Assembly: GCA_016292145.1 (NCBI GenBank) | Contig: JAEFBA010000002.1 | Coordinates: 1 to 64,000, forward strand | Origin: Saccharofermentans sp. | Lineage (GTDB): Bacteria > Bacillota > Clostridia > Saccharofermentanales > Saccharofermentanaceae | Reading direction: 5' to 3' | Length of the DNA: 64,000 nucleotides | Part shown: piece after piece, positions 1 through 64,000 of the stretch | How the letters are laid out: every line of letters starts with the position of its first letter | Position numbering within the stretch: the stretch's first letter is position 1 | Notes under the pieces: model-generated | The model's input: the letters and a program-made list of their open reading frames with translations, nothing else | Told to the model about the DNA's origin: nothing | Databases searched by the model: none | Position numbers and translations under genes: made by a program

Positions 1-260
1 AGAAGGTCGGAATGACAAAGGAAAATATCAAAAAGAGCATTAACTCACAGATGCTGACTGTATTCCTTATTCCTATCATATTTGCGTGCGTCCACCTGGC
101 TACCGTGCTTCCTATCATCCATAAGCTTTTAAAGCTCTTTGGCCACAACAATATGCCTTTGCTCCTCGTAAGTGCGGGAATCTGCGTGCTCGTATGCGGA
201 ATCTTCTATGCGGTGATCTACAAGCTCACATCAAACGCATACTATAAGATCGTATCGTAA
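1..260 (+). CDS. C-terminal end of FtsX-like/BceB-type ABC transporter permease (truncated by left edge)
   Basis: Reading frame is open upstream of the listed ATG (..KVG-MTKENIKKSINSQMLTVFLIPIIFACVHL..); sequence resembles the last TM helices of bacitracin-type permeases. Confidence 0.7.
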   Translation, partial: KVGMTKENIKKSINSQMLTVFLIPIIFACVHLATVLPIIHKLLKLFGHNNMPLLLVSAGICVLVCGIFYAVIYKLTSNAYYKIVS

Positions 261-283
261 GCTTACGGAACATATATTACATG

Positions 284-320
284 ACAGGGCTGTCCCGCAA
301 TCCGGGGCGGCCCTGTTGTT
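284..320 (+). terminator. intrinsic terminator
   Basis: ACAGGGC...GCCCTGT stem followed by TGTTTGT. Confidence 0.6.
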
Positions 321-409
321 TGTGTTGTAAAATTAAATATGTTTGAGAAATGTCTCGCGTTGCGGTATCCTAACCCTTAAGGGAAAGATTATATCGGAGG
401 AATACTCAT

Positions 410-964
410 ATGAAGGAACGCATGAAAGCGAACGCTTCAACAGGATTTTTTAAGGCTCTTGTCGCAATAACCCTGTTGCTCGGAGCGGCCGCGGGGATTC
501 TCGGCACCGTATCTTCCAGACCTGAGGGAAAATTTCTTATCCCGTCTTTTCTCGAGTCGTTAAGGTCCTACTATCTCTTTAATACGATCTCCCAGTGTTT
601 GTCGGTCCTGTCGGTGCTTATGATCATTACCTGCATCATTACCCTGTTCATCGGGAACAAGGTAGTCTCTCTTTCTATCGTTGCCGGTGATCTCCTGCTC
701 TTCGGGTTCTTTTTTACGGCTGCGATCCCTTATTTCAAAAAGCCGGAGGTCGTAAAGGCCAAGCTTGTCGATGCAAACTACAGATACGGACAGTACGGGA
801 CGGATAAATATGACCTGTATTTCGATAACGGGGCGGTCGTAACGATCCCCGAGGACGAATACGAGTATGGTTCAAAAGGCAAGTCCTACTACATCGTAAT
901 GTGCGGTGACAAGGGCATCGAAGTTTTTGATGCAAGCAAATACTCATATTCTCCCGGATCATGA
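410..964 (+). CDS. hypothetical membrane protein
   Basis: RBS GGAGG upstream, several hydrophobic segments; stop overlaps the next start (ATGA). Confidence 0.7.
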   Translation: MKERMKANASTGFFKALVAITLLLGAAAGILGTVSSRPEGKFLIPSFLESLRSYYLFNTISQCLSVLSVLMIITCIITLFIGNKVVSLSIVAGDLLLFGFFFTAAIPYFKKPEVVKAKLVDANYRYGQYGTDKYDLYFDNGAVVTIPEDEYEYGSKGKSYYIVMCGDKGIEVFDASKYSYSPGS

Positions 965-1746
965 ATGAAGTAAACAAGACACTCTATATACCTTTATACG
1001 GAAAATCCTTTGTCAGCAGGCAGGGGATCATTCTCCATGATGCAAAAGCCGAAGAGATATGGGAGAAGGAAGGCTTCAGTCTGAAGGGCAGATCCGCATC
1101 CAAATGGCTTGCATATAATATGGCTATGCGTGCACGTGTCTTTGATGACTGGACTGATCACATGCTCGAAAAAGATCCGGACGCGATCGTTATCCACATC
1201 GGATGCGGCCTGGACAGCAGGTGCCTTAGAGTAAAGCAGCAATATAAGAATTGGATCGACTGTGATTTTCCTGATGTCCTTGCGGTACGCAGAATGTACT
1301 ATGAGGAGACAGACTGCTATCATATGATGGAATTGGATGCCACGGATACTGAAAGGATAAAGGATCTTCCCGACGGTGATTCTGCAGTCATCGTGCTTGA
1401 AGGCATCAGCATGTATCTGACAAATTCTCAGCTGCGTGACCTCTTTTCGGCATTGAAGCAGAAATACATTAGGATCAATGTCCTCATGGATGTATATACC
1501 GTGCACGGTGCTGAAGCATCAGAGAAAAAGAATCCCATAAACGATGTCGGTGTCACCAAGACTTACGGAGTTGATGACATAGACGGCCTGCTTGCCGGTA
1601 CCGGTGTAAAGAAGATCTCAGAGCGTTCATTTACTCCGGCTTATCTCATTGAAGAGCTCAGACCTATAGAAAAGGGCTTCTTTAAGATACTTTTCACCGG
1701 CAAGACTTACGGGAAGTTCTACCGTCTTTACGAACTTGCTTCCTGA
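961..1746 (+). CDS. class I SAM-dependent methyltransferase (leucine carboxyl methyltransferase/TcmP-like)
   Basis: Motifs VIHIGCGLDSR, WIDCDFPDV, VIVLEGISMYL. Confidence 0.85.
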   Translation: MNEVNKTLYIPLYGKSFVSRQGIILHDAKAEEIWEKEGFSLKGRSASKWLAYNMAMRARVFDDWTDHMLEKDPDAIVIHIGCGLDSRCLRVKQQYKNWIDCDFPDVLAVRRMYYEETDCYHMMELDATDTERIKDLPDGDSAVIVLEGISMYLTNSQLRDLFSALKQKYIRINVLMDVYTVHGAEASEKKNPINDVGVTKTYGVDDIDGLLAGTGVKKISERSFTPAYLIEELRPIEKGFFKILFTGKTYGKFYRLYELAS

Positions 1747-1761
1747 CAATTAAATACACTC

Positions 1762-1807
1762 TTGACGGACTGGGTAATATGTTACATAATATCGGTAACA
1801 TATTACC
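1762..1807 (+). promoter_or_regulatory. promoter with overlapping perfect 13-bp inverted repeat (probable MarR operator)
   Basis: TTGACG (1762-1767), 17-nt spacer, CATAAT (1785-1790); GGTAATATGTTAC (1773-1785) / GTAACATATTACC (1795-1807). Confidence 0.75.
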
Positions 1808-1823
1808 TATCCGGGAGCGTGCC

Positions 1824-2291
1824 ATGAAGATTAAAGAAGTAATTCAGAGTGATCTGGTTGATTTCAGCAATATACCGCCCAGTTATTATCTGCTGGGGCT
1901 TTTAAGTGCATTCGAGAACCGTTTCCAGGCGATGGCCGATAAAGAGATCGGAGAGATCAGCTGGAAGCAGTTTTTCGCGATAGTCTGCATCAACATGTGC
2001 AAGGAGCCGCCGACATTGAATGAACTGTCGGAGGTCCTGGGAAGCTCGCATCAGAACGTAAAGCAGATCCTTCTAAAGCTTGAGAAGAAGGGGTTCATCG
2101 TTTTCGAGCCCGATAAGAAAGATAAGCGCAAGCAGCGCATAATGCTCACGGAGCAGTGCAGGAAGTTCTGCGAGGAGAACGAGGAGATGAGCAGGGCGAT
2201 CATGGGGAATATGTTCGCAGGTGTTACGGAGAAGGAACTCAATACGACTATCCAAACGATAATGAAGATAGAAAACAATATTAAGGAGTAA
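1824..2291 (+). CDS. MarR family transcriptional regulator
   Basis: wHTH PPTLNELSEVLGSSHQNVKQILLKLEKKGFIVFEPDKKDKRKQRIMLT; the listed start at 1779 lies inside the operator, so ATG 1824 is preferred. Confidence 0.85.
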   Translation: MKIKEVIQSDLVDFSNIPPSYYLLGLLSAFENRFQAMADKEIGEISWKQFFAIVCINMCKEPPTLNELSEVLGSSHQNVKQILLKLEKKGFIVFEPDKKDKRKQRIMLTEQCRKFCEENEEMSRAIMGNMFAGVTEKELNTTIQTIMKIENNIKE

Positions 2292-2295
2292 GGGA

Positions 2296-2823
2296 ATGAA
2301 AGGAATTATCATTTATAAGTCCAAGTATGGTTCGACAAGGAAGTATGCCGGGTGGCTCAAGGAGGCCACGGGATTTGAGATGGTGGAAGCAGATAAGGCG
2401 AAGATCGACGAGGTTGCCCAATGTGACACCATAATCTTTGGAGGCGGCATCTATGCGGGCGGCATCGCCGGTGTTAATTTCCTTAAGAAGAACATCGCTA
2501 AGCTTAAGGGAAAGAAGATCGTGGCATTCTGCTGCGGCGCGTCACCTTTTGACGCAGGTTTCTTCAATGCATTAAAAGAACGCAACTTTTCAGGGGACCT
2601 TGCCGGCATTCCTCTTTATTACTGCAGGGGCGGATATGATCTCGCATCCATGCATTTCATGGATAAGACTCTTTGCAAACTGCTTGGCAAGTCTGTCGCA
2701 AAAAAGGATCCCGCAGAGCGCGAAGTGTGGGAGACAGCACTTGTGGACTCCGCCGGAGCAGCTCACGACTGGACTGACAGATCATTCATCGATCCTATCC
2801 TTAAAGAGTGCAAAACAGCCTGA
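2296..2823 (+). CDS. flavodoxin domain protein (protoporphyrinogen oxidase/HemG-like)
   Basis: IIIYKSKYGSTRKYAGWL FMN-loop; FGGGIYAGGI. Confidence 0.8.
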   Translation: MKGIIIYKSKYGSTRKYAGWLKEATGFEMVEADKAKIDEVAQCDTIIFGGGIYAGGIAGVNFLKKNIAKLKGKKIVAFCCGASPFDAGFFNALKERNFSGDLAGIPLYYCRGGYDLASMHFMDKTLCKLLGKSVAKKDPAEREVWETALVDSAGAAHDWTDRSFIDPILKECKTA

Positions 2824-2949
2824 TTATAAGGCTTCCCGTTAAAATCAACTGCTGGTTGAGAGGCGCTTTTCAGGCTTCTCAACCGACGGTTCGTGGTAAA
2901 ATTATCCAAGTAGCCTTATCGTCGGAGGTGAAAGGAGGATCCCTTAAAA

Positions 2950-3579
2950 ATGGATCAGGTTAAGATCGGAAAGTTCATATCATCATGCAGGAAAGAGGCA
3001 GGCCTCACACAGGCAGCACTTGCTGACAGGCTCGGCATAACCGACAGGGCAGTATCAAAGTGGGAGACAGGCAAGAGCCTTCCCGATGCATCCATCATGA
3101 TAGAGCTTTGCAAGATCTTGAATATCGATGTAAACGAACTCCTGACCGGGGAACATATCACCATGGAAAATTATAAGGATAAGGCAGAAGAGAACCTTCT
3201 GGAAATGACCGCGAAGGTCGAGAAAAGAGACAAGCTTCTTCTTCAGATCGAGATCGTCATGATCACTGTAGTGATTATCCTGCTTATTTTAATGACCTCT
3301 ATAGGCTCATATATGTGCGAGAACGGGCAGGTCGTACCGGGCACTATACTGATCTTCTCTTCGCTTTTACTTCTCATTCCGTTCTTATACTTCGGATTGA
3401 AGATCGAACACGATGCCGGATACTATGAATGCCCGAACTGCGGTGAACGCTATGTGCCGACCATGAAAGCGATAATCTGGGCACCTCACATGGGTTGGAA
3501 CAGAAAACTTACGTGCCCTTACTGCGGCAAGAAGGCATATCACAAGAAGGTTATCTCTAAAAATAGGGGAGAGAATTGA
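2950..3579 (+). CDS. XRE-family HTH regulator with TM segments and C-terminal zinc ribbon
   Basis: LTQAALADRLGITDRAVSKWETGKSLPD; CPNCG...CPYCG. Confidence 0.85.
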   Translation: MDQVKIGKFISSCRKEAGLTQAALADRLGITDRAVSKWETGKSLPDASIMIELCKILNIDVNELLTGEHITMENYKDKAEENLLEMTAKVEKRDKLLLQIEIVMITVVIILLILMTSIGSYMCENGQVVPGTILIFSSLLLLIPFLYFGLKIEHDAGYYECPNCGERYVPTMKAIIWAPHMGWNRKLTCPYCGKKAYHKKVISKNRGEN

Positions 3580-3606
3580 TCTTTTAATATCCTGAAATAT
3601 GGGAGA

Positions 3607-4488
3607 ATGACATCTATGGATAATTATGATTTTGGTCATGTAAGCACAGGATCCTTTGTGCTGATGGGTATAGGAGCTTTTCTTGCGATCGTAATACCGG
3701 TAATCGTTGCGGTCATCTGGTGCAGGAAAAAGAAGGAACCGTTCACGACAGTCCTTATCGGTGCAGCAACTTTCATGCTGTTTGCGATAGTGCTCGAAAA
3801 GCCTCTCCAGAACATACTGATCTTTCCCGTTCAGATGGGTCTGCCCGAACATGCGGCAAGTGTGTTTATTAATGCAAGACCGGTCCTCTGGGGATTCCTT
3901 GTGGGCTTTTTCCCGGGGCTTTTCGAAGAGACCGGAAGATTTGTCGCATTCAAGACTTTGCTCCGCAAGAGAAAGCAGAGGGAGACTTCCATATCGCACG
4001 GCATAGGTCACGGCGGCTTTGAGGTAATGCTTATCATAGGACTTAACCTTGTCTCATATATCATGATGGGCCTGATGATCAACAACGGCTCTATAGCCGC
4101 AGAGATAAATAAAGCACTCGAGACTGCGCCGATGCCCGGAATGGCCGAGCAGATAACGGCTACATTAAACCAGGTCTCATCTTTTAACATTGCAACTCTG
4201 GGCGTCACGGTAATCGACCGAGTGATCGCTGTTTTATACCATACCGGTGCGTCGATACTCGTATTCTACGCATGCAAGGATAAGAAAAAGTTCTGGCTCT
4301 ATCCTTTTGCAATCGTGATCCATACCTTGGCCGACGGCTTCCTCGGACTTCAGGTGGCGGGTTTGTTTACGTTCCCTAATTGGTCAAATGAAGTTATCTT
4401 CGGCACAGTATCGCTCACAACTTTCTTCGGAGGCTATATTTTACTGTATCGAAAAGACAAAAAGGAGATACAGAAGACTTCTAATTAA
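3607..4488 (+). CDS. YhfC family intramembrane metalloprotease
   Basis: GLFEETGRFVAFKTLL, GHGGFEVM, polytopic. Confidence 0.75.
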   Translation: MTSMDNYDFGHVSTGSFVLMGIGAFLAIVIPVIVAVIWCRKKKEPFTTVLIGAATFMLFAIVLEKPLQNILIFPVQMGLPEHAASVFINARPVLWGFLVGFFPGLFEETGRFVAFKTLLRKRKQRETSISHGIGHGGFEVMLIIGLNLVSYIMMGLMINNGSIAAEINKALETAPMPGMAEQITATLNQVSSFNIATLGVTVIDRVIAVLYHTGASILVFYACKDKKKFWLYPFAIVIHTLADGFLGLQVAGLFTFPNWSNEVIFGTVSLTTFFGGYILLYRKDKKEIQKTSN

Positions 4489-4566
4489 TAGTCGGCTACA
4501 AAAATAGTTGATATAATAATCTTTAGTGATAGATTATTTTGAAGTTGTACAAGGAAGGGATTACGT

Positions 4567-5787
4567 ATGATTTCTATCAACTTACCGAAGAATCTTACAT
4601 TCGGAATGAAACTCCTTTACGGAATTCTTGCGGTTTGCATTGTCGTGGCAATTGTTTGTGTGATCATCTTCAGCCGTAATACTTATCTGGCTAAGAGCAT
4701 GAAGCTCGTCAAGGCAGAGGGAACTGTTAAGATCGAACAGGAAGGCGGCAAACTCAGACAGCTCAAGAAAAATGCGAGATTCCAGTCAGGTGAAGCACTT
4801 GTTACCTATGCCGGAAGCCTTGCATCAGTAAGTCTTGATGACACCAAGATCATTACTCTGCAGGAAAACAGCAGAGCGGAATTCACGAAGATGAACAAGC
4901 AGATAGCACTTAAGCTTACCCAGGGCGCACTCTTCTTTAACGTGACCCAGAAGCTTAATGCTGACGAGATTTTCGAGATAAGGACATCCACGATTACAGC
5001 CGGCATCAAAGGCACTTCAGGCTATTTCTACGCTGACGAGAATGGCATGGATACTTTAACCGTAACTGACGGAAAGGTGCTTATCTCCGCAGTAAATCCT
5101 GAGACCGGAGAGAGAAAATATGCCGAGATAAACGGCGGCCAGAGGGTTGTCGTTAACCTTTATGCTGAATCTGACGACGAGCACGACACCATTGAGCTTG
5201 AGGTTACGGATCTTGTTGAAGACGATCTTGAAGACTTCATTCTTAAGAATCTCAGCGAGAATGAGCGTCTCCTTGACAGAGTCTGTGAATTTACTGGCTG
5301 GGACAGAGCGAAGCTCAGAGAACTGATAAACGCTTACATAGTATCTAATCTCAGTATTAGTGATACGACATCTTCTTCTGAAGAGTCTTCCGAACCGGAA
5401 ACCTCTTCTGAAGAAACTCAGACACAGGGTGCCGGTGAAGATTCACCCACACCTACGCCTAAGGCTAAAGATACCGATAAGCCTGAAGCTACGCCTACAC
5501 CTAAGCCGAAGGCAACAAATACTACAAAACCTAAGGCTACAGCTACAACTAAGCCTAAGGCAACAAATACTACAAAACCTAAGGCTACAAATACACCTGT
5601 GCCTACAGCAACTCAAGCGCCCACAAGCACACCTACAGAAGCGCCTGCAAGCACACCTACCAATACACCTGTGCCCACATCGACAGAAACGCCTGCAAAC
5701 ACGCCTACCAATACACCTGTACCGCCTGAGCCTTCTAAGACTCAACCGTCTGAATCAAATAATGGCGACGATAATGGTGATGGTTAA
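4567..5787 (+). CDS. FecR domain protein 1 (signal anchor, FecR domain, Pro/Thr/Lys-rich stalk)
   Basis: N-terminal TM; FQSGEALVTYAGSLASVSLDDTKIITLQENSRAEF..TAGIKGTSGYFY; low-complexity TPKPKATNTTKPKA repeats. Confidence 0.8.
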   Translation: MISINLPKNLTFGMKLLYGILAVCIVVAIVCVIIFSRNTYLAKSMKLVKAEGTVKIEQEGGKLRQLKKNARFQSGEALVTYAGSLASVSLDDTKIITLQENSRAEFTKMNKQIALKLTQGALFFNVTQKLNADEIFEIRTSTITAGIKGTSGYFYADENGMDTLTVTDGKVLISAVNPETGERKYAEINGGQRVVVNLYAESDDEHDTIELEVTDLVEDDLEDFILKNLSENERLLDRVCEFTGWDRAKLRELINAYIVSNLSISDTTSSSEESSEPETSSEETQTQGAGEDSPTPTPKAKDTDKPEATPTPKPKATNTTKPKATATTKPKATNTTKPKATNTPVPTATQAPTSTPTEAPASTPTNTPVPTSTETPANTPTNTPVPPEPSKTQPSESNNGDDNGDG

Positions 5788-5831
5788 AACACTGGTAATG
5801 GTTTAAGTCGTATATAGTTTTATTGCTTAAT

Positions 5832-5859
5832 AGGGCTGTCTCACACGAGGCAGCCTTTT
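5832..5859 (+). terminator. intrinsic terminator after FecR1
   Basis: AGGGCTGTCTC ACAC GAGGCAGCCTTTT. Confidence 0.6.
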
Positions 5860-6030
5860 ATGTCTGCGGTAATCAATTTCAAAAATAATAAAAACAGAAC
5901 CCTGGCTTTGTAGCAATATGCACAAAAAAGTCGCGCTAAATTTGGGTAGCGTGTTTTAGGCCTTTTCGATATTCTACTATGGTATGAATAATACCGCTCC
6001 AAAATAACCATTTCGGAAAGGCGGATTCAT

Positions 6031-7485
6031 ATGGGTTTAATAAATTCAATTAAATCCTTAACTCCCAGGGTCAAAGTCATATTATCTTGCGCTGCAGTTT
6101 TATTGATCGCTGCAATTGTATGCATTACTGTCTTTGCACGTAAGAGATATCTGGCTAATACCATGAGACTTCTCCGCTTTGAAGGAACAGTTAATATCGA
6201 AGACGGGAGAGGCACATCCAAGCCCGTTACGGGAAATATTCGTTTCCAATCAGGTGATTCATTAAATACCGGCGCAGACGGAATTGCGTCTGTCGGTCTT
6301 GATGATACAAAAATTGTTACACTCCAGAACGATAGTAGAGCTGAGTTCCAGAAATTAGGAAAGCGTCTGGAACTCAAGCTCACTAGGGGTGCAGTTTTCT
6401 TTAACGTTACAGAAAAACTCAAGGCAGATGAGACCTTTGAGATAAAGACCTCTACAATGACCGCCGGCATTCGCGGTACTTCAGGAATGATCTACTTCGA
6501 TACTGCCGACGGCGGTAGGGAATCCATAGTTGTAACTGACGGTGTAGTGGAGATCTCTGCTACTAACCCTGTTACAGGCGAGACAAAGACCGCAAGGGTT
6601 GAAGGCGGCAATAAGATTAAAGTATTCCTTTATAACGACAGAACAGAAGACAGCGTCCGGTTCGAAACGGATCCTGTCACAGAAGATAATCTCGATAACT
6701 TTGTCCTCAAGAATATTTCAGGTAATGATGAACTCTTGAACAGAGTAGCTGCATATACCGGCTGGGACAAAGAAAAACTTAAAAAAGCCATCAAGGATCT
6801 TGAAGATGAGAATATTCAGGGTCCGTCCGAGACACCTACACCGGTGCCGGCCGAGGAGACGACCGAGGAAGTGATTACTCCAATGCCGACACCGGTACCC
6901 TCTCAGACAATTACGCCGACTCCGTCACCGGAGCCGTCGCCCACACCACATTATACTCCTACGCCGCCTCCTACGCCGACGGCTGCACCTAAGCCTACGG
7001 CTACACCGGTACCGCCGACTCCTACTTCGAGGCCGACTCCTACTTCGAGACCGACTCCTACTTCGGGACCGACATCTACAAGTACGCCTACATCGACGCC
7101 TACAAGTACGCCTACTTCGAGGCCGACTGTTACTCCGTCGCCGACTGCTACAAGCACTCCTACCAGCACACCTTCGCCGACGCCTACTTTCAAGCCTTAC
7201 GGACCGGTATATGAAGGAACTCCTGAATATACAAAAGGATCTATGATGGAGATGCCGTCAGGCAATATTGATTATAGAGGCGTAGACCGTCAGGGACGCG
7301 AATGCTTATGCGGACTTAGAAAAACAACTGACAGAAGCGGAAACGAATGCTACAGGCAGTCTGATTATTGGCTGAATGATGGTCAAGGAAACTATACTAC
7401 TCAGATGGAATGTGATAACGGGTATTTCTATTACAAGGCTGATGAAGGCGCCCTTTACCGCATACCAAGCGACCAGGTACCCTAA
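6031..7485 (+). CDS. FecR domain protein 2 (signal anchor, FecR domain, PT-rich stalk, Cys-containing C-terminal domain)
   Basis: FQSGDSLNTGADGIASVGLDDTKIVTLQNDSRAEF..TAGIRGTSGMIYFD; PTPTSRPTPTSRPT stalk; terminal 90-aa non-repeat domain. Confidence 0.85.
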   Translation: MGLINSIKSLTPRVKVILSCAAVLLIAAIVCITVFARKRYLANTMRLLRFEGTVNIEDGRGTSKPVTGNIRFQSGDSLNTGADGIASVGLDDTKIVTLQNDSRAEFQKLGKRLELKLTRGAVFFNVTEKLKADETFEIKTSTMTAGIRGTSGMIYFDTADGGRESIVVTDGVVEISATNPVTGETKTARVEGGNKIKVFLYNDRTEDSVRFETDPVTEDNLDNFVLKNISGNDELLNRVAAYTGWDKEKLKKAIKDLEDENIQGPSETPTPVPAEETTEEVITPMPTPVPSQTITPTPSPEPSPTPHYTPTPPPTPTAAPKPTATPVPPTPTSRPTPTSRPTPTSGPTSTSTPTSTPTSTPTSRPTVTPSPTATSTPTSTPSPTPTFKPYGPVYEGTPEYTKGSMMEMPSGNIDYRGVDRQGRECLCGLRKTTDRSGNECYRQSDYWLNDGQGNYTTQMECDNGYFYYKADEGALYRIPSDQVP

Positions 7486-7497
7486 TGAAATCAACAG

Positions 7498-7527
7498 ACG
7501 GCTGATAGTGATGCTATTCAGCCGTTT
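7498..7527 (+). terminator. intrinsic terminator after FecR2
   Basis: ACGGCTGATAG TGAT GCTATTCAGCCGT TT. Confidence 0.5.
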
Positions 7528-7595
7528 GATATCTATCCGTCCGGATGCTTTTTTATCTATGATATAATTAGTTATGACCGCTTTGCGGGGAGGAC

Positions 7596-8927
7596 GTGCT
7601 TATGAGTATTGTTGATAAGTTTAAGAATCTCACACGCGAAAAGAAGATCATTGTGGCTGCTCTTGCAGCTGTCGTGGTAGCAGCCATAGTTATTGTCTGC
7701 GTTATCATCTCGAACAACAAATATCTGGCCAAGACCATGAGGCTCCTTCGTGTTGAAGGAACCGTAAATATCGAAGATTCCAGAGGCGGGTCCAAATCCG
7801 TAACCAACAATCTGCGTTTCCAGTCCGGAGATGCTTTGAATACAGGCGCTGACGGTCTTGCATCCGTTGGCCTTGATGACACGAAGATCGTTACACTCCA
7901 GAACGACAGCCGTGCCGAATTCCTTAAGAACGGCAAGAAACTGGAGCTTAAGCTCACTAAGGGCGCGTTGTTCTTCAATGTTACCGAGAAGCTTAAGGCT
8001 GATGAGACTTTTGAAATCAAGACTTCAACAATGACTGCCGGCATCCGCGGTACATCAGGCATCGTTTATTTCGACGAGACTGATGAGAACAGGGAATCCC
8101 TGATCGTAACAGACGGCGTTGTTGAAATATCCGCCACTAATAAGAAGACAGGTGTTACGAAGACCGCCAGGGTTGAAGCAGGGCAGAAGCTAAAGGTCTA
8201 TCTTTTCGATGACGAGACACCTGATAACAGCGTTCAGTTTGAACTGGACAAGGTCCCGCTTGATGAGCTCGGCAACTTTAATTTTGCAGGTCTTGCTGAT
8301 GACGATGCTCTTATGCAGAGGATCAGCGAGCATACAGGTTGGGACAAAGAAAAGCTCAAGAAGGTATTAAGAGGACTTAAGGCCGCTGCAGATCCGACAG
8401 CCACACCGGAGCCTACACCTACGGAGACGTCTGAGGATCCCACACCTACGGTATCACCTACACCGGTACCGACGGATTCACCTACTCCGAGTCCGGAGCC
8501 TACTGCTACACCTAAGCCTACGGCAAAGCCTAAGCCGAAGGCTACGAGCAAGCCTAACCCTACTCCTACTGTAGAGCCTACAACGGATCCTTCATCCGAT
8601 CCGTCTACAGATGACTCAACAGATCCTTCATCGAACCAGTCATCACAGTCTGATGGACCGTCTGTTCCTGAAGGATATGTGAAGGTTGTTTGGGGCGAAA
8701 CGTATAACAACAATAAGGTCTATATCGTAGGAATCAATAACGAAGAATTCATGGGCTGGATCAATGGTGACTGGGTAACCCTTGACCAGGCAGTCGAAGA
8801 AGGTGCATCTTCATTGACGACAATCTATTACACCGATGATGGAACTGTTTACTTCAAAATAGCAGAAGCATGGCCCGCAAATAACCCGCCTGTAAATGAC
8901 GGTGACGGTACAGGATATGTAGGCTAA
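7596..8927 (+). CDS. FecR domain protein 3 (signal anchor, FecR domain, PT-rich stalk, C-terminal domain)
   Basis: Core nearly identical to FecR2; TATPKPTAKPKPKATSK stalk; terminal VPEGYVKVVWGETYNNNKVYIVGINNEEF domain. Confidence 0.85.
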   Translation: MLMSIVDKFKNLTREKKIIVAALAAVVVAAIVIVCVIISNNKYLAKTMRLLRVEGTVNIEDSRGGSKSVTNNLRFQSGDALNTGADGLASVGLDDTKIVTLQNDSRAEFLKNGKKLELKLTKGALFFNVTEKLKADETFEIKTSTMTAGIRGTSGIVYFDETDENRESLIVTDGVVEISATNKKTGVTKTARVEAGQKLKVYLFDDETPDNSVQFELDKVPLDELGNFNFAGLADDDALMQRISEHTGWDKEKLKKVLRGLKAAADPTATPEPTPTETSEDPTPTVSPTPVPTDSPTPSPEPTATPKPTAKPKPKATSKPNPTPTVEPTTDPSSDPSTDDSTDPSSNQSSQSDGPSVPEGYVKVVWGETYNNNKVYIVGINNEEFMGWINGDWVTLDQAVEEGASSLTTIYYTDDGTVYFKIAEAWPANNPPVNDGDGTGYVG

Positions 8928-8939
8928 TAGCTGGATGTT

Positions 8940-10745
8940 ATGCATTTAAATGATCGTACCAGACATCTTATCTACGGCGTATTGCTGGCGACGGCAATAA
9001 CCTTGATATGCTTTGCTAAACTCACCAAGATCCCCGATCTGTGGCTTGATGATGCGCTTTATCAGCAGGACAGGGCAGTGCCCGGTGACATCATGATCAT
9101 CGGCATAGATGACAGGGACATTGATGAATTCGGACCTTACGGCAACTGGGACAGAACGGTCATGGCAAGAGCTTTGGAAGTCCTGGGATCAGATCCGAAG
9201 AAGGCTCCTGCCGTTGTTGCGATCGATATCCAGTATTCAAGTCACGTAAATGAAGAAGGCGACTTAAGGCTTGCGAAGGCTGCAGAGAAACTCGGCAATG
9301 TCGTTACCGCGACTACTGCTGCCTATGGCTCGAAAACGACATTCGGCAGCGGATCATCAGCTGTGATCGATTACTTTACCGTTCTGTCTTATGAAGAGCC
9401 CTATGAAGAACTTAAAGCTGTAACTACGCAGGGCAGCATCAACACGATGTACGATGATGACGGCGTCTTAAGACATGCGCTCCTTTATGTTAAGCCTGAT
9501 GACAGAAAAGTGTATTCGATGCAGTATCAGGCAGCAAAGCTCTATGCCGAGAGCAAGGGCTTTACGATAGAAGAGCCTCCGACGGATGCAAGGGGACATT
9601 ATTATGTTTCCTATTCTGCGAAGCCCGGCGGATTTTACGACGGCTTCTCATTAAGTGATCTTATCAACGGAAGAATAGATCCGGGTTACTATGCCGGCAA
9701 GCTCGTGCTGATCGGACCTTACACGCCGGGACTTCAGGATTCGTTTGTTACGCCTATCGAGAAATCCAATATGATGTTCGGCGTCGAGTATCAGGCCAAT
9801 GTTATCCAGATGATCTTAGACGGCGACTATAAGACCGAAGTATCTGACTATATTCAGCTCGGTGTTTTGTGGATCGTCTGCCTTGCTTATTTTGTATTCC
9901 TCAATGCAAAGAAGCTGCGTTATACGATACCGGCGTTCTTTATCGGTGTTCTCCTGTCTTTGGGAATCAGTCTGGGACTTAGTTCGCTTGGATATCTGAC
10001 ACATGCTTTCTGGATACCTTTCGGACTGTTCGTATTATTCTTGTTCAGCATCGGTGGCCATTACATCCGTGCAGCTTTGGAAAGACAGAACGTAACCAAG
10101 ACATTCGAGCGTTATGTTGCACCTAATGTCGTAAACGAGATCTTAAAGGAAGGCACGGACAGCTTAAAGCTCGGCGGCAAGACGGTTGATATCGCGGTTC
10201 TTTTCGTAGACATCAGAGGCTTTACGACAATGTCTGAGAGATTATCTCCTGAAGAAGTAGTATTCATCTTAAACCAGTATCTTTCCATGACGAGCGCCTG
10301 CGTCGACAGATATCAGGGCACATTGGACAAGTTCATAGGCGATGCCACTATGGCATTCTGGGGCGCGCCGATCGCTGATGATGAGGCTGTCTATCATGCG
10401 TGCATGGCAGCGCTTGATATCGTTAAGGGCGCAGATGAACTGTCTGCAAAGCTCAAGGCTGAGATCAATGAGGAGATCCACGTCGGTGTCGGCGTCAACT
10501 TCGGACCTGCAGTCGTCGGCAACATGGGTTCCGAAAGACGTATGGACTATACGGCAATAGGCGATACCGTAAATACTTCTGCAAGACTTGAAGCAAATGC
10601 ACCGGGCGGCATGGTATATGTAAGCCGTTCGGTAATCGATAAATTGAATGGCCGTATGAAGTACGAGCCTTTGGAAAAGCCAATCAAACTGAAAGGTAAG
10701 GCGGACGGATTTGAGATCCTGCGTCTTATCGGACCGGAGGAATAG
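8940..10745 (+). CDS. CHASE2 sensor domain + class III adenylate/guanylate cyclase
   Basis: N-terminal CHASE2-like extracellular domain (IMIIGIDDRDIDEFGPYGNWDR), three TMs, catalytic VLFVDIRGFTTMSERL...DKFIGDATMAFWGAP...MDYTAIGDTVNTSARLE. Confidence 0.9.
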   Translation: MHLNDRTRHLIYGVLLATAITLICFAKLTKIPDLWLDDALYQQDRAVPGDIMIIGIDDRDIDEFGPYGNWDRTVMARALEVLGSDPKKAPAVVAIDIQYSSHVNEEGDLRLAKAAEKLGNVVTATTAAYGSKTTFGSGSSAVIDYFTVLSYEEPYEELKAVTTQGSINTMYDDDGVLRHALLYVKPDDRKVYSMQYQAAKLYAESKGFTIEEPPTDARGHYYVSYSAKPGGFYDGFSLSDLINGRIDPGYYAGKLVLIGPYTPGLQDSFVTPIEKSNMMFGVEYQANVIQMILDGDYKTEVSDYIQLGVLWIVCLAYFVFLNAKKLRYTIPAFFIGVLLSLGISLGLSSLGYLTHAFWIPFGLFVLFLFSIGGHYIRAALERQNVTKTFERYVAPNVVNEILKEGTDSLKLGGKTVDIAVLFVDIRGFTTMSERLSPEEVVFILNQYLSMTSACVDRYQGTLDKFIGDATMAFWGAPIADDEAVYHACMAALDIVKGADELSAKLKAEINEEIHVGVGVNFGPAVVGNMGSERRMDYTAIGDTVNTSARLEANAPGGMVYVSRSVIDKLNGRMKYEPLEKPIKLKGKADGFEILRLIGPEE

Positions 10746-10747
10746 AG

Positions 10748-12460
10748 ATGCTTACTTTTTTGGGAAGAGGATCTGCATTTGCAGATGAGCATAACAGTGC
10801 CTTTTTCATCGACAACGGTAATCTGATCCTTATCGATTGTCCGATGAGTTCTTTTGAGAAGTTAAACGACATGAACCTGACGTTGTTCGACCACATCTAT
10901 CTGCTGGTCACACATACGCACGGGGATCATATAAGCGGTATCGGGATGCTCGTTGATCTTCTCCAGTTCTCGGTAAAGACGCCGATCACGATCGTCGCAC
11001 CTTCCAAGGAAGTCGAAGGCGATCTCTTCTATTTCCTCTCAAGGCTCGAAGGCTGCAATGATTCATGGTACGAACTTATCAATTCGGAAGAGCTTGATGC
11101 GGACTGGTTCGTTTGCCCGATCCAGACATCACACACCGAAGAGCTCTCAGGCAAGTGCTTCGGTTACTGTCTTACAGTTGACGGCAACAGAGTAGTTTAT
11201 ACAGGCGATTCGAATACGCTCGTTCCTTATGAGAAATATATTTCGGACGGTGCTTATCTGTATACGGAAGTGTCTGCGTACAAGTCACCCGTTCATCTTT
11301 ACTGCGTTGATATTCACGATAAGATCAAGTCGTATGTCGAGCGCGGAGTTCACGTCTACCTCATGCACATGGATGATGAGAAGAGAATAGGTGAAGTCTT
11401 AAGCGATACCGGTGCCGAGTTCGCGCCTCTTGAAAAGAGGGCGTTCATGGTTCAGGACACGTCGAGACTTTTAGACGGTATCTTTACGATCTCCGACAGC
11501 CTCTATAAGGATATGTGCATGAACAACAACAAGGATCACCAGCTGTTGTTCTCATATCTTACAGATCTCGGCAAGACGATCGTTGATGCCGACAGGGCAA
11601 GCTTCTGGAAGTGGGATAAGAGAAAGAACCAGATCTGGACTATGTCGGCAACCGGCGTGGAAAAGATCGTGATCCCTGATGATTCCGGTCTTGTCGGAAA
11701 GGCCTTAAGAGAAAAGACGACGGTCATCACAAACGATCCTTATAACGATCCTGATTTCAATAATGAGGTCGATATCCAGACAGGCTATAAGACGAATTCC
11801 GTTCTCGTTATGCCTGTAGCCGATGTTAACGGAGATTTCATCGGCGCTCTTCAGCTCATCAACAAAAATGACGAGAATGGTTTTGACGAAGATGAGGATC
11901 CGAAAAGACTCTCTCTCGCAGCTCTCGTATGCGGCATCGCATTAGAGTCAGAAACGTTCCTGGAAGACTCCCATCATGACAGGCTGACTGGCCTTAAGAA
12001 CAGAATGGGTTTCTACTATGATTTCGGTAAGCGTTTCAGGGAATATCTCATTCCTGAATCCGGAAAGATCATGTCCGTATTTATCTGCGATATCGATAAG
12101 TTCAAGCGCGTTAACGATACGTATGGTCACAATGCAGGTGATGATGTGCTGAAATTCACATCACAGATGCTCGAATCTTTCTGCAGCGAGAAGGACAGCG
12201 TATACAGATGGGGCGGTGAAGAGTTCGTTATGGTCATGCGTGATACTGATCTTGACGGTGTCGTAAAAAAGGCCGAAGAGATAAGGCTCAAGCTCCAGGG
12301 CTCAGAGATCATCGCTGACGGCAATAAGCTTAACTGCACGATGAGCTTCGGATGCAGTCTTTTCGAGCCTTCCAAGTCCATTGAAGAGAACATAAGCAAT
12401 GCCGACGAGAGGCTCTATACAGCCAAAGAAACAGGAAGAAACAAAGTCTGTTGGGAATGA
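10748..12460 (+). CDS. metallo-beta-lactamase fold - GAF - GGDEF (diguanylate cyclase) fusion
   Basis: MBL motif THTHGDHISG and YTGDSN; GAF with LQLINKNDENGFDEDED; RWGGEEFVMVM. Starts 2 nt after the cyclase stop. Confidence 0.9.
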   Translation: MLTFLGRGSAFADEHNSAFFIDNGNLILIDCPMSSFEKLNDMNLTLFDHIYLLVTHTHGDHISGIGMLVDLLQFSVKTPITIVAPSKEVEGDLFYFLSRLEGCNDSWYELINSEELDADWFVCPIQTSHTEELSGKCFGYCLTVDGNRVVYTGDSNTLVPYEKYISDGAYLYTEVSAYKSPVHLYCVDIHDKIKSYVERGVHVYLMHMDDEKRIGEVLSDTGAEFAPLEKRAFMVQDTSRLLDGIFTISDSLYKDMCMNNNKDHQLLFSYLTDLGKTIVDADRASFWKWDKRKNQIWTMSATGVEKIVIPDDSGLVGKALREKTTVITNDPYNDPDFNNEVDIQTGYKTNSVLVMPVADVNGDFIGALQLINKNDENGFDEDEDPKRLSLAALVCGIALESETFLEDSHHDRLTGLKNRMGFYYDFGKRFREYLIPESGKIMSVFICDIDKFKRVNDTYGHNAGDDVLKFTSQMLESFCSEKDSVYRWGGEEFVMVMRDTDLDGVVKKAEEIRLKLQGSEIIADGNKLNCTMSFGCSLFEPSKSIEENISNADERLYTAKETGRNKVCWE

Positions 12461-12508
12461 TTATTGTCAAACGATTTTTATTACTGTATTATTTAAACAT
12501 TAACGAGA

Positions 12509-12535
12509 ACCTGTGCCTAAAAGCGCAGGTTTTTT
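12509..12535 (+). terminator. intrinsic terminator
   Basis: AACCTGTGC CTAAAA GCGCAGGTT TTTT. Confidence 0.75.
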
Positions 12536-12571
12536 CGGAAAAAATAAGGGTAGATCTATAAGGAGGCAAGT

Positions 12572-13315
12572 ATGGATACTTGTAAAGTGTGCGGAACCAT
12601 TCTTCCGTTCAGTGGTATGAAATGTCCCAAGTGCGGATATTCAAAAGACGGTGCAGGTGCACCTGCAGGCGCGGGAGCAGGTCCTGCAAAGATGTTTAAT
12701 TCGGATAAGCATATCTTGATCATGAATCTTACCAAGTTCAGAGATCTTCTGGGTGAGAATGAGGAACTCAAGGGCATGATCAAGCCGCAGAGCGAATTTC
12801 CTATGAGTGACGATCAGATCTATAAGAAGAGATCGCTCTTTAAATTCTTCTGGCCGTTCTTGCTCGGAGGAATCGGTGCCGGTATCGTTATTTATATAAT
12901 CTCGATGATCATTATGTTCTCCTCGGCTATGAGCATAGCCACGCAGCCCTCAGTATCAGATCAGCAGGTTCAGACATTTGCTAATCATGCTATGGCTGAT
13001 ATTTACGGCGGATATATCGTTGCCATAGCTGTTGCACTTGCGATCATCTTCATGGGATTATTTATCTCCAGAAGGAAGAGAGACGCCTTCAACAGCAATG
13101 CAGACATGATGAACCGCATTGCATCCGAGAGATATCAGATGGGCCTTAAGAACGAGAGAATGATCGATATCTATCAGGATAATCTCGCAAGCATGCGCAG
13201 GTATGAAGATCTTGTTCCTGCAGAGTACCAGACAAGCCAGAAGGTATCCCTGATCATCGAAGCTTTGAAGGAAGATCATGCTGATACGGTGGAAGAAGCT
13301 ATAGCACTTCTCTGA
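12572..13315 (+). CDS. zinc-ribbon membrane protein
   Basis: CKVCGTILPFSGMKCPKCGYSKDG; two TM segments. Confidence 0.7.
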   Translation: MDTCKVCGTILPFSGMKCPKCGYSKDGAGAPAGAGAGPAKMFNSDKHILIMNLTKFRDLLGENEELKGMIKPQSEFPMSDDQIYKKRSLFKFFWPFLLGGIGAGIVIYIISMIIMFSSAMSIATQPSVSDQQVQTFANHAMADIYGGYIVAIAVALAIIFMGLFISRRKRDAFNSNADMMNRIASERYQMGLKNERMIDIYQDNLASMRRYEDLVPAEYQTSQKVSLIIEALKEDHADTVEEAIALL

Positions 13316-13340
13316 GCCTGTCTTAAACAGTGAAATGATA

Positions 13341-13374
13341 AAGGGCTGTCTCTATGTATAGAGGCAGCCCTTTT
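13341..13374. terminator. probably bidirectional intrinsic terminator
   Basis: AAGGGCTGTCTCTATGTATAGAGGCAGCCCTTTT. Confidence 0.65.
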
Positions 13375-13541
13375 GCTTTGCACTGTGGTGTGAGTTTTCT
13401 CGAGTTCTTGGGCTGTTTATACCCGGCTGTTCCGACAGTTATGAACTGTTGCTTCAAATGTTGCTCTTTCTGTCCGCCCGGAAGGCAACAAATCCTTAAC
13501 TGAGGGTCAGGCGGTCCCGGCGTTGTTTGCAAGCCCCCATC
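13341..13541 (-). ncRNA. candidate structured non-coding RNA (family not assigned)
   Basis: No credible CDS; minus-strand TATAAT at 13547-13542; hairpins ACAGTT-ATG-AACTGT (13435-13449) and TGTTGC/GCAACA (13459-13464/13495-13500); ends at terminator 13341-13374. Confidence 0.4.
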
Positions 13542-13614
13542 ATTATAGTTCCGCTGCGAAAAAGCGGCGCATTAAAAACTGCACAAAAAGAATTCAGGGA
13601 ATTGTTGAAATGAA

Positions 13615-13656
13615 TTAGCACTCTCGGGTTGACAGTGCTAACCAGCGGACTATAAT
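13615..13656 (+). promoter_or_regulatory. CIRCE (HrcA) operator overlapping a consensus promoter of hsp20
   Basis: TTAGCACTC-N9-cAGTGCTAA (one mismatch to CIRCE) at 13615-13641; TTGACA 13629-13634, 16-nt spacer, TATAAT 13651-13656. Confidence 0.85.
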
Positions 13657-13741
13657 CGGAGTTGGAACAAAGGAACGAAGATCGATAGATCAGACCTCCG
13701 CTCTAATGCTCGGATAACAACATTCAAAGGAGATGATTATT

Positions 13742-14191
13742 ATGTTGATGTCCGGATTATTTGGAGAAGATTTGTTTGACGACTTTTGGGGATTCCCTAC
13801 ACACGAATTGGCTAACATCGATAAGCACCTGTACGGCAAGAATGCGCGCAACATGATGGCAACTGATGTTAACGAGACTGAGACCGATTACGAGCTCGAG
13901 ATGAACCTTCCGGGTTTCAAGAAAGACCAGATCAACGTTAAGCTCGAAGACGGCTACATGACCATCAGTGCATCCAAGGGCCATGATCAGGAGAAGAAGG
14001 ATAAGCACGGCAAGATCATCCGCCAGGAGCGTTATGCCGGTTCCTTACAGAGGAGCTTTTATGTCGGTGATGCCGTAAAGGTTGAAGATGTTAAGGCCAA
14101 GTACGAAGACGGTGTCTTAAAGCTCTTTATCCCGAAGAAAGAACTTAAGGCTCTGCCCGGCAACAACAACACCATAGCCATTGAGGGCTAA
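13742..14191 (+). CDS. Hsp20/alpha-crystallin family small heat shock protein
   Basis: ELEMNLPGFKKDQINVKLEDGYMTISA...GSLQRSFYVGDAV...YEDGVLKLFIPK. Confidence 0.93.
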   Translation: MLMSGLFGEDLFDDFWGFPTHELANIDKHLYGKNARNMMATDVNETETDYELEMNLPGFKKDQINVKLEDGYMTISASKGHDQEKKDKHGKIIRQERYAGSLQRSFYVGDAVKVEDVKAKYEDGVLKLFIPKKELKALPGNNNTIAIEG

Positions 14192-14221
14192 AGCTATAAG
14201 GGAACAATTACGTAAACAATG

Positions 14222-14252
14222 AAGAGGCTGTCCGTAACGGGCAGCCTCTTTT
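14222..14252 (+). terminator. intrinsic terminator
   Basis: AAGAGGCTG..CAGCCTCTTTT. Confidence 0.75.
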
Positions 14253-14336
14253 GAGTTTTTTCGAAAAAGTGCAACATTTCTGATATAACAACTGTATTAA
14301 TGGCATAAAACAAAACGCAAACGGAGATGATAAAAA

Positions 14337-15065
14337 ATGAAGAACATTACAGCAAAGCTCTTAACCCTTGGCGTTACAGCAGTACTTATTACCGGTTGTT
14401 TTACAGGATGTAAGGTTATAAACAACAGCAAGATAAATGCTAACGTTAAGGTTAACGGTGAAGAAGTTATCAATACTGAGATAGCTTTAGGCACAGGCTC
14501 ATGGGAGGTTGCCGCATCAAATGCTATGACAGATGAACTTAAGAAATATTTCGAAGACGCGATAAGCAAGCTCGACGGATACAACCATACACCTGCAGCA
14601 CTTCTTGCTAAGCAGGTAGTAGCAGGAACGAATTACTGTTTCCTTTGCACGTCTACCATCCAGGCAAACAGCGCAGCAAAAGAAATGAAACTTGCATATA
14701 TCAACGTTGATCCTTCCGGCAACGCAACATTCTTGAAGGATGAAGTCCTCATGCTTCCTGGTGTCAGCGAGAGCGGCGACAAGGTCGGCGGCTGGTCATA
14801 TGCTGAATCAGTCGAGATCACGGACGACATAAAGAAGGTCATGGAGAAGGCAACTGAGACTTTAACAGGCGCAACATATGAACCCGTAGCTTATATCGGT
14901 TCACAGGTCGTCGCAGGAACAAATCATGCTATTCTTTGCAAGAGCACTCCTTCTGTAGCTGAGTTAAACGGCGCGACAACATACGTCCTCGTATACGTCT
15001 ACGCTGACCTCCAGGGCAACTGTGAGATCACAGAGACGAAGGACATTGAAATAAAAGCAGGTTAA
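14337..15065 (+). CDS. lipoprotein with two tandem cystatin-like repeats
   Basis: Lipobox-like LITGC; two homologous halves each with QVVAGTN (QVVAGTNYCFLC, QVVAGTNHAILC). Confidence 0.6.
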   Translation: MKNITAKLLTLGVTAVLITGCFTGCKVINNSKINANVKVNGEEVINTEIALGTGSWEVAASNAMTDELKKYFEDAISKLDGYNHTPAALLAKQVVAGTNYCFLCTSTIQANSAAKEMKLAYINVDPSGNATFLKDEVLMLPGVSESGDKVGGWSYAESVEITDDIKKVMEKATETLTGATYEPVAYIGSQVVAGTNHAILCKSTPSVAELNGATTYVLVYVYADLQGNCEITETKDIEIKAG

Positions 15066-15094
15066 TTACTCCCTCATACAGACTCCTGAAAAGA

Positions 15095-15127
15095 AAGCCC
15101 CTGTACCATGATGGTGCAGGGGCTTTT
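15095..15127 (+). terminator. intrinsic terminator
   Basis: AAGCCCCTGTACC ATGATGGTGCAGGGGCTTTT. Confidence 0.75.
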
Positions 15128-15166
15128 GAATGATTAAAGTGTGAACGGCCGTGCGTCACATCAAGC

Positions 15167-15778
15167 TCATTTGAATTTTGGCTTGGTACCGAACTCTTCC
15201 TTGACGGAATCCTTGCTTACCTGAATGTACTGTATTCCGGTGTAATCGCCGTTTGATGCCTGGACAATGAAGCTTATTGATAAGTTGATGGTTTTGTTCG
15301 TCTTCTTATCGGCGAGGACACACCTGTAGCTTACTGCCATTACATCGTTGTGCCAGGATGTGCCGGATGCTGTGACGGATCTTAACTTGGTGTTGTCGAT
15401 CAGCTCACAGATCTCATCAGCATCCTGCTGTGTTAATGCATCTCCGGAATAGCCTTCTTTGGCAAACATCTTGTAAAGTTCATCGCTGTCCTCGTCTTCA
15501 AGTACAGAACTGATCTCCTTTTCAAAGCCGGTCGCATTAGCATTTTTAGCTATTCCGGTGGCAACACCGCCGATCGCCAGAAGCATTCCGAAATAAAACA
15601 TCAGAAGGAAACCAAGTACGGTCATGATACTGCCGGCGATGATCCCGCCGATCTTCTTTTTGCCTTTGGCGGTCTTAACGACCGAGACAATAAGAAGGAC
15701 CAGTCCGATTATAAAGATTAAAGCGAAAACAATGACCGCAGCTATTCCGACGCCTGCGAGAAATTCCAGACCTTTCAT
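15167..15778 (-). CDS. hypothetical membrane protein
   Basis: Two N-terminal TMs, soluble C-terminal domain; start MKGLEFL with upstream GGAGG preferred to the longer ORF. Confidence 0.65.
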   Translation of the reverse strand: MKGLEFLAGVGIAAVIVFALIFIIGLVLLIVSVVKTAKGKKKIGGIIAGSIMTVLGFLLMFYFGMLLAIGGVATGIAKNANATGFEKEISSVLEDEDSDELYKMFAKEGYSGDALTQQDADEICELIDNTKLRSVTASGTSWHNDVMAVSYRCVLADKKTNKTINLSISFIVQASNGDYTGIQYIQVSKDSVKEEFGTKPKFK

Positions 15779-15908
15779 ATATTTATCCTCCTTTATTCCT
15801 AATAATCGAATTCTACCACATTGCGCATAAAACTGATTGACAAACGGAGAGAACGGGTATATTGTATAAACACATTTATATAAACGCATTTATATTATGA
15901 GGTGATAT

Positions 15909-16505
15909 ATGGCACGCAAAGTGACGATAAGCAGGGACATGATACTGGAAGCCGCATTAAAGATACTTATAAGGGACGGATATGCGGCCGTTAACATAAA
16001 GACGATCGCTTCTGAGATCGGATGTTCGACTCAGCCTGTTGTCTGGCATTTCGAGAACATGGACGGATTAAGACAGGCTCTGTCCGAATATGCCGGAGAG
16101 TATGCTGCCAAAAAGGCTTTCCTGGACAGCAGGAATAAAGTCGAGAGCTTCGAATTCATGGGACGGGCATACGTGAAGATGGCGCTTAAGGAGCCGAACC
16201 TTTTCAAATACTTGTATCTCGGCGAGAGTCCCATGGGCAGGCCCTACGACCTTAAGGGAATCGCAAGGGATAAGAAGAATAAGGAAATGATATCCAGGAT
16301 CGCTGAGCAGACGGGCCTTAATGAAGAGCAGGTGATCCGCTTTGTGAGGAACACGCTTATATATTCCCACGGCGTTGCCACGATGGTCGCAACAGGCGTG
16401 TTCAAAGGCACCGAGAAAGAGATGATGGCGATGATAAACGACGCTGCAGACGCATTCATATTAAAAGAGGGGATCGACCCTGAGAAGCTGCAGGTAAAGG
16501 AGTAA
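15909..16505 (+). CDS. TetR family transcriptional regulator
   Basis: ILEAALKILIRDGYAAVNIKTIASEIGCSTQPVVWHFENMDGL. Confidence 0.85.
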   Translation: MARKVTISRDMILEAALKILIRDGYAAVNIKTIASEIGCSTQPVVWHFENMDGLRQALSEYAGEYAAKKAFLDSRNKVESFEFMGRAYVKMALKEPNLFKYLYLGESPMGRPYDLKGIARDKKNKEMISRIAEQTGLNEEQVIRFVRNTLIYSHGVATMVATGVFKGTEKEMMAMINDAADAFILKEGIDPEKLQVKE

Positions 16506-16509
16506 AGAT

Positions 16510-16887
16510 ATGTTGGCAATATTGGGAACAGTATTACTGTTAATAGTCGCGGTGATGGAAGTGCTCCTTATATTAGGACTTCCTTTAGGTGAATTCACTA
16601 TGGGCGGAAGGCATAAGGTGCTGCCGCCTCCGTACCGTATCGCTGCAGCTTCGTCGATAATCCTGCAGATCTTCGGTGCACTGATGCTCCTGCAGGGCGC
16701 AGGCTACATGAACATGTGGTTCGGATTAACGCCTACAAAGGTCATCTGCTTTGTCTTCGGCGGTTTCTTTGCGGTCAACACCGTGATGAATCTGATATCA
16801 CCAAGCAAGAAGGAAAAGTATGTAATGACACCTCTTGCTGCAATTGAAGCGGTCTGCTTTATCGTCACTGCGGTAATGATGAAATGA
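16510..16887 (+). CDS. hypothetical membrane protein
   Basis: Four TM segments, close to the TetR stop. Confidence 0.65.
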   Translation: MLAILGTVLLLIVAVMEVLLILGLPLGEFTMGGRHKVLPPPYRIAAASSIILQIFGALMLLQGAGYMNMWFGLTPTKVICFVFGGFFAVNTVMNLISPSKKEKYVMTPLAAIEAVCFIVTAVMMK

Positions 16888-16910
16888 ATTCTGATCTATT
16901 CTCTTAAAAA

Positions 16911-16952
16911 TCACAGCAAAAGCACAGCCGGTGTGGACTTTTGCTGTGACTT
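16911..16952. terminator. terminator hairpin
   Basis: TCACAGCAAAAG...CTTTTGCTGTGACTTTT. Confidence 0.55.
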
Positions 16953-17018
16953 TTAAAATTCGAAGCAAAAAAATCCCTCCGGTCAGGAGGGATTAATAAT
17001 TTCAATTCTCGAAAAAAC

Positions 17019-17693
17019 TTATTCAGTAATGTATTCGCTGTAAGCCTTCTTGATGATGTCCCAATCCAAGTCGAATCTGGACATGTGCTTTGTGAATGCA
17101 GCTTCGACGGCTTCTTTGTCGTGATTAGCAATTGCGTCAGCTATTGCCATGTGGTCTGATACGAGCTTCTGGTCCTTGATGGTCTTAAGTGAGAGTGATC
17201 TTACACGGTCGAAATGAAGGCTCATGAGAGATACCATGTAGAAGCAGTTGAGTCTGTTGCAGGCAACGTAAATATCCTTGTGGAATTCGTTATCGAGATC
17301 CAGGAACTTCGGAGGATCGTTCTCGATATAGAACTGCTGAAGCTTGATGTTGGCATAGAGCTTCTGGATGTCTTCCTCAGTTGCGACATCGCATGCTTCC
17401 CTTAAAAGTGCGGACTCAACAGCGATACGAAGGAACCTGGACTCCTTAATGAGTTCATAGTCGATCAAAGATACGCTGCAGCCCTTCTGCGGAAGGATGT
17501 TTACGATCTTGGATTTGGATAACTCAAGGAATGCTTCGTGAACAGGTGTTCTTGAGATTCCGAGCTGTGTAGCGATCTCCTGCTCGCCGATAAGTGAACC
17601 GGGCTTGATCTCCATGTTGATGATGTTGTCTTTAACGATGCGGAGAGCATACTCACGGTTAGGTTCAAAAGTGTTCTTTGGAGTGATGATCAT
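17019..17693 (-). CDS. GntR family regulator (FadR subfamily, FCD domain)
   Basis: GSLIGEQEIATQLGISRTPVHEAFLELSKSKIVNILPQKGCSV. Confidence 0.9.
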   Translation of the reverse strand: MIITPKNTFEPNREYALRIVKDNIINMEIKPGSLIGEQEIATQLGISRTPVHEAFLELSKSKIVNILPQKGCSVSLIDYELIKESRFLRIAVESALLREACDVATEEDIQKLYANIKLQQFYIENDPPKFLDLDNEFHKDIYVACNRLNCFYMVSLMSLHFDRVRSLSLKTIKDQKLVSDHMAIADAIANHDKEAVEAAFTKHMSRFDLDWDIIKKAYSEYITE

Positions 17694-17770
17694 TATAGAA
17701 ATCCCCTTGAAAATACGAATAACTATAAAGAAACTAACATAAAAATATTTTTATGTCTACCGCTTACATA

Positions 17771-19393
17771 CTAATTTGCAACAGCTTTGTGCAGTACGTC
17801 TCTAACAGCACCGTTTCCTTTTAATAAATCATCCAAATAGTTCTCTATTACAGGCGTTAATCCGGTCTTGTTTATGTCGATTCCGAAGACCGTCTCGTTC
17901 GCAAGAATGCCGTTCAGTCTGCCCTTAACACTCTCTGTCATGCCGAAAGTGATGCCCTGGCTGCTGAGCTCATTCTGGAAGAATTCAGCCATAGGGTCGG
18001 AGCTGATCTCAAAAGCGTTTCCGTTATCGTCAAATGCGAGGAGATAGCGGAGCCATCCAGCGATTACGAGCGGGATGAGCTTCAGGGAAGAGAGCTTCTC
18101 AGGTGCATCGGAATAATAAGAATTCAAAGTAATGCCGAATCTGATGGGAAGCTTTTGGCTCGTATCCGTAGCGATCCTCTGAGGAGTGTCGGGAAGGAAG
18201 GGATTAGGGAATCTCTCTTCCAAAACTTCCTTTAAGAACTTCTTCGGATTCAGGATCTTGGGATCGCAGACTACAGGGAGACACTCGTTATAACCCATCC
18301 TGGTTACGAGCTTCTTTAAGTCTTCATCGTTCATCTCATCAGAGATCTTCGTAAAGCCTAAAAGGCATCCGTATATTGCAAGTGCAGTGTGGAGCGGGTT
18401 AAGACATGCCGTAACCTTCATTCTCTCGCACTTATCCACTGTGTCTCTGTCGGTAATTATGACGCCGCCTTTCTCGAGGTCGGGACGTCCGTTAGGGAAG
18501 AGGTCTTCGACAACAAGATATTCGGGAACTTCAGCATTTACGAAAGGTGCTGCGAAAACTCCCGTTGTAGTCTTAACGCTCTTAAGATTATCGATGCCAA
18601 GGTAGGTAAGTTTGTTCAGGATCTCGTCCGAAGGTCTTGGTGTAATCTTATCGATCATGCTCCAGGGGTATGCTATTCGGGATGGATCATCTACATAATG
18701 TCGAAAAGAATTATCCACAAACCCCTTAGCCACCCAGGCATCGATTATCTCCAAAATTGATGACTTGAGCTTATCGCCGTTGTGGCTGCAGTTATCCATG
18801 CTGACCAATGCCAGAGGATAGGCGCCGGCCTTAAATCTCTCGTAGAGGAGTGAAGCGATGAAACCCATACAAGTGAGAGGATGAGAAGGGCCGTTCTCCA
18901 TGTCTTTGGATGCAGCGTCATATAACTTGCCGTCTGCATCTCTTAAAGCGTAGCCTTTCTCAGTGATCGTAAAAGATATTATCTGAAGTGAAGGATTGGA
19001 TGCGATCTCATTGAGTCTTTCGATGTTCTCCGTGATATCGTAATTTGCTGCGACTGCTTCCGTAATGTTGCCGATGATCTCATAGCCTGTGTTGCCGTCG
19101 GGCTTAAGATCGCAGATGATGGAGAGGTTATCGAAGGGCTTATATACGCGCTCGAAATTCTCATAGTCCATCGTGCCGCAGACGATGATGCCGGTATCGG
19201 TAAGGCCCTGATTCAAAAGTCTCTGGTTGATCCTTGCGATAAAGGCTCTGAATATATTGCCGCCGCCTACATGAAGCCATGTGGGAGCTTTGGCAGTAGC
19301 CTCTTTTACTTTATCGATATCGTACTTGGGAAGAACAACATTTATGCTGTTCCAGAATTCGGTATTCTTAAGATTTTCTTTTGATAGATTCAT
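17771..19393 (-). CDS. uxuB: mannitol dehydrogenase family protein / fructuronate reductase
   Basis: WLHVGGGNIFRAFIARI, KVTACLNPLHTALAIYG; adjacent to uxuA. Confidence 0.85.
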   Translation of the reverse strand: MNLSKENLKNTEFWNSINVVLPKYDIDKVKEATAKAPTWLHVGGGNIFRAFIARINQRLLNQGLTDTGIIVCGTMDYENFERVYKPFDNLSIICDLKPDGNTGYEIIGNITEAVAANYDITENIERLNEIASNPSLQIISFTITEKGYALRDADGKLYDAASKDMENGPSHPLTCMGFIASLLYERFKAGAYPLALVSMDNCSHNGDKLKSSILEIIDAWVAKGFVDNSFRHYVDDPSRIAYPWSMIDKITPRPSDEILNKLTYLGIDNLKSVKTTTGVFAAPFVNAEVPEYLVVEDLFPNGRPDLEKGGVIITDRDTVDKCERMKVTACLNPLHTALAIYGCLLGFTKISDEMNDEDLKKLVTRMGYNECLPVVCDPKILNPKKFLKEVLEERFPNPFLPDTPQRIATDTSQKLPIRFGITLNSYYSDAPEKLSSLKLIPLVIAGWLRYLLAFDDNGNAFEISSDPMAEFFQNELSSQGITFGMTESVKGRLNGILANETVFGIDINKTGLTPVIENYLDDLLKGNGAVRDVLHKAVAN

Positions 19394-19507
19394 AGATCTG
19401 AACGTCCTTTCATTTTCCGGTTACTCAGACAAAACCGATAACCTTATAAGAAATTATAAGATCATCGGTTTTGCGGGCAAGGGAGGAGGTTTTGCCAATG
19501 TTAAGAT

Positions 19508-20578
19508 TTAACAAAGTTTGCTGACGGCTTCCCATAAACCGTTGATATATGCAGCACCCAAAGCTCTGTCATAAAGACCGTAACCGGGTCTTCCGACTTC
19601 GCCCCAGATCATGCGTCCGTGGTCGGGACGGATATAACCGTCGAAGCCGTTCTCATAAAGAGCCTTGACGATGGCGAACATATCGAGATCGCCGCATGAG
19701 GAGAGGTGTGCTGACTCATGGAAATCTGTCTCGGATTCGTGCTTAACATTCCTTAAGTGTACGAAATGCACCTTGCCCGTAGCAGTGAAAGTGTTGGCAA
19801 TATCCACAACGTCATTGTGGATGCCTGCACCAAGACTGCCGGTGCAAAGCGTGAGACCGTTTCTCTTGGATTCATTGAGATTAAGATATGTGGCGATCGA
19901 CTCCTTGCTGTTAACGACCTTGGGGAGGTTGAACAACGGCATCGGAGGATCATCCGGATGTACTGCAAAGTTGATGTCGATCTCTTCAGCTACAGGAATG
20001 ACTGCATCGAGGAAATACTTGATATTCTTGAAGTACTGCTCAGAAGTCATGCTCTGGTAGAACTTGATGTCTTCAGCCATCTGGCCGAATCTCTCGGGCT
20101 CCCATCCGGGAAGGCTGAAGTTATTGGCTCCGCCGATCATGGAAGATGTGATCTTCTCTAATGTGAGCTTTACAGCTTCCTCATGGCTGTATGCCATAGC
20201 TGTGCTTCCGTCAGAAAGCTCTTTTGCAAGGTTGCTCCTGTACCAGTCCATAACAGGCATGAAGTTATAGCAGATGCACTTAACTCCTGCCTTAGCAAGG
20301 TTTCTCATCGAAACGATGTAGTTATCAATAAGCTGGTCTCTTGTGGAAAGGCCCTTCTTAATGTCTTCGTGGATATTAAGGCTCTCGATGACTTCCATCT
20401 CGAGACCGTAGGAATTGATCTGATCCTTGACCATGTTGATCTCATCCATAGTCCAGATATCGCCAACGGGGATCTTAGTAAGATGTGTAGCTACGCCGCT
20501 TACACCCGGAATCTGCTTAATCTGTTTCAGTGAGACGCTGTCATCACCGTACGGAAACCACCGTAAAACCAATTTCAT
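19508..20578 (-). CDS. uxuA: mannonate dehydratase
   Basis: MKLVLRWFPYGDDSVSLKQIKQIPGVSGVATHL; NFAVHPDDPP; HLRNVKH; GYIRPDHGRMIWGE. Confidence 0.95.
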   Translation of the reverse strand: MKLVLRWFPYGDDSVSLKQIKQIPGVSGVATHLTKIPVGDIWTMDEINMVKDQINSYGLEMEVIESLNIHEDIKKGLSTRDQLIDNYIVSMRNLAKAGVKCICYNFMPVMDWYRSNLAKELSDGSTAMAYSHEEAVKLTLEKITSSMIGGANNFSLPGWEPERFGQMAEDIKFYQSMTSEQYFKNIKYFLDAVIPVAEEIDINFAVHPDDPPMPLFNLPKVVNSKESIATYLNLNESKRNGLTLCTGSLGAGIHNDVVDIANTFTATGKVHFVHLRNVKHESETDFHESAHLSSCGDLDMFAIVKALYENGFDGYIRPDHGRMIWGEVGRPGYGLYDRALGAAYINGLWEAVSKLC

Positions 20579-20644
20579 ATTATATTTCACCCCGAATATT
20601 TCCTGAAAAGAGAGTAGTGTGATAATACTCAAGTCTCATTCTGC

Positions 20645-20678
20645 TTACTAGCATACTAGTAGTCTTGATGTTTGTCAA
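20645..20678 (-). promoter_or_regulatory. uxuA promoter with overlapping palindromic operator
   Basis: Minus strand TTGACA (20678-20673), 17-nt spacer, TATGCT (20655-20650); TTACTAG-CATA-CTAGTAG at 20645-20662. Confidence 0.7.
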
Positions 20679-20825
20679 TAGAATATGACATGCGAAAATA
20701 CTAAACCAACTTTGGTTTTCAAAATACCCTTCAAACTATTGCAAAATAGGGGATAAGTTATGGTTTTATAAGGCTTGGTTAAGCGCTTTTGAGCATTATT
20801 CTTTTCGAAATGCCCAAAAAAGGGA

Positions 20826-21206
20826 TCAGTTCTCTTCTTTCTCTGCGGAAACTTCTTCTTCAGCCGGATTCTCCTTGCGGGACCTCGGCTTGAACAATCT
20901 GAAGAGAACAGGAATAAATACGATAAAGCCGAAGAGCTTGATAACTTCTTCCAGGGATGCGAAATAAAGGGCCCAGGGTTCGTAATGCTCCTCGGTTACT
21001 ATATTCATGTTTGTGCACATCTTTGTGACTGCATAGCTTAAAAGACTAAGTATTATCAAGAGCGTTGAGATGACTGTAGTCTTAACGGGGATCACCTCAT
21101 ATTTCTCGGGATTGAGCTTCTTAGCACTCAGGAAGATGCCGATAAAGATAAGGATTGCCGCAAGAACACCGGTTATTATCTGTATGAGATTAAGATATTC
21201 ACTCAT
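20826..21206 (-). CDS. hypothetical membrane protein
   Basis: TM segments, charged C-terminus; overlaps the end of the YesL-like gene. Confidence 0.6.
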   Translation of the reverse strand: MSEYLNLIQIITGVLAAILIFIGIFLSAKKLNPEKYEVIPVKTTVISTLLIILSLLSYAVTKMCTNMNIVTEEHYEPWALYFASLEEVIKLFGFIVFIPVLFRLFKPRSRKENPAEEEVSAEKEEN

Positions 21207-21864
21207 CTTCTGTTACCTCTGATTCATCGTTTTTCTCTTCACGGGCCTTCTCGACGGCGATCGCCTTGCTGAATGCCTTCTCAGTGATCATCTGCGTAAG
21301 ATACATGGCTCCCACAGGCGTTACCAGTGCTGAAGGCGGGAAGCATACGCTGATAACGAGCGCAACTAAGACTATAAGCCATATAAGCAGGAACTTAGGA
21401 AAGTTTATCATGCAGAGTGTGTAGCTGTTTGTAAAAGTTCCCTTGATACCGTTGCTGAACCTGGCAAGCAGAGGATATACAAAAGGCAGCGTGAAGATTA
21501 TAGGGAGAACAGGGATGAATGATACGACGGTGTACCAGTCAGGAAGCTTTACTCCGCCAAGGCCGTTAAGGGCAAAATAGATGTTGAATCCGACAATGGC
21601 ACTGTAAACTATATATATAATATGTATGATGACTGCATTCTTAAGGTTGTCCCTAAGCGCTCTCATGAAATCCTTGGTGACCACATCACTCTTTTTCTTA
21701 TATTTACGGTAAACTGTATAATATAGCGCTGTAACGGAATCACCTATTGTAATCACCGGAAGACAAAACAGCAGGAAAAGGGCGGAGATGATAACCACAT
21801 CTCCTATTACTTTACTTAATCTGTAGAGCCAGCTGTTCTGGATCTGGTCAAATGATCTCTTCAT
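21199..21864 (-). CDS. YesL family (DUF624) membrane protein
   Basis: MKRSFDQIQNSWLYRLSKVIGDVVIISALFLLFCLPVITIGDSVTALYY. Confidence 0.85.
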   Translation of the reverse strand: MKRSFDQIQNSWLYRLSKVIGDVVIISALFLLFCLPVITIGDSVTALYYTVYRKYKKKSDVVTKDFMRALRDNLKNAVIIHIIYIVYSAIVGFNIYFALNGLGGVKLPDWYTVVSFIPVLPIIFTLPFVYPLLARFSNGIKGTFTNSYTLCMINFPKFLLIWLIVLVALVISVCFPPSALVTPVGAMYLTQMITEKAFSKAIAVEKAREEKNDESEVTEDE

Positions 21865-21987
21865 GTTTTGTCCTTCCTTTGAAGTCAGTATAAAAGTGTA
21901 TCCGGTAAAAATCAATTACTTGCAGACTAGAATGGTAGACAAGGAACAGCACTAAAGTTACAATACCTTCAAAGGATGGTGATCAAT

Positions 21988-23589
21988 ATGGAATCAACAA
22001 AACTTTCCGGTATATATTCGAACGGAATGGTCCTTCAGAGGAATAAGGATATTGTAATAGAAGGCTTTGAGAGTCTTAAGTCTGAAGTGACATTAACACT
22101 TGCGGGACAGGCTGTTTCAGCACCGGTTATTGACGGCAGGTTCAAGGCCGTATTTCCGCCTATGGACGTTGTTTTCGATACCGAACTTACGGTGGAAGGA
22201 ACGGACACTATAACGGTCAGGGATGTCTGCATCGGCGATGTCTTCCTTCTTGCCGGCCAGTCCAATATGGAACTGCCCGTAGGGAGAACCCTGGAGCTTA
22301 ACAGGGAAGAAGTCGAAGCTAAAGATTATCCTTATGTAAGACAATATACACTGACACCGGACCTTGATATCCCGGCTGTAGGTGAGGAGAGTATCAACAC
22401 GCTGCCGGAGTTTGACTGGATAAAGGCTTCCGGGACTTCGAAAAATGCTTTCAGCGCCATTGGCTTTTATGCTGCTAAGACTTTATTTGAAGAAAAGAAT
22501 GTCCCGGTCGGACTGATCCTGACTGCACAGGGCGGATCGACGATCGAAGCCTGGATGTGTGATGAGGATCTCTACGCTTCAGGAATAAGCGAGGATGAGA
22601 TCGCACCTTTAAGAGGAAAAGGCGCTCTTAAGAAATATATGGAACGCTGGCAGAATCTTTCTGCTGTCTGGCGTGCCGAAGCTGACGACAACGATTTTAA
22701 GATCGAGGAAGGCATTAAGGATGCAAGGCCCGTGACGCTTCCCGGAATCGTCGTTAAGGATTTCTCAGGCATCGTATGGTTCATCAGGGAATTTGATTAT
22801 GACGGTATATGCGAAGGTGACTGTGTCTTAAGGCTCGGTGACCTGATCGATGCCGACATCACATATATCAACGGCATTGAAGTCGGCAGGACCGAATATC
22901 AGTATCCGCCGAGGATCTATCATTTCGACGGTACGATATTAAATAAAGGAAAGAACACGATAATGACCAGGCTCACCGTTGAACAGGAGTTCGGCGGCTT
23001 CGTCGAAGGCCATCCGTATTATCTGAGGACACCTTCCGGCGATACGGACATAATGGGTGAGTGGAAGACAGTGGTCGAGAAGAAGATGCCTAAGTTCAAT
23101 CCCATTCCGATGGCACAGATGCTTCCCGCGTCTTTATACTACTCAAGTATTCTGACAATAAAGAATATAGCTGTCTCACAGATCTGGTGGTACCAGGGCG
23201 AATCCAATGCCGGCGATCCCGACGGATTGACGATGGCAGATTCTGAATTGGCCAAGAAGGTCCTTGAGCAGGGAGGTACCGGCAGCACCAATCCTTGTGC
23301 TTACGATCAGAAGATGATCAGGACTTTCAGTAAGATGAGGGAATTCTTCGGTGAGGTTCCTGTCGTTTTGGTGAAGATGGCTGATTACATCAATCCGCTG
23401 ACATTTGAGAGCGAAGTGCCTGAAGGCTGGAGAAAGATCCAGGAGCTCCAGGAGAGGGCACCGGAATATATCAGTAATGTAAAAGTGGTTACGGCGCCTG
23501 CACCAGAACCCGTTTATGAGCTCCATCCGCAGAATAAGAGCGGACTGGGAAAAGATGTGGCCAAAGCATCAGTAGAATTAAGTAAATAA
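21988..23589 (+). CDS. sialate O-acetylesterase (SASA) family carbohydrate esterase
   Basis: VFLLAGQSNMELPVG; QIWWYQGESNAG. Confidence 0.9.
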   Translation: MESTKLSGIYSNGMVLQRNKDIVIEGFESLKSEVTLTLAGQAVSAPVIDGRFKAVFPPMDVVFDTELTVEGTDTITVRDVCIGDVFLLAGQSNMELPVGRTLELNREEVEAKDYPYVRQYTLTPDLDIPAVGEESINTLPEFDWIKASGTSKNAFSAIGFYAAKTLFEEKNVPVGLILTAQGGSTIEAWMCDEDLYASGISEDEIAPLRGKGALKKYMERWQNLSAVWRAEADDNDFKIEEGIKDARPVTLPGIVVKDFSGIVWFIREFDYDGICEGDCVLRLGDLIDADITYINGIEVGRTEYQYPPRIYHFDGTILNKGKNTIMTRLTVEQEFGGFVEGHPYYLRTPSGDTDIMGEWKTVVEKKMPKFNPIPMAQMLPASLYYSSILTIKNIAVSQIWWYQGESNAGDPDGLTMADSELAKKVLEQGGTGSTNPCAYDQKMIRTFSKMREFFGEVPVVLVKMADYINPLTFESEVPEGWRKIQELQERAPEYISNVKVVTAPAPEPVYELHPQNKSGLGKDVAKASVELSK

Positions 23590-23678
23590 GCATATAACAG
23601 TTTATTTGTAACGCCCGGGGACATGACCCGGGCGTTATTCGTGTTGCACAAATTCCGGTATTCGATGTGATTAGAGTA

Positions 23679-23707
23679 TTGACATATCGCCGATAGGGTG
23701 ATAATCT
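23679..23707 (+). promoter_or_regulatory. promoter for ABC transporter operon
   Basis: TTGACA 23679-23684, 17-nt spacer, TAATCT (or GATAAT with a shorter spacer). Confidence 0.45.
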
Positions 23708-23796
23708 CATACCAAGCTAACCAACTTCCATACAAGCATACAAGAGGGCAAATGAGTTAGCATTTTAACATTTGAGTAAACCTAGGGGTTTTAAAA

Positions 23797-24771
23797 ATGA
23801 GTAAGAAAGAACAAATACAGCAAGAGCAGCTTGCAGAGTGGACTCCGACGCAGTTATCACTCGGCAGCAGAATGGATAAGGATTTCAGGGTCAACTGGCA
23901 GCTTTATGTCATGTTCCTTTTCCCTGTAATCTATTACATTATCTTCAGATATATTCCGATGTTCGGTAATATCCTCGCTTTCCGTAAGTATTATGCCGGC
24001 GGCAATATCTTCGGCGAGGGCCCTCTTACTTTCAAATACTTCAAGCAGTTCATTACAGCTAAGCCGTTCTGGGATGCGTTCAAGAACACGCTCATCCTTA
24101 ACGGCCTTTATCTTCTTTTCAGATTCCCTTTAACACTTATCTTCGCTTTACTCTTGAACGAGATCAGGAATCTTCGCTGGAAGAAATTCGTTCAGACCGT
24201 ATCTTATCTCCCGCACTTTATCTCAATGGTTATCGTCTGCGGTATGATCAAGGAACTCCTTTCCACGAGCGGTCCTGTCAATGATATAATCTCCCAGCTC
24301 GGAGGAGAGAAGATCAACTTCATCGCAATGGCCGAATGGTTCAGAACGATCTTCGTGGCATCCGGTGTATGGCAGAGCTTAGGATGGGGAACGATACTCT
24401 ATCTTGCAGCTATGTCGGGAATCAATCCTTCACTTTATGAAGCAGCAACAGTTGACGGTGCTAATCACTTCCAGCAGGTATTGCACGTTACCATCCCCTG
24501 CATCCTTCCTACGATCGCAACTCTCCTTATCCTTGATATCGGCGGACTTGTAGGTTCAGGCGGAGCTTTCGAGAAGGTATACCTCCTTTACAGCCCTCTC
24601 ACATATGAGACATCTGATATCGTATCTACTTACGTATTCCGTATGGGTATCGAATCAGGAAGCATCAACTTCGCTACGGCAGTTGGTCTTTTCGAAGGTC
24701 TCATCAACTTAGTCCTTCTTACATGTGCGAACTTTGTATCACGCAAAGTAGCAAACACGAGTCTTTGGTAA
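23797..24771 (+). CDS. sugar ABC transporter permease (LplB/YteP-like)
   Basis: PVIYYIIFRYIPMFGNILAFRKY..; GWGTILYLAAMSGINPSLYEAATVDGA. Confidence 0.92.
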   Translation: MSKKEQIQQEQLAEWTPTQLSLGSRMDKDFRVNWQLYVMFLFPVIYYIIFRYIPMFGNILAFRKYYAGGNIFGEGPLTFKYFKQFITAKPFWDAFKNTLILNGLYLLFRFPLTLIFALLLNEIRNLRWKKFVQTVSYLPHFISMVIVCGMIKELLSTSGPVNDIISQLGGEKINFIAMAEWFRTIFVASGVWQSLGWGTILYLAAMSGINPSLYEAATVDGANHFQQVLHVTIPCILPTIATLLILDIGGLVGSGGAFEKVYLLYSPLTYETSDIVSTYVFRMGIESGSINFATAVGLFEGLINLVLLTCANFVSRKVANTSLW

Positions 24772-24783
24772 GGGGGTAAGAAT

Positions 24784-25734
24784 ATGAGTGACATTACTAA
24801 TACAACACCTGAATTAAAGGGCGAGATCCATATTCATAATCCTAAGAATAAGATCAAGGAATCTGCAGCATACAAGACATTCACCGTATTCAATACTATA
24901 TTGATGATAGTGATCTCACTGGTAACGCTTTTCCCGTTCCTGTTCCTTATCCTTCAGTCTTTTACGTCTGATCATGCGATCATCGCCGGAGATCTTTCCA
25001 TTCAGGGATTCATTAACAAAGATCTTACTTTTGATGATTTCAGCATCAATACATATATCTATGTAATGACAAGAAACAATTATGAGTTCTTAAGATACTA
25101 CGGCAACACGATCTTCTATACGCTCATCGGTACCGTTTTATCTTTGTTCTTCTCATCGATCCTTGCATATCCGCTCTCAAAGCCGAAGCTCAGAGTAAAT
25201 AAGTTCCTTTCACCGTTCATCATCTTCACGATGTATTTCGGCGGCGGACTTATGGCAAACTACGTTTTGATGCTTAAGCTCGGTCTTAAGAACTCCATGT
25301 GGGGATTCATCCTTCCGATGCTCATTTCCACTTACTATGTAATCCTCATGAGATCATTCTTTATGAGTATCCCTAAGGATCTTGAGGAAGCAGGAGAGAT
25401 CGACGGTCTTAATAAATTCGGCGTTTTCAGGCACATAGCAATGCCTTTGTCGACACCTATCATTGCAACGATGACATTGTTCTATGCGGTCATGTACTGG
25501 AACAACTGGTTCAATGCAAAACTCTACCTGCAGGATAAGACTAAGTGGCCGGTAGCATACTTCCTCCAGACGATCATCAGAGGTGCAGGTGCATCTGATC
25601 CTGATGCGCAGAACATGGCAGCGAATATCAAGTCATGTGCGATGGTACTTACGGTTATCCCGATCATTTGTATCTATCCGTTCATTCAGAAATATTACGT
25701 ACAGGGCATGATGCTCGGCGGCGTAAAAGAGTAA
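24784..25734 (+). CDS. carbohydrate ABC transporter permease (LplC/YtcP-like)
   Basis: TMYFGGGLMANYVLMLKLGLKNSMWGFILP; SIPKDLEEAGEIDGL. Confidence 0.92.
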   Translation: MSDITNTTPELKGEIHIHNPKNKIKESAAYKTFTVFNTILMIVISLVTLFPFLFLILQSFTSDHAIIAGDLSIQGFINKDLTFDDFSINTYIYVMTRNNYEFLRYYGNTIFYTLIGTVLSLFFSSILAYPLSKPKLRVNKFLSPFIIFTMYFGGGLMANYVLMLKLGLKNSMWGFILPMLISTYYVILMRSFFMSIPKDLEEAGEIDGLNKFGVFRHIAMPLSTPIIATMTLFYAVMYWNNWFNAKLYLQDKTKWPVAYFLQTIIRGAGASDPDAQNMAANIKSCAMVLTVIPIICIYPFIQKYYVQGMMLGGVKE

Positions 25735-25796
25735 TCAGTTTGTGCTAAATGGGATTTCCCAACGGCAATAGAAAAATGTAAAGAAAGGAAACAGTT

Positions 25797-27530
25797 ATGA
25801 AGACAACAAAACTTGCAAAAGTAATGTCCGTAGGTCTTGCAGTTTCAATGCTCTCCAGCTTGGCAGCTTGCACAGGCGCTAATGAGAGTTCTGAGACAAC
25901 TACGATTCCCAGTCAGATCGAAACTCAGCCTACTGAGACTGAAGAAAACGTGCCCTACACATACGGCTTGGGAAAGACTTTTAAGGCTGACTCCCCCGTA
26001 ACCTACACAATGTTCTTCAGTGATGCATCATGGTATCCGATGGTCGATACTTGGAAGACGGAGGGTGTTTTCAAGAAGATCGAAGAGATGACAAATGTTA
26101 CTCTCGACATCAAGGCTTATGATAGCGGAGACTACATGGATCAGATCACACTCGACATCCAGGCAGGCAACGCAGCTTACATCATTCCTAAGATCTATGA
26201 TGATTCAAAGTTCGTAGATGGTGGCGCTATCGTTCCTATCTCTGACTATGTTAAGTACATGCCTTACTACACAGATTTCTACAACAAGTATGATCTCTCT
26301 AAGGACATCCAGACGATCACAAGATCCAATGGTAAGTACTACAAGCTCCCTGGTATGAAGGAATCCAACCTCATCAACTATTCTTTCGTTATCAGAAAGG
26401 ATATCTGGGACAAGGCAGGCGTTGACGTTGTTGCTCTCCAGAAGGATTGGACATGGGCAGACTTCCTCGAAGCTTTGAAGAAGGTTAAGTCCTACATGGT
26501 AGCTCAGGGTATGTGCAAAGAGTCCGACTACATCTGGTCTGACCTCTGGTGCGGTAACGAATCCGGTCAGGGTTCCGGCGGAAACCTCCTCGGTGTTATG
26601 GCAGCTACATACGATGTAAATGCCGGTTGGAACATCGGTAACGGTATGAGATACAACAAGGATCAGGATAAGTTCCTCTTCTCACCTGTATCTGATAATT
26701 ATAAGGAATTCCTTAAGACAGCTAACAGCTTTGTTGCAGCAGGCATCCTCGATCCTGAAACATTCACACAGGACGACGCTACAGCTACATCTAAGTACTA
26801 CAACGGCAAGACAGCTATCATGTCCATCAACCAGGGCCAGTGGGCTAACTATGAGCAGAACATGACAGCACAGCTCGGTGCAGGCAACTATGAGAACTAT
26901 GTAATCACAATGCCTATCGGTTCTACAAGAAACTCCACAGTATCTCCTGAGAGACTTGAGAACGGCGTTATGATCTCCAAGAAGGCTCTTGATGAACTCG
27001 GTGAAGACGGATTCATCCAGATGCTCAGATTCGTTGACTGGCTCTTCTATTCTCACGAAGCTTATGAGCTCACAAAGTGGGGCGTTAAGGGCGAGCACTA
27101 CACAGAAGAGAACGGCGTAAAGAAGCTTATGCCTGGTTTCTGCTGCTCTGGCTTAGGTTTCGGTAATGACGAAGCAGAGTCCATGACAGACATCAGACTC
27201 AAGTGGGGTTATGCAGGCGGTAACTTCTGGTACGGTGGTACTGTTGCAGAAATGTCTGACAACCTTACAGGACCTGTTGCTGATTATGTTGCACGTGACG
27301 CTCAGGACAGAGACGTTCCGCCTCTTGCACCTGGTCTCGCTCCTACACCTGATCAGAACGAAGAGATCAACCTCATCGCTACACCTCTCATCAGTAACGT
27401 TAATGCTTGGACACTCAAGTTCGTTACAGGACAGGCTAAGATCGACTCTCAGTGGGATGAGTATGTTAAGTCTTGCGAAGCACTTAACTATCAGGGTCTC
27501 GTAGACATCTACGCTCAGCTCTACAAATAA
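25797..27530 (+). CDS. extracellular solute-binding lipoprotein (LplA-like)
   Basis: Lipobox LSSLAAC; solute-binding fold; downstream of two permeases. Confidence 0.9.
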   Translation: MKTTKLAKVMSVGLAVSMLSSLAACTGANESSETTTIPSQIETQPTETEENVPYTYGLGKTFKADSPVTYTMFFSDASWYPMVDTWKTEGVFKKIEEMTNVTLDIKAYDSGDYMDQITLDIQAGNAAYIIPKIYDDSKFVDGGAIVPISDYVKYMPYYTDFYNKYDLSKDIQTITRSNGKYYKLPGMKESNLINYSFVIRKDIWDKAGVDVVALQKDWTWADFLEALKKVKSYMVAQGMCKESDYIWSDLWCGNESGQGSGGNLLGVMAATYDVNAGWNIGNGMRYNKDQDKFLFSPVSDNYKEFLKTANSFVAAGILDPETFTQDDATATSKYYNGKTAIMSINQGQWANYEQNMTAQLGAGNYENYVITMPIGSTRNSTVSPERLENGVMISKKALDELGEDGFIQMLRFVDWLFYSHEAYELTKWGVKGEHYTEENGVKKLMPGFCCSGLGFGNDEAESMTDIRLKWGYAGGNFWYGGTVAEMSDNLTGPVADYVARDAQDRDVPPLAPGLAPTPDQNEEINLIATPLISNVNAWTLKFVTGQAKIDSQWDEYVKSCEALNYQGLVDIYAQLYK

Positions 27531-27560
27531 GCTATAGCTTAGATCACGTTAAGTTTAACA

Positions 27561-27593
27561 AGGAGTTGTCTCGCAAGAGGCAACTCCTTTTTT
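27561..27593 (+). terminator. intrinsic terminator
   Basis: AGGAGTTGTCTCGCAAGAGGCAACTCCTTTTTT. Confidence 0.85.
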
Positions 27594-27733
27594 ATGGTCG
27601 TTTGTATAGCGGCCGGAGAGCGTGCTTATTGATTGTTTGATTTTTAGTCACTCGATTTCCGCTTCTCATGACATAAATAGTGCAACAACGGTCAGTCAAC
27701 ATTTTGGTCACGTTTTTTTCGTTACCAAAATAT

Positions 27734-27764
27734 AAAAAAGCTGTCAGGGAATAACCTGACAGCC
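27734..27764 (-). terminator. intrinsic terminator of uxaC
   Basis: Minus strand GGCTGTCAGG..CCTGACAGCTTTTTT. Confidence 0.8.
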
Positions 27765-27830
27765 AAAATATTGAGAATCATTGGAAAAACGACCGTTGTA
27801 ACAATGTTACATTCGACGGTTTATGGCTTT

Positions 27831-29237
27831 TTAAGCCTCGAACATATTCCTTGAATTCCTGTAGCAGACCCTCTCGACTATGTCCTTAAGGATGCGTTTG
27901 TCGTGGGGGAACCTGCCGCGCTCGACTTCCGTTCCGAGATAGTTGCAGAAGATCCTTCTGAAGTATTCATGTCTCGTATAAGACAGGAAGCACCTGGAAT
28001 CTGTGAGCATTCCCATGAAGCAGGGAAGAGAGCTCTGGGCACAAAGTGACTTCAGATGCTCTTCCATGCCTAGGAGATTGTCATTAAACCACCAGGCAGC
28101 TCCGTGTGAGATCTTGCCGGGCACACTGCCGTCGTTATATGCGCCGCACAATGTGTCAATAACGGTATTGTCCGTAGGATTCAATGAATAGATGATCATC
28201 TTAGGAAGAAGACCTTCGCTGTTAAGCTCATCCATATAACCAGTAAGAGGTGTCACGAAATCAAAAGAACCCGTGATGATGTCACATCCGCAGTTGATGC
28301 CAACCTTATTGAGCATGCCGGAATTGACATTTCTCTTGCAGCCGAAATGAAGCTGCATCGTCCATCCGCGCTTTGCATATTCGCGTGCAAAGAATAGCAT
28401 GAGGTCGGTCTTATAAGCCGTAAGTTCTTCGAAGCTGAGACTTATGTCAGGAGAAGACAGCTTTTTGGAGAGCACATCATCTGAAGTAACACTTAAGTCT
28501 TTACCGTACCAGATGTATTCAGTGCCGTGATCAGAGAGCCTGCATCCCATGGCTTCGAAAAGATCGAGCCTTGAGATCAGGGCCTGCTTAAGATCATTTA
28601 CCGTAGTTATCTTCATGCCTGATACAGATTCAAGTCTTGCAAGATATTCATTGAAGCTCTTCTTCTCGATATCAACGATATTGTCAGGCCTGAATGCCGG
28701 AAGAACCTTGGTCTCAAATCCTGAGTCTTTGATCTGCTTGTGATAGATAAGTGAATCACAGGGATCGTCGGTCGTGCAGATCAGCTCGACATTGGACTTT
28801 CTCATGATGCTCCTTGCGGATAACTGTCCTGAAGCGAGCATCTCATTTGCCTTATTCCAGATATTTTCCGCATTTAATACCGTAATCGGCTCTTCGATAC
28901 CGAAGTATCTTGAGAGCTCAAGATTAGTCCAGTGGTATAAGGGATTTCCGAAGGCTGATTCAACGGCCTTGGCCCACATCATGAACTTCTCCTTATCTGT
29001 GGCATCGCCGGTGATGAAGCGTTCATCGATACCGGCTGTCCTCATAAGACGCCATTTATAGTGGTCGCCTCCGAGCCAGAGCTTTGTAATGTTCTCATAG
29101 TTGATATCTTCCGCGATCTCTTTTGACTCGATGTGACAGTGATAGTCGACTATCGGGAGATCTTTTGCATACTCGTTATAAAGTGTGAGGGCGGTGTTGT
29201 TTTCCAGAAGGAAGTTGTCGCCTGTTAAACTCTTCAT
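27831..29237 (-). CDS. uxaC: glucuronate isomerase
   Basis: LPIVDYHCHIESKEIAEDINYENITKLWLGGDHYKWRLMRTAGI; CFMGMLTDSRCFLSYTRHEYFRRI. Confidence 0.95.
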   Translation of the reverse strand: MKSLTGDNFLLENNTALTLYNEYAKDLPIVDYHCHIESKEIAEDINYENITKLWLGGDHYKWRLMRTAGIDERFITGDATDKEKFMMWAKAVESAFGNPLYHWTNLELSRYFGIEEPITVLNAENIWNKANEMLASGQLSARSIMRKSNVELICTTDDPCDSLIYHKQIKDSGFETKVLPAFRPDNIVDIEKKSFNEYLARLESVSGMKITTVNDLKQALISRLDLFEAMGCRLSDHGTEYIWYGKDLSVTSDDVLSKKLSSPDISLSFEELTAYKTDLMLFFAREYAKRGWTMQLHFGCKRNVNSGMLNKVGINCGCDIITGSFDFVTPLTGYMDELNSEGLLPKMIIYSLNPTDNTVIDTLCGAYNDGSVPGKISHGAAWWFNDNLLGMEEHLKSLCAQSSLPCFMGMLTDSRCFLSYTRHEYFRRIFCNYLGTEVERGRFPHDKRILKDIVERVCYRNSRNMFEA

Positions 29238-29341
29238 AATTCACCTCGGTTTTATTGTATAACTCATATAAAATAACTTATTTTTGTTTTAATCGCAACC
29301 AAAAGTATGGTAGAATACCAGTTGTTTGAGAGGTGATTTTT

Positions 29342-29977
29342 ATGACGTTTTTTGAAAAGGTTTACAGCACCGGAATAGTACCGGTAGTAGTATTGAATAA
29401 TGCCGATGATGCGGTGCCGCTCGCAAAGGCGCTGCTCAAGGGCGGCATAGACTTCATGGAGATAACTTTCAGGACGGAATGTGCCGCTGATTCTATTGCC
29501 ATGATCGCGAAAGAAGTACCCGAGATGACTGTCGGTGCAGGCACGGTTATCAATGTTGAACAGGCAGCTTTGGCAGTTAAGAACGGCGCTAAGTTCATCG
29601 TTTCTCCCGGCCTTGATGAGGGCGTCGTTATCTGGGCGAAGGAAAATAATATCCCTGTGATTCCGGGATGCGTTACTCCGTCTGAGATCATGAAGGCGAT
29701 CGGTCTGGGGCTTAATGTCGTTAAGTTCTTCCCGGCTGATGTTTTCGGCGGGATCAAAGCTATAAAGGCTTTGTCAGCACCTTTCGGACAGGTTAAGTTC
29801 CTGCCGACAGGAGGCGTCTCCGAAGCAAATCTCAAGGACTTCATCGAGAACAAATCCATTGCTGCAATCGGCGGAAGCTGGGTATGCAAGAAGGATGACA
29901 TAGCAAACCACGATTGGGATAAAATAACTGCATTATCAGCCAATGCGGTAAAGATCATTAAGGAGACTAGAGCATGA
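29342..29977 (+). CDS. eda: KDPG/4-hydroxy-2-oxoglutarate aldolase
   Basis: [64 protein letters not shown]. Confidence 0.93.
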
Positions 29978-31002
29978 GCAAATATCTGACTTTCGGCGAA
30001 TTGATGTTAAGACTTAAGAGCCCCGGCAGGGAGAGATTCCTGCAGTCTCCCTCACTGGAAGCGACTTTCGGCGGCGGTGAGGCTAATGTTGCTGTATCAC
30101 TTGCAAATTACGGGCTCGAAGCAGAGTTCTTATCTGTAATTCCTGATAATGCTATAGGTGATGCTGCTATTGGCGAACTCAGAAGATTTAATGTCGATAC
30201 ATCCAAGGTCATCCGCACCGCAGGCAGAATGGGCATCTACTATCTCGAGACCGGTGCTAACCAGCGTGCGAGCAAGGTTATCTACGACAGGGCATATTCT
30301 GCGATCTCACTTTTCGCGCCTGAGGGATACGACTGGGATAAGGTCTATGAAGACGTAAAGTGGCTTCACATCTCAGGCATTACACCTGCTATTTCTGAGG
30401 AGACCAAGGATGCTTCGATCCTTGCTGTTAAGGAAGCAAAGAAGAGGGGTGTTACTGTCTCGATCGATCTTAACTACCGCAAGAACCTCTGGAAATACGG
30501 TGTTGATGCTAAGGAAGTCATGACCGAGATGACAAAGTATGCAGACATCATCATCGCTAATGAGGAAGACTGCCAGAAGTCTTTGGGTCTTAAGTGCGAG
30601 AGCAATGTCGAAGGCGGCAAGCTCAACCAGGAAGATTATAAGAAATTGAGCGATTCGCTCCTTGAGAAGTTCCCGAACGTTAAGAAGGTAGCTATCACAT
30701 TAAGGGAGAGCAAGAGCGCAGATATCAATTTCTGGGCAGCAGCTCTTAATAACGGCACGGATTTCATCGTAAGCCGTAAATACGAGATGTATGACATCGT
30801 TGACAGAGTAGGCGGCGGAGACTCTTTTGCAGGCGGCCTCATCTATGGCCTTAATGAGCTGGCAGATGACAGGGAAGCGCTTGAATTTGCAGTTGCTGCA
30901 AGCTGCTTAAAGCACACCATCGACGGTGACTTCAACAGGGTTACGATCGATGAGGTCACAAAACTCGCAAAAGGTGACGGATCCGGCAGAGTCCAGAGAT
31001 AA
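29974..31002 (+). CDS. kdgK: sugar kinase (2-keto-3-deoxygluconate kinase, PfkB family)
   Basis: [32 protein letters not shown]; overlaps the eda stop. Confidence 0.9.
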
Positions 31003-31140
31003 AGACTTCGGTTTAACAGTGTAAAAAAGTTAGGCAAAATTGTTGTAATAAATACTTTGACTATCAAAGCTATTTACAACAATCCTTTGTGAATGCTAAT
31101 ATCCCGGTATCAGAGCTTCTTGATAAAGGAGGATGATGAT

Positions 31141-34100
31141 ATGGATTTGTTAGGGTTTAGGCGTATTTTGGACTCAACACCTTTTGCTGTTCTTGCAGTT
31201 GCATTTGGTGTTTTGTTTGTTGTTTTCTTAGTCAAGTATATTCAGAGAGGCCGCAGAATAACTGAACTGGAGCGTATGATCAAGGAACGCGATCCGGAAT
31301 TGTTTTCGCAGCTCTATCCTTTATATCGTGCTCCCGTTCAGCAGCCTGATCAGCAATCGGCTCAGCAGGTATATCAGCCTGTTCAAAAACCGGTCGTACA
31401 GCCTGTTCAGCAGCCGGTACAGCAAGCTCAACAGCCTATATATCAACCGGTTCAGCAAGTTCAACAGCCGGTATATCAACCGGTTCAGCAGCAAGTTCAG
31501 CAACCTGTTCAGCAGCCTGTAAAGCAGGCAGCTGCGGCCACATATGTTCATACACCTGCTGTTCAGACTCAGGTTGTTTCATCACCTGTAACTGCTCCGG
31601 TTTCTGCTCCCAAAGCAGCTCCAGCACCTGCTCCGGCAATTGCTGCGGCACCTGCTCCGGCAGCTGCGCCTGCAACAACTTATCAGTCAACGGCTGTTGC
31701 TGCTCAAAAGCCTAAGCGCGAGAAGTTCTTCAGCAGCATCAATATCACATTCGGTATCGGCGTACTGCTCCTTACGATGGTAGGCGCAACGTTCATGACG
31801 GGATCATGGGAATGGATGTCTGATGCGGTAAGAGTTATAGGCCTTATCGCAATAGTTGTCATGATCTACGGAATGTCTTTATTTGCAGGAAAAGGATTAA
31901 AGCTGCAGCAGACAGGTTTTGCTCTTTACACGCTCGCAAGTCTTTTGGGACCTATCGTTGTTATAGGCATGGGAGTCTATGAATTGTTCGGCTCATCTTT
32001 CTCGTTTAGTAACGGAAAGGGCTGGATAGTGGCGTCTGTTGCTTCATTTGTTCTTCTCTTATCTTCGATAGGAGGAAGATTCATTTTTAAAGAAAAAGGC
32101 AAAGTCAATGTTTACCGCACTACAACTTATATAGCGCTTACATGGCTTGTTGTTTTCCTGTCTGCTATGGCAGGGCAGGCAAGCCCGGAGGTCAGCGAAT
32201 GGACAGCGATCTGTCTGGGTCTTGCGACGCTTGCCCTGATGCTGAGGATCGCTTCACTTATTCCTTTGTTCAGGGAAGAGATCTTCTTCAGAGTCTATGC
32301 AGAAGTAATGACTTATGTACCTGCTATATTACTGCTCTTTACTATAGCTTTTGCTGATGTTGCGATTGTTGCGGGTACTGTAGTTGAATTCATAGCTCTT
32401 GTTTTGTTTGCCAAGTTCGCGAAAGGCAGGGGCTGGGTAAAATACATAACTCCTGTGATGGGATTCCTGATAGAGATATCCTTGGTTATTTTCCTGGATT
32501 CGGACAATATGGTTCTCGTTACTTCGGTCATGATGGTGCTCACAGTTCTGCTCTTCGTGATCCACAAGATCCTTAAGATATCTTCATGGGCTTCGGATAC
32601 GGTTCTTCCAATAGTCCTGAACACGATAGCAGCGATCATGTCGATAGAAGACTGCCCTATAATGGGCGTTATATCATGCTTCCTCCTGATTGTTCTCTTC
32701 GTTTTCAGGATGACAGCAGAACCGGTATTTGCAAGTAAAGAAAACAAGTTTGCGAAATTCTTCAGAAAAGAGGTTTCAGTTACGGAGCAGGTCTTCATGG
32801 CTGTTCTTACCACGATCTATTACTACATCGGAGTAATAATGCTTTACTTCGTTCCTGAGGATAATCCCGTCTCCGGAAATATATATTTCCCTGTAATGGC
32901 ATTGATCCCTGCGGTCATCATTCTGATCTTCAGATTTGCAACAAAAGATGATCTGAGGCTCAAGCTGATTGGCTTTATAATGTCGGGATTATCTCTTGCT
33001 GTAAGCTTTTTCTCGCTCTTTGCTTATACAACGGACATGATACTCTGCAAAGACCTTTATGTATGTGCATGGCTCCTGGTTTTTGCTTTCATTCTTCTGG
33101 CTGTCAGCTGTAATGTTGATGCGATCAAGAGCCGTAGGATCGGTATTGGCCAGATAGCATGGATTTCCGCATGCATCAACTCTTTGTCTATCGGCATATT
33201 CCTCATGATCGAGTTCAATGCTCAGCAGGAGTGGGGATTGGAGTTTATCCCTGAAGATTATATCGATCTCACAAGACAGATAGCTGCGCTCATATTCCTC
33301 GTGATCAATGTGGCATTGGTGGCAGTGGCATTCTTCAAGAGAAAACTTGAAAATGAGAATTTCACGGCGTTAAAGTACTTCTCCCTGGCATTTTCGATGA
33401 TCTGGTTCATCTGCGCGGGATTCCTTATCGGACCTAATTGGCAGTTATTTGCAATAGCGGTTGTTTTTGCGGTTATCCTGGCTCTGTTTAAGGCTGAATT
33501 CTTTACTATCGTTCCTATATTTGCAGCGGAGTTGGCTCTGATAAGCGAGGTTACGAAGATAGACAGTGATGATCTGAACAATGTCCTGATGATCGTCCTG
33601 GCGCTTGCGGTTGCAGGTTTGGGAAGGCTTCTGTTCAGAAAGACCATGTTCTCCGAAAAGGGAGTGGACTATCTTACGCTTACATCGTGGTTCTTCCTTT
33701 TCGGAACAAGATTTGAAGATTATATGCCTATGGCATTCTGCTTTACTATTGCGATCCTGATAATGAATATCGCAGGCAGGGTAAGGGTGCCGTTTAGAGT
33801 AATATTGACTTTTGCCACGGTATTCTGCTGCATAGGCATCCTCGCACAGCCCTATCTCGAATATCCTGAGGTTATCGCTTTCGAGATCAATCTCGCTTTG
33901 ATACTCGGAACTCTGTTATTGATCTGCAAGGTGATAAAGCCATTCCCGGCAGAGAGTGCCAAGTATATCTGGTTTACGGGAGTATCTGTTGCACTGGTTG
34001 CAGAGGGCATCTCTGCGGCAGTCACCGGAGAAGGTACAGACCTCATAATCGTCGGAACTGCTGCTATCGGAATCTTTATCTTCTCATTCATCAGGCGTCT

Positions 34101-34305
34101 CAGACTGTGGTTTATCCTGGGCATCGTCGCCATGGTATCGATCGCGATCTACCTGTCTGTAGTTTTCTGGGCAACGCTTGTATGGCTTATCTATCTTCTG
34201 GTTTCCGGAAGCATCCTTATCGTTATGGCTTCTGTCAACGAGTGGGGCAAGAGGCATAACAAGGACGGCAAGAAGAGAAGATTTTTCGAAGAGTGGAAAT
34301 GGTGA
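31141..34305 (+). CDS. very large polytopic membrane protein with Gln/Pro and Ala/Pro low-complexity cytosolic segment (DUF2157/DUF2339-like, family not certain)
   Basis: N-terminal TM, (QPVQQPVYQPVQQ)n segment, then many TM helices. Confidence 0.7.
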   Translation: MDLLGFRRILDSTPFAVLAVAFGVLFVVFLVKYIQRGRRITELERMIKERDPELFSQLYPLYRAPVQQPDQQSAQQVYQPVQKPVVQPVQQPVQQAQQPIYQPVQQVQQPVYQPVQQQVQQPVQQPVKQAAAATYVHTPAVQTQVVSSPVTAPVSAPKAAPAPAPAIAAAPAPAAAPATTYQSTAVAAQKPKREKFFSSINITFGIGVLLLTMVGATFMTGSWEWMSDAVRVIGLIAIVVMIYGMSLFAGKGLKLQQTGFALYTLASLLGPIVVIGMGVYELFGSSFSFSNGKGWIVASVASFVLLLSSIGGRFIFKEKGKVNVYRTTTYIALTWLVVFLSAMAGQASPEVSEWTAICLGLATLALMLRIASLIPLFREEIFFRVYAEVMTYVPAILLLFTIAFADVAIVAGTVVEFIALVLFAKFAKGRGWVKYITPVMGFLIEISLVIFLDSDNMVLVTSVMMVLTVLLFVIHKILKISSWASDTVLPIVLNTIAAIMSIEDCPIMGVISCFLLIVLFVFRMTAEPVFASKENKFAKFFRKEVSVTEQVFMAVLTTIYYYIGVIMLYFVPEDNPVSGNIYFPVMALIPAVIILIFRFATKDDLRLKLIGFIMSGLSLAVSFFSLFAYTTDMILCKDLYVCAWLLVFAFILLAVSCNVDAIKSRRIGIGQIAWISACINSLSIGIFLMIEFNAQQEWGLEFIPEDYIDLTRQIAALIFLVINVALVAVAFFKRKLENENFTALKYFSLAFSMIWFICAGFLIGPNWQLFAIAVVFAVILALFKAEFFTIVPIFAAELALISEVTKIDSDDLNNVLMIVLALAVAGLGRLLFRKTMFSEKGVDYLTLTSWFFLFGTRFEDYMPMAFCFTIAILIMNIAGRVRVPFRVILTFATVFCCIGILAQPYLEYPEVIAFEINLALILGTLLLICKVIKPFPAESAKYIWFTGVSVALVAEGISAAVTGEGTDLIIVGTAAIGIFIFSFIRRLRLWFILGIVAMVSIAIYLSVVFWATLVWLIYLLVSGSILIVMASVNEWGKRHNKDGKKRRFFEEWKW

Positions 34306-34331
34306 TTTAAGAGCATTATCCAGCAACAAGA

Positions 34332-34375
34332 AAGCCCGCCAAAGCCTTTGAACTATGAGACCGGCGGGCTTTTTT
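34332..34375 (+). terminator. intrinsic terminator
   Basis: AAGCCCGCC...GGCGGGCTTTTTT. Confidence 0.8.
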
Positions 34376-34502
34376 CCTGTTCTTTGCGGCTGAGGTTTCC
34401 GTTATTGTTTTGTCACGAAACGGTCTTGTATAAAACCTTAAATCTAATTTACTTGTTACTTGTGCCTTGCTAAAATGACCGTGGGGAAAAAAGCGAGGTT
34501 TA

Positions 34503-35708
34503 ATGGGCGTAATTAACATCAGGAAGATTGCCGTTAAGGTAATTGCTATACTTTCAATGGCTGCTGTTGTTGCGGGCATTGCAGAGTCATATATACCCCC
34601 TGTCAGTGTTTCGGCCGATGCCAAATATCAGACTCTCTATGACGTTTTCAGGGACAGAAGCGGAGATCCGGACTCATTTATGGGTCAGGAAGAATTCCGT
34701 AATACGATCCTCGCAAACTGCAAAAAGCTCAATACAGTTAATTATACATCCGGGGCGCAGGTGGATTCGCTGGCATGTGACGGCTTCGTAAGCATGGTGT
34801 TGAGAATGACATTCGGTACGGTTCATGAGGTCAAAGTCCGATACGACTACAAGAAAAAGAAGAGATTCATCTCGTATAAATTCAATAAAAACGAAGAACA
34901 CAAAGTAGCTGACAGCTATGTTGACAAGTATGAGATCTACAGACCGGGCGGAACCTCGGTAACCTGGATCTACAATAACTATGTAGGCAAGCTCGTAAAT
35001 GCCAGAGGATCCAGCAGAAAGAAAGTCGAGGGCTGGACAAATAAAGACTGGGTCAATTATTTGGAGAGCATAGGAGCCCAGCCCGGCGACCTGATCCTAT
35101 GGGATAACGATTACAATAAGACTTACTGGACCCATATAGGTATTTATGCCGGTATAGAGAACGGCAAGGCTGTAATATGGCATGCATCTGCAGTTTGGGG
35201 AATCTGTATGAAGCAGATAATGGCGGAGATGACCGAAGAAACCAAGTATCTTAAGCTCGCCTGTGTTGTTCCTATGACGGATGCTCCTGCAAAAGTAGGA
35301 ATCAGCGCCATGACAGGAAGCAGAGAGAGGGATTTCTCTTATTCCATCTACAAAGACGAGAATTGCAGAAGTTGTATCGGAAGGATCACCAGTAACTGCA
35401 CGTTGAAAGATCAGGCATCATTGGAAGATCTGGCAATTTATTTTAACAGTGAGAAGACAGCATATGAAAAGACCGTTTATGTCAGGAGGGATATGTCTCC
35501 GTTTAAGTTTGCCAATGCCGAACTTGCGGGGGCGGACCAGACTGTCTACATGCTGAAGATCAAGATAATCCCTGACGATAATAATCAGGGAACTCTGAAA
35601 TATTCTATATACGGAGCCAAGGACATCAGATGTTACGCCAGTAAAACAGTCTACGATTATGATTACCGGTCAGGCGGATTGTTTATTCTGATCTCAGATT
35701 ACAGATAA
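34503..35708 (+). CDS. secreted NlpC/P60-like cysteine peptidase domain protein
   Basis: Signal peptide; LACDGFVSMVLRM (Cys), GDLILWDN...WTHIGIYAG (His), VIWHASA. Confidence 0.6.
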   Translation: MGVINIRKIAVKVIAILSMAAVVAGIAESYIPPVSVSADAKYQTLYDVFRDRSGDPDSFMGQEEFRNTILANCKKLNTVNYTSGAQVDSLACDGFVSMVLRMTFGTVHEVKVRYDYKKKKRFISYKFNKNEEHKVADSYVDKYEIYRPGGTSVTWIYNNYVGKLVNARGSSRKKVEGWTNKDWVNYLESIGAQPGDLILWDNDYNKTYWTHIGIYAGIENGKAVIWHASAVWGICMKQIMAEMTEETKYLKLACVVPMTDAPAKVGISAMTGSRERDFSYSIYKDENCRSCIGRITSNCTLKDQASLEDLAIYFNSEKTAYEKTVYVRRDMSPFKFANAELAGADQTVYMLKIKIIPDDNNQGTLKYSIYGAKDIRCYASKTVYDYDYRSGGLFILISDYR

Positions 35709-35716
35709 CAGACAAA

Positions 35717-35753
35717 AGAGCACTTCGGAGGACGGTTTCCGGGGTGTTCTTTC
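35717..35753 (+). terminator. weak intrinsic terminator
   Basis: AGAGCACTTCGGAGG...CCGGGGTGTTCTTTCT. Confidence 0.4.
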
Positions 35754-35859
35754 TAAAATATTAAATTTTGACCTTCTGGATTTTTATAATATAATTATCT
35801 AGTGCTTAGCTGAATAGTATAGTCGGCGTTTCTCGGCGGCTTTACGGAAGGGGTGTTAT

Positions 35860-38430
35860 ATGGATTTTCTCGCGAAGACTACTGATGCAGTCACCGAATC
35901 GGAAATCAGGCATGCGGAAACCGTAAGAGAACTTGCGAGTGAGTGCCTTGTCCTGCTTGAGAACAACGGGGCTTTGCCTATAACAACTCCCGGCAGAATA
36001 GCTGTCTACGGAAACGGCGCCAGACACACTGTAAGAGGCGGCGGCGGTTCCGGTGAGGTTAACACCAGATACAACATATCCATCTGCGAGGGTCTTGCCA
36101 ATGCGGGATTTGAAATAGCATCCACCGGCTGGCTCGACAGATATGACGGAATCTACGATTCTTCCCTCAAGGCTTATATGGACAAGGTAGAGTCGACCGC
36201 AAGAGAGCGCGGGGTTCCTGCTACAAGCGTTTATTTCGAGATGGCATTTGAAGCGCCCGTTCAGCCACAGATCACCGAAGAGGATATTGCGGAAGCTTCA
36301 TGCGACACGGCGATCTTCGTGATCTCCCGTGATTCCACCGAAGGCAGAGACAGAAAGCCTGAGAAGGGCGATTATTATCTGACCGACGAGGAGGAATACA
36401 ATCTCAATTTCATTACTGACAATTTCGACAAGGTAATCGTTCTCCTTAACATCGGAGGCGTTATCGATATGTCCCGTCTCAAGCACCGTCCCGGCGTAAG
36501 TTCCATCCTCTTTGTAGGACAGATCGGTAACCAGACCGGCGACATCGTTGCTGATGCGATTACGGGCAGGACCAATCCTTCGGGAAAACTCGTTGATACA
36601 TGGGCAAGCCATTATGAGGATTATCCCTGTGCGGGTGAATTCTCAAGCCTTGACGGCGATACCGATGACGAGTTCTATAAGGAAGGCATCTACGTAGGCT
36701 ACAGATATTTCGATTCATTCGGCATCACACCTGCTTACTGCTTCGGATTCGGAAGATCCTATACGACATTTACCACTGAGGTATTGAGCGTAACCCAGGA
36801 AGGAAATGATGTCAGCATCTGGGTCAAGGTCTTTAATACAGGCAGTTTCCCGGGCAAGGAAGTCGTACAGGTCTATTTCTCTGCACCTGAAGGTCCCGTT
36901 GACAGGCCTTATCAGGAGCTCGCTGGATATGCCAAGACAGATATCATCAACCCCGGCGAAAGCAGGAATGTGGAGGTCACTTTCCCTATCGATAATTTCG
37001 CGTGCTTTGACGACAGGTATCCTGCAAGGGTAATCCCTGACGGTGACTATATCATCAGAGTCGGCACGAGCTCCCGCGACACAAGCATCGAAGCAGTTCT
37101 TAATATCCCTGAGTTTGTAGTTCAGGAGAAGTACGACAGGATATTGGAGGATGATGCAAGATATGTTTTCGAGGACATGAAGAATCCCGGAAAGGGCAAG
37201 GAAGCGCGTCAGGCGCTGGACCAGGCCCAGCTGGCAGCTTGCGAGAGAAAGTTCACGCTTAATCTGTTCCGCGTCAGAAGGAGCATCATCAGATACAGAG
37301 GTGTCTGCGAGACTCATATGGATGAGCGCAAGGATGAAGTCCTCACATTGGGCTCGGTTATCGGACGCAATGCGGGCGTTGCTGAATTCGTTGCGCAGTT
37401 CTCACTGGAAGAGCTCTCAGAGCTTATCGTCGGCAATTACATCAAGGACGGATTCGAGGATATAGTATTCTCTTCTGCGATGAATGTGCCCGGCGCTGCA
37501 GCTGAGACTACATCAAAGTTTGAAAGAAAGAGAAGGCTGCCTCCGCTCGTCATGGCTGACGGCCCTGCAGGCTTAAGGCTCCAGCCTCATTTCAAGGCAA
37601 CTAGGAACGGAGACCTCTTAAGAGGCGGCGAGACATTCGGTCTTATCAACAATCCGTTCCCGGAAGATACACCCGAAGATGCGATCGATTATTACCAGTA
37701 CTGCACCATGATCCCTACGGCTCTCTCCCTTGCTTCAACATGGAATCTCGGTCTTATCGAGACGCTCGGACGTCTTGTCGGCGAGGAGATGGAGGAATTC
37801 GGCGTGCATCTCTGGCTCGCGCCGGGAATGAATATCCACAGAAATCCCTTGTGCGGAAGAAACTTCGAGTATTACTCCGAAGATCCGCTCGTTACGGGAC
37901 TTTGTGCAGCTTATGACACCTTGGGTGTCCAGTCTGTTGACGGCAAGGGCGTAACCATCAAGCACTTTGCCTGCAACAACCAGGAAAACAACAGAATGTT
38001 CAGCAACTCTCACGTATCGGTAAGAGCTCTGCGTGACATATACCTTAGAGGATTTGAGATCGCGGTCAAGCTCGCGCAGCCGTTCTGCGTAATGACCTCA
38101 TATAATCTCCTCAACGGAATCCATACAGCAAACAATTACGAGCTGATCCAGAACGTACTCAGAGATGAGTGGGACTATGAAGGTGCAGTCATGACCGACT
38201 GGTTCTCTTCATTTGAAGATGTAGAGTTCTTAGGCTATGACGAGTCTAAGATCAAGTATCCGCCGGCATTCTCAAGATTATGCGTATACGCCGGTTGCGA
38301 TATGCAGATGCCCGGCTGCGCCAAGAATGCAGAGGATATAGTTACGGCTGTAAATCACGGACGCCTTACATTGGCAGATGTGCAGTCCGCAGCCATGAAT
38401 GTGGTGCGTCTTGTGATCAAATGCTTGTAA
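35860..38430 (+). CDS. glycoside hydrolase family 3 with reversed domain order
   Basis: GH3 C-domain first (ASECLVLLENNGALPI), Fn3-like, then GH3 N-domain (LAPGMNIHRNPLCGRNFEYYSEDPLVTG, KHFACNNQE, VMTDWF nucleophile). Confidence 0.93.
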   Translation: MDFLAKTTDAVTESEIRHAETVRELASECLVLLENNGALPITTPGRIAVYGNGARHTVRGGGGSGEVNTRYNISICEGLANAGFEIASTGWLDRYDGIYDSSLKAYMDKVESTARERGVPATSVYFEMAFEAPVQPQITEEDIAEASCDTAIFVISRDSTEGRDRKPEKGDYYLTDEEEYNLNFITDNFDKVIVLLNIGGVIDMSRLKHRPGVSSILFVGQIGNQTGDIVADAITGRTNPSGKLVDTWASHYEDYPCAGEFSSLDGDTDDEFYKEGIYVGYRYFDSFGITPAYCFGFGRSYTTFTTEVLSVTQEGNDVSIWVKVFNTGSFPGKEVVQVYFSAPEGPVDRPYQELAGYAKTDIINPGESRNVEVTFPIDNFACFDDRYPARVIPDGDYIIRVGTSSRDTSIEAVLNIPEFVVQEKYDRILEDDARYVFEDMKNPGKGKEARQALDQAQLAACERKFTLNLFRVRRSIIRYRGVCETHMDERKDEVLTLGSVIGRNAGVAEFVAQFSLEELSELIVGNYIKDGFEDIVFSSAMNVPGAAAETTSKFERKRRLPPLVMADGPAGLRLQPHFKATRNGDLLRGGETFGLINNPFPEDTPEDAIDYYQYCTMIPTALSLASTWNLGLIETLGRLVGEEMEEFGVHLWLAPGMNIHRNPLCGRNFEYYSEDPLVTGLCAAYDTLGVQSVDGKGVTIKHFACNNQENNRMFSNSHVSVRALRDIYLRGFEIAVKLAQPFCVMTSYNLLNGIHTANNYELIQNVLRDEWDYEGAVMTDWFSSFEDVEFLGYDESKIKYPPAFSRLCVYAGCDMQMPGCAKNAEDIVTAVNHGRLTLADVQSAAMNVVRLVIKCL

Positions 38431-38442
38431 AACAGGAGTTAA

Positions 38443-39810
38443 ATGAACGAAGTATTTGATTCAGAACAATTCAGTGTAGAGTACAAGAAGGACGATAACA
38501 TCGTCCTTGTTGTATTGAAGGGCAAAGCTGTCAGAGATAATTACAGAACGCCCATGATGCATGCTGCTGATATGGTCATGCGTCATTCGTGCAAGGTAAT
38601 GGCAGTAGACTTTAAAGCCAATCCGGATCTCTCGGAGAAAGATCTTTACTGGAGCAAGAAGGTCCTTTTCAACAATCTTAAGAAGAGCGGCCTTGAGACA
38701 TTGGCTCTCATTGATGACAACAATCTTCCGATCATTCAGAGCATAAGGGTATTCTGCGGTAATAAGTTCAGGACGATAGTCTGCAAGAACTACGATGAGG
38801 TGAAGGCAAGAACCTCTGTCTCTGCTTCTGATGCTACAGGCAAATTTGCAGGCATGACCCGCGAGCAGGCTCTCGGGTACATGGGACTCGGAAGTGATGC
38901 CGACATCAAAGAGATCGACGACCGTTTCTGGCAGATGTCCAAAAAATACAGAGGCAAGGACGATCCCGAATCCGTGGCTATGGAAGAGGAGATATCTGCT
39001 GTCTATGACATCGCATCCGGAAGACGTGATGTAAGAGTCCGGGAGGAGAAGCAGAGGGAGAGCGAGCCCAAGTATTTCGGAAGATATAAGAGTGACTGGC
39101 AGACGATAATCCACTACAACTGGAAGAACTGGCTGCTCGGCGCCGTAGTCGGAATATCCATTATCGTAATATTGGTCGGGTATTTCATGAATGCGAAAAA
39201 TGACTGCTCAGTGCTTGTTTTCGGACACATGTATCTTGATAACACATATATGAAACAGTCATTAGTGGAGCAGGGCCTCAAGAACCCTTACGTCGGTCTG
39301 GCCGATGTCGTCGTGCCGAACGACGAGAAGATCCCGATGGATGAGATCGGCAATGAGTCGTTCAATGCCCAGTTCTATACGAATCCTGATGTCCTTATAT
39401 CTGACAACAGGGCTTATAAGTTCTATTTCAGCGTCTTTAAGGATCTGGGTCCGCTTTACGACCGGATAATGGCAGGGCTCTCCGATGAGGCAAAGGCAGG
39501 CGTAAAGCCCATATACATGTCAGAGCGTGAGTCCGTGAGATATAAGAATGATATGTTACAGGAATACGGTCTCGGCGAAGAGGATATCAGGAATCCTGCC
39601 GAGTTCCCTGATGATCCTGTCCTCATAGGATTCGAGATCACGGATCAGGATGTTGTAACCAATTTCGGTGTTGAAGCAAAGTGGAAGTCACGTCAGACGA
39701 CGCTTATGCTTGGCCAGTGCAAGAACAGCACCGATGACGATATGACGGTAAAGATAATCACATCGATAATAAATTCTGCTTATGCTAAGGAGATGCCGGA
39801 ATCTACTTAA
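38443..39810 (+). CDS. membrane protein with STAS-like and J-like cytosolic domains
   Basis: KVMAVDFKANPDLSEKD..ALIDDNN; ALGYMGLGSDADIKEIDDRFWQMSKKYRGKDDPESVAMEEEISAVYDIASG; a single TM and an extracytoplasmic C-terminal domain. Confidence 0.6.
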   Translation: MNEVFDSEQFSVEYKKDDNIVLVVLKGKAVRDNYRTPMMHAADMVMRHSCKVMAVDFKANPDLSEKDLYWSKKVLFNNLKKSGLETLALIDDNNLPIIQSIRVFCGNKFRTIVCKNYDEVKARTSVSASDATGKFAGMTREQALGYMGLGSDADIKEIDDRFWQMSKKYRGKDDPESVAMEEEISAVYDIASGRRDVRVREEKQRESEPKYFGRYKSDWQTIIHYNWKNWLLGAVVGISIIVILVGYFMNAKNDCSVLVFGHMYLDNTYMKQSLVEQGLKNPYVGLADVVVPNDEKIPMDEIGNESFNAQFYTNPDVLISDNRAYKFYFSVFKDLGPLYDRIMAGLSDEAKAGVKPIYMSERESVRYKNDMLQEYGLGEEDIRNPAEFPDDPVLIGFEITDQDVVTNFGVEAKWKSRQTTLMLGQCKNSTDDDMTVKIITSIINSAYAKEMPEST

Positions 39811-40543
39811 GTCCGGTTGCTTCGAAAAGAAGATCCAATTCATCTTGGGTAAGAGGCCTGAAGGTTCCGCAGGAATCAAGGCCTTCTTCTATTTTTACGC
39901 CAGCAAGTTCGAGCCTTCTGAGTTCTAATACTTCCTTGTTGAAGTGCGCGAAGATCCTTCTGACCTCATGAGTCTTGCCTTCGTGAAGGGTCAGGAGAGC
40001 TCTGGCAAGGCCGTCTTGTGCCGGCTCGATGACTTTAAGCTCTGCAGGAGCTATCTGCTCGTTGTAGCCCTTGTCACGGATAGTAAAGCCTGATGCTACG
40101 GTATTTATCTCTTCTTCTGTCCAGGCAAGGCCTCTGAAGGTTGCCATATAGATTTTGGGAACTTCATACTTGGGCGACTGGAGTCGGTGTGAGAGCTCAC
40201 CGTCGTTGGTAATTATCAGAAGTCCTGACGTATGGAAATCGAGTCTTCCGACAGGCGAGAGCTTCTTCGACTTAAGTTCTGACGGAATATAGTCAGCAAC
40301 GCAGGGCAGACGCTTGTCCTCCATTGCCGTAAGGACGCCGTCGGGCTTATCCAGAAGAAAATAGAGTTTTGTCTGAAGGTTGATCTCCTGACCGTCTATG
40401 GTGATAGAATCAGTCTCTTTCACGTGGAAAGAGGCGTCAGTAACGACAGCGCCGTTAACCTGAACGCTGCCGTGGGATATTATGCTGCGGACGGCAGATC
40501 TTGTGCCTATTCCGCTGTTTGCGATTAACCTGTCCAGTCTCAT
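39803..40543 (-). CDS. 16S rRNA pseudouridine synthase (RsuA family)
   Basis: MRLDRLIANSGIGTRSAVRSIISHGSVQVNG; GRLDFHTSGLLIITNDGEL; EGKTHEVRRIFAH. Confidence 0.92.
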   Translation of the reverse strand: MRLDRLIANSGIGTRSAVRSIISHGSVQVNGAVVTDASFHVKETDSITIDGQEINLQTKLYFLLDKPDGVLTAMEDKRLPCVADYIPSELKSKKLSPVGRLDFHTSGLLIITNDGELSHRLQSPKYEVPKIYMATFRGLAWTEEEINTVASGFTIRDKGYNEQIAPAELKVIEPAQDGLARALLTLHEGKTHEVRRIFAHFNKEVLELRRLELAGVKIEEGLDSCGTFRPLTQDELDLLFEATGLK

Positions 40544-40592
40544 GGGAATATTATAACTTATTAGCGTATAATTGTTTTCAAGAGGTTTTCTG

Positions 40593-40931
40593 ATGGAAAT
40601 AATCAATATCGAACAGGGACACCCGACGGTGCAGCAGGCCATGGTCAAGCTCCAGAACGGGATCTACAGAGCCAGGGCGACAGGCAAGCCCATGGCTAAG
40701 ATTGTTCACGGCTACGGGTCTTCGGGCACGGGCGGTGCGATCAAGCAGGCGATAGGGTTAGAGCTCCGCAAGTATATTTCGCGCGGCATGATCAAGTCAT
40801 ATTGCCCGGGCGAGGATTTCGGACCGTTCTCTTCTGCAGGGCGCGAAATGAGCGCAAAGTATCCTGCCGTATCACGCGACAGGGACTGGGGCCTGCAAAA
40901 TGACGGCATCACGGTGATAATGTTCAAGTAA
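40593..40931 (+). CDS. Smr/MutS2-type domain protein
   Basis: IVHGYGSSGTGGAIKQAIGLEL. Confidence 0.75.
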   Translation: MEIINIEQGHPTVQQAMVKLQNGIYRARATGKPMAKIVHGYGSSGTGGAIKQAIGLELRKYISRGMIKSYCPGEDFGPFSSAGREMSAKYPAVSRDRDWGLQNDGITVIMFK

Positions 40932-40940
40932 GAGGTTTAT

Positions 40941-41540
40941 ATGGCAGACGAATTTGATAAGAAGTGGGAGGCATTCGAGGCAAGGTGCAAGGCTTGCCAT
41001 AACTGCGGCTTAAGGGATGGCTGTACTAATGTGGTCATCTACAGAGGCAGCAGGAAAGCTCCTTTGATGATAATAGGCGAAGCTCCTGGCGAGAACGAGG
41101 ATATCCAGGGACTGCCTTTTGTCGGCAGATCAGGCCAGCTCCTCCAGAACCTCCTGGGAAGCTACGGCTTTACCAATAACGACTACCATATCTGCAATAT
41201 CGCGAAATGCAGGCCGCCCCAGAACAGGCGTCCCACGCCTGAAGAGATCCATTGCTGCAAGCCGCTCCTCGCTGAACAGTTCATGCTCGTAAGGCCCAAG
41301 GTGATCCTTCTCTGCGGTTCAACGGCTTATGAGGGATTCTTCGGCACAAAGCCCGTTATGCATGATGTCAGGGGACGTTTTATCGAGAAAAACGGCTACT
41401 ATATCATGACGACCTATCACCCGGCCTATGCCCTCAGAAACCCCGCTAATAAGATGCCTATCTTTGAAGATATGGGCAAAGTCAGGGATAAATTGACCGA
41501 GATCGGAGCGATGCCTCCGTTAGAACCTGTAAAAGAGTAA
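40941..41540 (+). CDS. uracil-DNA glycosylase (family 4)
   Basis: LMIIGEAPGENEDIQGLPFVGRSGQLLQNLL; NIAKCRPPQNRRPTPEEI; TYHPAYALR. Confidence 0.93.
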   Translation: MADEFDKKWEAFEARCKACHNCGLRDGCTNVVIYRGSRKAPLMIIGEAPGENEDIQGLPFVGRSGQLLQNLLGSYGFTNNDYHICNIAKCRPPQNRRPTPEEIHCCKPLLAEQFMLVRPKVILLCGSTAYEGFFGTKPVMHDVRGRFIEKNGYYIMTTYHPAYALRNPANKMPIFEDMGKVRDKLTEIGAMPPLEPVKE

Positions 41541-41599
41541 ATTTCCGTATTGATTTTCGGAAATGGCTTTGCTATAATTCGTGAGTTGAAAAACCGCAT

Positions 41600-41673
41600 T
41601 GCCGAATTGTGTAACGGTAGCACACCGGTCTCTGACACCGTTTGTCAAGGTTCGAATCCTTGTTCGGCAGCCA
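41600..41673 (+). tRNA. tRNA-Gln (anticodon CTG), CCA encoded
   Basis: TGCCGAA/TTCGGCA acceptor, GTG/CAC D-stem, anticodon loop CTCTGAC, CAAGG TTCGAAT CCTTG T-arm, GCCA end. Confidence 0.93.
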
Positions 41674-41684
41674 AATGATAATTG

Positions 41685-41712
41685 AGCCGTCTCGTGATGA
41701 GACGGCTTTTTT
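41685..41712 (+). terminator. terminator of tRNA-Gln
   Basis: AGCCGTCTCGTGATGAGACGGCTTTTTT. Confidence 0.85.
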
Positions 41713-41795
41713 GTGCTCTGTTTATGCCGGGATGAGCTGAAATCAACAATGACGACGTCACCTTTTCGAGGGCTGAACGAAGCGGCATTTGGCAA
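41703..41795 (-). pseudogene. possible MazF/PemK N-terminal relic
   Basis: Minus-strand FSPRKGDVVIVDFSSSRHKQSTKKP resembles the MazF N-terminus but runs into the tRNA terminator. Confidence 0.3.
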
Positions 41796-41872
41796 ATGCG
41801 GATGGCGGGTACGGCCCCGGGGTTAATGCTGCCGCAAGCCGGCGGCCTCGGGAAATCTGACAGACCTTAATA

Positions 41873-41881
41873 TGTTATAAT
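41873..41881 (+). promoter_or_regulatory. extended -10 element TGTTATAAT
   Basis: Ends 6 nt before the ATG at 41888. Confidence 0.55.
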
Positions 41882-41887
41882 GCGCCT

Positions 41888-42871
41888 ATGGCAAATGAGG
41901 TCAGGAAACATAGCAAAACAGGAATTCTCATAGCGGCGTTGATCATTGTGATCTTGGGCGCTGCTCTTTATTTTGCATTTGCTGGTTTTGATCTCGGCCA
42001 TAAGCTTGAGCTAATGACCTACAAGAGGATCTCGACTCCGGAAGAACTGATTTCGATCAAGGATGATCCCAATGGGAAATATATCCTGGCAAAAGACATT
42101 GATCTTGCAGGTATAGACTGGGTGCCTTTTACATTTAACGGAATACTCGAAGGAAACGGCCATACGGTATCAAATCTGAAGATCACGCAGACGGGGATGT
42201 CAGAGCGCAGGACTTACGACGGCAATATGAAGGAATACGATACCGTATTTGCCGGCATGTTCGATGTGATCGAAGGTGCGGAGGTAAGGAACCTTACCTT
42301 ATCGGGTGTGAATATCGATATCGCTTCTGATGCGCCCTGTTTTATTGGGTCTGTCGCCGGATATATGGGAAATTCGAAGATACTTAACTGCAGTGTAGAG
42401 GGAACTCTGAAGCTCATGGCACACGACAGGATGTTCGGTGTCGGCGGTGTGGCCGGCTACGGCTTTGGCAGGATCGACAGTGTAAATGCCGATATCACGC
42501 TCATCTGCATCGATACTGACCGCGATACTAAGGATGAGCAGTTCATGGGCGGTGTCTGCGCGGCAGGTTACCCTGATATCGTTTGCTGTAATATAAAGAT
42601 CGACGGTTATGATTCGGATCACGGTTATGTCCATAACGGCGGACTTGTGGGAATGTTCCAGTTCTATCCAAAGGGCACGGAACATGATGCCGAGATCGGC
42701 GGTAATCACGTAAGCGGTAAGATAACTTTCTTTGAAGATAATGAAGACAGAAGAGCATATTGTGACGCTTATATCGGCGAGCGGATGGAGCGTATAGAGT
42801 ACTGGTGGAGCAACAGTGATGATTTCACGTCAAATGAGGTGTTCGAATATGATGTTGACCTGCTTCCGTGA
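41888..42871 (+). CDS. membrane-anchored beta-helix/GLUG-like repeat protein
   Basis: N-terminal TM; ISTPEELISIKDDPNGKYILAKDIDLAGIDWVPFTFNGILEGNGHTVSNLKI. Confidence 0.7.
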   Translation: MANEVRKHSKTGILIAALIIVILGAALYFAFAGFDLGHKLELMTYKRISTPEELISIKDDPNGKYILAKDIDLAGIDWVPFTFNGILEGNGHTVSNLKITQTGMSERRTYDGNMKEYDTVFAGMFDVIEGAEVRNLTLSGVNIDIASDAPCFIGSVAGYMGNSKILNCSVEGTLKLMAHDRMFGVGGVAGYGFGRIDSVNADITLICIDTDRDTKDEQFMGGVCAAGYPDIVCCNIKIDGYDSDHGYVHNGGLVGMFQFYPKGTEHDAEIGGNHVSGKITFFEDNEDRRAYCDAYIGERMERIEYWWSNSDDFTSNEVFEYDVDLLP

Positions 42872-44159
42872 CAACAAGTGGAAGGCCATAGTCTTATCTT
42901 TAGCACTCATTCTGCCTGCTGCAGGATGCGCCGGCAAGGATGCGCCTTTATTTGATATAAGCTCCGGCACGATCGAAGCAGAAGCATGTCTTATCAAGTC
43001 TTCGAAAAAAGTAAGAAGCGGTGATATGAGCGGCGGCAAGGGCGTGGAGATACAGGCTAAAGAGGGCTCCATGGTAAGCTTTTCCTACGATATCTCCGCA
43101 GCATCACACTACGATATAAGCATCTCTTACGATAATCAGGGAGAAGACGGAACGCTCGGACTTTTCGTTGACGGCCACTTCTTTACAAAGGTCGGATTCC
43201 CCAAAGGAAGCGGCACCGTAGAAGAGACAATCACGCTTAAGGAAGGCACCGGAGAAATATCTTTCCGCTATCTTCCGGGAGACACCGGCATAACTTTAGA
43301 CTGCTTTAAGCTCGACAAAAGCGATAAGAAGATATCGATGGTCGTAGCGCCTCATGAAGACGACGAGATCCTGGGCTTTGCGGGGTCTATCCAGAAGACT
43401 GTCGCAAACGGCGATATAGTCAAGGTCGTACTCCTTACTAACGGAGATTATTTCGATAAGGACTTAGGTCCGGTCCGTATCAGGGAGACCATGAAGGCCC
43501 TGGAAGTGCTGGGCGTAAATAAGAGCAACATTTATGTCATGGGTTATGGAGACATCATCCTGCAGAGCCTTTATGAGTGTTCTGATCCGGGGATAGTTTT
43601 CGATGCCCCGAGCGGATATGACTCGACATACGGGGACCCCTCATCCAATCTCTACGACTATCATACGCTCGATGCCGGAACTCCCGCAAAGTACTGCTAT
43701 GCGGATTTCAGAAGTGATCTTAATAACATCATCGATACGGTAAGGCCTGACACTGTCTATACGACTTCTGAAGCCGAGTGGCATCCTGACCACAAGTTCG
43801 GTTTTAAGGCTGTAAGAGATGTCATTGAGTCGCTCAACAAAGACAAGGGATATCACACGACTTTGTGCGAGAGCGTCATCCACGGCGAGGAACTCACGTG
43901 GCCCGATAAGCTTGAGACCGATGACAAGGGCAATATAAAGATCGTCGAATTTACGAATCCTTTCCCTTCAGGCGGCGCCGGCCGTGACTGGGAGAAGGTT
44001 ACGAAGATAACTTTGACGGACGAGGAAGTCTATAAAAAGCAGAAGGCGATCGGTCAGTTCGACACCCAGAATAATGGCGGTGCGAACTTTGATGGCAACA
44101 GTGAATTCAATTATGCTTTTTGTAAGCGGGATGAGTTTTACTGGGTTTACGAGTATTGA
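42849..44159 (+). CDS. PIG-L family deacetylase lipoprotein with N-terminal CBM-like module
   Basis: Lipobox LPAAGC; VVAPHEDDEILGFAGSIQKTVANGD; EWHPDHKFGF. Confidence 0.88.
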   Translation: MMLTCFRDNKWKAIVLSLALILPAAGCAGKDAPLFDISSGTIEAEACLIKSSKKVRSGDMSGGKGVEIQAKEGSMVSFSYDISAASHYDISISYDNQGEDGTLGLFVDGHFFTKVGFPKGSGTVEETITLKEGTGEISFRYLPGDTGITLDCFKLDKSDKKISMVVAPHEDDEILGFAGSIQKTVANGDIVKVVLLTNGDYFDKDLGPVRIRETMKALEVLGVNKSNIYVMGYGDIILQSLYECSDPGIVFDAPSGYDSTYGDPSSNLYDYHTLDAGTPAKYCYADFRSDLNNIIDTVRPDTVYTTSEAEWHPDHKFGFKAVRDVIESLNKDKGYHTTLCESVIHGEELTWPDKLETDDKGNIKIVEFTNPFPSGGAGRDWEKVTKITLTDEEVYKKQKAIGQFDTQNNGGANFDGNSEFNYAFCKRDEFYWVYEY

Positions 44160-46818
44160 TGTTCTCGTAAGCGAGCACCGCTGCAAAGATCAGTAATCCC
44201 AAAGCACTTGCCCAAAGACCGGTTTCCAGATAAGGCACTTTATAAGTCATCTCGATCTCGTTATGACCATTTTCCAGCGGTATGGAAATGAGGGCGTTTC
44301 CGATCATGTCAGGGGTTACGGACTTGCCGTTGCGCGTGATCTTCCAGCCTTTTTCTGCAGGAACGGAGATGAAGAGGCTCTCTCCTGCGCCGGCATTATC
44401 GACAGTGAACTTGCCGTAACCGTCTTTTAGCGTGTTCTCCTTGGCGGCGTTGTTATTTGCAGCTTCGGATGCTTCTTTCAAAACTGACAGATCAAGGAGA
44501 TAGAACTGCGCATCATATACGAGGCTCATAGGGTCAGAGCCCTGCTTGAACCTGATGGCAACAGTTACGTTATTATCGTCTGATACTATCCTTACCATTG
44601 AAGGTGACAGGAACTGTGAATAGTTCATATAATCTTCGCCGTCAACCATGAGTACAGCACCGTCTTCCGTACCGGTCACGATATTTGCATAGAGGATGTA
44701 TCTGTCAGGCGAATAATCTCCGCCAAGGTCTAACTCATAACTGACAGTGGAGTTTTCTGCAGCAGTGCTTTGTACGGCGGCAGGTACGAACAGATCTTTA
44801 TCAACTCCCGTAAGTCTTTTGAACATATCATTGATATAAAGTGCAGGGCATGAGGAGAGGCTGTCGTAATCGCCGGAACCGCTGTAAACAAAGGCTGCCG
44901 GGAATGCATAAGGATTGGTATAGATATCCTTAAATCCGTCAATTCCCGTAAGCTTTACAAGGCCTGAACCGTCTTTGACATTGCTTGGAAGGAGAACATA
45001 CTTAACGCCCAAAAGGCTGTCTGTTGCAAGGTTTTCCGAAGATGTAGCCGTAATCGTCGCACTGTGCGCAGCGTATCCTGACTTATCCATGAATACTATA
45101 GTGTTCTCGTCCGGATCAGATACGAACGATGTAACAGAGTTAAATCCGAATGCCATCGGCTCGTTATAGGAAGCGGGGAATCTTGACATATGAATGCTGT
45201 GATATGAGGTCTGGAGCACACGGCAGAAGGATTCATCCCTGATCGAAGAAAGAAGAGCTTCCTCGTTCTTTATATAGTCCGAGAGAGAGTCTGCGTTGGC
45301 TGTAGTATAGCTGTCTGCAAGGATCAGCTGCCCCATAGATATTTCCAGTACGATAAGAAGTCCCATGAATCCCGCGTAGATCTTCTTAAGTGTCAGGTGG
45401 GTATTTCCGTTTGTGATGATCATGCACATGATGAGCGATATAAGTATCGGGAATACTATCCTGGAGATGATGGGAACAAGCTTAAAGGACGCACCTGTCT
45501 TCGTAAGCTTGGCCATTGATAAAGCGAAGATCTGGTCATTTAATCTGTCAGGGAATACCAAGAAGAGCACAGTAACCAAAACGGAGAATACCAAAGCCGT
45601 GACCGGAGGCATCCATGATCTGATCTTTCCCTTATCCTGTGCAAGATAGAATGAGGATGCAAGGAAGATCAGCGCGAAGATACCGAGATAGGTGTATCTG
45701 TACCAGAATGATTCAACTACGCGGAGCATCGAGAACAGGGCAACCAGAGGCTGCCAGATAAACATGAGCAACGAGAACAGAAGGACTGCTCCGTATAAGA
45801 TCTTCTCTTTCCAATGCTTTGACGAAGCGATGAACAGGAGGCACACGCCCAGAAGGGCAAAGCTTCCGGCAAAGAGGCTCACGCTGCCCTGGAGGCTTAT
45901 CATTCCGAATGAATAATTCAAGAAGATCTCTTGAGGACCGCCGATAAAGCTCAGATCCGTGAGCATCGACAGACCGCCTTTGCCGTGGGTTCTTTCAGAG
46001 AGTTTAAGAAGCGTCGGAACAAGCACTGCCGAAGATATCAGGAGAGAAATGATGCATGAGACGATTAGGTGCGCGAACGAATTTATAAGATGGATCAGGA
46101 AAGGCTTCTTTCCTTCTTTTCCGGTTATCCTTACCCTTATGAATTCGAAAAGGAACCAGAAGCAGCAGAACATCAGATCGATTATCCCGCTGTACCAGTT
46201 AAAGCATAATGCGAGAGCGGTTGTTACCGGCAGGATATAACTTTTCCTGCCCTGTGCGATCTTCTCCGCGCCCATGATCATCAGCGGGAGCATATAAGCC
46301 CCGTCAAGCCACATGGTATTGCTGCTCTGCGTTATGAAGAACGGATTAAATGCATAGGAAACCGAGAGCATCACGGATACAAAGTATTTGGACTTTGTAT
46401 CAGGTTCAAATCTGTATGTCAGATATATTCCCATGAAGAGGGCTGCAAGAGCCGCCTTCAGGATGAAGAGCACGTTTATAAAGAGCGGAACGTCTGACTT
46501 GTTAAAGAAGACTACGAGGAGCGATAAGGGGGATGCAAGGTAATAGGTAAAGACCGAGAAGTTGCTGCCACCCAGGGATTTGGTGAATGTATATCCGACA
46601 GAAGACTTCCCCGTAAGGACATCCTTATACCAGCAGAAGAGGTCCACCATCTGGATCTCTCCGTCTCTGTAAAGGAGTCCGTGGTTTCCGAACGGAGCCA
46701 TTCCGAAGACCGCGAAAACAATGAGAATGATAACGATGACCGACAAAAAGGAAATGCCGGATATCAGCAGATAGGGCATTAATTCCTGTTTTCTCTTTAT
46801 CGGATTCTTACTGATCAT
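44107..46818 (-). CDS. YfhO family polytopic membrane protein
   Basis: DGEIQMVDLFCWYKDVLTGKSSVGYTFTKSLGGSNFSVFTYYLASPLSLLV; C-terminal ETGLWASALGLLIF. Confidence 0.9.
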   Translation of the reverse strand: MISKNPIKRKQELMPYLLISGISFLSVIVIILIVFAVFGMAPFGNHGLLYRDGEIQMVDLFCWYKDVLTGKSSVGYTFTKSLGGSNFSVFTYYLASPLSLLVVFFNKSDVPLFINVLFILKAALAALFMGIYLTYRFEPDTKSKYFVSVMLSVSYAFNPFFITQSSNTMWLDGAYMLPLMIMGAEKIAQGRKSYILPVTTALALCFNWYSGIIDLMFCCFWFLFEFIRVRITGKEGKKPFLIHLINSFAHLIVSCIISLLISSAVLVPTLLKLSERTHGKGGLSMLTDLSFIGGPQEIFLNYSFGMISLQGSVSLFAGSFALLGVCLLFIASSKHWKEKILYGAVLLFSLLMFIWQPLVALFSMLRVVESFWYRYTYLGIFALIFLASSFYLAQDKGKIRSWMPPVTALVFSVLVTVLFLVFPDRLNDQIFALSMAKLTKTGASFKLVPIISRIVFPILISLIMCMIITNGNTHLTLKKIYAGFMGLLIVLEISMGQLILADSYTTANADSLSDYIKNEEALLSSIRDESFCRVLQTSYHSIHMSRFPASYNEPMAFGFNSVTSFVSDPDENTIVFMDKSGYAAHSATITATSSENLATDSLLGVKYVLLPSNVKDGSGLVKLTGIDGFKDIYTNPYAFPAAFVYSGSGDYDSLSSCPALYINDMFKRLTGVDKDLFVPAAVQSTAAENSTVSYELDLGGDYSPDRYILYANIVTGTEDGAVLMVDGEDYMNYSQFLSPSMVRIVSDDNNVTVAIRFKQGSDPMSLVYDAQFYLLDLSVLKEASEAANNNAAKENTLKDGYGKFTVDNAGAGESLFISVPAEKGWKITRNGKSVTPDMIGNALISIPLENGHNEIEMTYKVPYLETGLWASALGLLIFAAVLAYENINTRKPSKTHPAYKKHN

Positions 46819-47005
46819 TTACCCGTTCCTTTTGGTCTTACAATTTATAAATCGCAAGGATTCTTTACCTGAATGATACTCGTAAATTGTAACACATGCA
46901 TTATCTTAGAGAATAACGATACTTATATATATTTATCTGATAGGATTTGACATTTAGTGATGATATAATCGTCAATTGTAAAGAATCCGAACAGGGAGGC
47001 TTGTT

Positions 47006-49249
47006 ATGAAGAAGAGGATTGTAAGTGCGATACTCGCAGGATCCATGCTCTTAAGCCTGGCAGCTTGCGATGGCGGCAATTCAGGTGTTTTAGAATCTCA
47101 GACAGAGACTGAGACTTCAGAAGTAACTGAACCCACTGAGACCGAACCGTCCATCATGGGTTTCAACATGATCAAAAACGGCGATTTTTCGAGCAAGGAT
47201 CATGACTGGCATACTTACTTCGAAGGCGGCGACGGCCTTATGACCGTCAATGATAAAGGCGAACTGCAGTTCGACTGCAAGATGATCGGTATCAAGGAAT
47301 GGTCAAACCAGTTCTATTACGATGGTTTTGCACTCTATAAGAATTGTAAGTATGAGATGCAGTTCGACTGCTATTCCAATGTTGAGCGTGACTTGGGATA
47401 CAGGATCCAGATAAACGGCGGCGATTATCACGGATACAGCGAAGAGACTATTCACGTAGGTCCGGAAGTTAAGCATTTCGACATCGTCTTCACGATGGAG
47501 GAGCCTTCTGATCCGGCACCGAGACTTTGTTTCAACATGGGTAAATTTGCAAATAATTCAGGCTTCAAGGAGCATACTGTATGCTTCGATAATTTCGACT
47601 TAAGATGTATCGATGATACGGGCTACGTTGAAGGCGATACTTCAGACGGTCCTGCTGCAAGCCTTATCAATCTTAACCAGGTAGGATATCTTCCTAACGC
47701 AGTAAAGGTTGCCGTAATGAACGGTGATGCGATCACGGACAAGGCTTCCGTTGTTGACTGCGCTACAGGCAAGGCTGTTTATGAGGGCGATGTTGCATCA
47801 GCTTCCATGAACAAGTCTACAGGCAGAAATGAAGCAAGATTCGATTTCTCTTCCGTTACTGCTCCCGGTACTTATAAGATCGTGGCAGGCGATAAGGAAT
47901 CGTTCGAATTCAAGATCGGTGCTGATGTTTACGATGAAGCATTTAAGGCTTCGCTCAGAATGTTCTATCTGCAGAGATGCGGCATGGAACTTACATCAGA
48001 CCTTGCAGGTGACTATGCTCACCCTGCATGCCATACCGAGAAGGCAACGATCTTCGGTACAAGCGAGAAGATCGATGTATCAGGCGGCTGGCACGATGCA
48101 GGCGACTACGGCAGATATGTCGTATCCGGCGCTAAGGCGGCAGCAGACCTGATGCTCGCATATAAGCTTTATCCCCAGGCATTTGACGATGCTCTCAATA
48201 TCCCTGAATCAGGCAACGGCGTTCCCGATGTCCTTGATGAAGTAAGATACGAGCTCGACTGGCTCTTCAAGATGCAGAATTCCGAAGGCGGCGTATACCA
48301 CAAGGTTACATGCGCTAACTTCCCGGGCTTTGTAATGCCTGAAGAAGAGACAGAAGAACTCATCGTTACACCTGTATCAACAACTGCTACGGCAGATTTT
48401 GCAGCAGTCATGGCAATGGCATCAACCGTCTATGCGGAATTCGACATGCCGTACTCTCAGAGATGCCTTGATGCGGCTACAAGAGCTACGAACTATCTCG
48501 AGAAGCATAAGAGCGTTGAAGGCACTAAGAATCCTGACGGCATCGTAACCGGTGAGTATCCTGACGATAAGGATATCGACGAGAGGATCTGGGCTTACGC
48601 CGAGCTCTATAAGGCAACAGGCGAGACAGTCTACGATGAGGAATTCAGCAAGCTTATGCAGTCAGGCGCATCATGCGCAGCAGATCTCGGCTGGCAGGGT
48701 GTAAGTGCTTATGCAGGATATGCATATCTTTCCGCTCCTGTTAAGGGCAAGTTCTACGATGCAGTCCTTGCAAGCTTCATGAGCGGCATCGCGGAAGTTG
48801 AAGCAACAGCTTCCACCGACAGCTACAATTCTTCACTCAAGGAATACCCTTGGGGCAGCAACATGACCATCGCAAACAACGGTATGTATGTACTCCTGTA
48901 CGACAAGATCGCAGGTTATCAGAAGGGTGATGAGATCGCAAGACAGCAGCTCAACTATCTCCTCGGAACCAACGGTACAGGCTACTGCTTCCTTACGGGC
49001 TTCGGTACGCTCTCACCTACGGCTCCTCACCACAGACCTTCACAGGCTAAGAAGGCTGCTGTTCCCGGAATGGTAGCTGGAGGCCCTAACCAGAACCTCG
49101 AAGATCCGTATGCACAGAATGTTCTTGCGAATACTGCACCGGCTCTGTGCTATGCAGACAGCGACCAGGCTTTCTCTTTGAACGAAGTAACGATCTACTG
49201 GAATTCACCTGTAGTATTCCTCTTCGCTTACGTTAAGAGCAAGGGCTGA
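47006..49249 (+). CDS. glycoside hydrolase family 9 lipoprotein (cellulase-like) with CBM and Ig-like N-terminal modules
   Basis: Lipobox LLSLAAC; NQVGYLPNAVKVAVM; SGGWHDAGDYGRYVVSGA; LSPTAPHHRPS. Confidence 0.93.
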   Translation: MKKRIVSAILAGSMLLSLAACDGGNSGVLESQTETETSEVTEPTETEPSIMGFNMIKNGDFSSKDHDWHTYFEGGDGLMTVNDKGELQFDCKMIGIKEWSNQFYYDGFALYKNCKYEMQFDCYSNVERDLGYRIQINGGDYHGYSEETIHVGPEVKHFDIVFTMEEPSDPAPRLCFNMGKFANNSGFKEHTVCFDNFDLRCIDDTGYVEGDTSDGPAASLINLNQVGYLPNAVKVAVMNGDAITDKASVVDCATGKAVYEGDVASASMNKSTGRNEARFDFSSVTAPGTYKIVAGDKESFEFKIGADVYDEAFKASLRMFYLQRCGMELTSDLAGDYAHPACHTEKATIFGTSEKIDVSGGWHDAGDYGRYVVSGAKAAADLMLAYKLYPQAFDDALNIPESGNGVPDVLDEVRYELDWLFKMQNSEGGVYHKVTCANFPGFVMPEEETEELIVTPVSTTATADFAAVMAMASTVYAEFDMPYSQRCLDAATRATNYLEKHKSVEGTKNPDGIVTGEYPDDKDIDERIWAYAELYKATGETVYDEEFSKLMQSGASCAADLGWQGVSAYAGYAYLSAPVKGKFYDAVLASFMSGIAEVEATASTDSYNSSLKEYPWGSNMTIANNGMYVLLYDKIAGYQKGDEIARQQLNYLLGTNGTGYCFLTGFGTLSPTAPHHRPSQAKKAAVPGMVAGGPNQNLEDPYAQNVLANTAPALCYADSDQAFSLNEVTIYWNSPVVFLFAYVKSKG

Positions 49250-49272
49250 TAACTTGTAAGTTCAAACATTAC

Positions 49273-49306
49273 AGGGCCTGCCGGGTTTAGCTCCGACAGG
49301 CCCTTT
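49273..49306 (+). terminator. intrinsic terminator
   Basis: AGGGCCTGCCGG..CCGACAGGCCCTTTT. Confidence 0.8.
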
Positions 49307-49361
49307 TCTCATTATGATAAAATAACGGTTAGTAAATCTGATTTTAAAGGGGGCTTTGCCG

Positions 49362-50135
49362 ATGGACAGCTCATATTATGATCTGATCTTCAAGAGAAAA
49401 TCCTTTCACAGATACGGTGAGCCGGACGGCAAGACAATTACGCAGGAGGAACTGAACGATATCTCTGAGATGTGGTATAAGTTCACGCCTCTTTTTGACG
49501 GGATAAAGACCAGGATCAAGATCGTCCCGGGCAGCCGGACCAGCTGCAACAGGGGAGAAGAATACTGCATCCTGATCTACAGCGAGAGAAAGCCCGGATA
49601 TCTTCAGAATATCGGTTATATCGGTGAGCAATTAGACCTCTACCTCACAGGCAGGGGAATAGGTCCTCTCTGGTTCGGTGTAGGAAGGACGAAGGAAAGA
49701 AAGTTCGAAGGCCTGGAATACGTCATCATGATGGCGATAAGAAAGATCGACGACGATTCCAAATTCAGAAAGCCCGGCGACCTTTCATCTTTTATCCGTG
49801 TTCCCGTGGAAGAATTCTGGGAAGGGCCTGTTATCGAAGGCATTACGGAGAATGTCAGACTTACTCCCACGGCATGCAATATCCAGCCCTGGAAGGTCGT
49901 AAATAAAGGTGACGGAAATCTTGAGGTATACCGTTACAGAAGACCCGGCAAGCACGGCATCATCCCGCCGTTCAGGCTCGCTTATTTCGGATCGATCGAT
50001 ATCGGAATCTTCATGCTCTTTATGGACATCTGTCTGGATCACAAGGGCATAAAGTTCGAAAGAGACCTCACGCCGGATGACGGCAACTTCCAAAGGCTTA
50101 ATCTCAATGCAGTATACAAATTGAAAGGTGAATAA
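49362..50135 (+). CDS. nitroreductase-like protein
   Basis: DLIFKRKSFHRYG; VRLTPTACNIQPWKVV. Confidence 0.75.
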   Translation: MDSSYYDLIFKRKSFHRYGEPDGKTITQEELNDISEMWYKFTPLFDGIKTRIKIVPGSRTSCNRGEEYCILIYSERKPGYLQNIGYIGEQLDLYLTGRGIGPLWFGVGRTKERKFEGLEYVIMMAIRKIDDDSKFRKPGDLSSFIRVPVEEFWEGPVIEGITENVRLTPTACNIQPWKVVNKGDGNLEVYRYRRPGKHGIIPPFRLAYFGSIDIGIFMLFMDICLDHKGIKFERDLTPDDGNFQRLNLNAVYKLKGE

Positions 50136-50146
50136 AGGCAAATAAA

Positions 50147-50632
50147 ATGAAGACAGCAGTCGTTTATTATTCAATGCACGGAAATGTGCGTTATGTCGCA
50201 GAAAAAGTCGCGAAAGGATTAGGTGCCGACCTGATCGAGATCAAGCCCGTAAAGGCTTATCCCGACAAGGGCGCAATGCAGTTCATATGGGGCGGTTCTG
50301 CCGTAACGTTCAAGAAGAAGCCTGATCTGGAACCATACAGTTTCAATGCGTCTGATTATGATCTTGTCATCATCGGAACACCCGTATGGGCAAGCAATTT
50401 CACGCCTCCGCTCCGTACGTTTTTCGAGAACAATGATCTGACAGGAAAAAAGATCGCAGCGATCGCAACAAGCGCAGGCGGTGATTCTGCAAAATGCCTT
50501 CAGGCGGTGAAGGAAGCAGCGCATGCGGATTCTCTTGCTGCTGCATTAAGCCTTATCGACCCCAAGGAGAAGCCTTCTGAAGAAGTCGAAAAGAAGATCA
50601 GCAGCTTTATCGAAGAATGCAAAGCATTGTAA
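50147..50632 (+). CDS. flavodoxin
   Basis: AVVYYSMHGNVRYVAEKVAKGLGADLIEI; VIIGTPVWASNFTPPLRTF. Confidence 0.88.
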   Translation: MKTAVVYYSMHGNVRYVAEKVAKGLGADLIEIKPVKAYPDKGAMQFIWGGSAVTFKKKPDLEPYSFNASDYDLVIIGTPVWASNFTPPLRTFFENNDLTGKKIAAIATSAGGDSAKCLQAVKEAAHADSLAAALSLIDPKEKPSEEVEKKISSFIEECKAL

Positions 50633-50690
50633 TCCTGATGTTTTAGATTAATATAAACATAGCCTGCTGCTATGTTTTGAAAGGTTGCTG

Positions 50691-51404
50691 ATGAGAAAGA
50701 TACTGATCACAAACGACGACGGAATAGATTCCGACGGAATAAGAAGACTTGCGGAAACAGCCGTGAAATTCGGCGAGGTATGGGTGGTAGCTCCATGCAG
50801 GCAGCACAGTGCGATGTCCCACTCCGCAACATTCTGGACACCGATCGATGTCTGGCCTGTTGATTTCCCGGTCGAAGGCGTACATGCATTTGCAACTTCA
50901 GGAACCCCGTCTGACTGCGTCTGCGTTGCTTTGAACGCGGTTCTTCCTTTCCGGCCCGACAATGTATTCTGCGGCATCAACGAAGGCTATAACATCGCAT
51001 CTTCGATACAGTATTCCGGCACATGCGGAGCTGCCTTCGAGGCATCTAATCAGGGCTGTCACACGATAGCATTCTCGGAATATCACGAAGGAACACATGA
51101 AGTCACGGGAAAATATATAGAAGAGATCACTTCAGTGCTTATAGATAAGCCTCTCGGCACAAACGAGATATGGAATATCAATTTCCCGGGATGCACTTTG
51201 GAAGAGTGCAGGGGCGTTAAATACGACTGCTCCGTATCCCAGGACCAGTTCTTTACGGGCGGCTATAAAGTCGTGAAGAAGGACGGAGATAAGGTCACAT
51301 ACATGATCGATTATGTGCCCGAATGGAATGCCGCGGAAGGCACTGACTTAAGGGCAGTGATCGACAACTATGTCGCTGTCGGCAAAGTAAAGAATTACAG
51401 CTGA
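50691..51404 (+). CDS. surE: 5'/3'-nucleotidase SurE
   Basis: RKILITNDDGIDSDGIRRLAETAVKFGEVWVVAPCRQHSAMSHS. Confidence 0.95.
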   Translation: MRKILITNDDGIDSDGIRRLAETAVKFGEVWVVAPCRQHSAMSHSATFWTPIDVWPVDFPVEGVHAFATSGTPSDCVCVALNAVLPFRPDNVFCGINEGYNIASSIQYSGTCGAAFEASNQGCHTIAFSEYHEGTHEVTGKYIEEITSVLIDKPLGTNEIWNINFPGCTLEECRGVKYDCSVSQDQFFTGGYKVVKKDGDKVTYMIDYVPEWNAAEGTDLRAVIDNYVAVGKVKNYS

Positions 51405-52276
51405 TGAATATGGATTCTCTCAAAAAAAGCAAACCTATAGGAATTCTCCTGATCGCATGCATTTACATAATGGCTGCAGCTCTTGGATTAGGCGTTTATA
51501 TGCTGCTGCGGTTTACGTTTTGGGCAAGGCTTCTTGTTTCCGATATCGTCTGTACGGTATTTGTATTCATATTCAGCCTGATATTCAAAAATGCATCTGT
51601 ATACGATCCTTACTGGAGCGTTCAGCCCATAGTGATCGTTTTGTTTTTTGCAACCAGATATATACTTACACCTGCAGCGATTCTGCTTATCGTTTCGATA
51701 GTATATTGGGGCATAAGGCTTACAGGAAACTGGGCTTATACATTCGGAGGCCTGAAACATCAGGACTGGCGTTATACCAAGTTCGAAAATGAGACTGGGA
51801 TATTTTACCCGTTCATAAACTTTACCGGAATCCATCTGATGCCCACACTCATCGTTTATCTTTGTACGCTTCCGGCGGTCTTTGTGATAAGGCTGCAGCT
51901 GAAAGCAAACATCGGAAGCTATATCGGAGCCTTGATCTGTATTGGTGCTGCAACGCTTCAGCTTATTTCCGATCTGCAGATGCAGAAATACAGAAAGAGC
52001 GGCAGGCATGGACTCATTCGTACGGGCCTTTGGAAATACGCAAGACACCCGAATTATCTTGGAGAGATCCTGATGTGGTGGGGAATAGGTATTCAGGCTG
52101 TATCAGTATTGCCTCAGCACTGGTGGCTTCTTGCAGGCGCAGCTGCCAATACCATAATGTTCTTTACAGTAAGCATTCCTCTGGCAGACAAGAGACAGTC
52201 ACAAAAGTCCGGATATGCCGGATATAAGGCTTCCACAAGAAGCCTTCTTCCGATACCAAAAAAGCAGGTATCTTAA
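51404..52276 (+). CDS. DUF1295 / steroid 5-alpha-reductase-like membrane protein
   Basis: DPYWSVQPIVI; LWKYARHPNYLGEILMWWGI. Confidence 0.88.
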   Translation: MNMDSLKKSKPIGILLIACIYIMAAALGLGVYMLLRFTFWARLLVSDIVCTVFVFIFSLIFKNASVYDPYWSVQPIVIVLFFATRYILTPAAILLIVSIVYWGIRLTGNWAYTFGGLKHQDWRYTKFENETGIFYPFINFTGIHLMPTLIVYLCTLPAVFVIRLQLKANIGSYIGALICIGAATLQLISDLQMQKYRKSGRHGLIRTGLWKYARHPNYLGEILMWWGIGIQAVSVLPQHWWLLAGAAANTIMFFTVSIPLADKRQSQKSGYAGYKASTRSLLPIPKKQVS

Positions 52277-53088
52277 GAGATCTGGATACCCTTCTTGGTA
52301 TTGAATTTCTTGAAATCGTCCCTGTAGGCCGTGCAGTCATCAGGATTGACGGAGAAGAACCATAAGCCGTAAGCGATTATGATGGCATCTTCTCTCGAAC
52401 ATACGCAGTGCTGGCCGCTTACAAGATAGCAGAGCTTATCGTAGTGCTTCTTGAAGCCGAATAAGACTTTGCCGTGGCCGTAATTGCTGCCCGAATCTTC
52501 AAAGTAGGGCATGCCCATGTCATTTCTCAAGTATTCGAAAGAGATCCATGAGACCTGGCGGGAATCGAATTTCTTAATATCTTCGATATATTCGCTTATG
52601 GTAAATACCGTTCTGTGGTCACCGTACTTATACTCAAACCAGTTTGAATGACCGATCTTGGTCTGATCGGGATTGGCTTCCATGGCTGCCACGTAATCGT
52701 CGTATGTATAAGCGCCCTTCTCAAGCCAGCCGAGGTCAGATGCGAGACGGTATAATTCGAAGACCTCTTTGTCGCCGTCGGTCGTAATGTAATCATCGAT
52801 GTTGACATTCATGTTGATCGTCATGGCGTTGTTGGTGTCGGGGAAGAGACTGTAGGCAATACTCTTCGAGAAATCAGGACCGGTGGGTTCGGGTTCTGTC
52901 GTCTCCGTTGTTGTCTCTGATGTGGTTGTGGCTGTAGTCGTCTCAGATGTTGTCGTGGCGGTAGTGCTCTCGGTTGTGGTTACCGCAGGTTCGGTCCCGC
53001 AGGATGCCGCTGATGCGCATAAGCAGACTGTAAGCAATAAGCTTACGGCTTTCTTGAATGCGAGGTTCCTGTAATCTGTCTTTTTCAT
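52273..53088 (-). CDS. hypothetical lipoprotein with Thr-rich linker
   Basis: Lipobox LCASAASC; TTTESTTATTTSETTTATTTSETTTETT. Confidence 0.7.
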   Translation of the reverse strand: MKKTDYRNLAFKKAVSLLLTVCLCASAASCGTEPAVTTTESTTATTTSETTTATTTSETTTETTEPEPTGPDFSKSIAYSLFPDTNNAMTINMNVNIDDYITTDGDKEVFELYRLASDLGWLEKGAYTYDDYVAAMEANPDQTKIGHSNWFEYKYGDHRTVFTISEYIEDIKKFDSRQVSWISFEYLRNDMGMPYFEDSGSNYGHGKVLFGFKKHYDKLCYLVSGQHCVCSREDAIIIAYGLWFFSVNPDDCTAYRDDFKKFNTKKGIQIS

Positions 53089-53212
53089 AAGAGCAATAAT
53101 ATCACGATTTGATAAGAGCGGTCATATCTTAATGAACGAATGACGGGAAAAGGGCGTCTTATAATTATGGTAAAATAACAGAAAATCCGATAAGGACAAA
53201 GGGAGGCATGAA

Positions 53213-54358
53213 ATGGATACTGCAGATACCGGATCTTTAGATAAGAAGCGGCTGATAATATTCATCGCTGTCGCTTATTGCATTTCATTTTTGATGATGA
53301 TCCCGATGTATATCGGAAAGCAGAAGGGCGCAGATCTTACCCAGATCGTAAATGCCCAGATGTGCTCGCCTGCCGCCGGAGTGGCTTTGGGATTCCTTCT
53401 TTGCTGTAAGGGTGAGAAGCGCGTTCCGAAGTTTTTCATGATTGTCCTTGTTATCAATTACGTGATCCAGCTGCTGCTTGGCATCGCAAGCGTTTTCTTT
53501 ATGCCTTTCCGGGCTTCGGATGTGATCGATCTTGCCGAACTCCTCGGTTCATCAGGCACGGGTTCTGAGATTACAGGAGTCTCAACAAAGCTTCCTGCAG
53601 GCCAGATATATAACCTGATCGGCCAGTCCGTTCTTATTGAGACCTCGATCCTCTTATGGATAGCTTATTTTGTCGCCGGCAGGGAGAGGCGTAAGTTTGC
53701 CGGGCTTGCGAGAAACAAAGAAGGTGCAGGTATCCTTCTTGTCTTATTGTTCGTTGTGCTCTACCTGGTAAAAAATATCGGACCGCTTCTTCTTGACGGT
53801 GTTATCAACGGCACGCTGCCGATATATATGTCAGAATATAAGGCCATTGCAGAGAACAAACTGTTCGGGCTTTCCATTTTAGGACTTTTTATAAATTATC
53901 CTCTGACCATAATCGCTTTCCTGGGCGAAGAATACGGCTGGAGATTTTTCCTGCAGCCCGTCATGCAGAAGAAGTTCGGCATGAAGCTTGGCGTTATCCT
54001 TCTCGGTATAGTATGGGGCTTATGGCATATACCTGTTGATACGTTCTTCTATACAGAAGATTCCGTTCCCCAGATGATAACAGGCCAGATAATCACATGC
54101 GTCACCTTAGGAATCTTCTTCGGATATGCATATCTCAAGACGAATAATATCTGGGTTCCCGTGGCAATGCATTTCCTCAATAACAACCTTATCCCGATCA
54201 TTACCGGTGAGTTCTCGGCAGATGTCATGACGAACCAGCATGTCGAATGGCTGTATCTTGTTGAGGTATTAGTGATAGACTTTATCTTCTTCGGTCTCTT
54301 CATCTTCGCGAAAGAATACCGGAGCAGAAAAAAAGTAAAAGGGGCAGCAGATGCGTGA
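53213..54358 (+). CDS. CPBP family intramembrane metalloprotease
   Basis: FLGEEYGWRFFLQPVM; GIVWGLWHIPVDTF; PVAMHFLNN. Confidence 0.88.
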   Translation: MDTADTGSLDKKRLIIFIAVAYCISFLMMIPMYIGKQKGADLTQIVNAQMCSPAAGVALGFLLCCKGEKRVPKFFMIVLVINYVIQLLLGIASVFFMPFRASDVIDLAELLGSSGTGSEITGVSTKLPAGQIYNLIGQSVLIETSILLWIAYFVAGRERRKFAGLARNKEGAGILLVLLFVVLYLVKNIGPLLLDGVINGTLPIYMSEYKAIAENKLFGLSILGLFINYPLTIIAFLGEEYGWRFFLQPVMQKKFGMKLGVILLGIVWGLWHIPVDTFFYTEDSVPQMITGQIITCVTLGIFFGYAYLKTNNIWVPVAMHFLNNNLIPIITGEFSADVMTNQHVEWLYLVEVLVIDFIFFGLFIFAKEYRSRKKVKGAADA

Positions 54359-55352
54359 TTTTACAGTAAACGGGTCCCAGGACGGCCTTCATGTCGTAAA
54401 GGCATCCTTAGAGGCCTTCCCACAGCTTAAGTCCGCCGATCTTTTTCACGCCCTTAAACGGCGCGACATAAGGATCGACGGAAAGAAGATCAATAAGGAT
54501 ATAGCGGTAAAGGCGGGAAGCATTGTCGAGATATGGCTTCCTGATGAACTTTTCGAGGCCTCGAAAAAAGCTCCAGCCAAAACGCAGGAGAAGATGTATG
54601 AGATCGTCGCAGAGACAAAGGGACTTCTCATCGTCAACAAATTCCAGGGCATCGCGGTTCATTCAGGCAAGAGTGACATCGACGACACCCTTATAGATCA
54701 GATCAGAAAGAATACCAAGTTCAAGGATGCGGAGCTCTGCCACCGGATCGACATGAATACCGGAGGGCTCGTTCTGATCGCCAAGAACAAGCAGGCGCTG
54801 GCAGACTGCGTGGCTCTCTTTAAGAATGACCTTGTGACCAAGAGATACAGGGCGCTTGTGCTCGGTGAGCCTGATGAAGGCGAGCCTGCGGTAGGCGAGG
54901 ACGGAACTCTCTATAAGGAAGTTAAGGGGTATCTTGAGAAGACCAAGGCCGGCAAGGTCTATATCCATGACGACAAGCAGCCCGGTGACCTGGACATCGC
55001 TACCAAATACCGCATTTTAAAGACTTTTAAGGACGCAGGACCTGACGGTGAGAGCGTGTCGGACCTTGAGTTAGAGCTCGTAACCGGCAGAACCCACCAG
55101 ATCAGGGCGCAGTTTGCGCACTTGGGTCACCCGGTCTTAGGTGACGGCAATTACGGCCGCAATAAGGTCAATATGCATTTCGAGACATCTGACGGAAAGA
55201 AGGTCAGATACCAGCAGCTCTTCTCATGCCAGATAATGTTCGGCAGGATCCCGAAGAACAACATGCACGTTGACGTGTCGGGCAAAACCTTTAAAATAGG
55301 ACCAGATTATAATGTTCGCCTTAATAAGGGGAAGAAGGATATAAATGACTGA
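54351..55352 (+). CDS. RluA family pseudouridine synthase
   Basis: LCHRIDMNTGGLVLIAKNKQAL; VTGRTHQIRAQFAHLGHPVLGDGNYG. Confidence 0.93.
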   Translation: MRDFTVNGSQDGLHVVKASLEAFPQLKSADLFHALKRRDIRIDGKKINKDIAVKAGSIVEIWLPDELFEASKKAPAKTQEKMYEIVAETKGLLIVNKFQGIAVHSGKSDIDDTLIDQIRKNTKFKDAELCHRIDMNTGGLVLIAKNKQALADCVALFKNDLVTKRYRALVLGEPDEGEPAVGEDGTLYKEVKGYLEKTKAGKVYIHDDKQPGDLDIATKYRILKTFKDAGPDGESVSDLELELVTGRTHQIRAQFAHLGHPVLGDGNYGRNKVNMHFETSDGKKVRYQQLFSCQIMFGRIPKNNMHVDVSGKTFKIGPDYNVRLNKGKKDIND

Positions 55353-56184
55353 TAACAGACCGATCGGAGTTTTCGATTCAGGTATAGGAGGACTTACGGT
55401 CCTGAGAGAGATCTGGGAAGCGGTGCCCGAAGAGAGCACCATCTATTTCGGTGACAATTCGAGATCTCCTTACGGCACCAAGTCCAGAAGCACGATAATC
55501 CGCTATTCACTGCAGAATATGAAGTTCCTTGAGAGCAAAGACGTTAAGATGATCGTCGTTGCCTGCAATACTGCGAGCGCTTACGCATATGAAGAGCTCA
55601 AGGCAAGGGCGAAGGTGCCTGTCGTTGAGGTGGTGACTCCGGGTGCGGATGTTGCATGCCGTGCTACAAAGAACGGAAAGATCGGCATTATCGCCACCAA
55701 GGGAACCATATCCACGGGCGTTTACAAGGCTGCCGTCGAGAAGAGGGCAGAAGAGCTCGGTCTTAAGGATATCGAGATATTCCAGCAGGCATGCCCGCTG
55801 TTCGTATCCCTTGCTGAAGAAGGCTGGTGGGATACCGAGGTCACGAGACTTACGGCAGAAGAATATTTAAAGCCCTTGAAGGAAGCGGGCGTAGATACCC
55901 TTGTAATGGCCTGCACGCACTATCCTCTGCTTTCAAAGGTTATTAAAGAAGTAATGGGCGACGGGGTCGTCCTCGTTAATACGGGCGAAGCTACGGCCAA
56001 GGTCGTAAAAGAGCTCCTGGGAAGCGAAGGAACGGCTTCAGAAGGAAATAAGAGCCCTGTAAGGGAGTTTTATACGAGCGATGAGCCTGAGCTCTTTGAG
56101 CAGGTTGCAGCGCCTTTCCTGGGTGAGGGTCTGCCTTCAGGCACCAGGCATTTTACGACAGATAAATATGAGGTGACTGTCTGA
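55345..56184 (+). CDS. murI: glutamate racemase
   Basis: PIGVFDSGIGGLTVLREI; VVACNTASAYAYEEL; MACTHYPLL. Confidence 0.95.
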   Translation: MTDNRPIGVFDSGIGGLTVLREIWEAVPEESTIYFGDNSRSPYGTKSRSTIIRYSLQNMKFLESKDVKMIVVACNTASAYAYEELKARAKVPVVEVVTPGADVACRATKNGKIGIIATKGTISTGVYKAAVEKRAEELGLKDIEIFQQACPLFVSLAEEGWWDTEVTRLTAEEYLKPLKEAGVDTLVMACTHYPLLSKVIKEVMGDGVVLVNTGEATAKVVKELLGSEGTASEGNKSPVREFYTSDEPELFEQVAAPFLGEGLPSGTRHFTTDKYEVTV

Positions 56185-56612
56185 TGGGTATAAGATCTGA
56201 AGAGCAGTGCCTGTTCGTGATCAGGTCCGGAATGTACTCTGAGCCCTTAACGACAAAGGGTACGATGACCGTTGAAGGCGCAAGGACGGTTTATAACTGG
56301 ACGGAAAAACATAATGAGCAGGAAAAAGAAACTCATTTTGTAATGACTCTTATTAAAGAAGAATCAAAAGCTATTGTCGTAAGAAACGGCGACGTTACTT
56401 CGAGAATGGTCTTTGAGGCGGGAAATAAGACAAAAAGCACTATGAATACGGCTTTCGGGCCTATTGAAGTCGTTATAGATACTGATTATATCAACTTTCC
56501 GGGAGGCTTAATTGACGGCGCTGAGATCAGTTATACGCTCGATCCGGACAGCGGTGATCCGATCAGGAATATCTTTTCGATAAAAAGGCTCTTGCAAAAC
56601 GAAGAAATATAA
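56184..56612 (+). CDS. DUF1934 family protein
   Basis: Small beta-barrel-type protein between murI and rpmF. Confidence 0.7.
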   Translation: MGIRSEEQCLFVIRSGMYSEPLTTKGTMTVEGARTVYNWTEKHNEQEKETHFVMTLIKEESKAIVVRNGDVTSRMVFEAGNKTKSTMNTAFGPIEVVIDTDYINFPGGLIDGAEISYTLDPDSGDPIRNIFSIKRLLQNEEI

Positions 56613-56656
56613 GGTATTATCTTCAAGCATTTGTGTAAAGAAAGAGGTGAAGATGA

Positions 56657-56842
56657 ATGGCACATCCGAAGCGTAAATGGTCGAAGGCAAGGACAGCTCG
56701 TCACAGAAGCGCATGGAAACTTAACATGCCGGGTCTCGTTGAATGTCCCCAGTGTCATGCTAAGATGCTTCGCCGCACGGTCTGCAAGAACTGCGGTTAC
56801 CTGGATGGAAAACAGGTTATCAAAGTCGACGAAGACATTTGA
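56657..56842 (+). CDS. rpmF: 50S ribosomal protein L32
   Basis: MAHPKRKWSKARTARHRSAWKLNMPGLVECPQCHAKMLRRTVCKNCGYLDGK. Confidence 0.95.
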   Translation: MAHPKRKWSKARTARHRSAWKLNMPGLVECPQCHAKMLRRTVCKNCGYLDGKQVIKVDEDI

Positions 56843-56866
56843 TCAAATTAAGAAGTATTACTTAAC

Positions 56867-56905
56867 GAGGCAGTGTTATGGAATTAAGGCACTGCCTCTT
56901 ATTTT
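56867..56905 (+). terminator. intrinsic terminator
   Basis: GAGGCAGTG..CACTGCCTCTTATTTTT. Confidence 0.7.
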
Positions 56906-56926
56906 TGCAAAGAAAGGAGTTAAGGC

Positions 56927-58258
56927 ATGAGTAAACCGGTCGTGGCAATAGTAGGAAGACCTAATGTAGGTAAATCCTCTCTGTTCAACACAATCTACGG
57001 CGAACGCATTTCCATCGTTCATGACACCCCCGGTGTCACCAGAGACCGTATCTATGCCGAGACTTCCTGGTGCGGCAGAGACTTCATTATGATCGATACG
57101 GGCGGTATTGAGCCCGATACGGGAGATGACATTATCCTGCAGCAGATGCGCGTCCAGGCTGAGATCGCGATCGAGACTGCTGATGTCATCCTTTTTATGT
57201 GCGACCTCAAGAGCGGCCTTACGGCAGCTGATGAGGAGATCGCCGTCATGCTCAGGAAAGCAGGACGTCCCGTTGTTGTCTGCGTCAATAAATCAGACTA
57301 TGTAGGCGATCCGCCGCCGGAATTCTATGAATTCTACAATCTGGGATTAGAGGATGTATGCGCCATCTCGGCAGCTCACAAGCTGGGGCTTGGCGAGATG
57401 CTCGACATGGTCGTATCCAAGTTCCCTCCTGCAGAAGACGGCGAAGGAAAAGACGATACCATAAGAGTTGCGATCATCGGCAGGCCTAATGCCGGAAAGT
57501 CATCGTTATCCAACAGACTTACCGGTACCGAGCGCAGTATCGTATCTGATATTGCGGGTACCACAAGAGATACGATCGACTCCCTGATCGAGAACGAATA
57601 TGGTTCATTTACAATCGTAGACACTGCCGGAATGCGTAAGAAGGGCAAGATCGAAGACGTCATTGAGCGTTATTCGATGGTAAGGGCCCTTGCTGCGGTA
57701 GACAGGGCAGATGTCTGCGTCATCCTGATCGACGCCGAGGCAGGCGTAACAGAGCAGGATGCAAGGATCGCGGGTCTTGCACATGATAACGGCAAGGCTT
57801 CCGTGATCGTAATCAACAAGTGGGATCTTATAGAGAAGCAGACCGGAACTCTTGAGACCATGGAGAAGATCGTAAAAGACCGTCTTCCTTTCATGGATTA
57901 TGCTCCGGTGCTCTTTATTTCCGCCAAGACAGGTCAGCGCACGGATAAGCTTTTCGCGCTGATAAACACAGTATATGAGAATTCCAGGAAACGCCTTACC
58001 ACAAGCGTTCTTAACAAGATGATATCCGAGGCCGTAACACAGGTTCCGACGCCTCAGGACAAGGGCAGACATTTAAGGATCTATTACGGCACACAGGTTT
58101 CCGTGCAGCCGCCTACGTTCGTGCTCTTCGTCAACGACAAGGAATTGTCGCATTTCTCCTATGAGAGATACCTCGAGAACCAGCTTCGAAGAAACTTCGG
58201 ATTTGAAGGCGTTCCAATACGTCTCCTTTTGCGTAATAAGAGCGGCGATGAAGACTGA
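56927..58258 (+). CDS. der: ribosome biogenesis GTPase Der (double Era-like)
   Basis: Two G-domains: GRPNVGKSSLFN and GRPNAGKSSLSN; KH-like C-terminus. Confidence 0.97.
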   Translation: MSKPVVAIVGRPNVGKSSLFNTIYGERISIVHDTPGVTRDRIYAETSWCGRDFIMIDTGGIEPDTGDDIILQQMRVQAEIAIETADVILFMCDLKSGLTAADEEIAVMLRKAGRPVVVCVNKSDYVGDPPPEFYEFYNLGLEDVCAISAAHKLGLGEMLDMVVSKFPPAEDGEGKDDTIRVAIIGRPNAGKSSLSNRLTGTERSIVSDIAGTTRDTIDSLIENEYGSFTIVDTAGMRKKGKIEDVIERYSMVRALAAVDRADVCVILIDAEAGVTEQDARIAGLAHDNGKASVIVINKWDLIEKQTGTLETMEKIVKDRLPFMDYAPVLFISAKTGQRTDKLFALINTVYENSRKRLTTSVLNKMISEAVTQVPTPQDKGRHLRIYYGTQVSVQPPTFVLFVNDKELSHFSYERYLENQLRRNFGFEGVPIRLLLRNKSGDED

Positions 58259-58390
58259 TATTTTGTGAAATATCACAGTCACAAAACCTGCTTATTCAGT
58301 AGCAAAATATTACTCGGTTTAAATTAATAATTATTAGAAGTATCGGCTTTGGGCATGATGCCCGATCTATTAACTTGGGAGAAATCATTT

Positions 58391-60241
58391 ATGGCAGAAA
58401 CAACTATCGAGAACTTAAGAAATATCGCGATCATCGCTCACGTTGACCACGGCAAGACAACGATCGTCGACTCCATGCTCAAGCAGGCAGGCGTTTACCG
58501 TGAGAACGAGACAGTAGTAGAGCAGGTTATGGACTCTAACGACTTGGAGCGTGAGAGAGGTATTACGATCCTTGCAAAGAATACGGCCATTGATTACAAG
58601 GGCATCAGGATCAACGTAGTAGACACTCCCGGCCACGCTGACTTCGGCGGTGAGGTAGAGCGTGTTCTTAAGATGGTTGACTCCGTTCTCCTCGTTGTAG
58701 ACGCATTCGACGGACCTATGCCCCAGACAAGATTCGTTCTCCATAAGGCTCTTGAGTTAGGACTTAAGCCTATCGTCTGCATCAACAAGATCGACCGTCC
58801 TGATGCAAGACCTCTCGAAGTTGTTGACATGGTACTCGATCTCTTCATCGAACTCGGTGCAGATGACGACCAGCTTGAATTCCCCGTTGTATATACATCC
58901 GGTAAGACATGTGTTGCCACACTTGATCTCAAGGAATATGAAGCAGGCAAGGAACTGGATTTCACACCTCTCCTTGATACTGTTGTTAAGTACACACCCT
59001 GCCCTGTAGGCGATCCTGAGGGCCCCATGCAGCTCCTCGTATCCAACATCGATTCAGACCCTTACATCGGAAGGATCGGCGTAGGAAGAGTCGAGAGAGG
59101 CACGATCAAGCAGGGCGAGAACGTCGCACTCGTTACATATGGTGAGGACGGCAAGCGTAACGCAAGAGTCGTTAAGCTCATGAGATTCCACAATCTCGGC
59201 CGTGAGGAAGTAGCTTCCGCATCAATCGGTGAGATTGTATGCGTTGCCGGTATCGCTGACATCAACATCGGCGACACTCTCTGCGATGCACTCAATCCCG
59301 AGCCGCTCCCGTTCGTTAAGATCGACGAGCCTACGATCGCAATGACATTCTCCGTCAACGACAGCCCTTTCGCAGGCCAGGAAGGCAAGTACGTAACATC
59401 ACGTCACTTAAGAGACAGACTCTTTAAGGAAATCGAGACAAACGTTTCCATGAGAGTCGAAGAGACAGATACAACAGAAGCATTCATCGTAAAGGGAAGA
59501 GGAGAGCTCCATCTCTCAGTCCTCATCGAGACAATGCGCCGTGAAGGATATGAGTTCCAGGTAAGCAAGCCGAAGGTCATCATGAAGGAGATCGACGGTG
59601 TGCTCTCTGAGCCTGTCGAGGAGCTCGTAATAGACGTTCCTGAGGAATTCGTCGGCCCTGTCATGGAGAAGATCGGAAAGCGTAAGGGAGAGCTCTTAAA
59701 CATGCTTCCTCCTACCAAGGGATATACACGTCTTGAGTTCAAGATCCCGTCCAGAGGCCTTCTCGGATACCGTACCGAGTTTTTGACCGACACTAAGGGC
59801 AATGGTATAATGAACAGCATTATCTCGGGCTTTGAACCCTTCGCAGGTGAGATCGAGACCAGAAGTCAGGGCGTTCTCGTAGCATTCGAGACCGGCACGG
59901 CTGTAACCTACGGATTGTACAATGCTCAGGATAGAGGTGCACTCTTCATCGGAGCAGGCACACCGGTATACGAAGGCATGATCGTTGGTATCAACCCTAA
60001 GCCTGATGATATTACCGTTAATGTCTGCAAGAAGAAGCATGTAACCAACATGCGTTCTGCAGGTGCGGACGATGCGATGCGTCTTACTCCGCCCCTTGTT
60101 TACTCCCTTGAACAGTGCCTGGAATTTGTCGAAGATGATGAGCTTTGCGAGGTAACTCCCCAGAGCATCAGACTTCGCAAGAAGATCTTGAATAACGACC
60201 TGCGTGCCAAGACACTTGCAAAGGCAAAGAGGGACGCATAA
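58391..60241 (+). CDS. typA: translational GTPase TypA/BipA
   Basis: [52 protein letters not shown]. Confidence 0.97.
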
Positions 60242-60274
60242 AACTTAGAAATTAACGGGGGTAGCCTTTAACTT

Positions 60275-61480
60275 ATGTTATCTAACAAAGTCAGAGTCGC
60301 TCTCAGAGTATTGATAGTAATAGTTCTTTTATTCGGATTCGCGGTATCAGGCGTATACGTCGGATATAACTATGTCATCTCCCAGGACAAGCGTTTCAAC
60401 ACCTTAAAAGAAGATATCAAAGAGGGAAAATACGACATCAAGGCCGATACCGAAGGTGCCGTAACAATAGTCATCAAGAGCGGTGATTCCACATCGGATA
60501 TTGCCGACAAGTTATATGATGCCGGTCTTATCACGAATAAGACCCTTTTCTCGATCATAAGCAAGCTCAACGGTTTTGACGGCGCATATGTTGCCGGCAC
60601 TCATTACCTTTTGAAGGGCTTTACTTATGACGAGCTCATGTATTTTCTTACACTTGCACCTGATGCCGTCAAGGTAACCATTCCCGAGGGATCCACATAT
60701 TACGAGATCAAGAAGATCCTTCACGATGCGGGTCTTAACTTTGACGATGCCGAATTCGACAAGTGCATGAATTCGCCCAACCTTTTCGTTGACTACGAAT
60801 TCGTATCACAGATCGAGATCAAGGAGGGAAGAGACTTTATCCTTGCAGGTTACCTCTATCCCGATACTTATTATTTCGACATCAATGCAAGCCCTGAGTC
60901 CATCATCAGAAGGTTCCTCAACAACATGCAGAACAATCTCCATGACGAGTATTACGTAAGAGCCAAGAAGCTCGGCATGACGATGGATGAGGTCATTACT
61001 CTTGCTTCCGTTATCCAGATGGAGACAGGTAAGGTCCATGACATGATGCTCGTTTCGGCTGTTTTCCACAACAGACTGAAGCACAAGGATGAATCAATGC
61101 ATTTCCTCGGTTCATCTGCCACGATCAACTATCTCATCGAGATGCGCGGCGGCAAGGCTTCGATCCTTCATACTGACGATGAGCTTGGCATAGACAGCCC
61201 CTACAATACATATACGAATCCCGGACTTCCGCCCGGACCTGTGTGCATGCCGGGAAGCTGGGCCATTGCTGCAGCTCTTTATCCTGAGCCGAACTGCAAT
61301 TATCTTTATTTCTGCGCTACCGGTATCGACGGCGGCACGGCATTTGCTACGAATCTCAAGGATCACCAGAAGAATATCGACAAGTATAAGGATAACTGGA
61401 CCAAGGTCAACGAGCCTGAAGAAACGACAGAGACTACAGAGCCCACAGAGAGCTCAGGTCTTGTTGTGCTCGATAACTAG
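60275..61480 (+). CDS. mltG: endolytic transglycosylase MltG (YceG-like)
   Basis: TIPEGSTYYEIKKIL; ITLASVIQMETG; DSPYNTYTNPGLPPGPVCMPG. Confidence 0.93.
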   Translation: MLSNKVRVALRVLIVIVLLFGFAVSGVYVGYNYVISQDKRFNTLKEDIKEGKYDIKADTEGAVTIVIKSGDSTSDIADKLYDAGLITNKTLFSIISKLNGFDGAYVAGTHYLLKGFTYDELMYFLTLAPDAVKVTIPEGSTYYEIKKILHDAGLNFDDAEFDKCMNSPNLFVDYEFVSQIEIKEGRDFILAGYLYPDTYYFDINASPESIIRRFLNNMQNNLHDEYYVRAKKLGMTMDEVITLASVIQMETGKVHDMMLVSAVFHNRLKHKDESMHFLGSSATINYLIEMRGGKASILHTDDELGIDSPYNTYTNPGLPPGPVCMPGSWAIAAALYPEPNCNYLYFCATGIDGGTAFATNLKDHQKNIDKYKDNWTKVNEPEETTETTEPTESSGLVVLDN

Positions 61481-61501
61481 CGTTCTTTCAGGGTATCTGA
61501 G

Positions 61502-62791
61502 ATGGGTTACGACCGTTCACGTTTTGAGATATTAAGCCCTGCCGGCAATCCGGACAAGCTCCGTGCCGCAGTAGCTTACGGCGCTGATGCCGTATACCTC
61601 TCAGGCCAGAGCTACGGTCTTCGTGCTTTCTCCGATAATTTCAGCGAAGATGAGATGAAGGCAGGAATTGCCTATGCTCACGATCATGGCGTCAAGTGCT
61701 ATGTAACTTTGAACGTAATGCCCACGGAAGAGGACCTGGGCGGCTTAGAGCACGCTATTAAGTTCGTAGGGCTTGAGAGCGGCGCTGACGCAGTTCTTAT
61801 CTCCGATCCGGGTGTCTTTACCATGGCGCGCACACTGTGCCCGGATCTTGAGATCCATATCTCGACCCAGGCAAGTGTCACGAACAGCGCTGCATGCAAT
61901 TTCTGGGCCTCCCAGGGCGCGAAAAGAATAGTCCTCGCACGTGAGGTTTCTCTTGAGCAGATCAAGAAGATCCGTGCGGCCATTCCGTCCGACGTCGAAC
62001 TCGAGTGCTTTGTCCACGGCGCAATGTGCGTCTCATATTCCGGAAGATGCCTTCTGTCCAACTATTTCACCGGCCGCCGTTCCAATGGCGGCGCGTGCGC
62101 ACAGCCCTGCAGATGGGGTTATTACGTTGTTGAAGAAAAGCGCCCCGACATCCCGCTTCCCGTCGAGGAAGACAGCCGCGGAACATATATCTTCGGCAGC
62201 CGCGATATCTGCATGATAGACCACATCCCGGAGCTCCTGGATGCAGGCATCAACTCATTCAAGATCGAAGGAAGGATCAAGGGCGCATACTATGCCGCAG
62301 CCGTTACGAAGGTCTACAGGGAAGCTGTTGATCTGTGCTGCAAGGATCCTGATAACTATAAAGTCGACCCGCGCTGGAAGGTCATCCTCGATAAGGTCGT
62401 CCACAGGGATTATGACACGGGGTTCTTTTTCGACAGCCCCGCAGACGATGCAAAGATCGATCCGGACAAGTCCTATAACAAGCCAGCCTTTGTCGTCGGC
62501 GTTACCGAAGGCTTCGACAGCGGGTCCGGACTTATTAAAGTAACCCAGAAGAACAAGCTCTATAAGGGCGACACTCTTAACGTGCTCATGCCTGAAGGCT
62601 ATGTGGCACCTGTCGTTGTAGCCGAGCTTTACGATGCGAAGATGAATCCTGTCGATTCCTGCCCGCATCCTGAGATGACCTTCTTCATGAAGGCCGTATC
62701 GTCTGAAGACGGTGCTGTAGTTGAACTGCCGCCCATGACATTCCTGTCCCGTGACGGTGATAAGGACTTCGGTATTCCGGCTCCGAATTGA
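61502..62791 (+). CDS. peptidase U32 family protein
   Basis: EILSPAGNPDKLRAAVAYGADAVYLSGQSYGLRA; ELECFVHGAMCVSYSGRCLLSNYFTGRRSNGGACAQPCRW. Confidence 0.95.
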   Translation: MGYDRSRFEILSPAGNPDKLRAAVAYGADAVYLSGQSYGLRAFSDNFSEDEMKAGIAYAHDHGVKCYVTLNVMPTEEDLGGLEHAIKFVGLESGADAVLISDPGVFTMARTLCPDLEIHISTQASVTNSAACNFWASQGAKRIVLAREVSLEQIKKIRAAIPSDVELECFVHGAMCVSYSGRCLLSNYFTGRRSNGGACAQPCRWGYYVVEEKRPDIPLPVEEDSRGTYIFGSRDICMIDHIPELLDAGINSFKIEGRIKGAYYAAAVTKVYREAVDLCCKDPDNYKVDPRWKVILDKVVHRDYDTGFFFDSPADDAKIDPDKSYNKPAFVVGVTEGFDSGSGLIKVTQKNKLYKGDTLNVLMPEGYVAPVVVAELYDAKMNPVDSCPHPEMTFFMKAVSSEDGAVVELPPMTFLSRDGDKDFGIPAPN

Positions 62792-62981
62792 ATTAAATAA
62801 GAACTCACGGCTTCATAGAGTGAAGCGGCGAAAACTCCAAGCGCGCCCGTAGACGAGTCTGTGAGATCAGATTTGTTTTCCTTTTTTCCGGCGCGAAAAG
62901 ACGGTCTCAGACAGTCTTTCCGGAAAGTGCCCAAATGTCAGATAACGTTAACTTTTTTGTAACAATTCCTGACATTGGTTG

Positions 62982-62990
62982 TGCTATACT
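62982..62990 (+). promoter_or_regulatory. extended -10 promoter TGCTATACT
   Basis: TG-N-TATACT preceded by inverted repeat AATGTCAG (62934-62941)/CTGACATT (62969-62976). Confidence 0.55.
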
Positions 62991-63038
62991 CAAGCCATCA
63001 AGGAAATGGAACGAATTAGTTCTAGGGAGGTGAGACCA

Positions 63039-63104
63039 ATGGGAAGTGAAACACAAACAAGCAGACGGTTGGTCTTGCTTGATTCAGTAGTTTCCTCCAA
63101 GTAA
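63039..63104 (+). CDS. 21-aa small ORF MGSETQTSRRLVLLDSVVSSK
   Basis: Strong SD GGGAGGTGAGACCA upstream; not in the supplied ORF track because of length. Confidence 0.5.
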   Translation: MGSETQTSRRLVLLDSVVSSK

Positions 63105-63136
63105 GTCTTTACTTAATATTGAGTTATTCTCAAAAG

Positions 63137-63196
63137 ATGAATCAAGAGATCAATCGGAACTTGGAATTACAGCTGAATATTTTTAGTAACAGTTAA
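63137..63196 (+). CDS. 19-aa small ORF MNQEINRNLELQLNIFSNS
   Basis: Second short ORF in the same unit, stop just before the terminator; no strong SD. Confidence 0.25.
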   Translation: MNQEINRNLELQLNIFSNS

Positions 63197-63199
63197 CCC

Positions 63200-63228
63200 A
63201 CTCCCGCACCAATCTGCGGGAGTTTTTC
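63200..63228 (+). terminator. intrinsic terminator
   Basis: ACTCCCGCA CCAATC TGCGGGAGT TTTTC (perfect 9-bp stem). Confidence 0.9.
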
Positions 63229-63295
63229 TTTGCCTGTTGATCGAAAATAACGTTAGCCGTTTTTTGTCTTTGATTTTGCGGCCAAAATACTGTCT

Positions 63296-63328
63296 AAAAA
63301 GCTGACTTTTCACAAAAGTCAGCTTTTT
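63296..63328. terminator. bidirectional terminator
   Basis: AAAAAGCTGACTTTT CAC AAAAGTCAGCTTTTT (perfect 15-bp stem). Confidence 0.8.
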
Positions 63329-63394
63329 GGCTATGTTTTTGTCCCCATATTAAAAGACAAAAAACGATTTTCCGGATCACGGGAAGAAGCCTGC

Positions 63395-63440
63395 TTGACA
63401 ATTACAGACTATCGCAGTAGTATGGACTATAGGAATAGTC
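63395..63440 (+). promoter_or_regulatory. blaI promoter with two related operators
   Basis: TTGACA 63395-63400, 17-nt spacer, TAGTAT 63418-63423; GACTATCGCAGTAGT (63407-63421) and GACTATAGGAATAGTC (63425-63440). Confidence 0.65.
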
Positions 63441-63453
63441 TGGAGGATCTAAC

Positions 63454-63810
63454 ATGAGTGAGAAACTGTTTGACAGCGAAGCAAAGGTCATGGAGATCAT
63501 TTGGGAGAAGTGGCCGCTTTCTGCCAAGGAGATAAGCCTGATCGCCGCTGACACCATCGGATGGAATAAGAACACGACCTATACGGTCATCAAAAAGCTC
63601 GAAGCCAAGGGCTTCATCAGACGTGATGAGCCGGGCTTCATCTGCACACCGCTTGTAAGCCGTGAACAGATGCAGAAGCAGGAGACGGAATCACTGATAA
63701 ACAGGTTTTTCGGAGGCTCCAAAAAGGCTTTGTTCTCTGCACTGATCGATAAGGAAGATCTCACGGAAGAGCAGGCGGAGGAGCTTCAGAGGATCATTGA
63801 TAAGTGGTGA
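63454..63810 (+). CDS. BlaI/MecI/CopY family transcriptional repressor
   Basis: EAKVMEIIWEKWPLSAKEI..NKNTTYTVIKKLEAKGFIRRDE. Confidence 0.9.
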   Translation: MSEKLFDSEAKVMEIIWEKWPLSAKEISLIAADTIGWNKNTTYTVIKKLEAKGFIRRDEPGFICTPLVSREQMQKQETESLINRFFGGSKKALFSALIDKEDLTEEQAEELQRIIDKW

Positions 63811-63816
63811 GATAAG

Positions 63817-64000
63817 ATGCTGGGTGAGATTTGTTACTGGATCGTTAATATGAGCATTACCGCCTCTGTAATGGGGCTGATAATACTGCTCATAAGAAGG
63901 ATAAAGTTCATTCCTCACAGAGTGACTGTCTTTTTGTGGCTGATCCCGTTCATCAGAATGACTGTTCCTTTCGGGATCAACAGTCCGTACAGCCTTATGT
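63817..64000 (+). CDS. M56/BlaR1 family metallopeptidase, N-terminal fragment cut by window edge
   Basis: MLGEICYWIVNMSITASVMGLIILLIRRIKFIPHRVTVFLWLIPFIRMTVPFGINSPYSLM; 6 nt after the BlaI stop. Confidence 0.8.
   Translation, partial: MLGEICYWIVNMSITASVMGLIILLIRRIKFIPHRVTVFLWLIPFIRMTVPFGINSPYSLM

Follow-up and report, generated by a model that had tools for sequence, protein, structure and literature searches.

The locus at positions 4567 to 12460 of the window (the whole 64,000-nucleotide stretch of contig JAEFBA010000002.1 that was analyzed) carries three genes for FecR-domain proteins, a gene for a CHASE2-class III cyclase and a gene for an MBL-GAF-GGDEF fusion protein (MGG), all on the + strand. 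This arrangement raises the question of whether an outside cue is passed from a cyclic mononucleotide to c-di-GMP, as an earlier note on this DNA had proposed. The source MAG has its closest named relatives among MAGs of Saccharofermentans and Ruminococcaceae, the majority of which come from the rumen or other gut samples, and most of the genomes compared here are also MAGs.

All five ORFs are intact. FecR1 (4567..5787) consists of a short N-terminal segment, one TM helix, a FecR domain at residues 78-171 and a tail in which Pro, Thr, Ser, Lys and Glu make up 71% of 144 residues. FecR2 (6031..7485) possesses a TM anchor, a FecR domain, a Pro/Thr-rich stalk and its own C-terminal domain. FecR3 (7602..8927), which starts with the ATG at 7602 and has an in-frame GTG at 7596, possesses a TM anchor, a FecR domain, a Pro/Thr stalk and a short C-terminal domain. 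The FecR domain was detected by Pfam in each of the three (E 3e-11 to 1e-12). Since each has one N-terminal membrane helix and a FecR domain, the earlier description of three tandem membrane-anchored FecR proteins was borne out. The cyclase (8940..10745) contains CHASE2 (residues 19-317; PF05226, 2e-38), TM helices and the cyclase domain (residues 417-588; Guanylate_cyc, PF00211, 5e-24), both Pfam matches being above the cut-off. MGG (10748..12460) is a protein of 570 aa with a mean pLDDT of 85.5 in the AF2 model, and was matched by Lactamase_B_2 (1e-8), GAF_2 (5e-7) and GGDEF (6e-38).

The gaps between FecR3 and the cyclase (12 nt) and between the cyclase and MGG (2 nt) agree with those given before. 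A terminator-like hairpin with an 11-bp stem and a T-rich tail follows FecR1 (5832..5857, + strand; fold z = -3.8), and this hairpin passes the consensus terminator scan. The stable hairpin after FecR2 (7495..7528, + strand; fold z = -4.7), a possible terminator without a clear U-tract, and the terminator-like hairpin after MGG (12504..12537, + strand; fold z = -4.9), with only 4 T beyond the stem, were not called by the scan. Because these hairpins lie after FecR1, FecR2 and MGG, the likely transcript is FecR3-cyclase-MGG. We thus regard these three genes as a probable operon with FecR3 as its first gene, and FecR1 and FecR2 are probably transcribed separately.

To what extent this gene order is kept was analyzed in 115 genomes of the same family. 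Full-length MGG was found in most genomes of two genera, with 55-92% identity, and in an order-wide search of 188 genomes a match at E 1e-35 was obtained in 2 of 30 genera. Among the 79 family loci with a GAF-GGDEF module, the MBL is fused in 75; the other four (G064, G074, G094 and G100) possess separate, adjacent MBL and GAF-GGDEF genes. The CHASE2-cyclase is located upstream on the same strand in 69 of these 79 loci, with a gap of 30 nt or less in 61 and often with an overlap. The module was also detected outside the family, at 25 loci in MAGs labelled Lachnospiraceae, Eubacterium and Ruminococcus. MBL and GAF-GGDEF are fused in 11 of these and separate in 11, and the cyclase is upstream in 12. 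The same order, in which the cyclase is followed by separate MBL and GAF-GGDEF genes, occurs in Lachnospiraceae and Eubacterium MAGs and in the four family genomes with separate genes. Lachnospiraceae bacterium AC2031 (L151) is a named carrier of a split GAF-GGDEF, and Ruminococcaceae bacterium YAD3003 (L128) is one of the fusion. At several outside loci, FecR lies farther upstream, beyond a gene for a protein of 1000-1200 aa with a signal-like N-terminus. In a genome of another family of the class (L319), the CHASE2-cyclase gene is divergent from the GAF-GGDEF gene, and no MBL was found in the stretch of DNA around this pair. A chance neighborhood was rejected, as order and spacing are kept across orthologues of 52-99% identity. 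The conserved core of the cluster is the cyclase and the GAF-GGDEF module.

The FecR genes show a different pattern. FecR2 and FecR3 share 69% identity in the FecR region, where FecR1 shows 51-52% identity to each of them. Among the 69 relatives in which the cyclase precedes MGG, one FecR copy is present in 33, two in 15, three in 13 and four in one, and no FecR is in view in seven; these are counts of the copies in view, as contig ends cut some of the 69 loci. The tripled FecR set, which had been taken as one of the unusual traits of this locus, was therefore rejected as its key feature: relatives carry zero to four copies, most often one, and the triplet is a feature of the lineage and not a conserved part of the cluster. 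The position next to the cyclase is conserved: a FecR gene ends 60 nt or less before the cyclase in 56 of the 62 relatives having FecR.

This adjacency also bears on the role of the FecR proteins. The presence of the FecR domain, together with weak matches to Leptospira FecR-type proteins, would be compatible with a classical FecI/FecR/FecA-type anti-sigma system that stands beside the cyclase operon by chance. We consider this very improbable. Among the listed ORFs around the cassette, neither an ECF sigma factor gene nor a TonB-receptor gene was found, as had been remarked before, and the cytoplasmic N-terminus of the FecR proteins is short. The conserved FecR-cyclase adjacency also speaks against it, as do published FecR-CHASE2 pairs with other outputs. 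In Campylobacterota (mBio 2022, PMC9239204), FecR is located beside a CHASE2 adenylate cyclase in clusters with a cAMP phosphodiesterase and a TPR protein, which agrees with the previous remark that FecR/CHASE2-cyclase neighborhoods exist elsewhere in bacteria. In the BiofilmReg operon of Burkholderia (PMC5192318), a FecR/LysM protein is paired with a CHASE2 histidine kinase. The feature shared with the former is that FecR and a CHASE2 adenylate cyclase are encoded by neighboring genes, and with the latter the pairing of FecR with a CHASE2 sensor. The outputs differ: BiofilmReg uses a histidine kinase and a response regulator, whereas the output here is a diguanylate cyclase, and neither GAF-GGDEF nor MBL-GGDEF is described in the Campylobacterota report. 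Furthermore, FecR here has a TM helix of its own as membrane anchor and is not described as an outer-membrane protein, in contrast to that of Campylobacterota (PMC9239204), and no TPR protein was found among the ten genes scanned. Because both a FecR-CHASE2 cyclase and a FecR-CHASE2 kinase have been published, the sensor half of the system is already known.

Six residues of the cyclase, D424, K464, D468, D536, N545 and R549, are invariant in 94 CHASE2 cyclases. These are the two metal-binding Asp residues (D424 and D468), the transition-state residues N545 and R549, and the ATP-selecting pair K464 and D536. A catalytically inert cyclase is therefore not indicated. The enzyme appears to be of the ATP-type, and since its active site is intact, production of cAMP from ATP is predicted.

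If cAMP is produced, the GAF domain of MGG (11453..11953, + strand; about residues 236-402) is its predicted receiver. The nearest PDB sequences to this domain are 4mcw, CyaB2 (1ykd), PDE10A and PDE5A. In CyaB2, GAFb contacts cAMP via R291, T293, D356 and N359, and I308 lies against the ring (PMC4411481). The four contact residues align with R283, S285, D342 and T345 of MGG. R283, S285 and D342 are present in 104 of 104 sequences, and position 345 holds Thr in 100 of them and Ser in the other 4; Thr at the CyaB2 N359 position is also found in PDE5 and PDE10. The position of I308 corresponds to S300, which is variable (mostly Ser, Ala or Thr). Of the NKFDE motif, N372, K373, F379 and D384 are conserved, and its final pair reads E383-D384 and not D-E. 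The domain thus appears to belong to the cyclic-nucleotide-binding GAF family of CyaB2 and PDE5/10, and cAMP binding is predicted because of this family membership and the conserved contact positions. The GAFs of CyaB2 and of PDE2, 5 and 10, with the same purine-contact positions, regulate a cyclase or a phosphodiesterase and are mostly tandem, whereas MGG has a single GAF before a GGDEF domain.

There is another way to read this operon: a cAMP branch might be co-expressed with a c-di-GMP branch that does not depend on it, as parallel outputs, with the GAF domain binding something else or being only structural. The nearest PDB GAF, 4mcw, indeed belongs to an HD-GYP protein, and MBL plus GAF-GGDEF occurs without a visible cyclase neighbor at a dozen loci outside the family; about 10 family loci likewise have no same-strand cyclase upstream. 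Against this reading stand the conserved purine-contact positions and the distribution of the genes. A class III cyclase was detected in all 84 genomes of the family with the GAF-GGDEF module; it is of the CHASE2 type in 82 and adjacent in most. The two genomes without a CHASE2-cyclase (G027 and G078) possess another class III cyclase, and the same was observed in the L152 and L156 genomes, which have no CHASE2. Conversely, the CHASE2-cyclase is absent from 29 of the 31 non-carriers of GAF-GGDEF, and when PF00211 was tested in ten further non-carriers, the domain was found in one (G049). In the 115 genomes, with a threshold of E 1e-40 for the cyclase, CHASE2-cyclase against MGG gives 82/3/2/28 (both, MGG alone, cyclase alone, neither; Fisher 4e-21), where G090, which has the MBL only and no class III cyclase, is counted as a carrier.

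A second CHASE2-cyclase, about 40% identical to the operon cyclase, is encoded elsewhere in 7 of the 10 MGG carriers without an operon cyclase (G090 included) and in 7 of the 75 others (p 6.5e-5). An rpoB tree that covers 80 genomes shows about 10 changes for MGG and about as many for the cyclase. In seven well-supported independent pairs on this tree, the cyclase follows MGG in six and the opposite occurs in none (sign test, p only ~0.03). Thus, the cyclase and GAF-GGDEF were gained and lost together on this tree. The distribution of tandem cNMP-binding proteins, which are about 310 aa long, resembles that of the cyclase (73/12/2/28 in the 115 genomes), and in some genomes they adjoin the operon or the second cyclase. 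Separate branches are an unlikely explanation.

In MGG, the GAF domain directly precedes a catalytically complete GGDEF domain (11954..12457, + strand) with a GGEEF active site at residues 489-493. D448, N456, D457 and D465 are invariant, and GGEEF is present in nearly all of 106 sequences; there is no indication of an inert GGDEF. The inhibitory RxxD motif (I-site) is not conserved, positions 480 and 483 not being R and D, and its lack suggests little product inhibition. On the side of c-di-GMP reception, no PilZ protein was found in 30 genomes of the genus, and a search for the c-di-GMP-I riboswitch was uninformative, as it gave no match in any control genome.

Control of a GGDEF domain by a cAMP-reading GAF has a precedent. 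In three papers that cite the original report of J Mol Biol 2017 (PMC8846402, PMC6717892 and PMC5932348), Lcd1 of Leptospira interrogans is described as a GAF-GGDEF diguanylate cyclase that is dependent on and activated by cAMP, and Tlr0485 is named as a further precedent in PMC8846402. As far as these descriptions go, the predicted logic of MGG is the same. The cAMP dependence is reported there as measured for Lcd1, whereas it is predicted for MGG. Moreover, the GAF-GGDEF of MGG occurs in Clostridia, shares an operon with FecR and a CHASE2 cyclase of its own, and is joined to an MBL hydrolase.

We considered whether the MBL domain (10748..11440, + strand; residues 1-231) takes part in the relay. 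It has the HxHxDH motif plus a further His, Asp and His, and these seven metal ligands (H56, H58, D60, H61, H129, D154 and H207) are the same in all of 125 sequences, except that one of these has a gap at H207. Foldseek with the AF2 model of this domain (pLDDT 96.5) gave 7fct (3e-17), Apyc1 (7u2s, 3e-13) and YhfI (6kns, 2e-10), and the nearest folds are MBLBt2, Apyc1, YhfI and RNase Z. The domain is an intact RNase Z/Apyc1/YhfI-like hydrolase, which occurs as a fused part or as a separate gene. Apyc1 and YhfI cleave cyclic mononucleotides, and YhfI prefers cAMP and cGMP (PMC9117128). The MBL of MGG has the same fold, HxHxDH motif and remaining metal ligands as these enzymes, but its identity to them is about 20%. 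It cannot be filed as Apyc1: the catalytic E74 of SBSphiJ Apyc1, which lies after HxHxDH, aligns with G66 (mostly Gly, Ala or Pro in the family), and the PF23023 score is 26 bits against a cut-off of 50.

Hydrolysis of cAMP, by which the switch would be reset, is the leading candidate role of this domain. MGG would then be bifunctional, with one protein that reads, relays and clears the messenger. The invariant metal ligands, the fold next to cyclic mononucleotide cleavers and the position of the MBL directly after the cyclase are in line with this extension, as is the cAMP phosphodiesterase gene in the Campylobacterota clusters (PMC9239204). However, besides the missing E74 equivalent and the low PF23023 score, ten genomes (eight of Ruminococcus, G090 and G238) carry the MBL without a class III cyclase, so that its substrate there is not the cAMP of such an enzyme, and L319 has the cyclase and GAF-GGDEF with no MBL nearby. 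Because of these MBL relatives, "cAMP phosphodiesterase" is only a candidate assignment, and the bifunctional protein is possible but doubtful. That MGG is a single-protein converter with its own reset, whose GAF reads cAMP, whose GGDEF makes c-di-GMP and whose MBL destroys cAMP to give a timed pulse, is likewise tentative, and we rate it as somewhat unlikely.

Based on these results, we consider it probable that the operon acts as a transmembrane converter from cAMP to c-di-GMP. An outside cue may be registered jointly by a surface protein with a FecR domain and by CHASE2 as the extracytoplasmic domain of the cyclase. The cyclase, to judge from its active site, would make cAMP from ATP, and this would bind to the GAF domain of MGG, the product of the next gene. 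If MGG works like Lcd1 of Leptospira, the cAMP-bound GAF would change the activity of GGDEF and hence the level of c-di-GMP. The MBL would be an accessory hydrolase and may hydrolyze cAMP to reset the switch. The earlier note is thus borne out in part: its chain from sensor to c-di-GMP is supported by the conserved neighborhood (the cyclase and then MBL/GAF-GGDEF in most family loci and also outside), the intact ATP-type cyclase and GGDEF, the cNMP-type GAF and the co-occurrence; the tripled FecR set as a defining trait was not. The sequence comparisons gave none of the three results that the note had named as contrary to its hypothesis.

Each single link of this relay has a precedent. In the openly licensed literature, we found no description of an operon joining source, receiver and output, of its spread in rumen Clostridia, of the MBL-GAF-GGDEF protein or of the co-inheritance, and nothing useful on 7fct.

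To our knowledge, cAMP signaling has been little described in Clostridia. In the present cluster, genetic linkage ties the source to the receiver and the output enzyme throughout a large group of rumen Clostridia, and these parts come and go jointly in evolution. This suggests that cAMP signaling in Clostridia is an organized system, in which the tandem cNMP-binding proteins are likely further receivers. The cluster would be a natural circuit in which crosstalk between messengers occurs in Gram-positive bacteria of the gut. It is present in many rumen Clostridia and, to judge from its sequence and evolution, probably converts an outside cue between second messengers.

Downstream of the MBL-GAF-GGDEF fusion gene, the window carries genes for a zinc-ribbon membrane protein (12572-13315), an Hsp20 (13733-14191) and an uncharacterised protein whose N-terminus resembles that of a lipoprotein (14337-15065). 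These three genes also follow the fusion gene in close relatives, and are mostly absent from this position in distant ones. In Lachnospiraceae-type loci, a gene for a protein of 1000-1200 aa lies between FecR and the CHASE2-cyclase. The protein, seen for example at L151:1555-5166, where it has a Glucodextran_B match, and at L194:1908-4946, has a signal-like N-terminus and may be the sensor's surface component.

Damaged or interrupted copies were also detected. At locus L159, a remnant of the cyclase C-terminus (6167-6604, minus strand) adjoins the MBL-GAF-GGDEF gene and runs into foreign-looking sequence, similar to a group II intron end. Two orthologues of the fusion gene are each broken by a single in-frame stop, TAG in L101 (genome G040) and TGA in L109 (G100). 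The TGA stop is close to the boundary of MBL and GAF, which is also a site of natural splits.

The same MBL was found in another setting in Ruminococcus flavefaciens, where it is joined to a UPF0227 hydrolase domain (L171:6479-7696). A KptA-like gene, by reading an RNA 2'-phosphotransferase, is close to this fusion, and that genome lacks a class III cyclase.

As for a reader of c-di-GMP, a genus-wide search of 30 genomes of the window's genus detected no PilZ domain; GGDEF-type candidates are many in the same genus. As for cAMP, proteins of ~310 aa consist of two cNMP-binding domains, without a recognised output domain. Their genes occur twice in the window's own genome (contig C52:2226-3125 and contig C127:8530-9429) and in relatives (L039:3698-4624 and L064:6406-7311). 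Such a protein is encoded in 75 of the 115 family genomes, nearly all of which also have the cyclase. The gene adjoins the FecR3-cyclase-fusion operon in G091, G069, G037, G061, G016 and G081, and the second CHASE2-cyclase in G026. The tandem cNMP-binding proteins are likely to be further receivers of cAMP.
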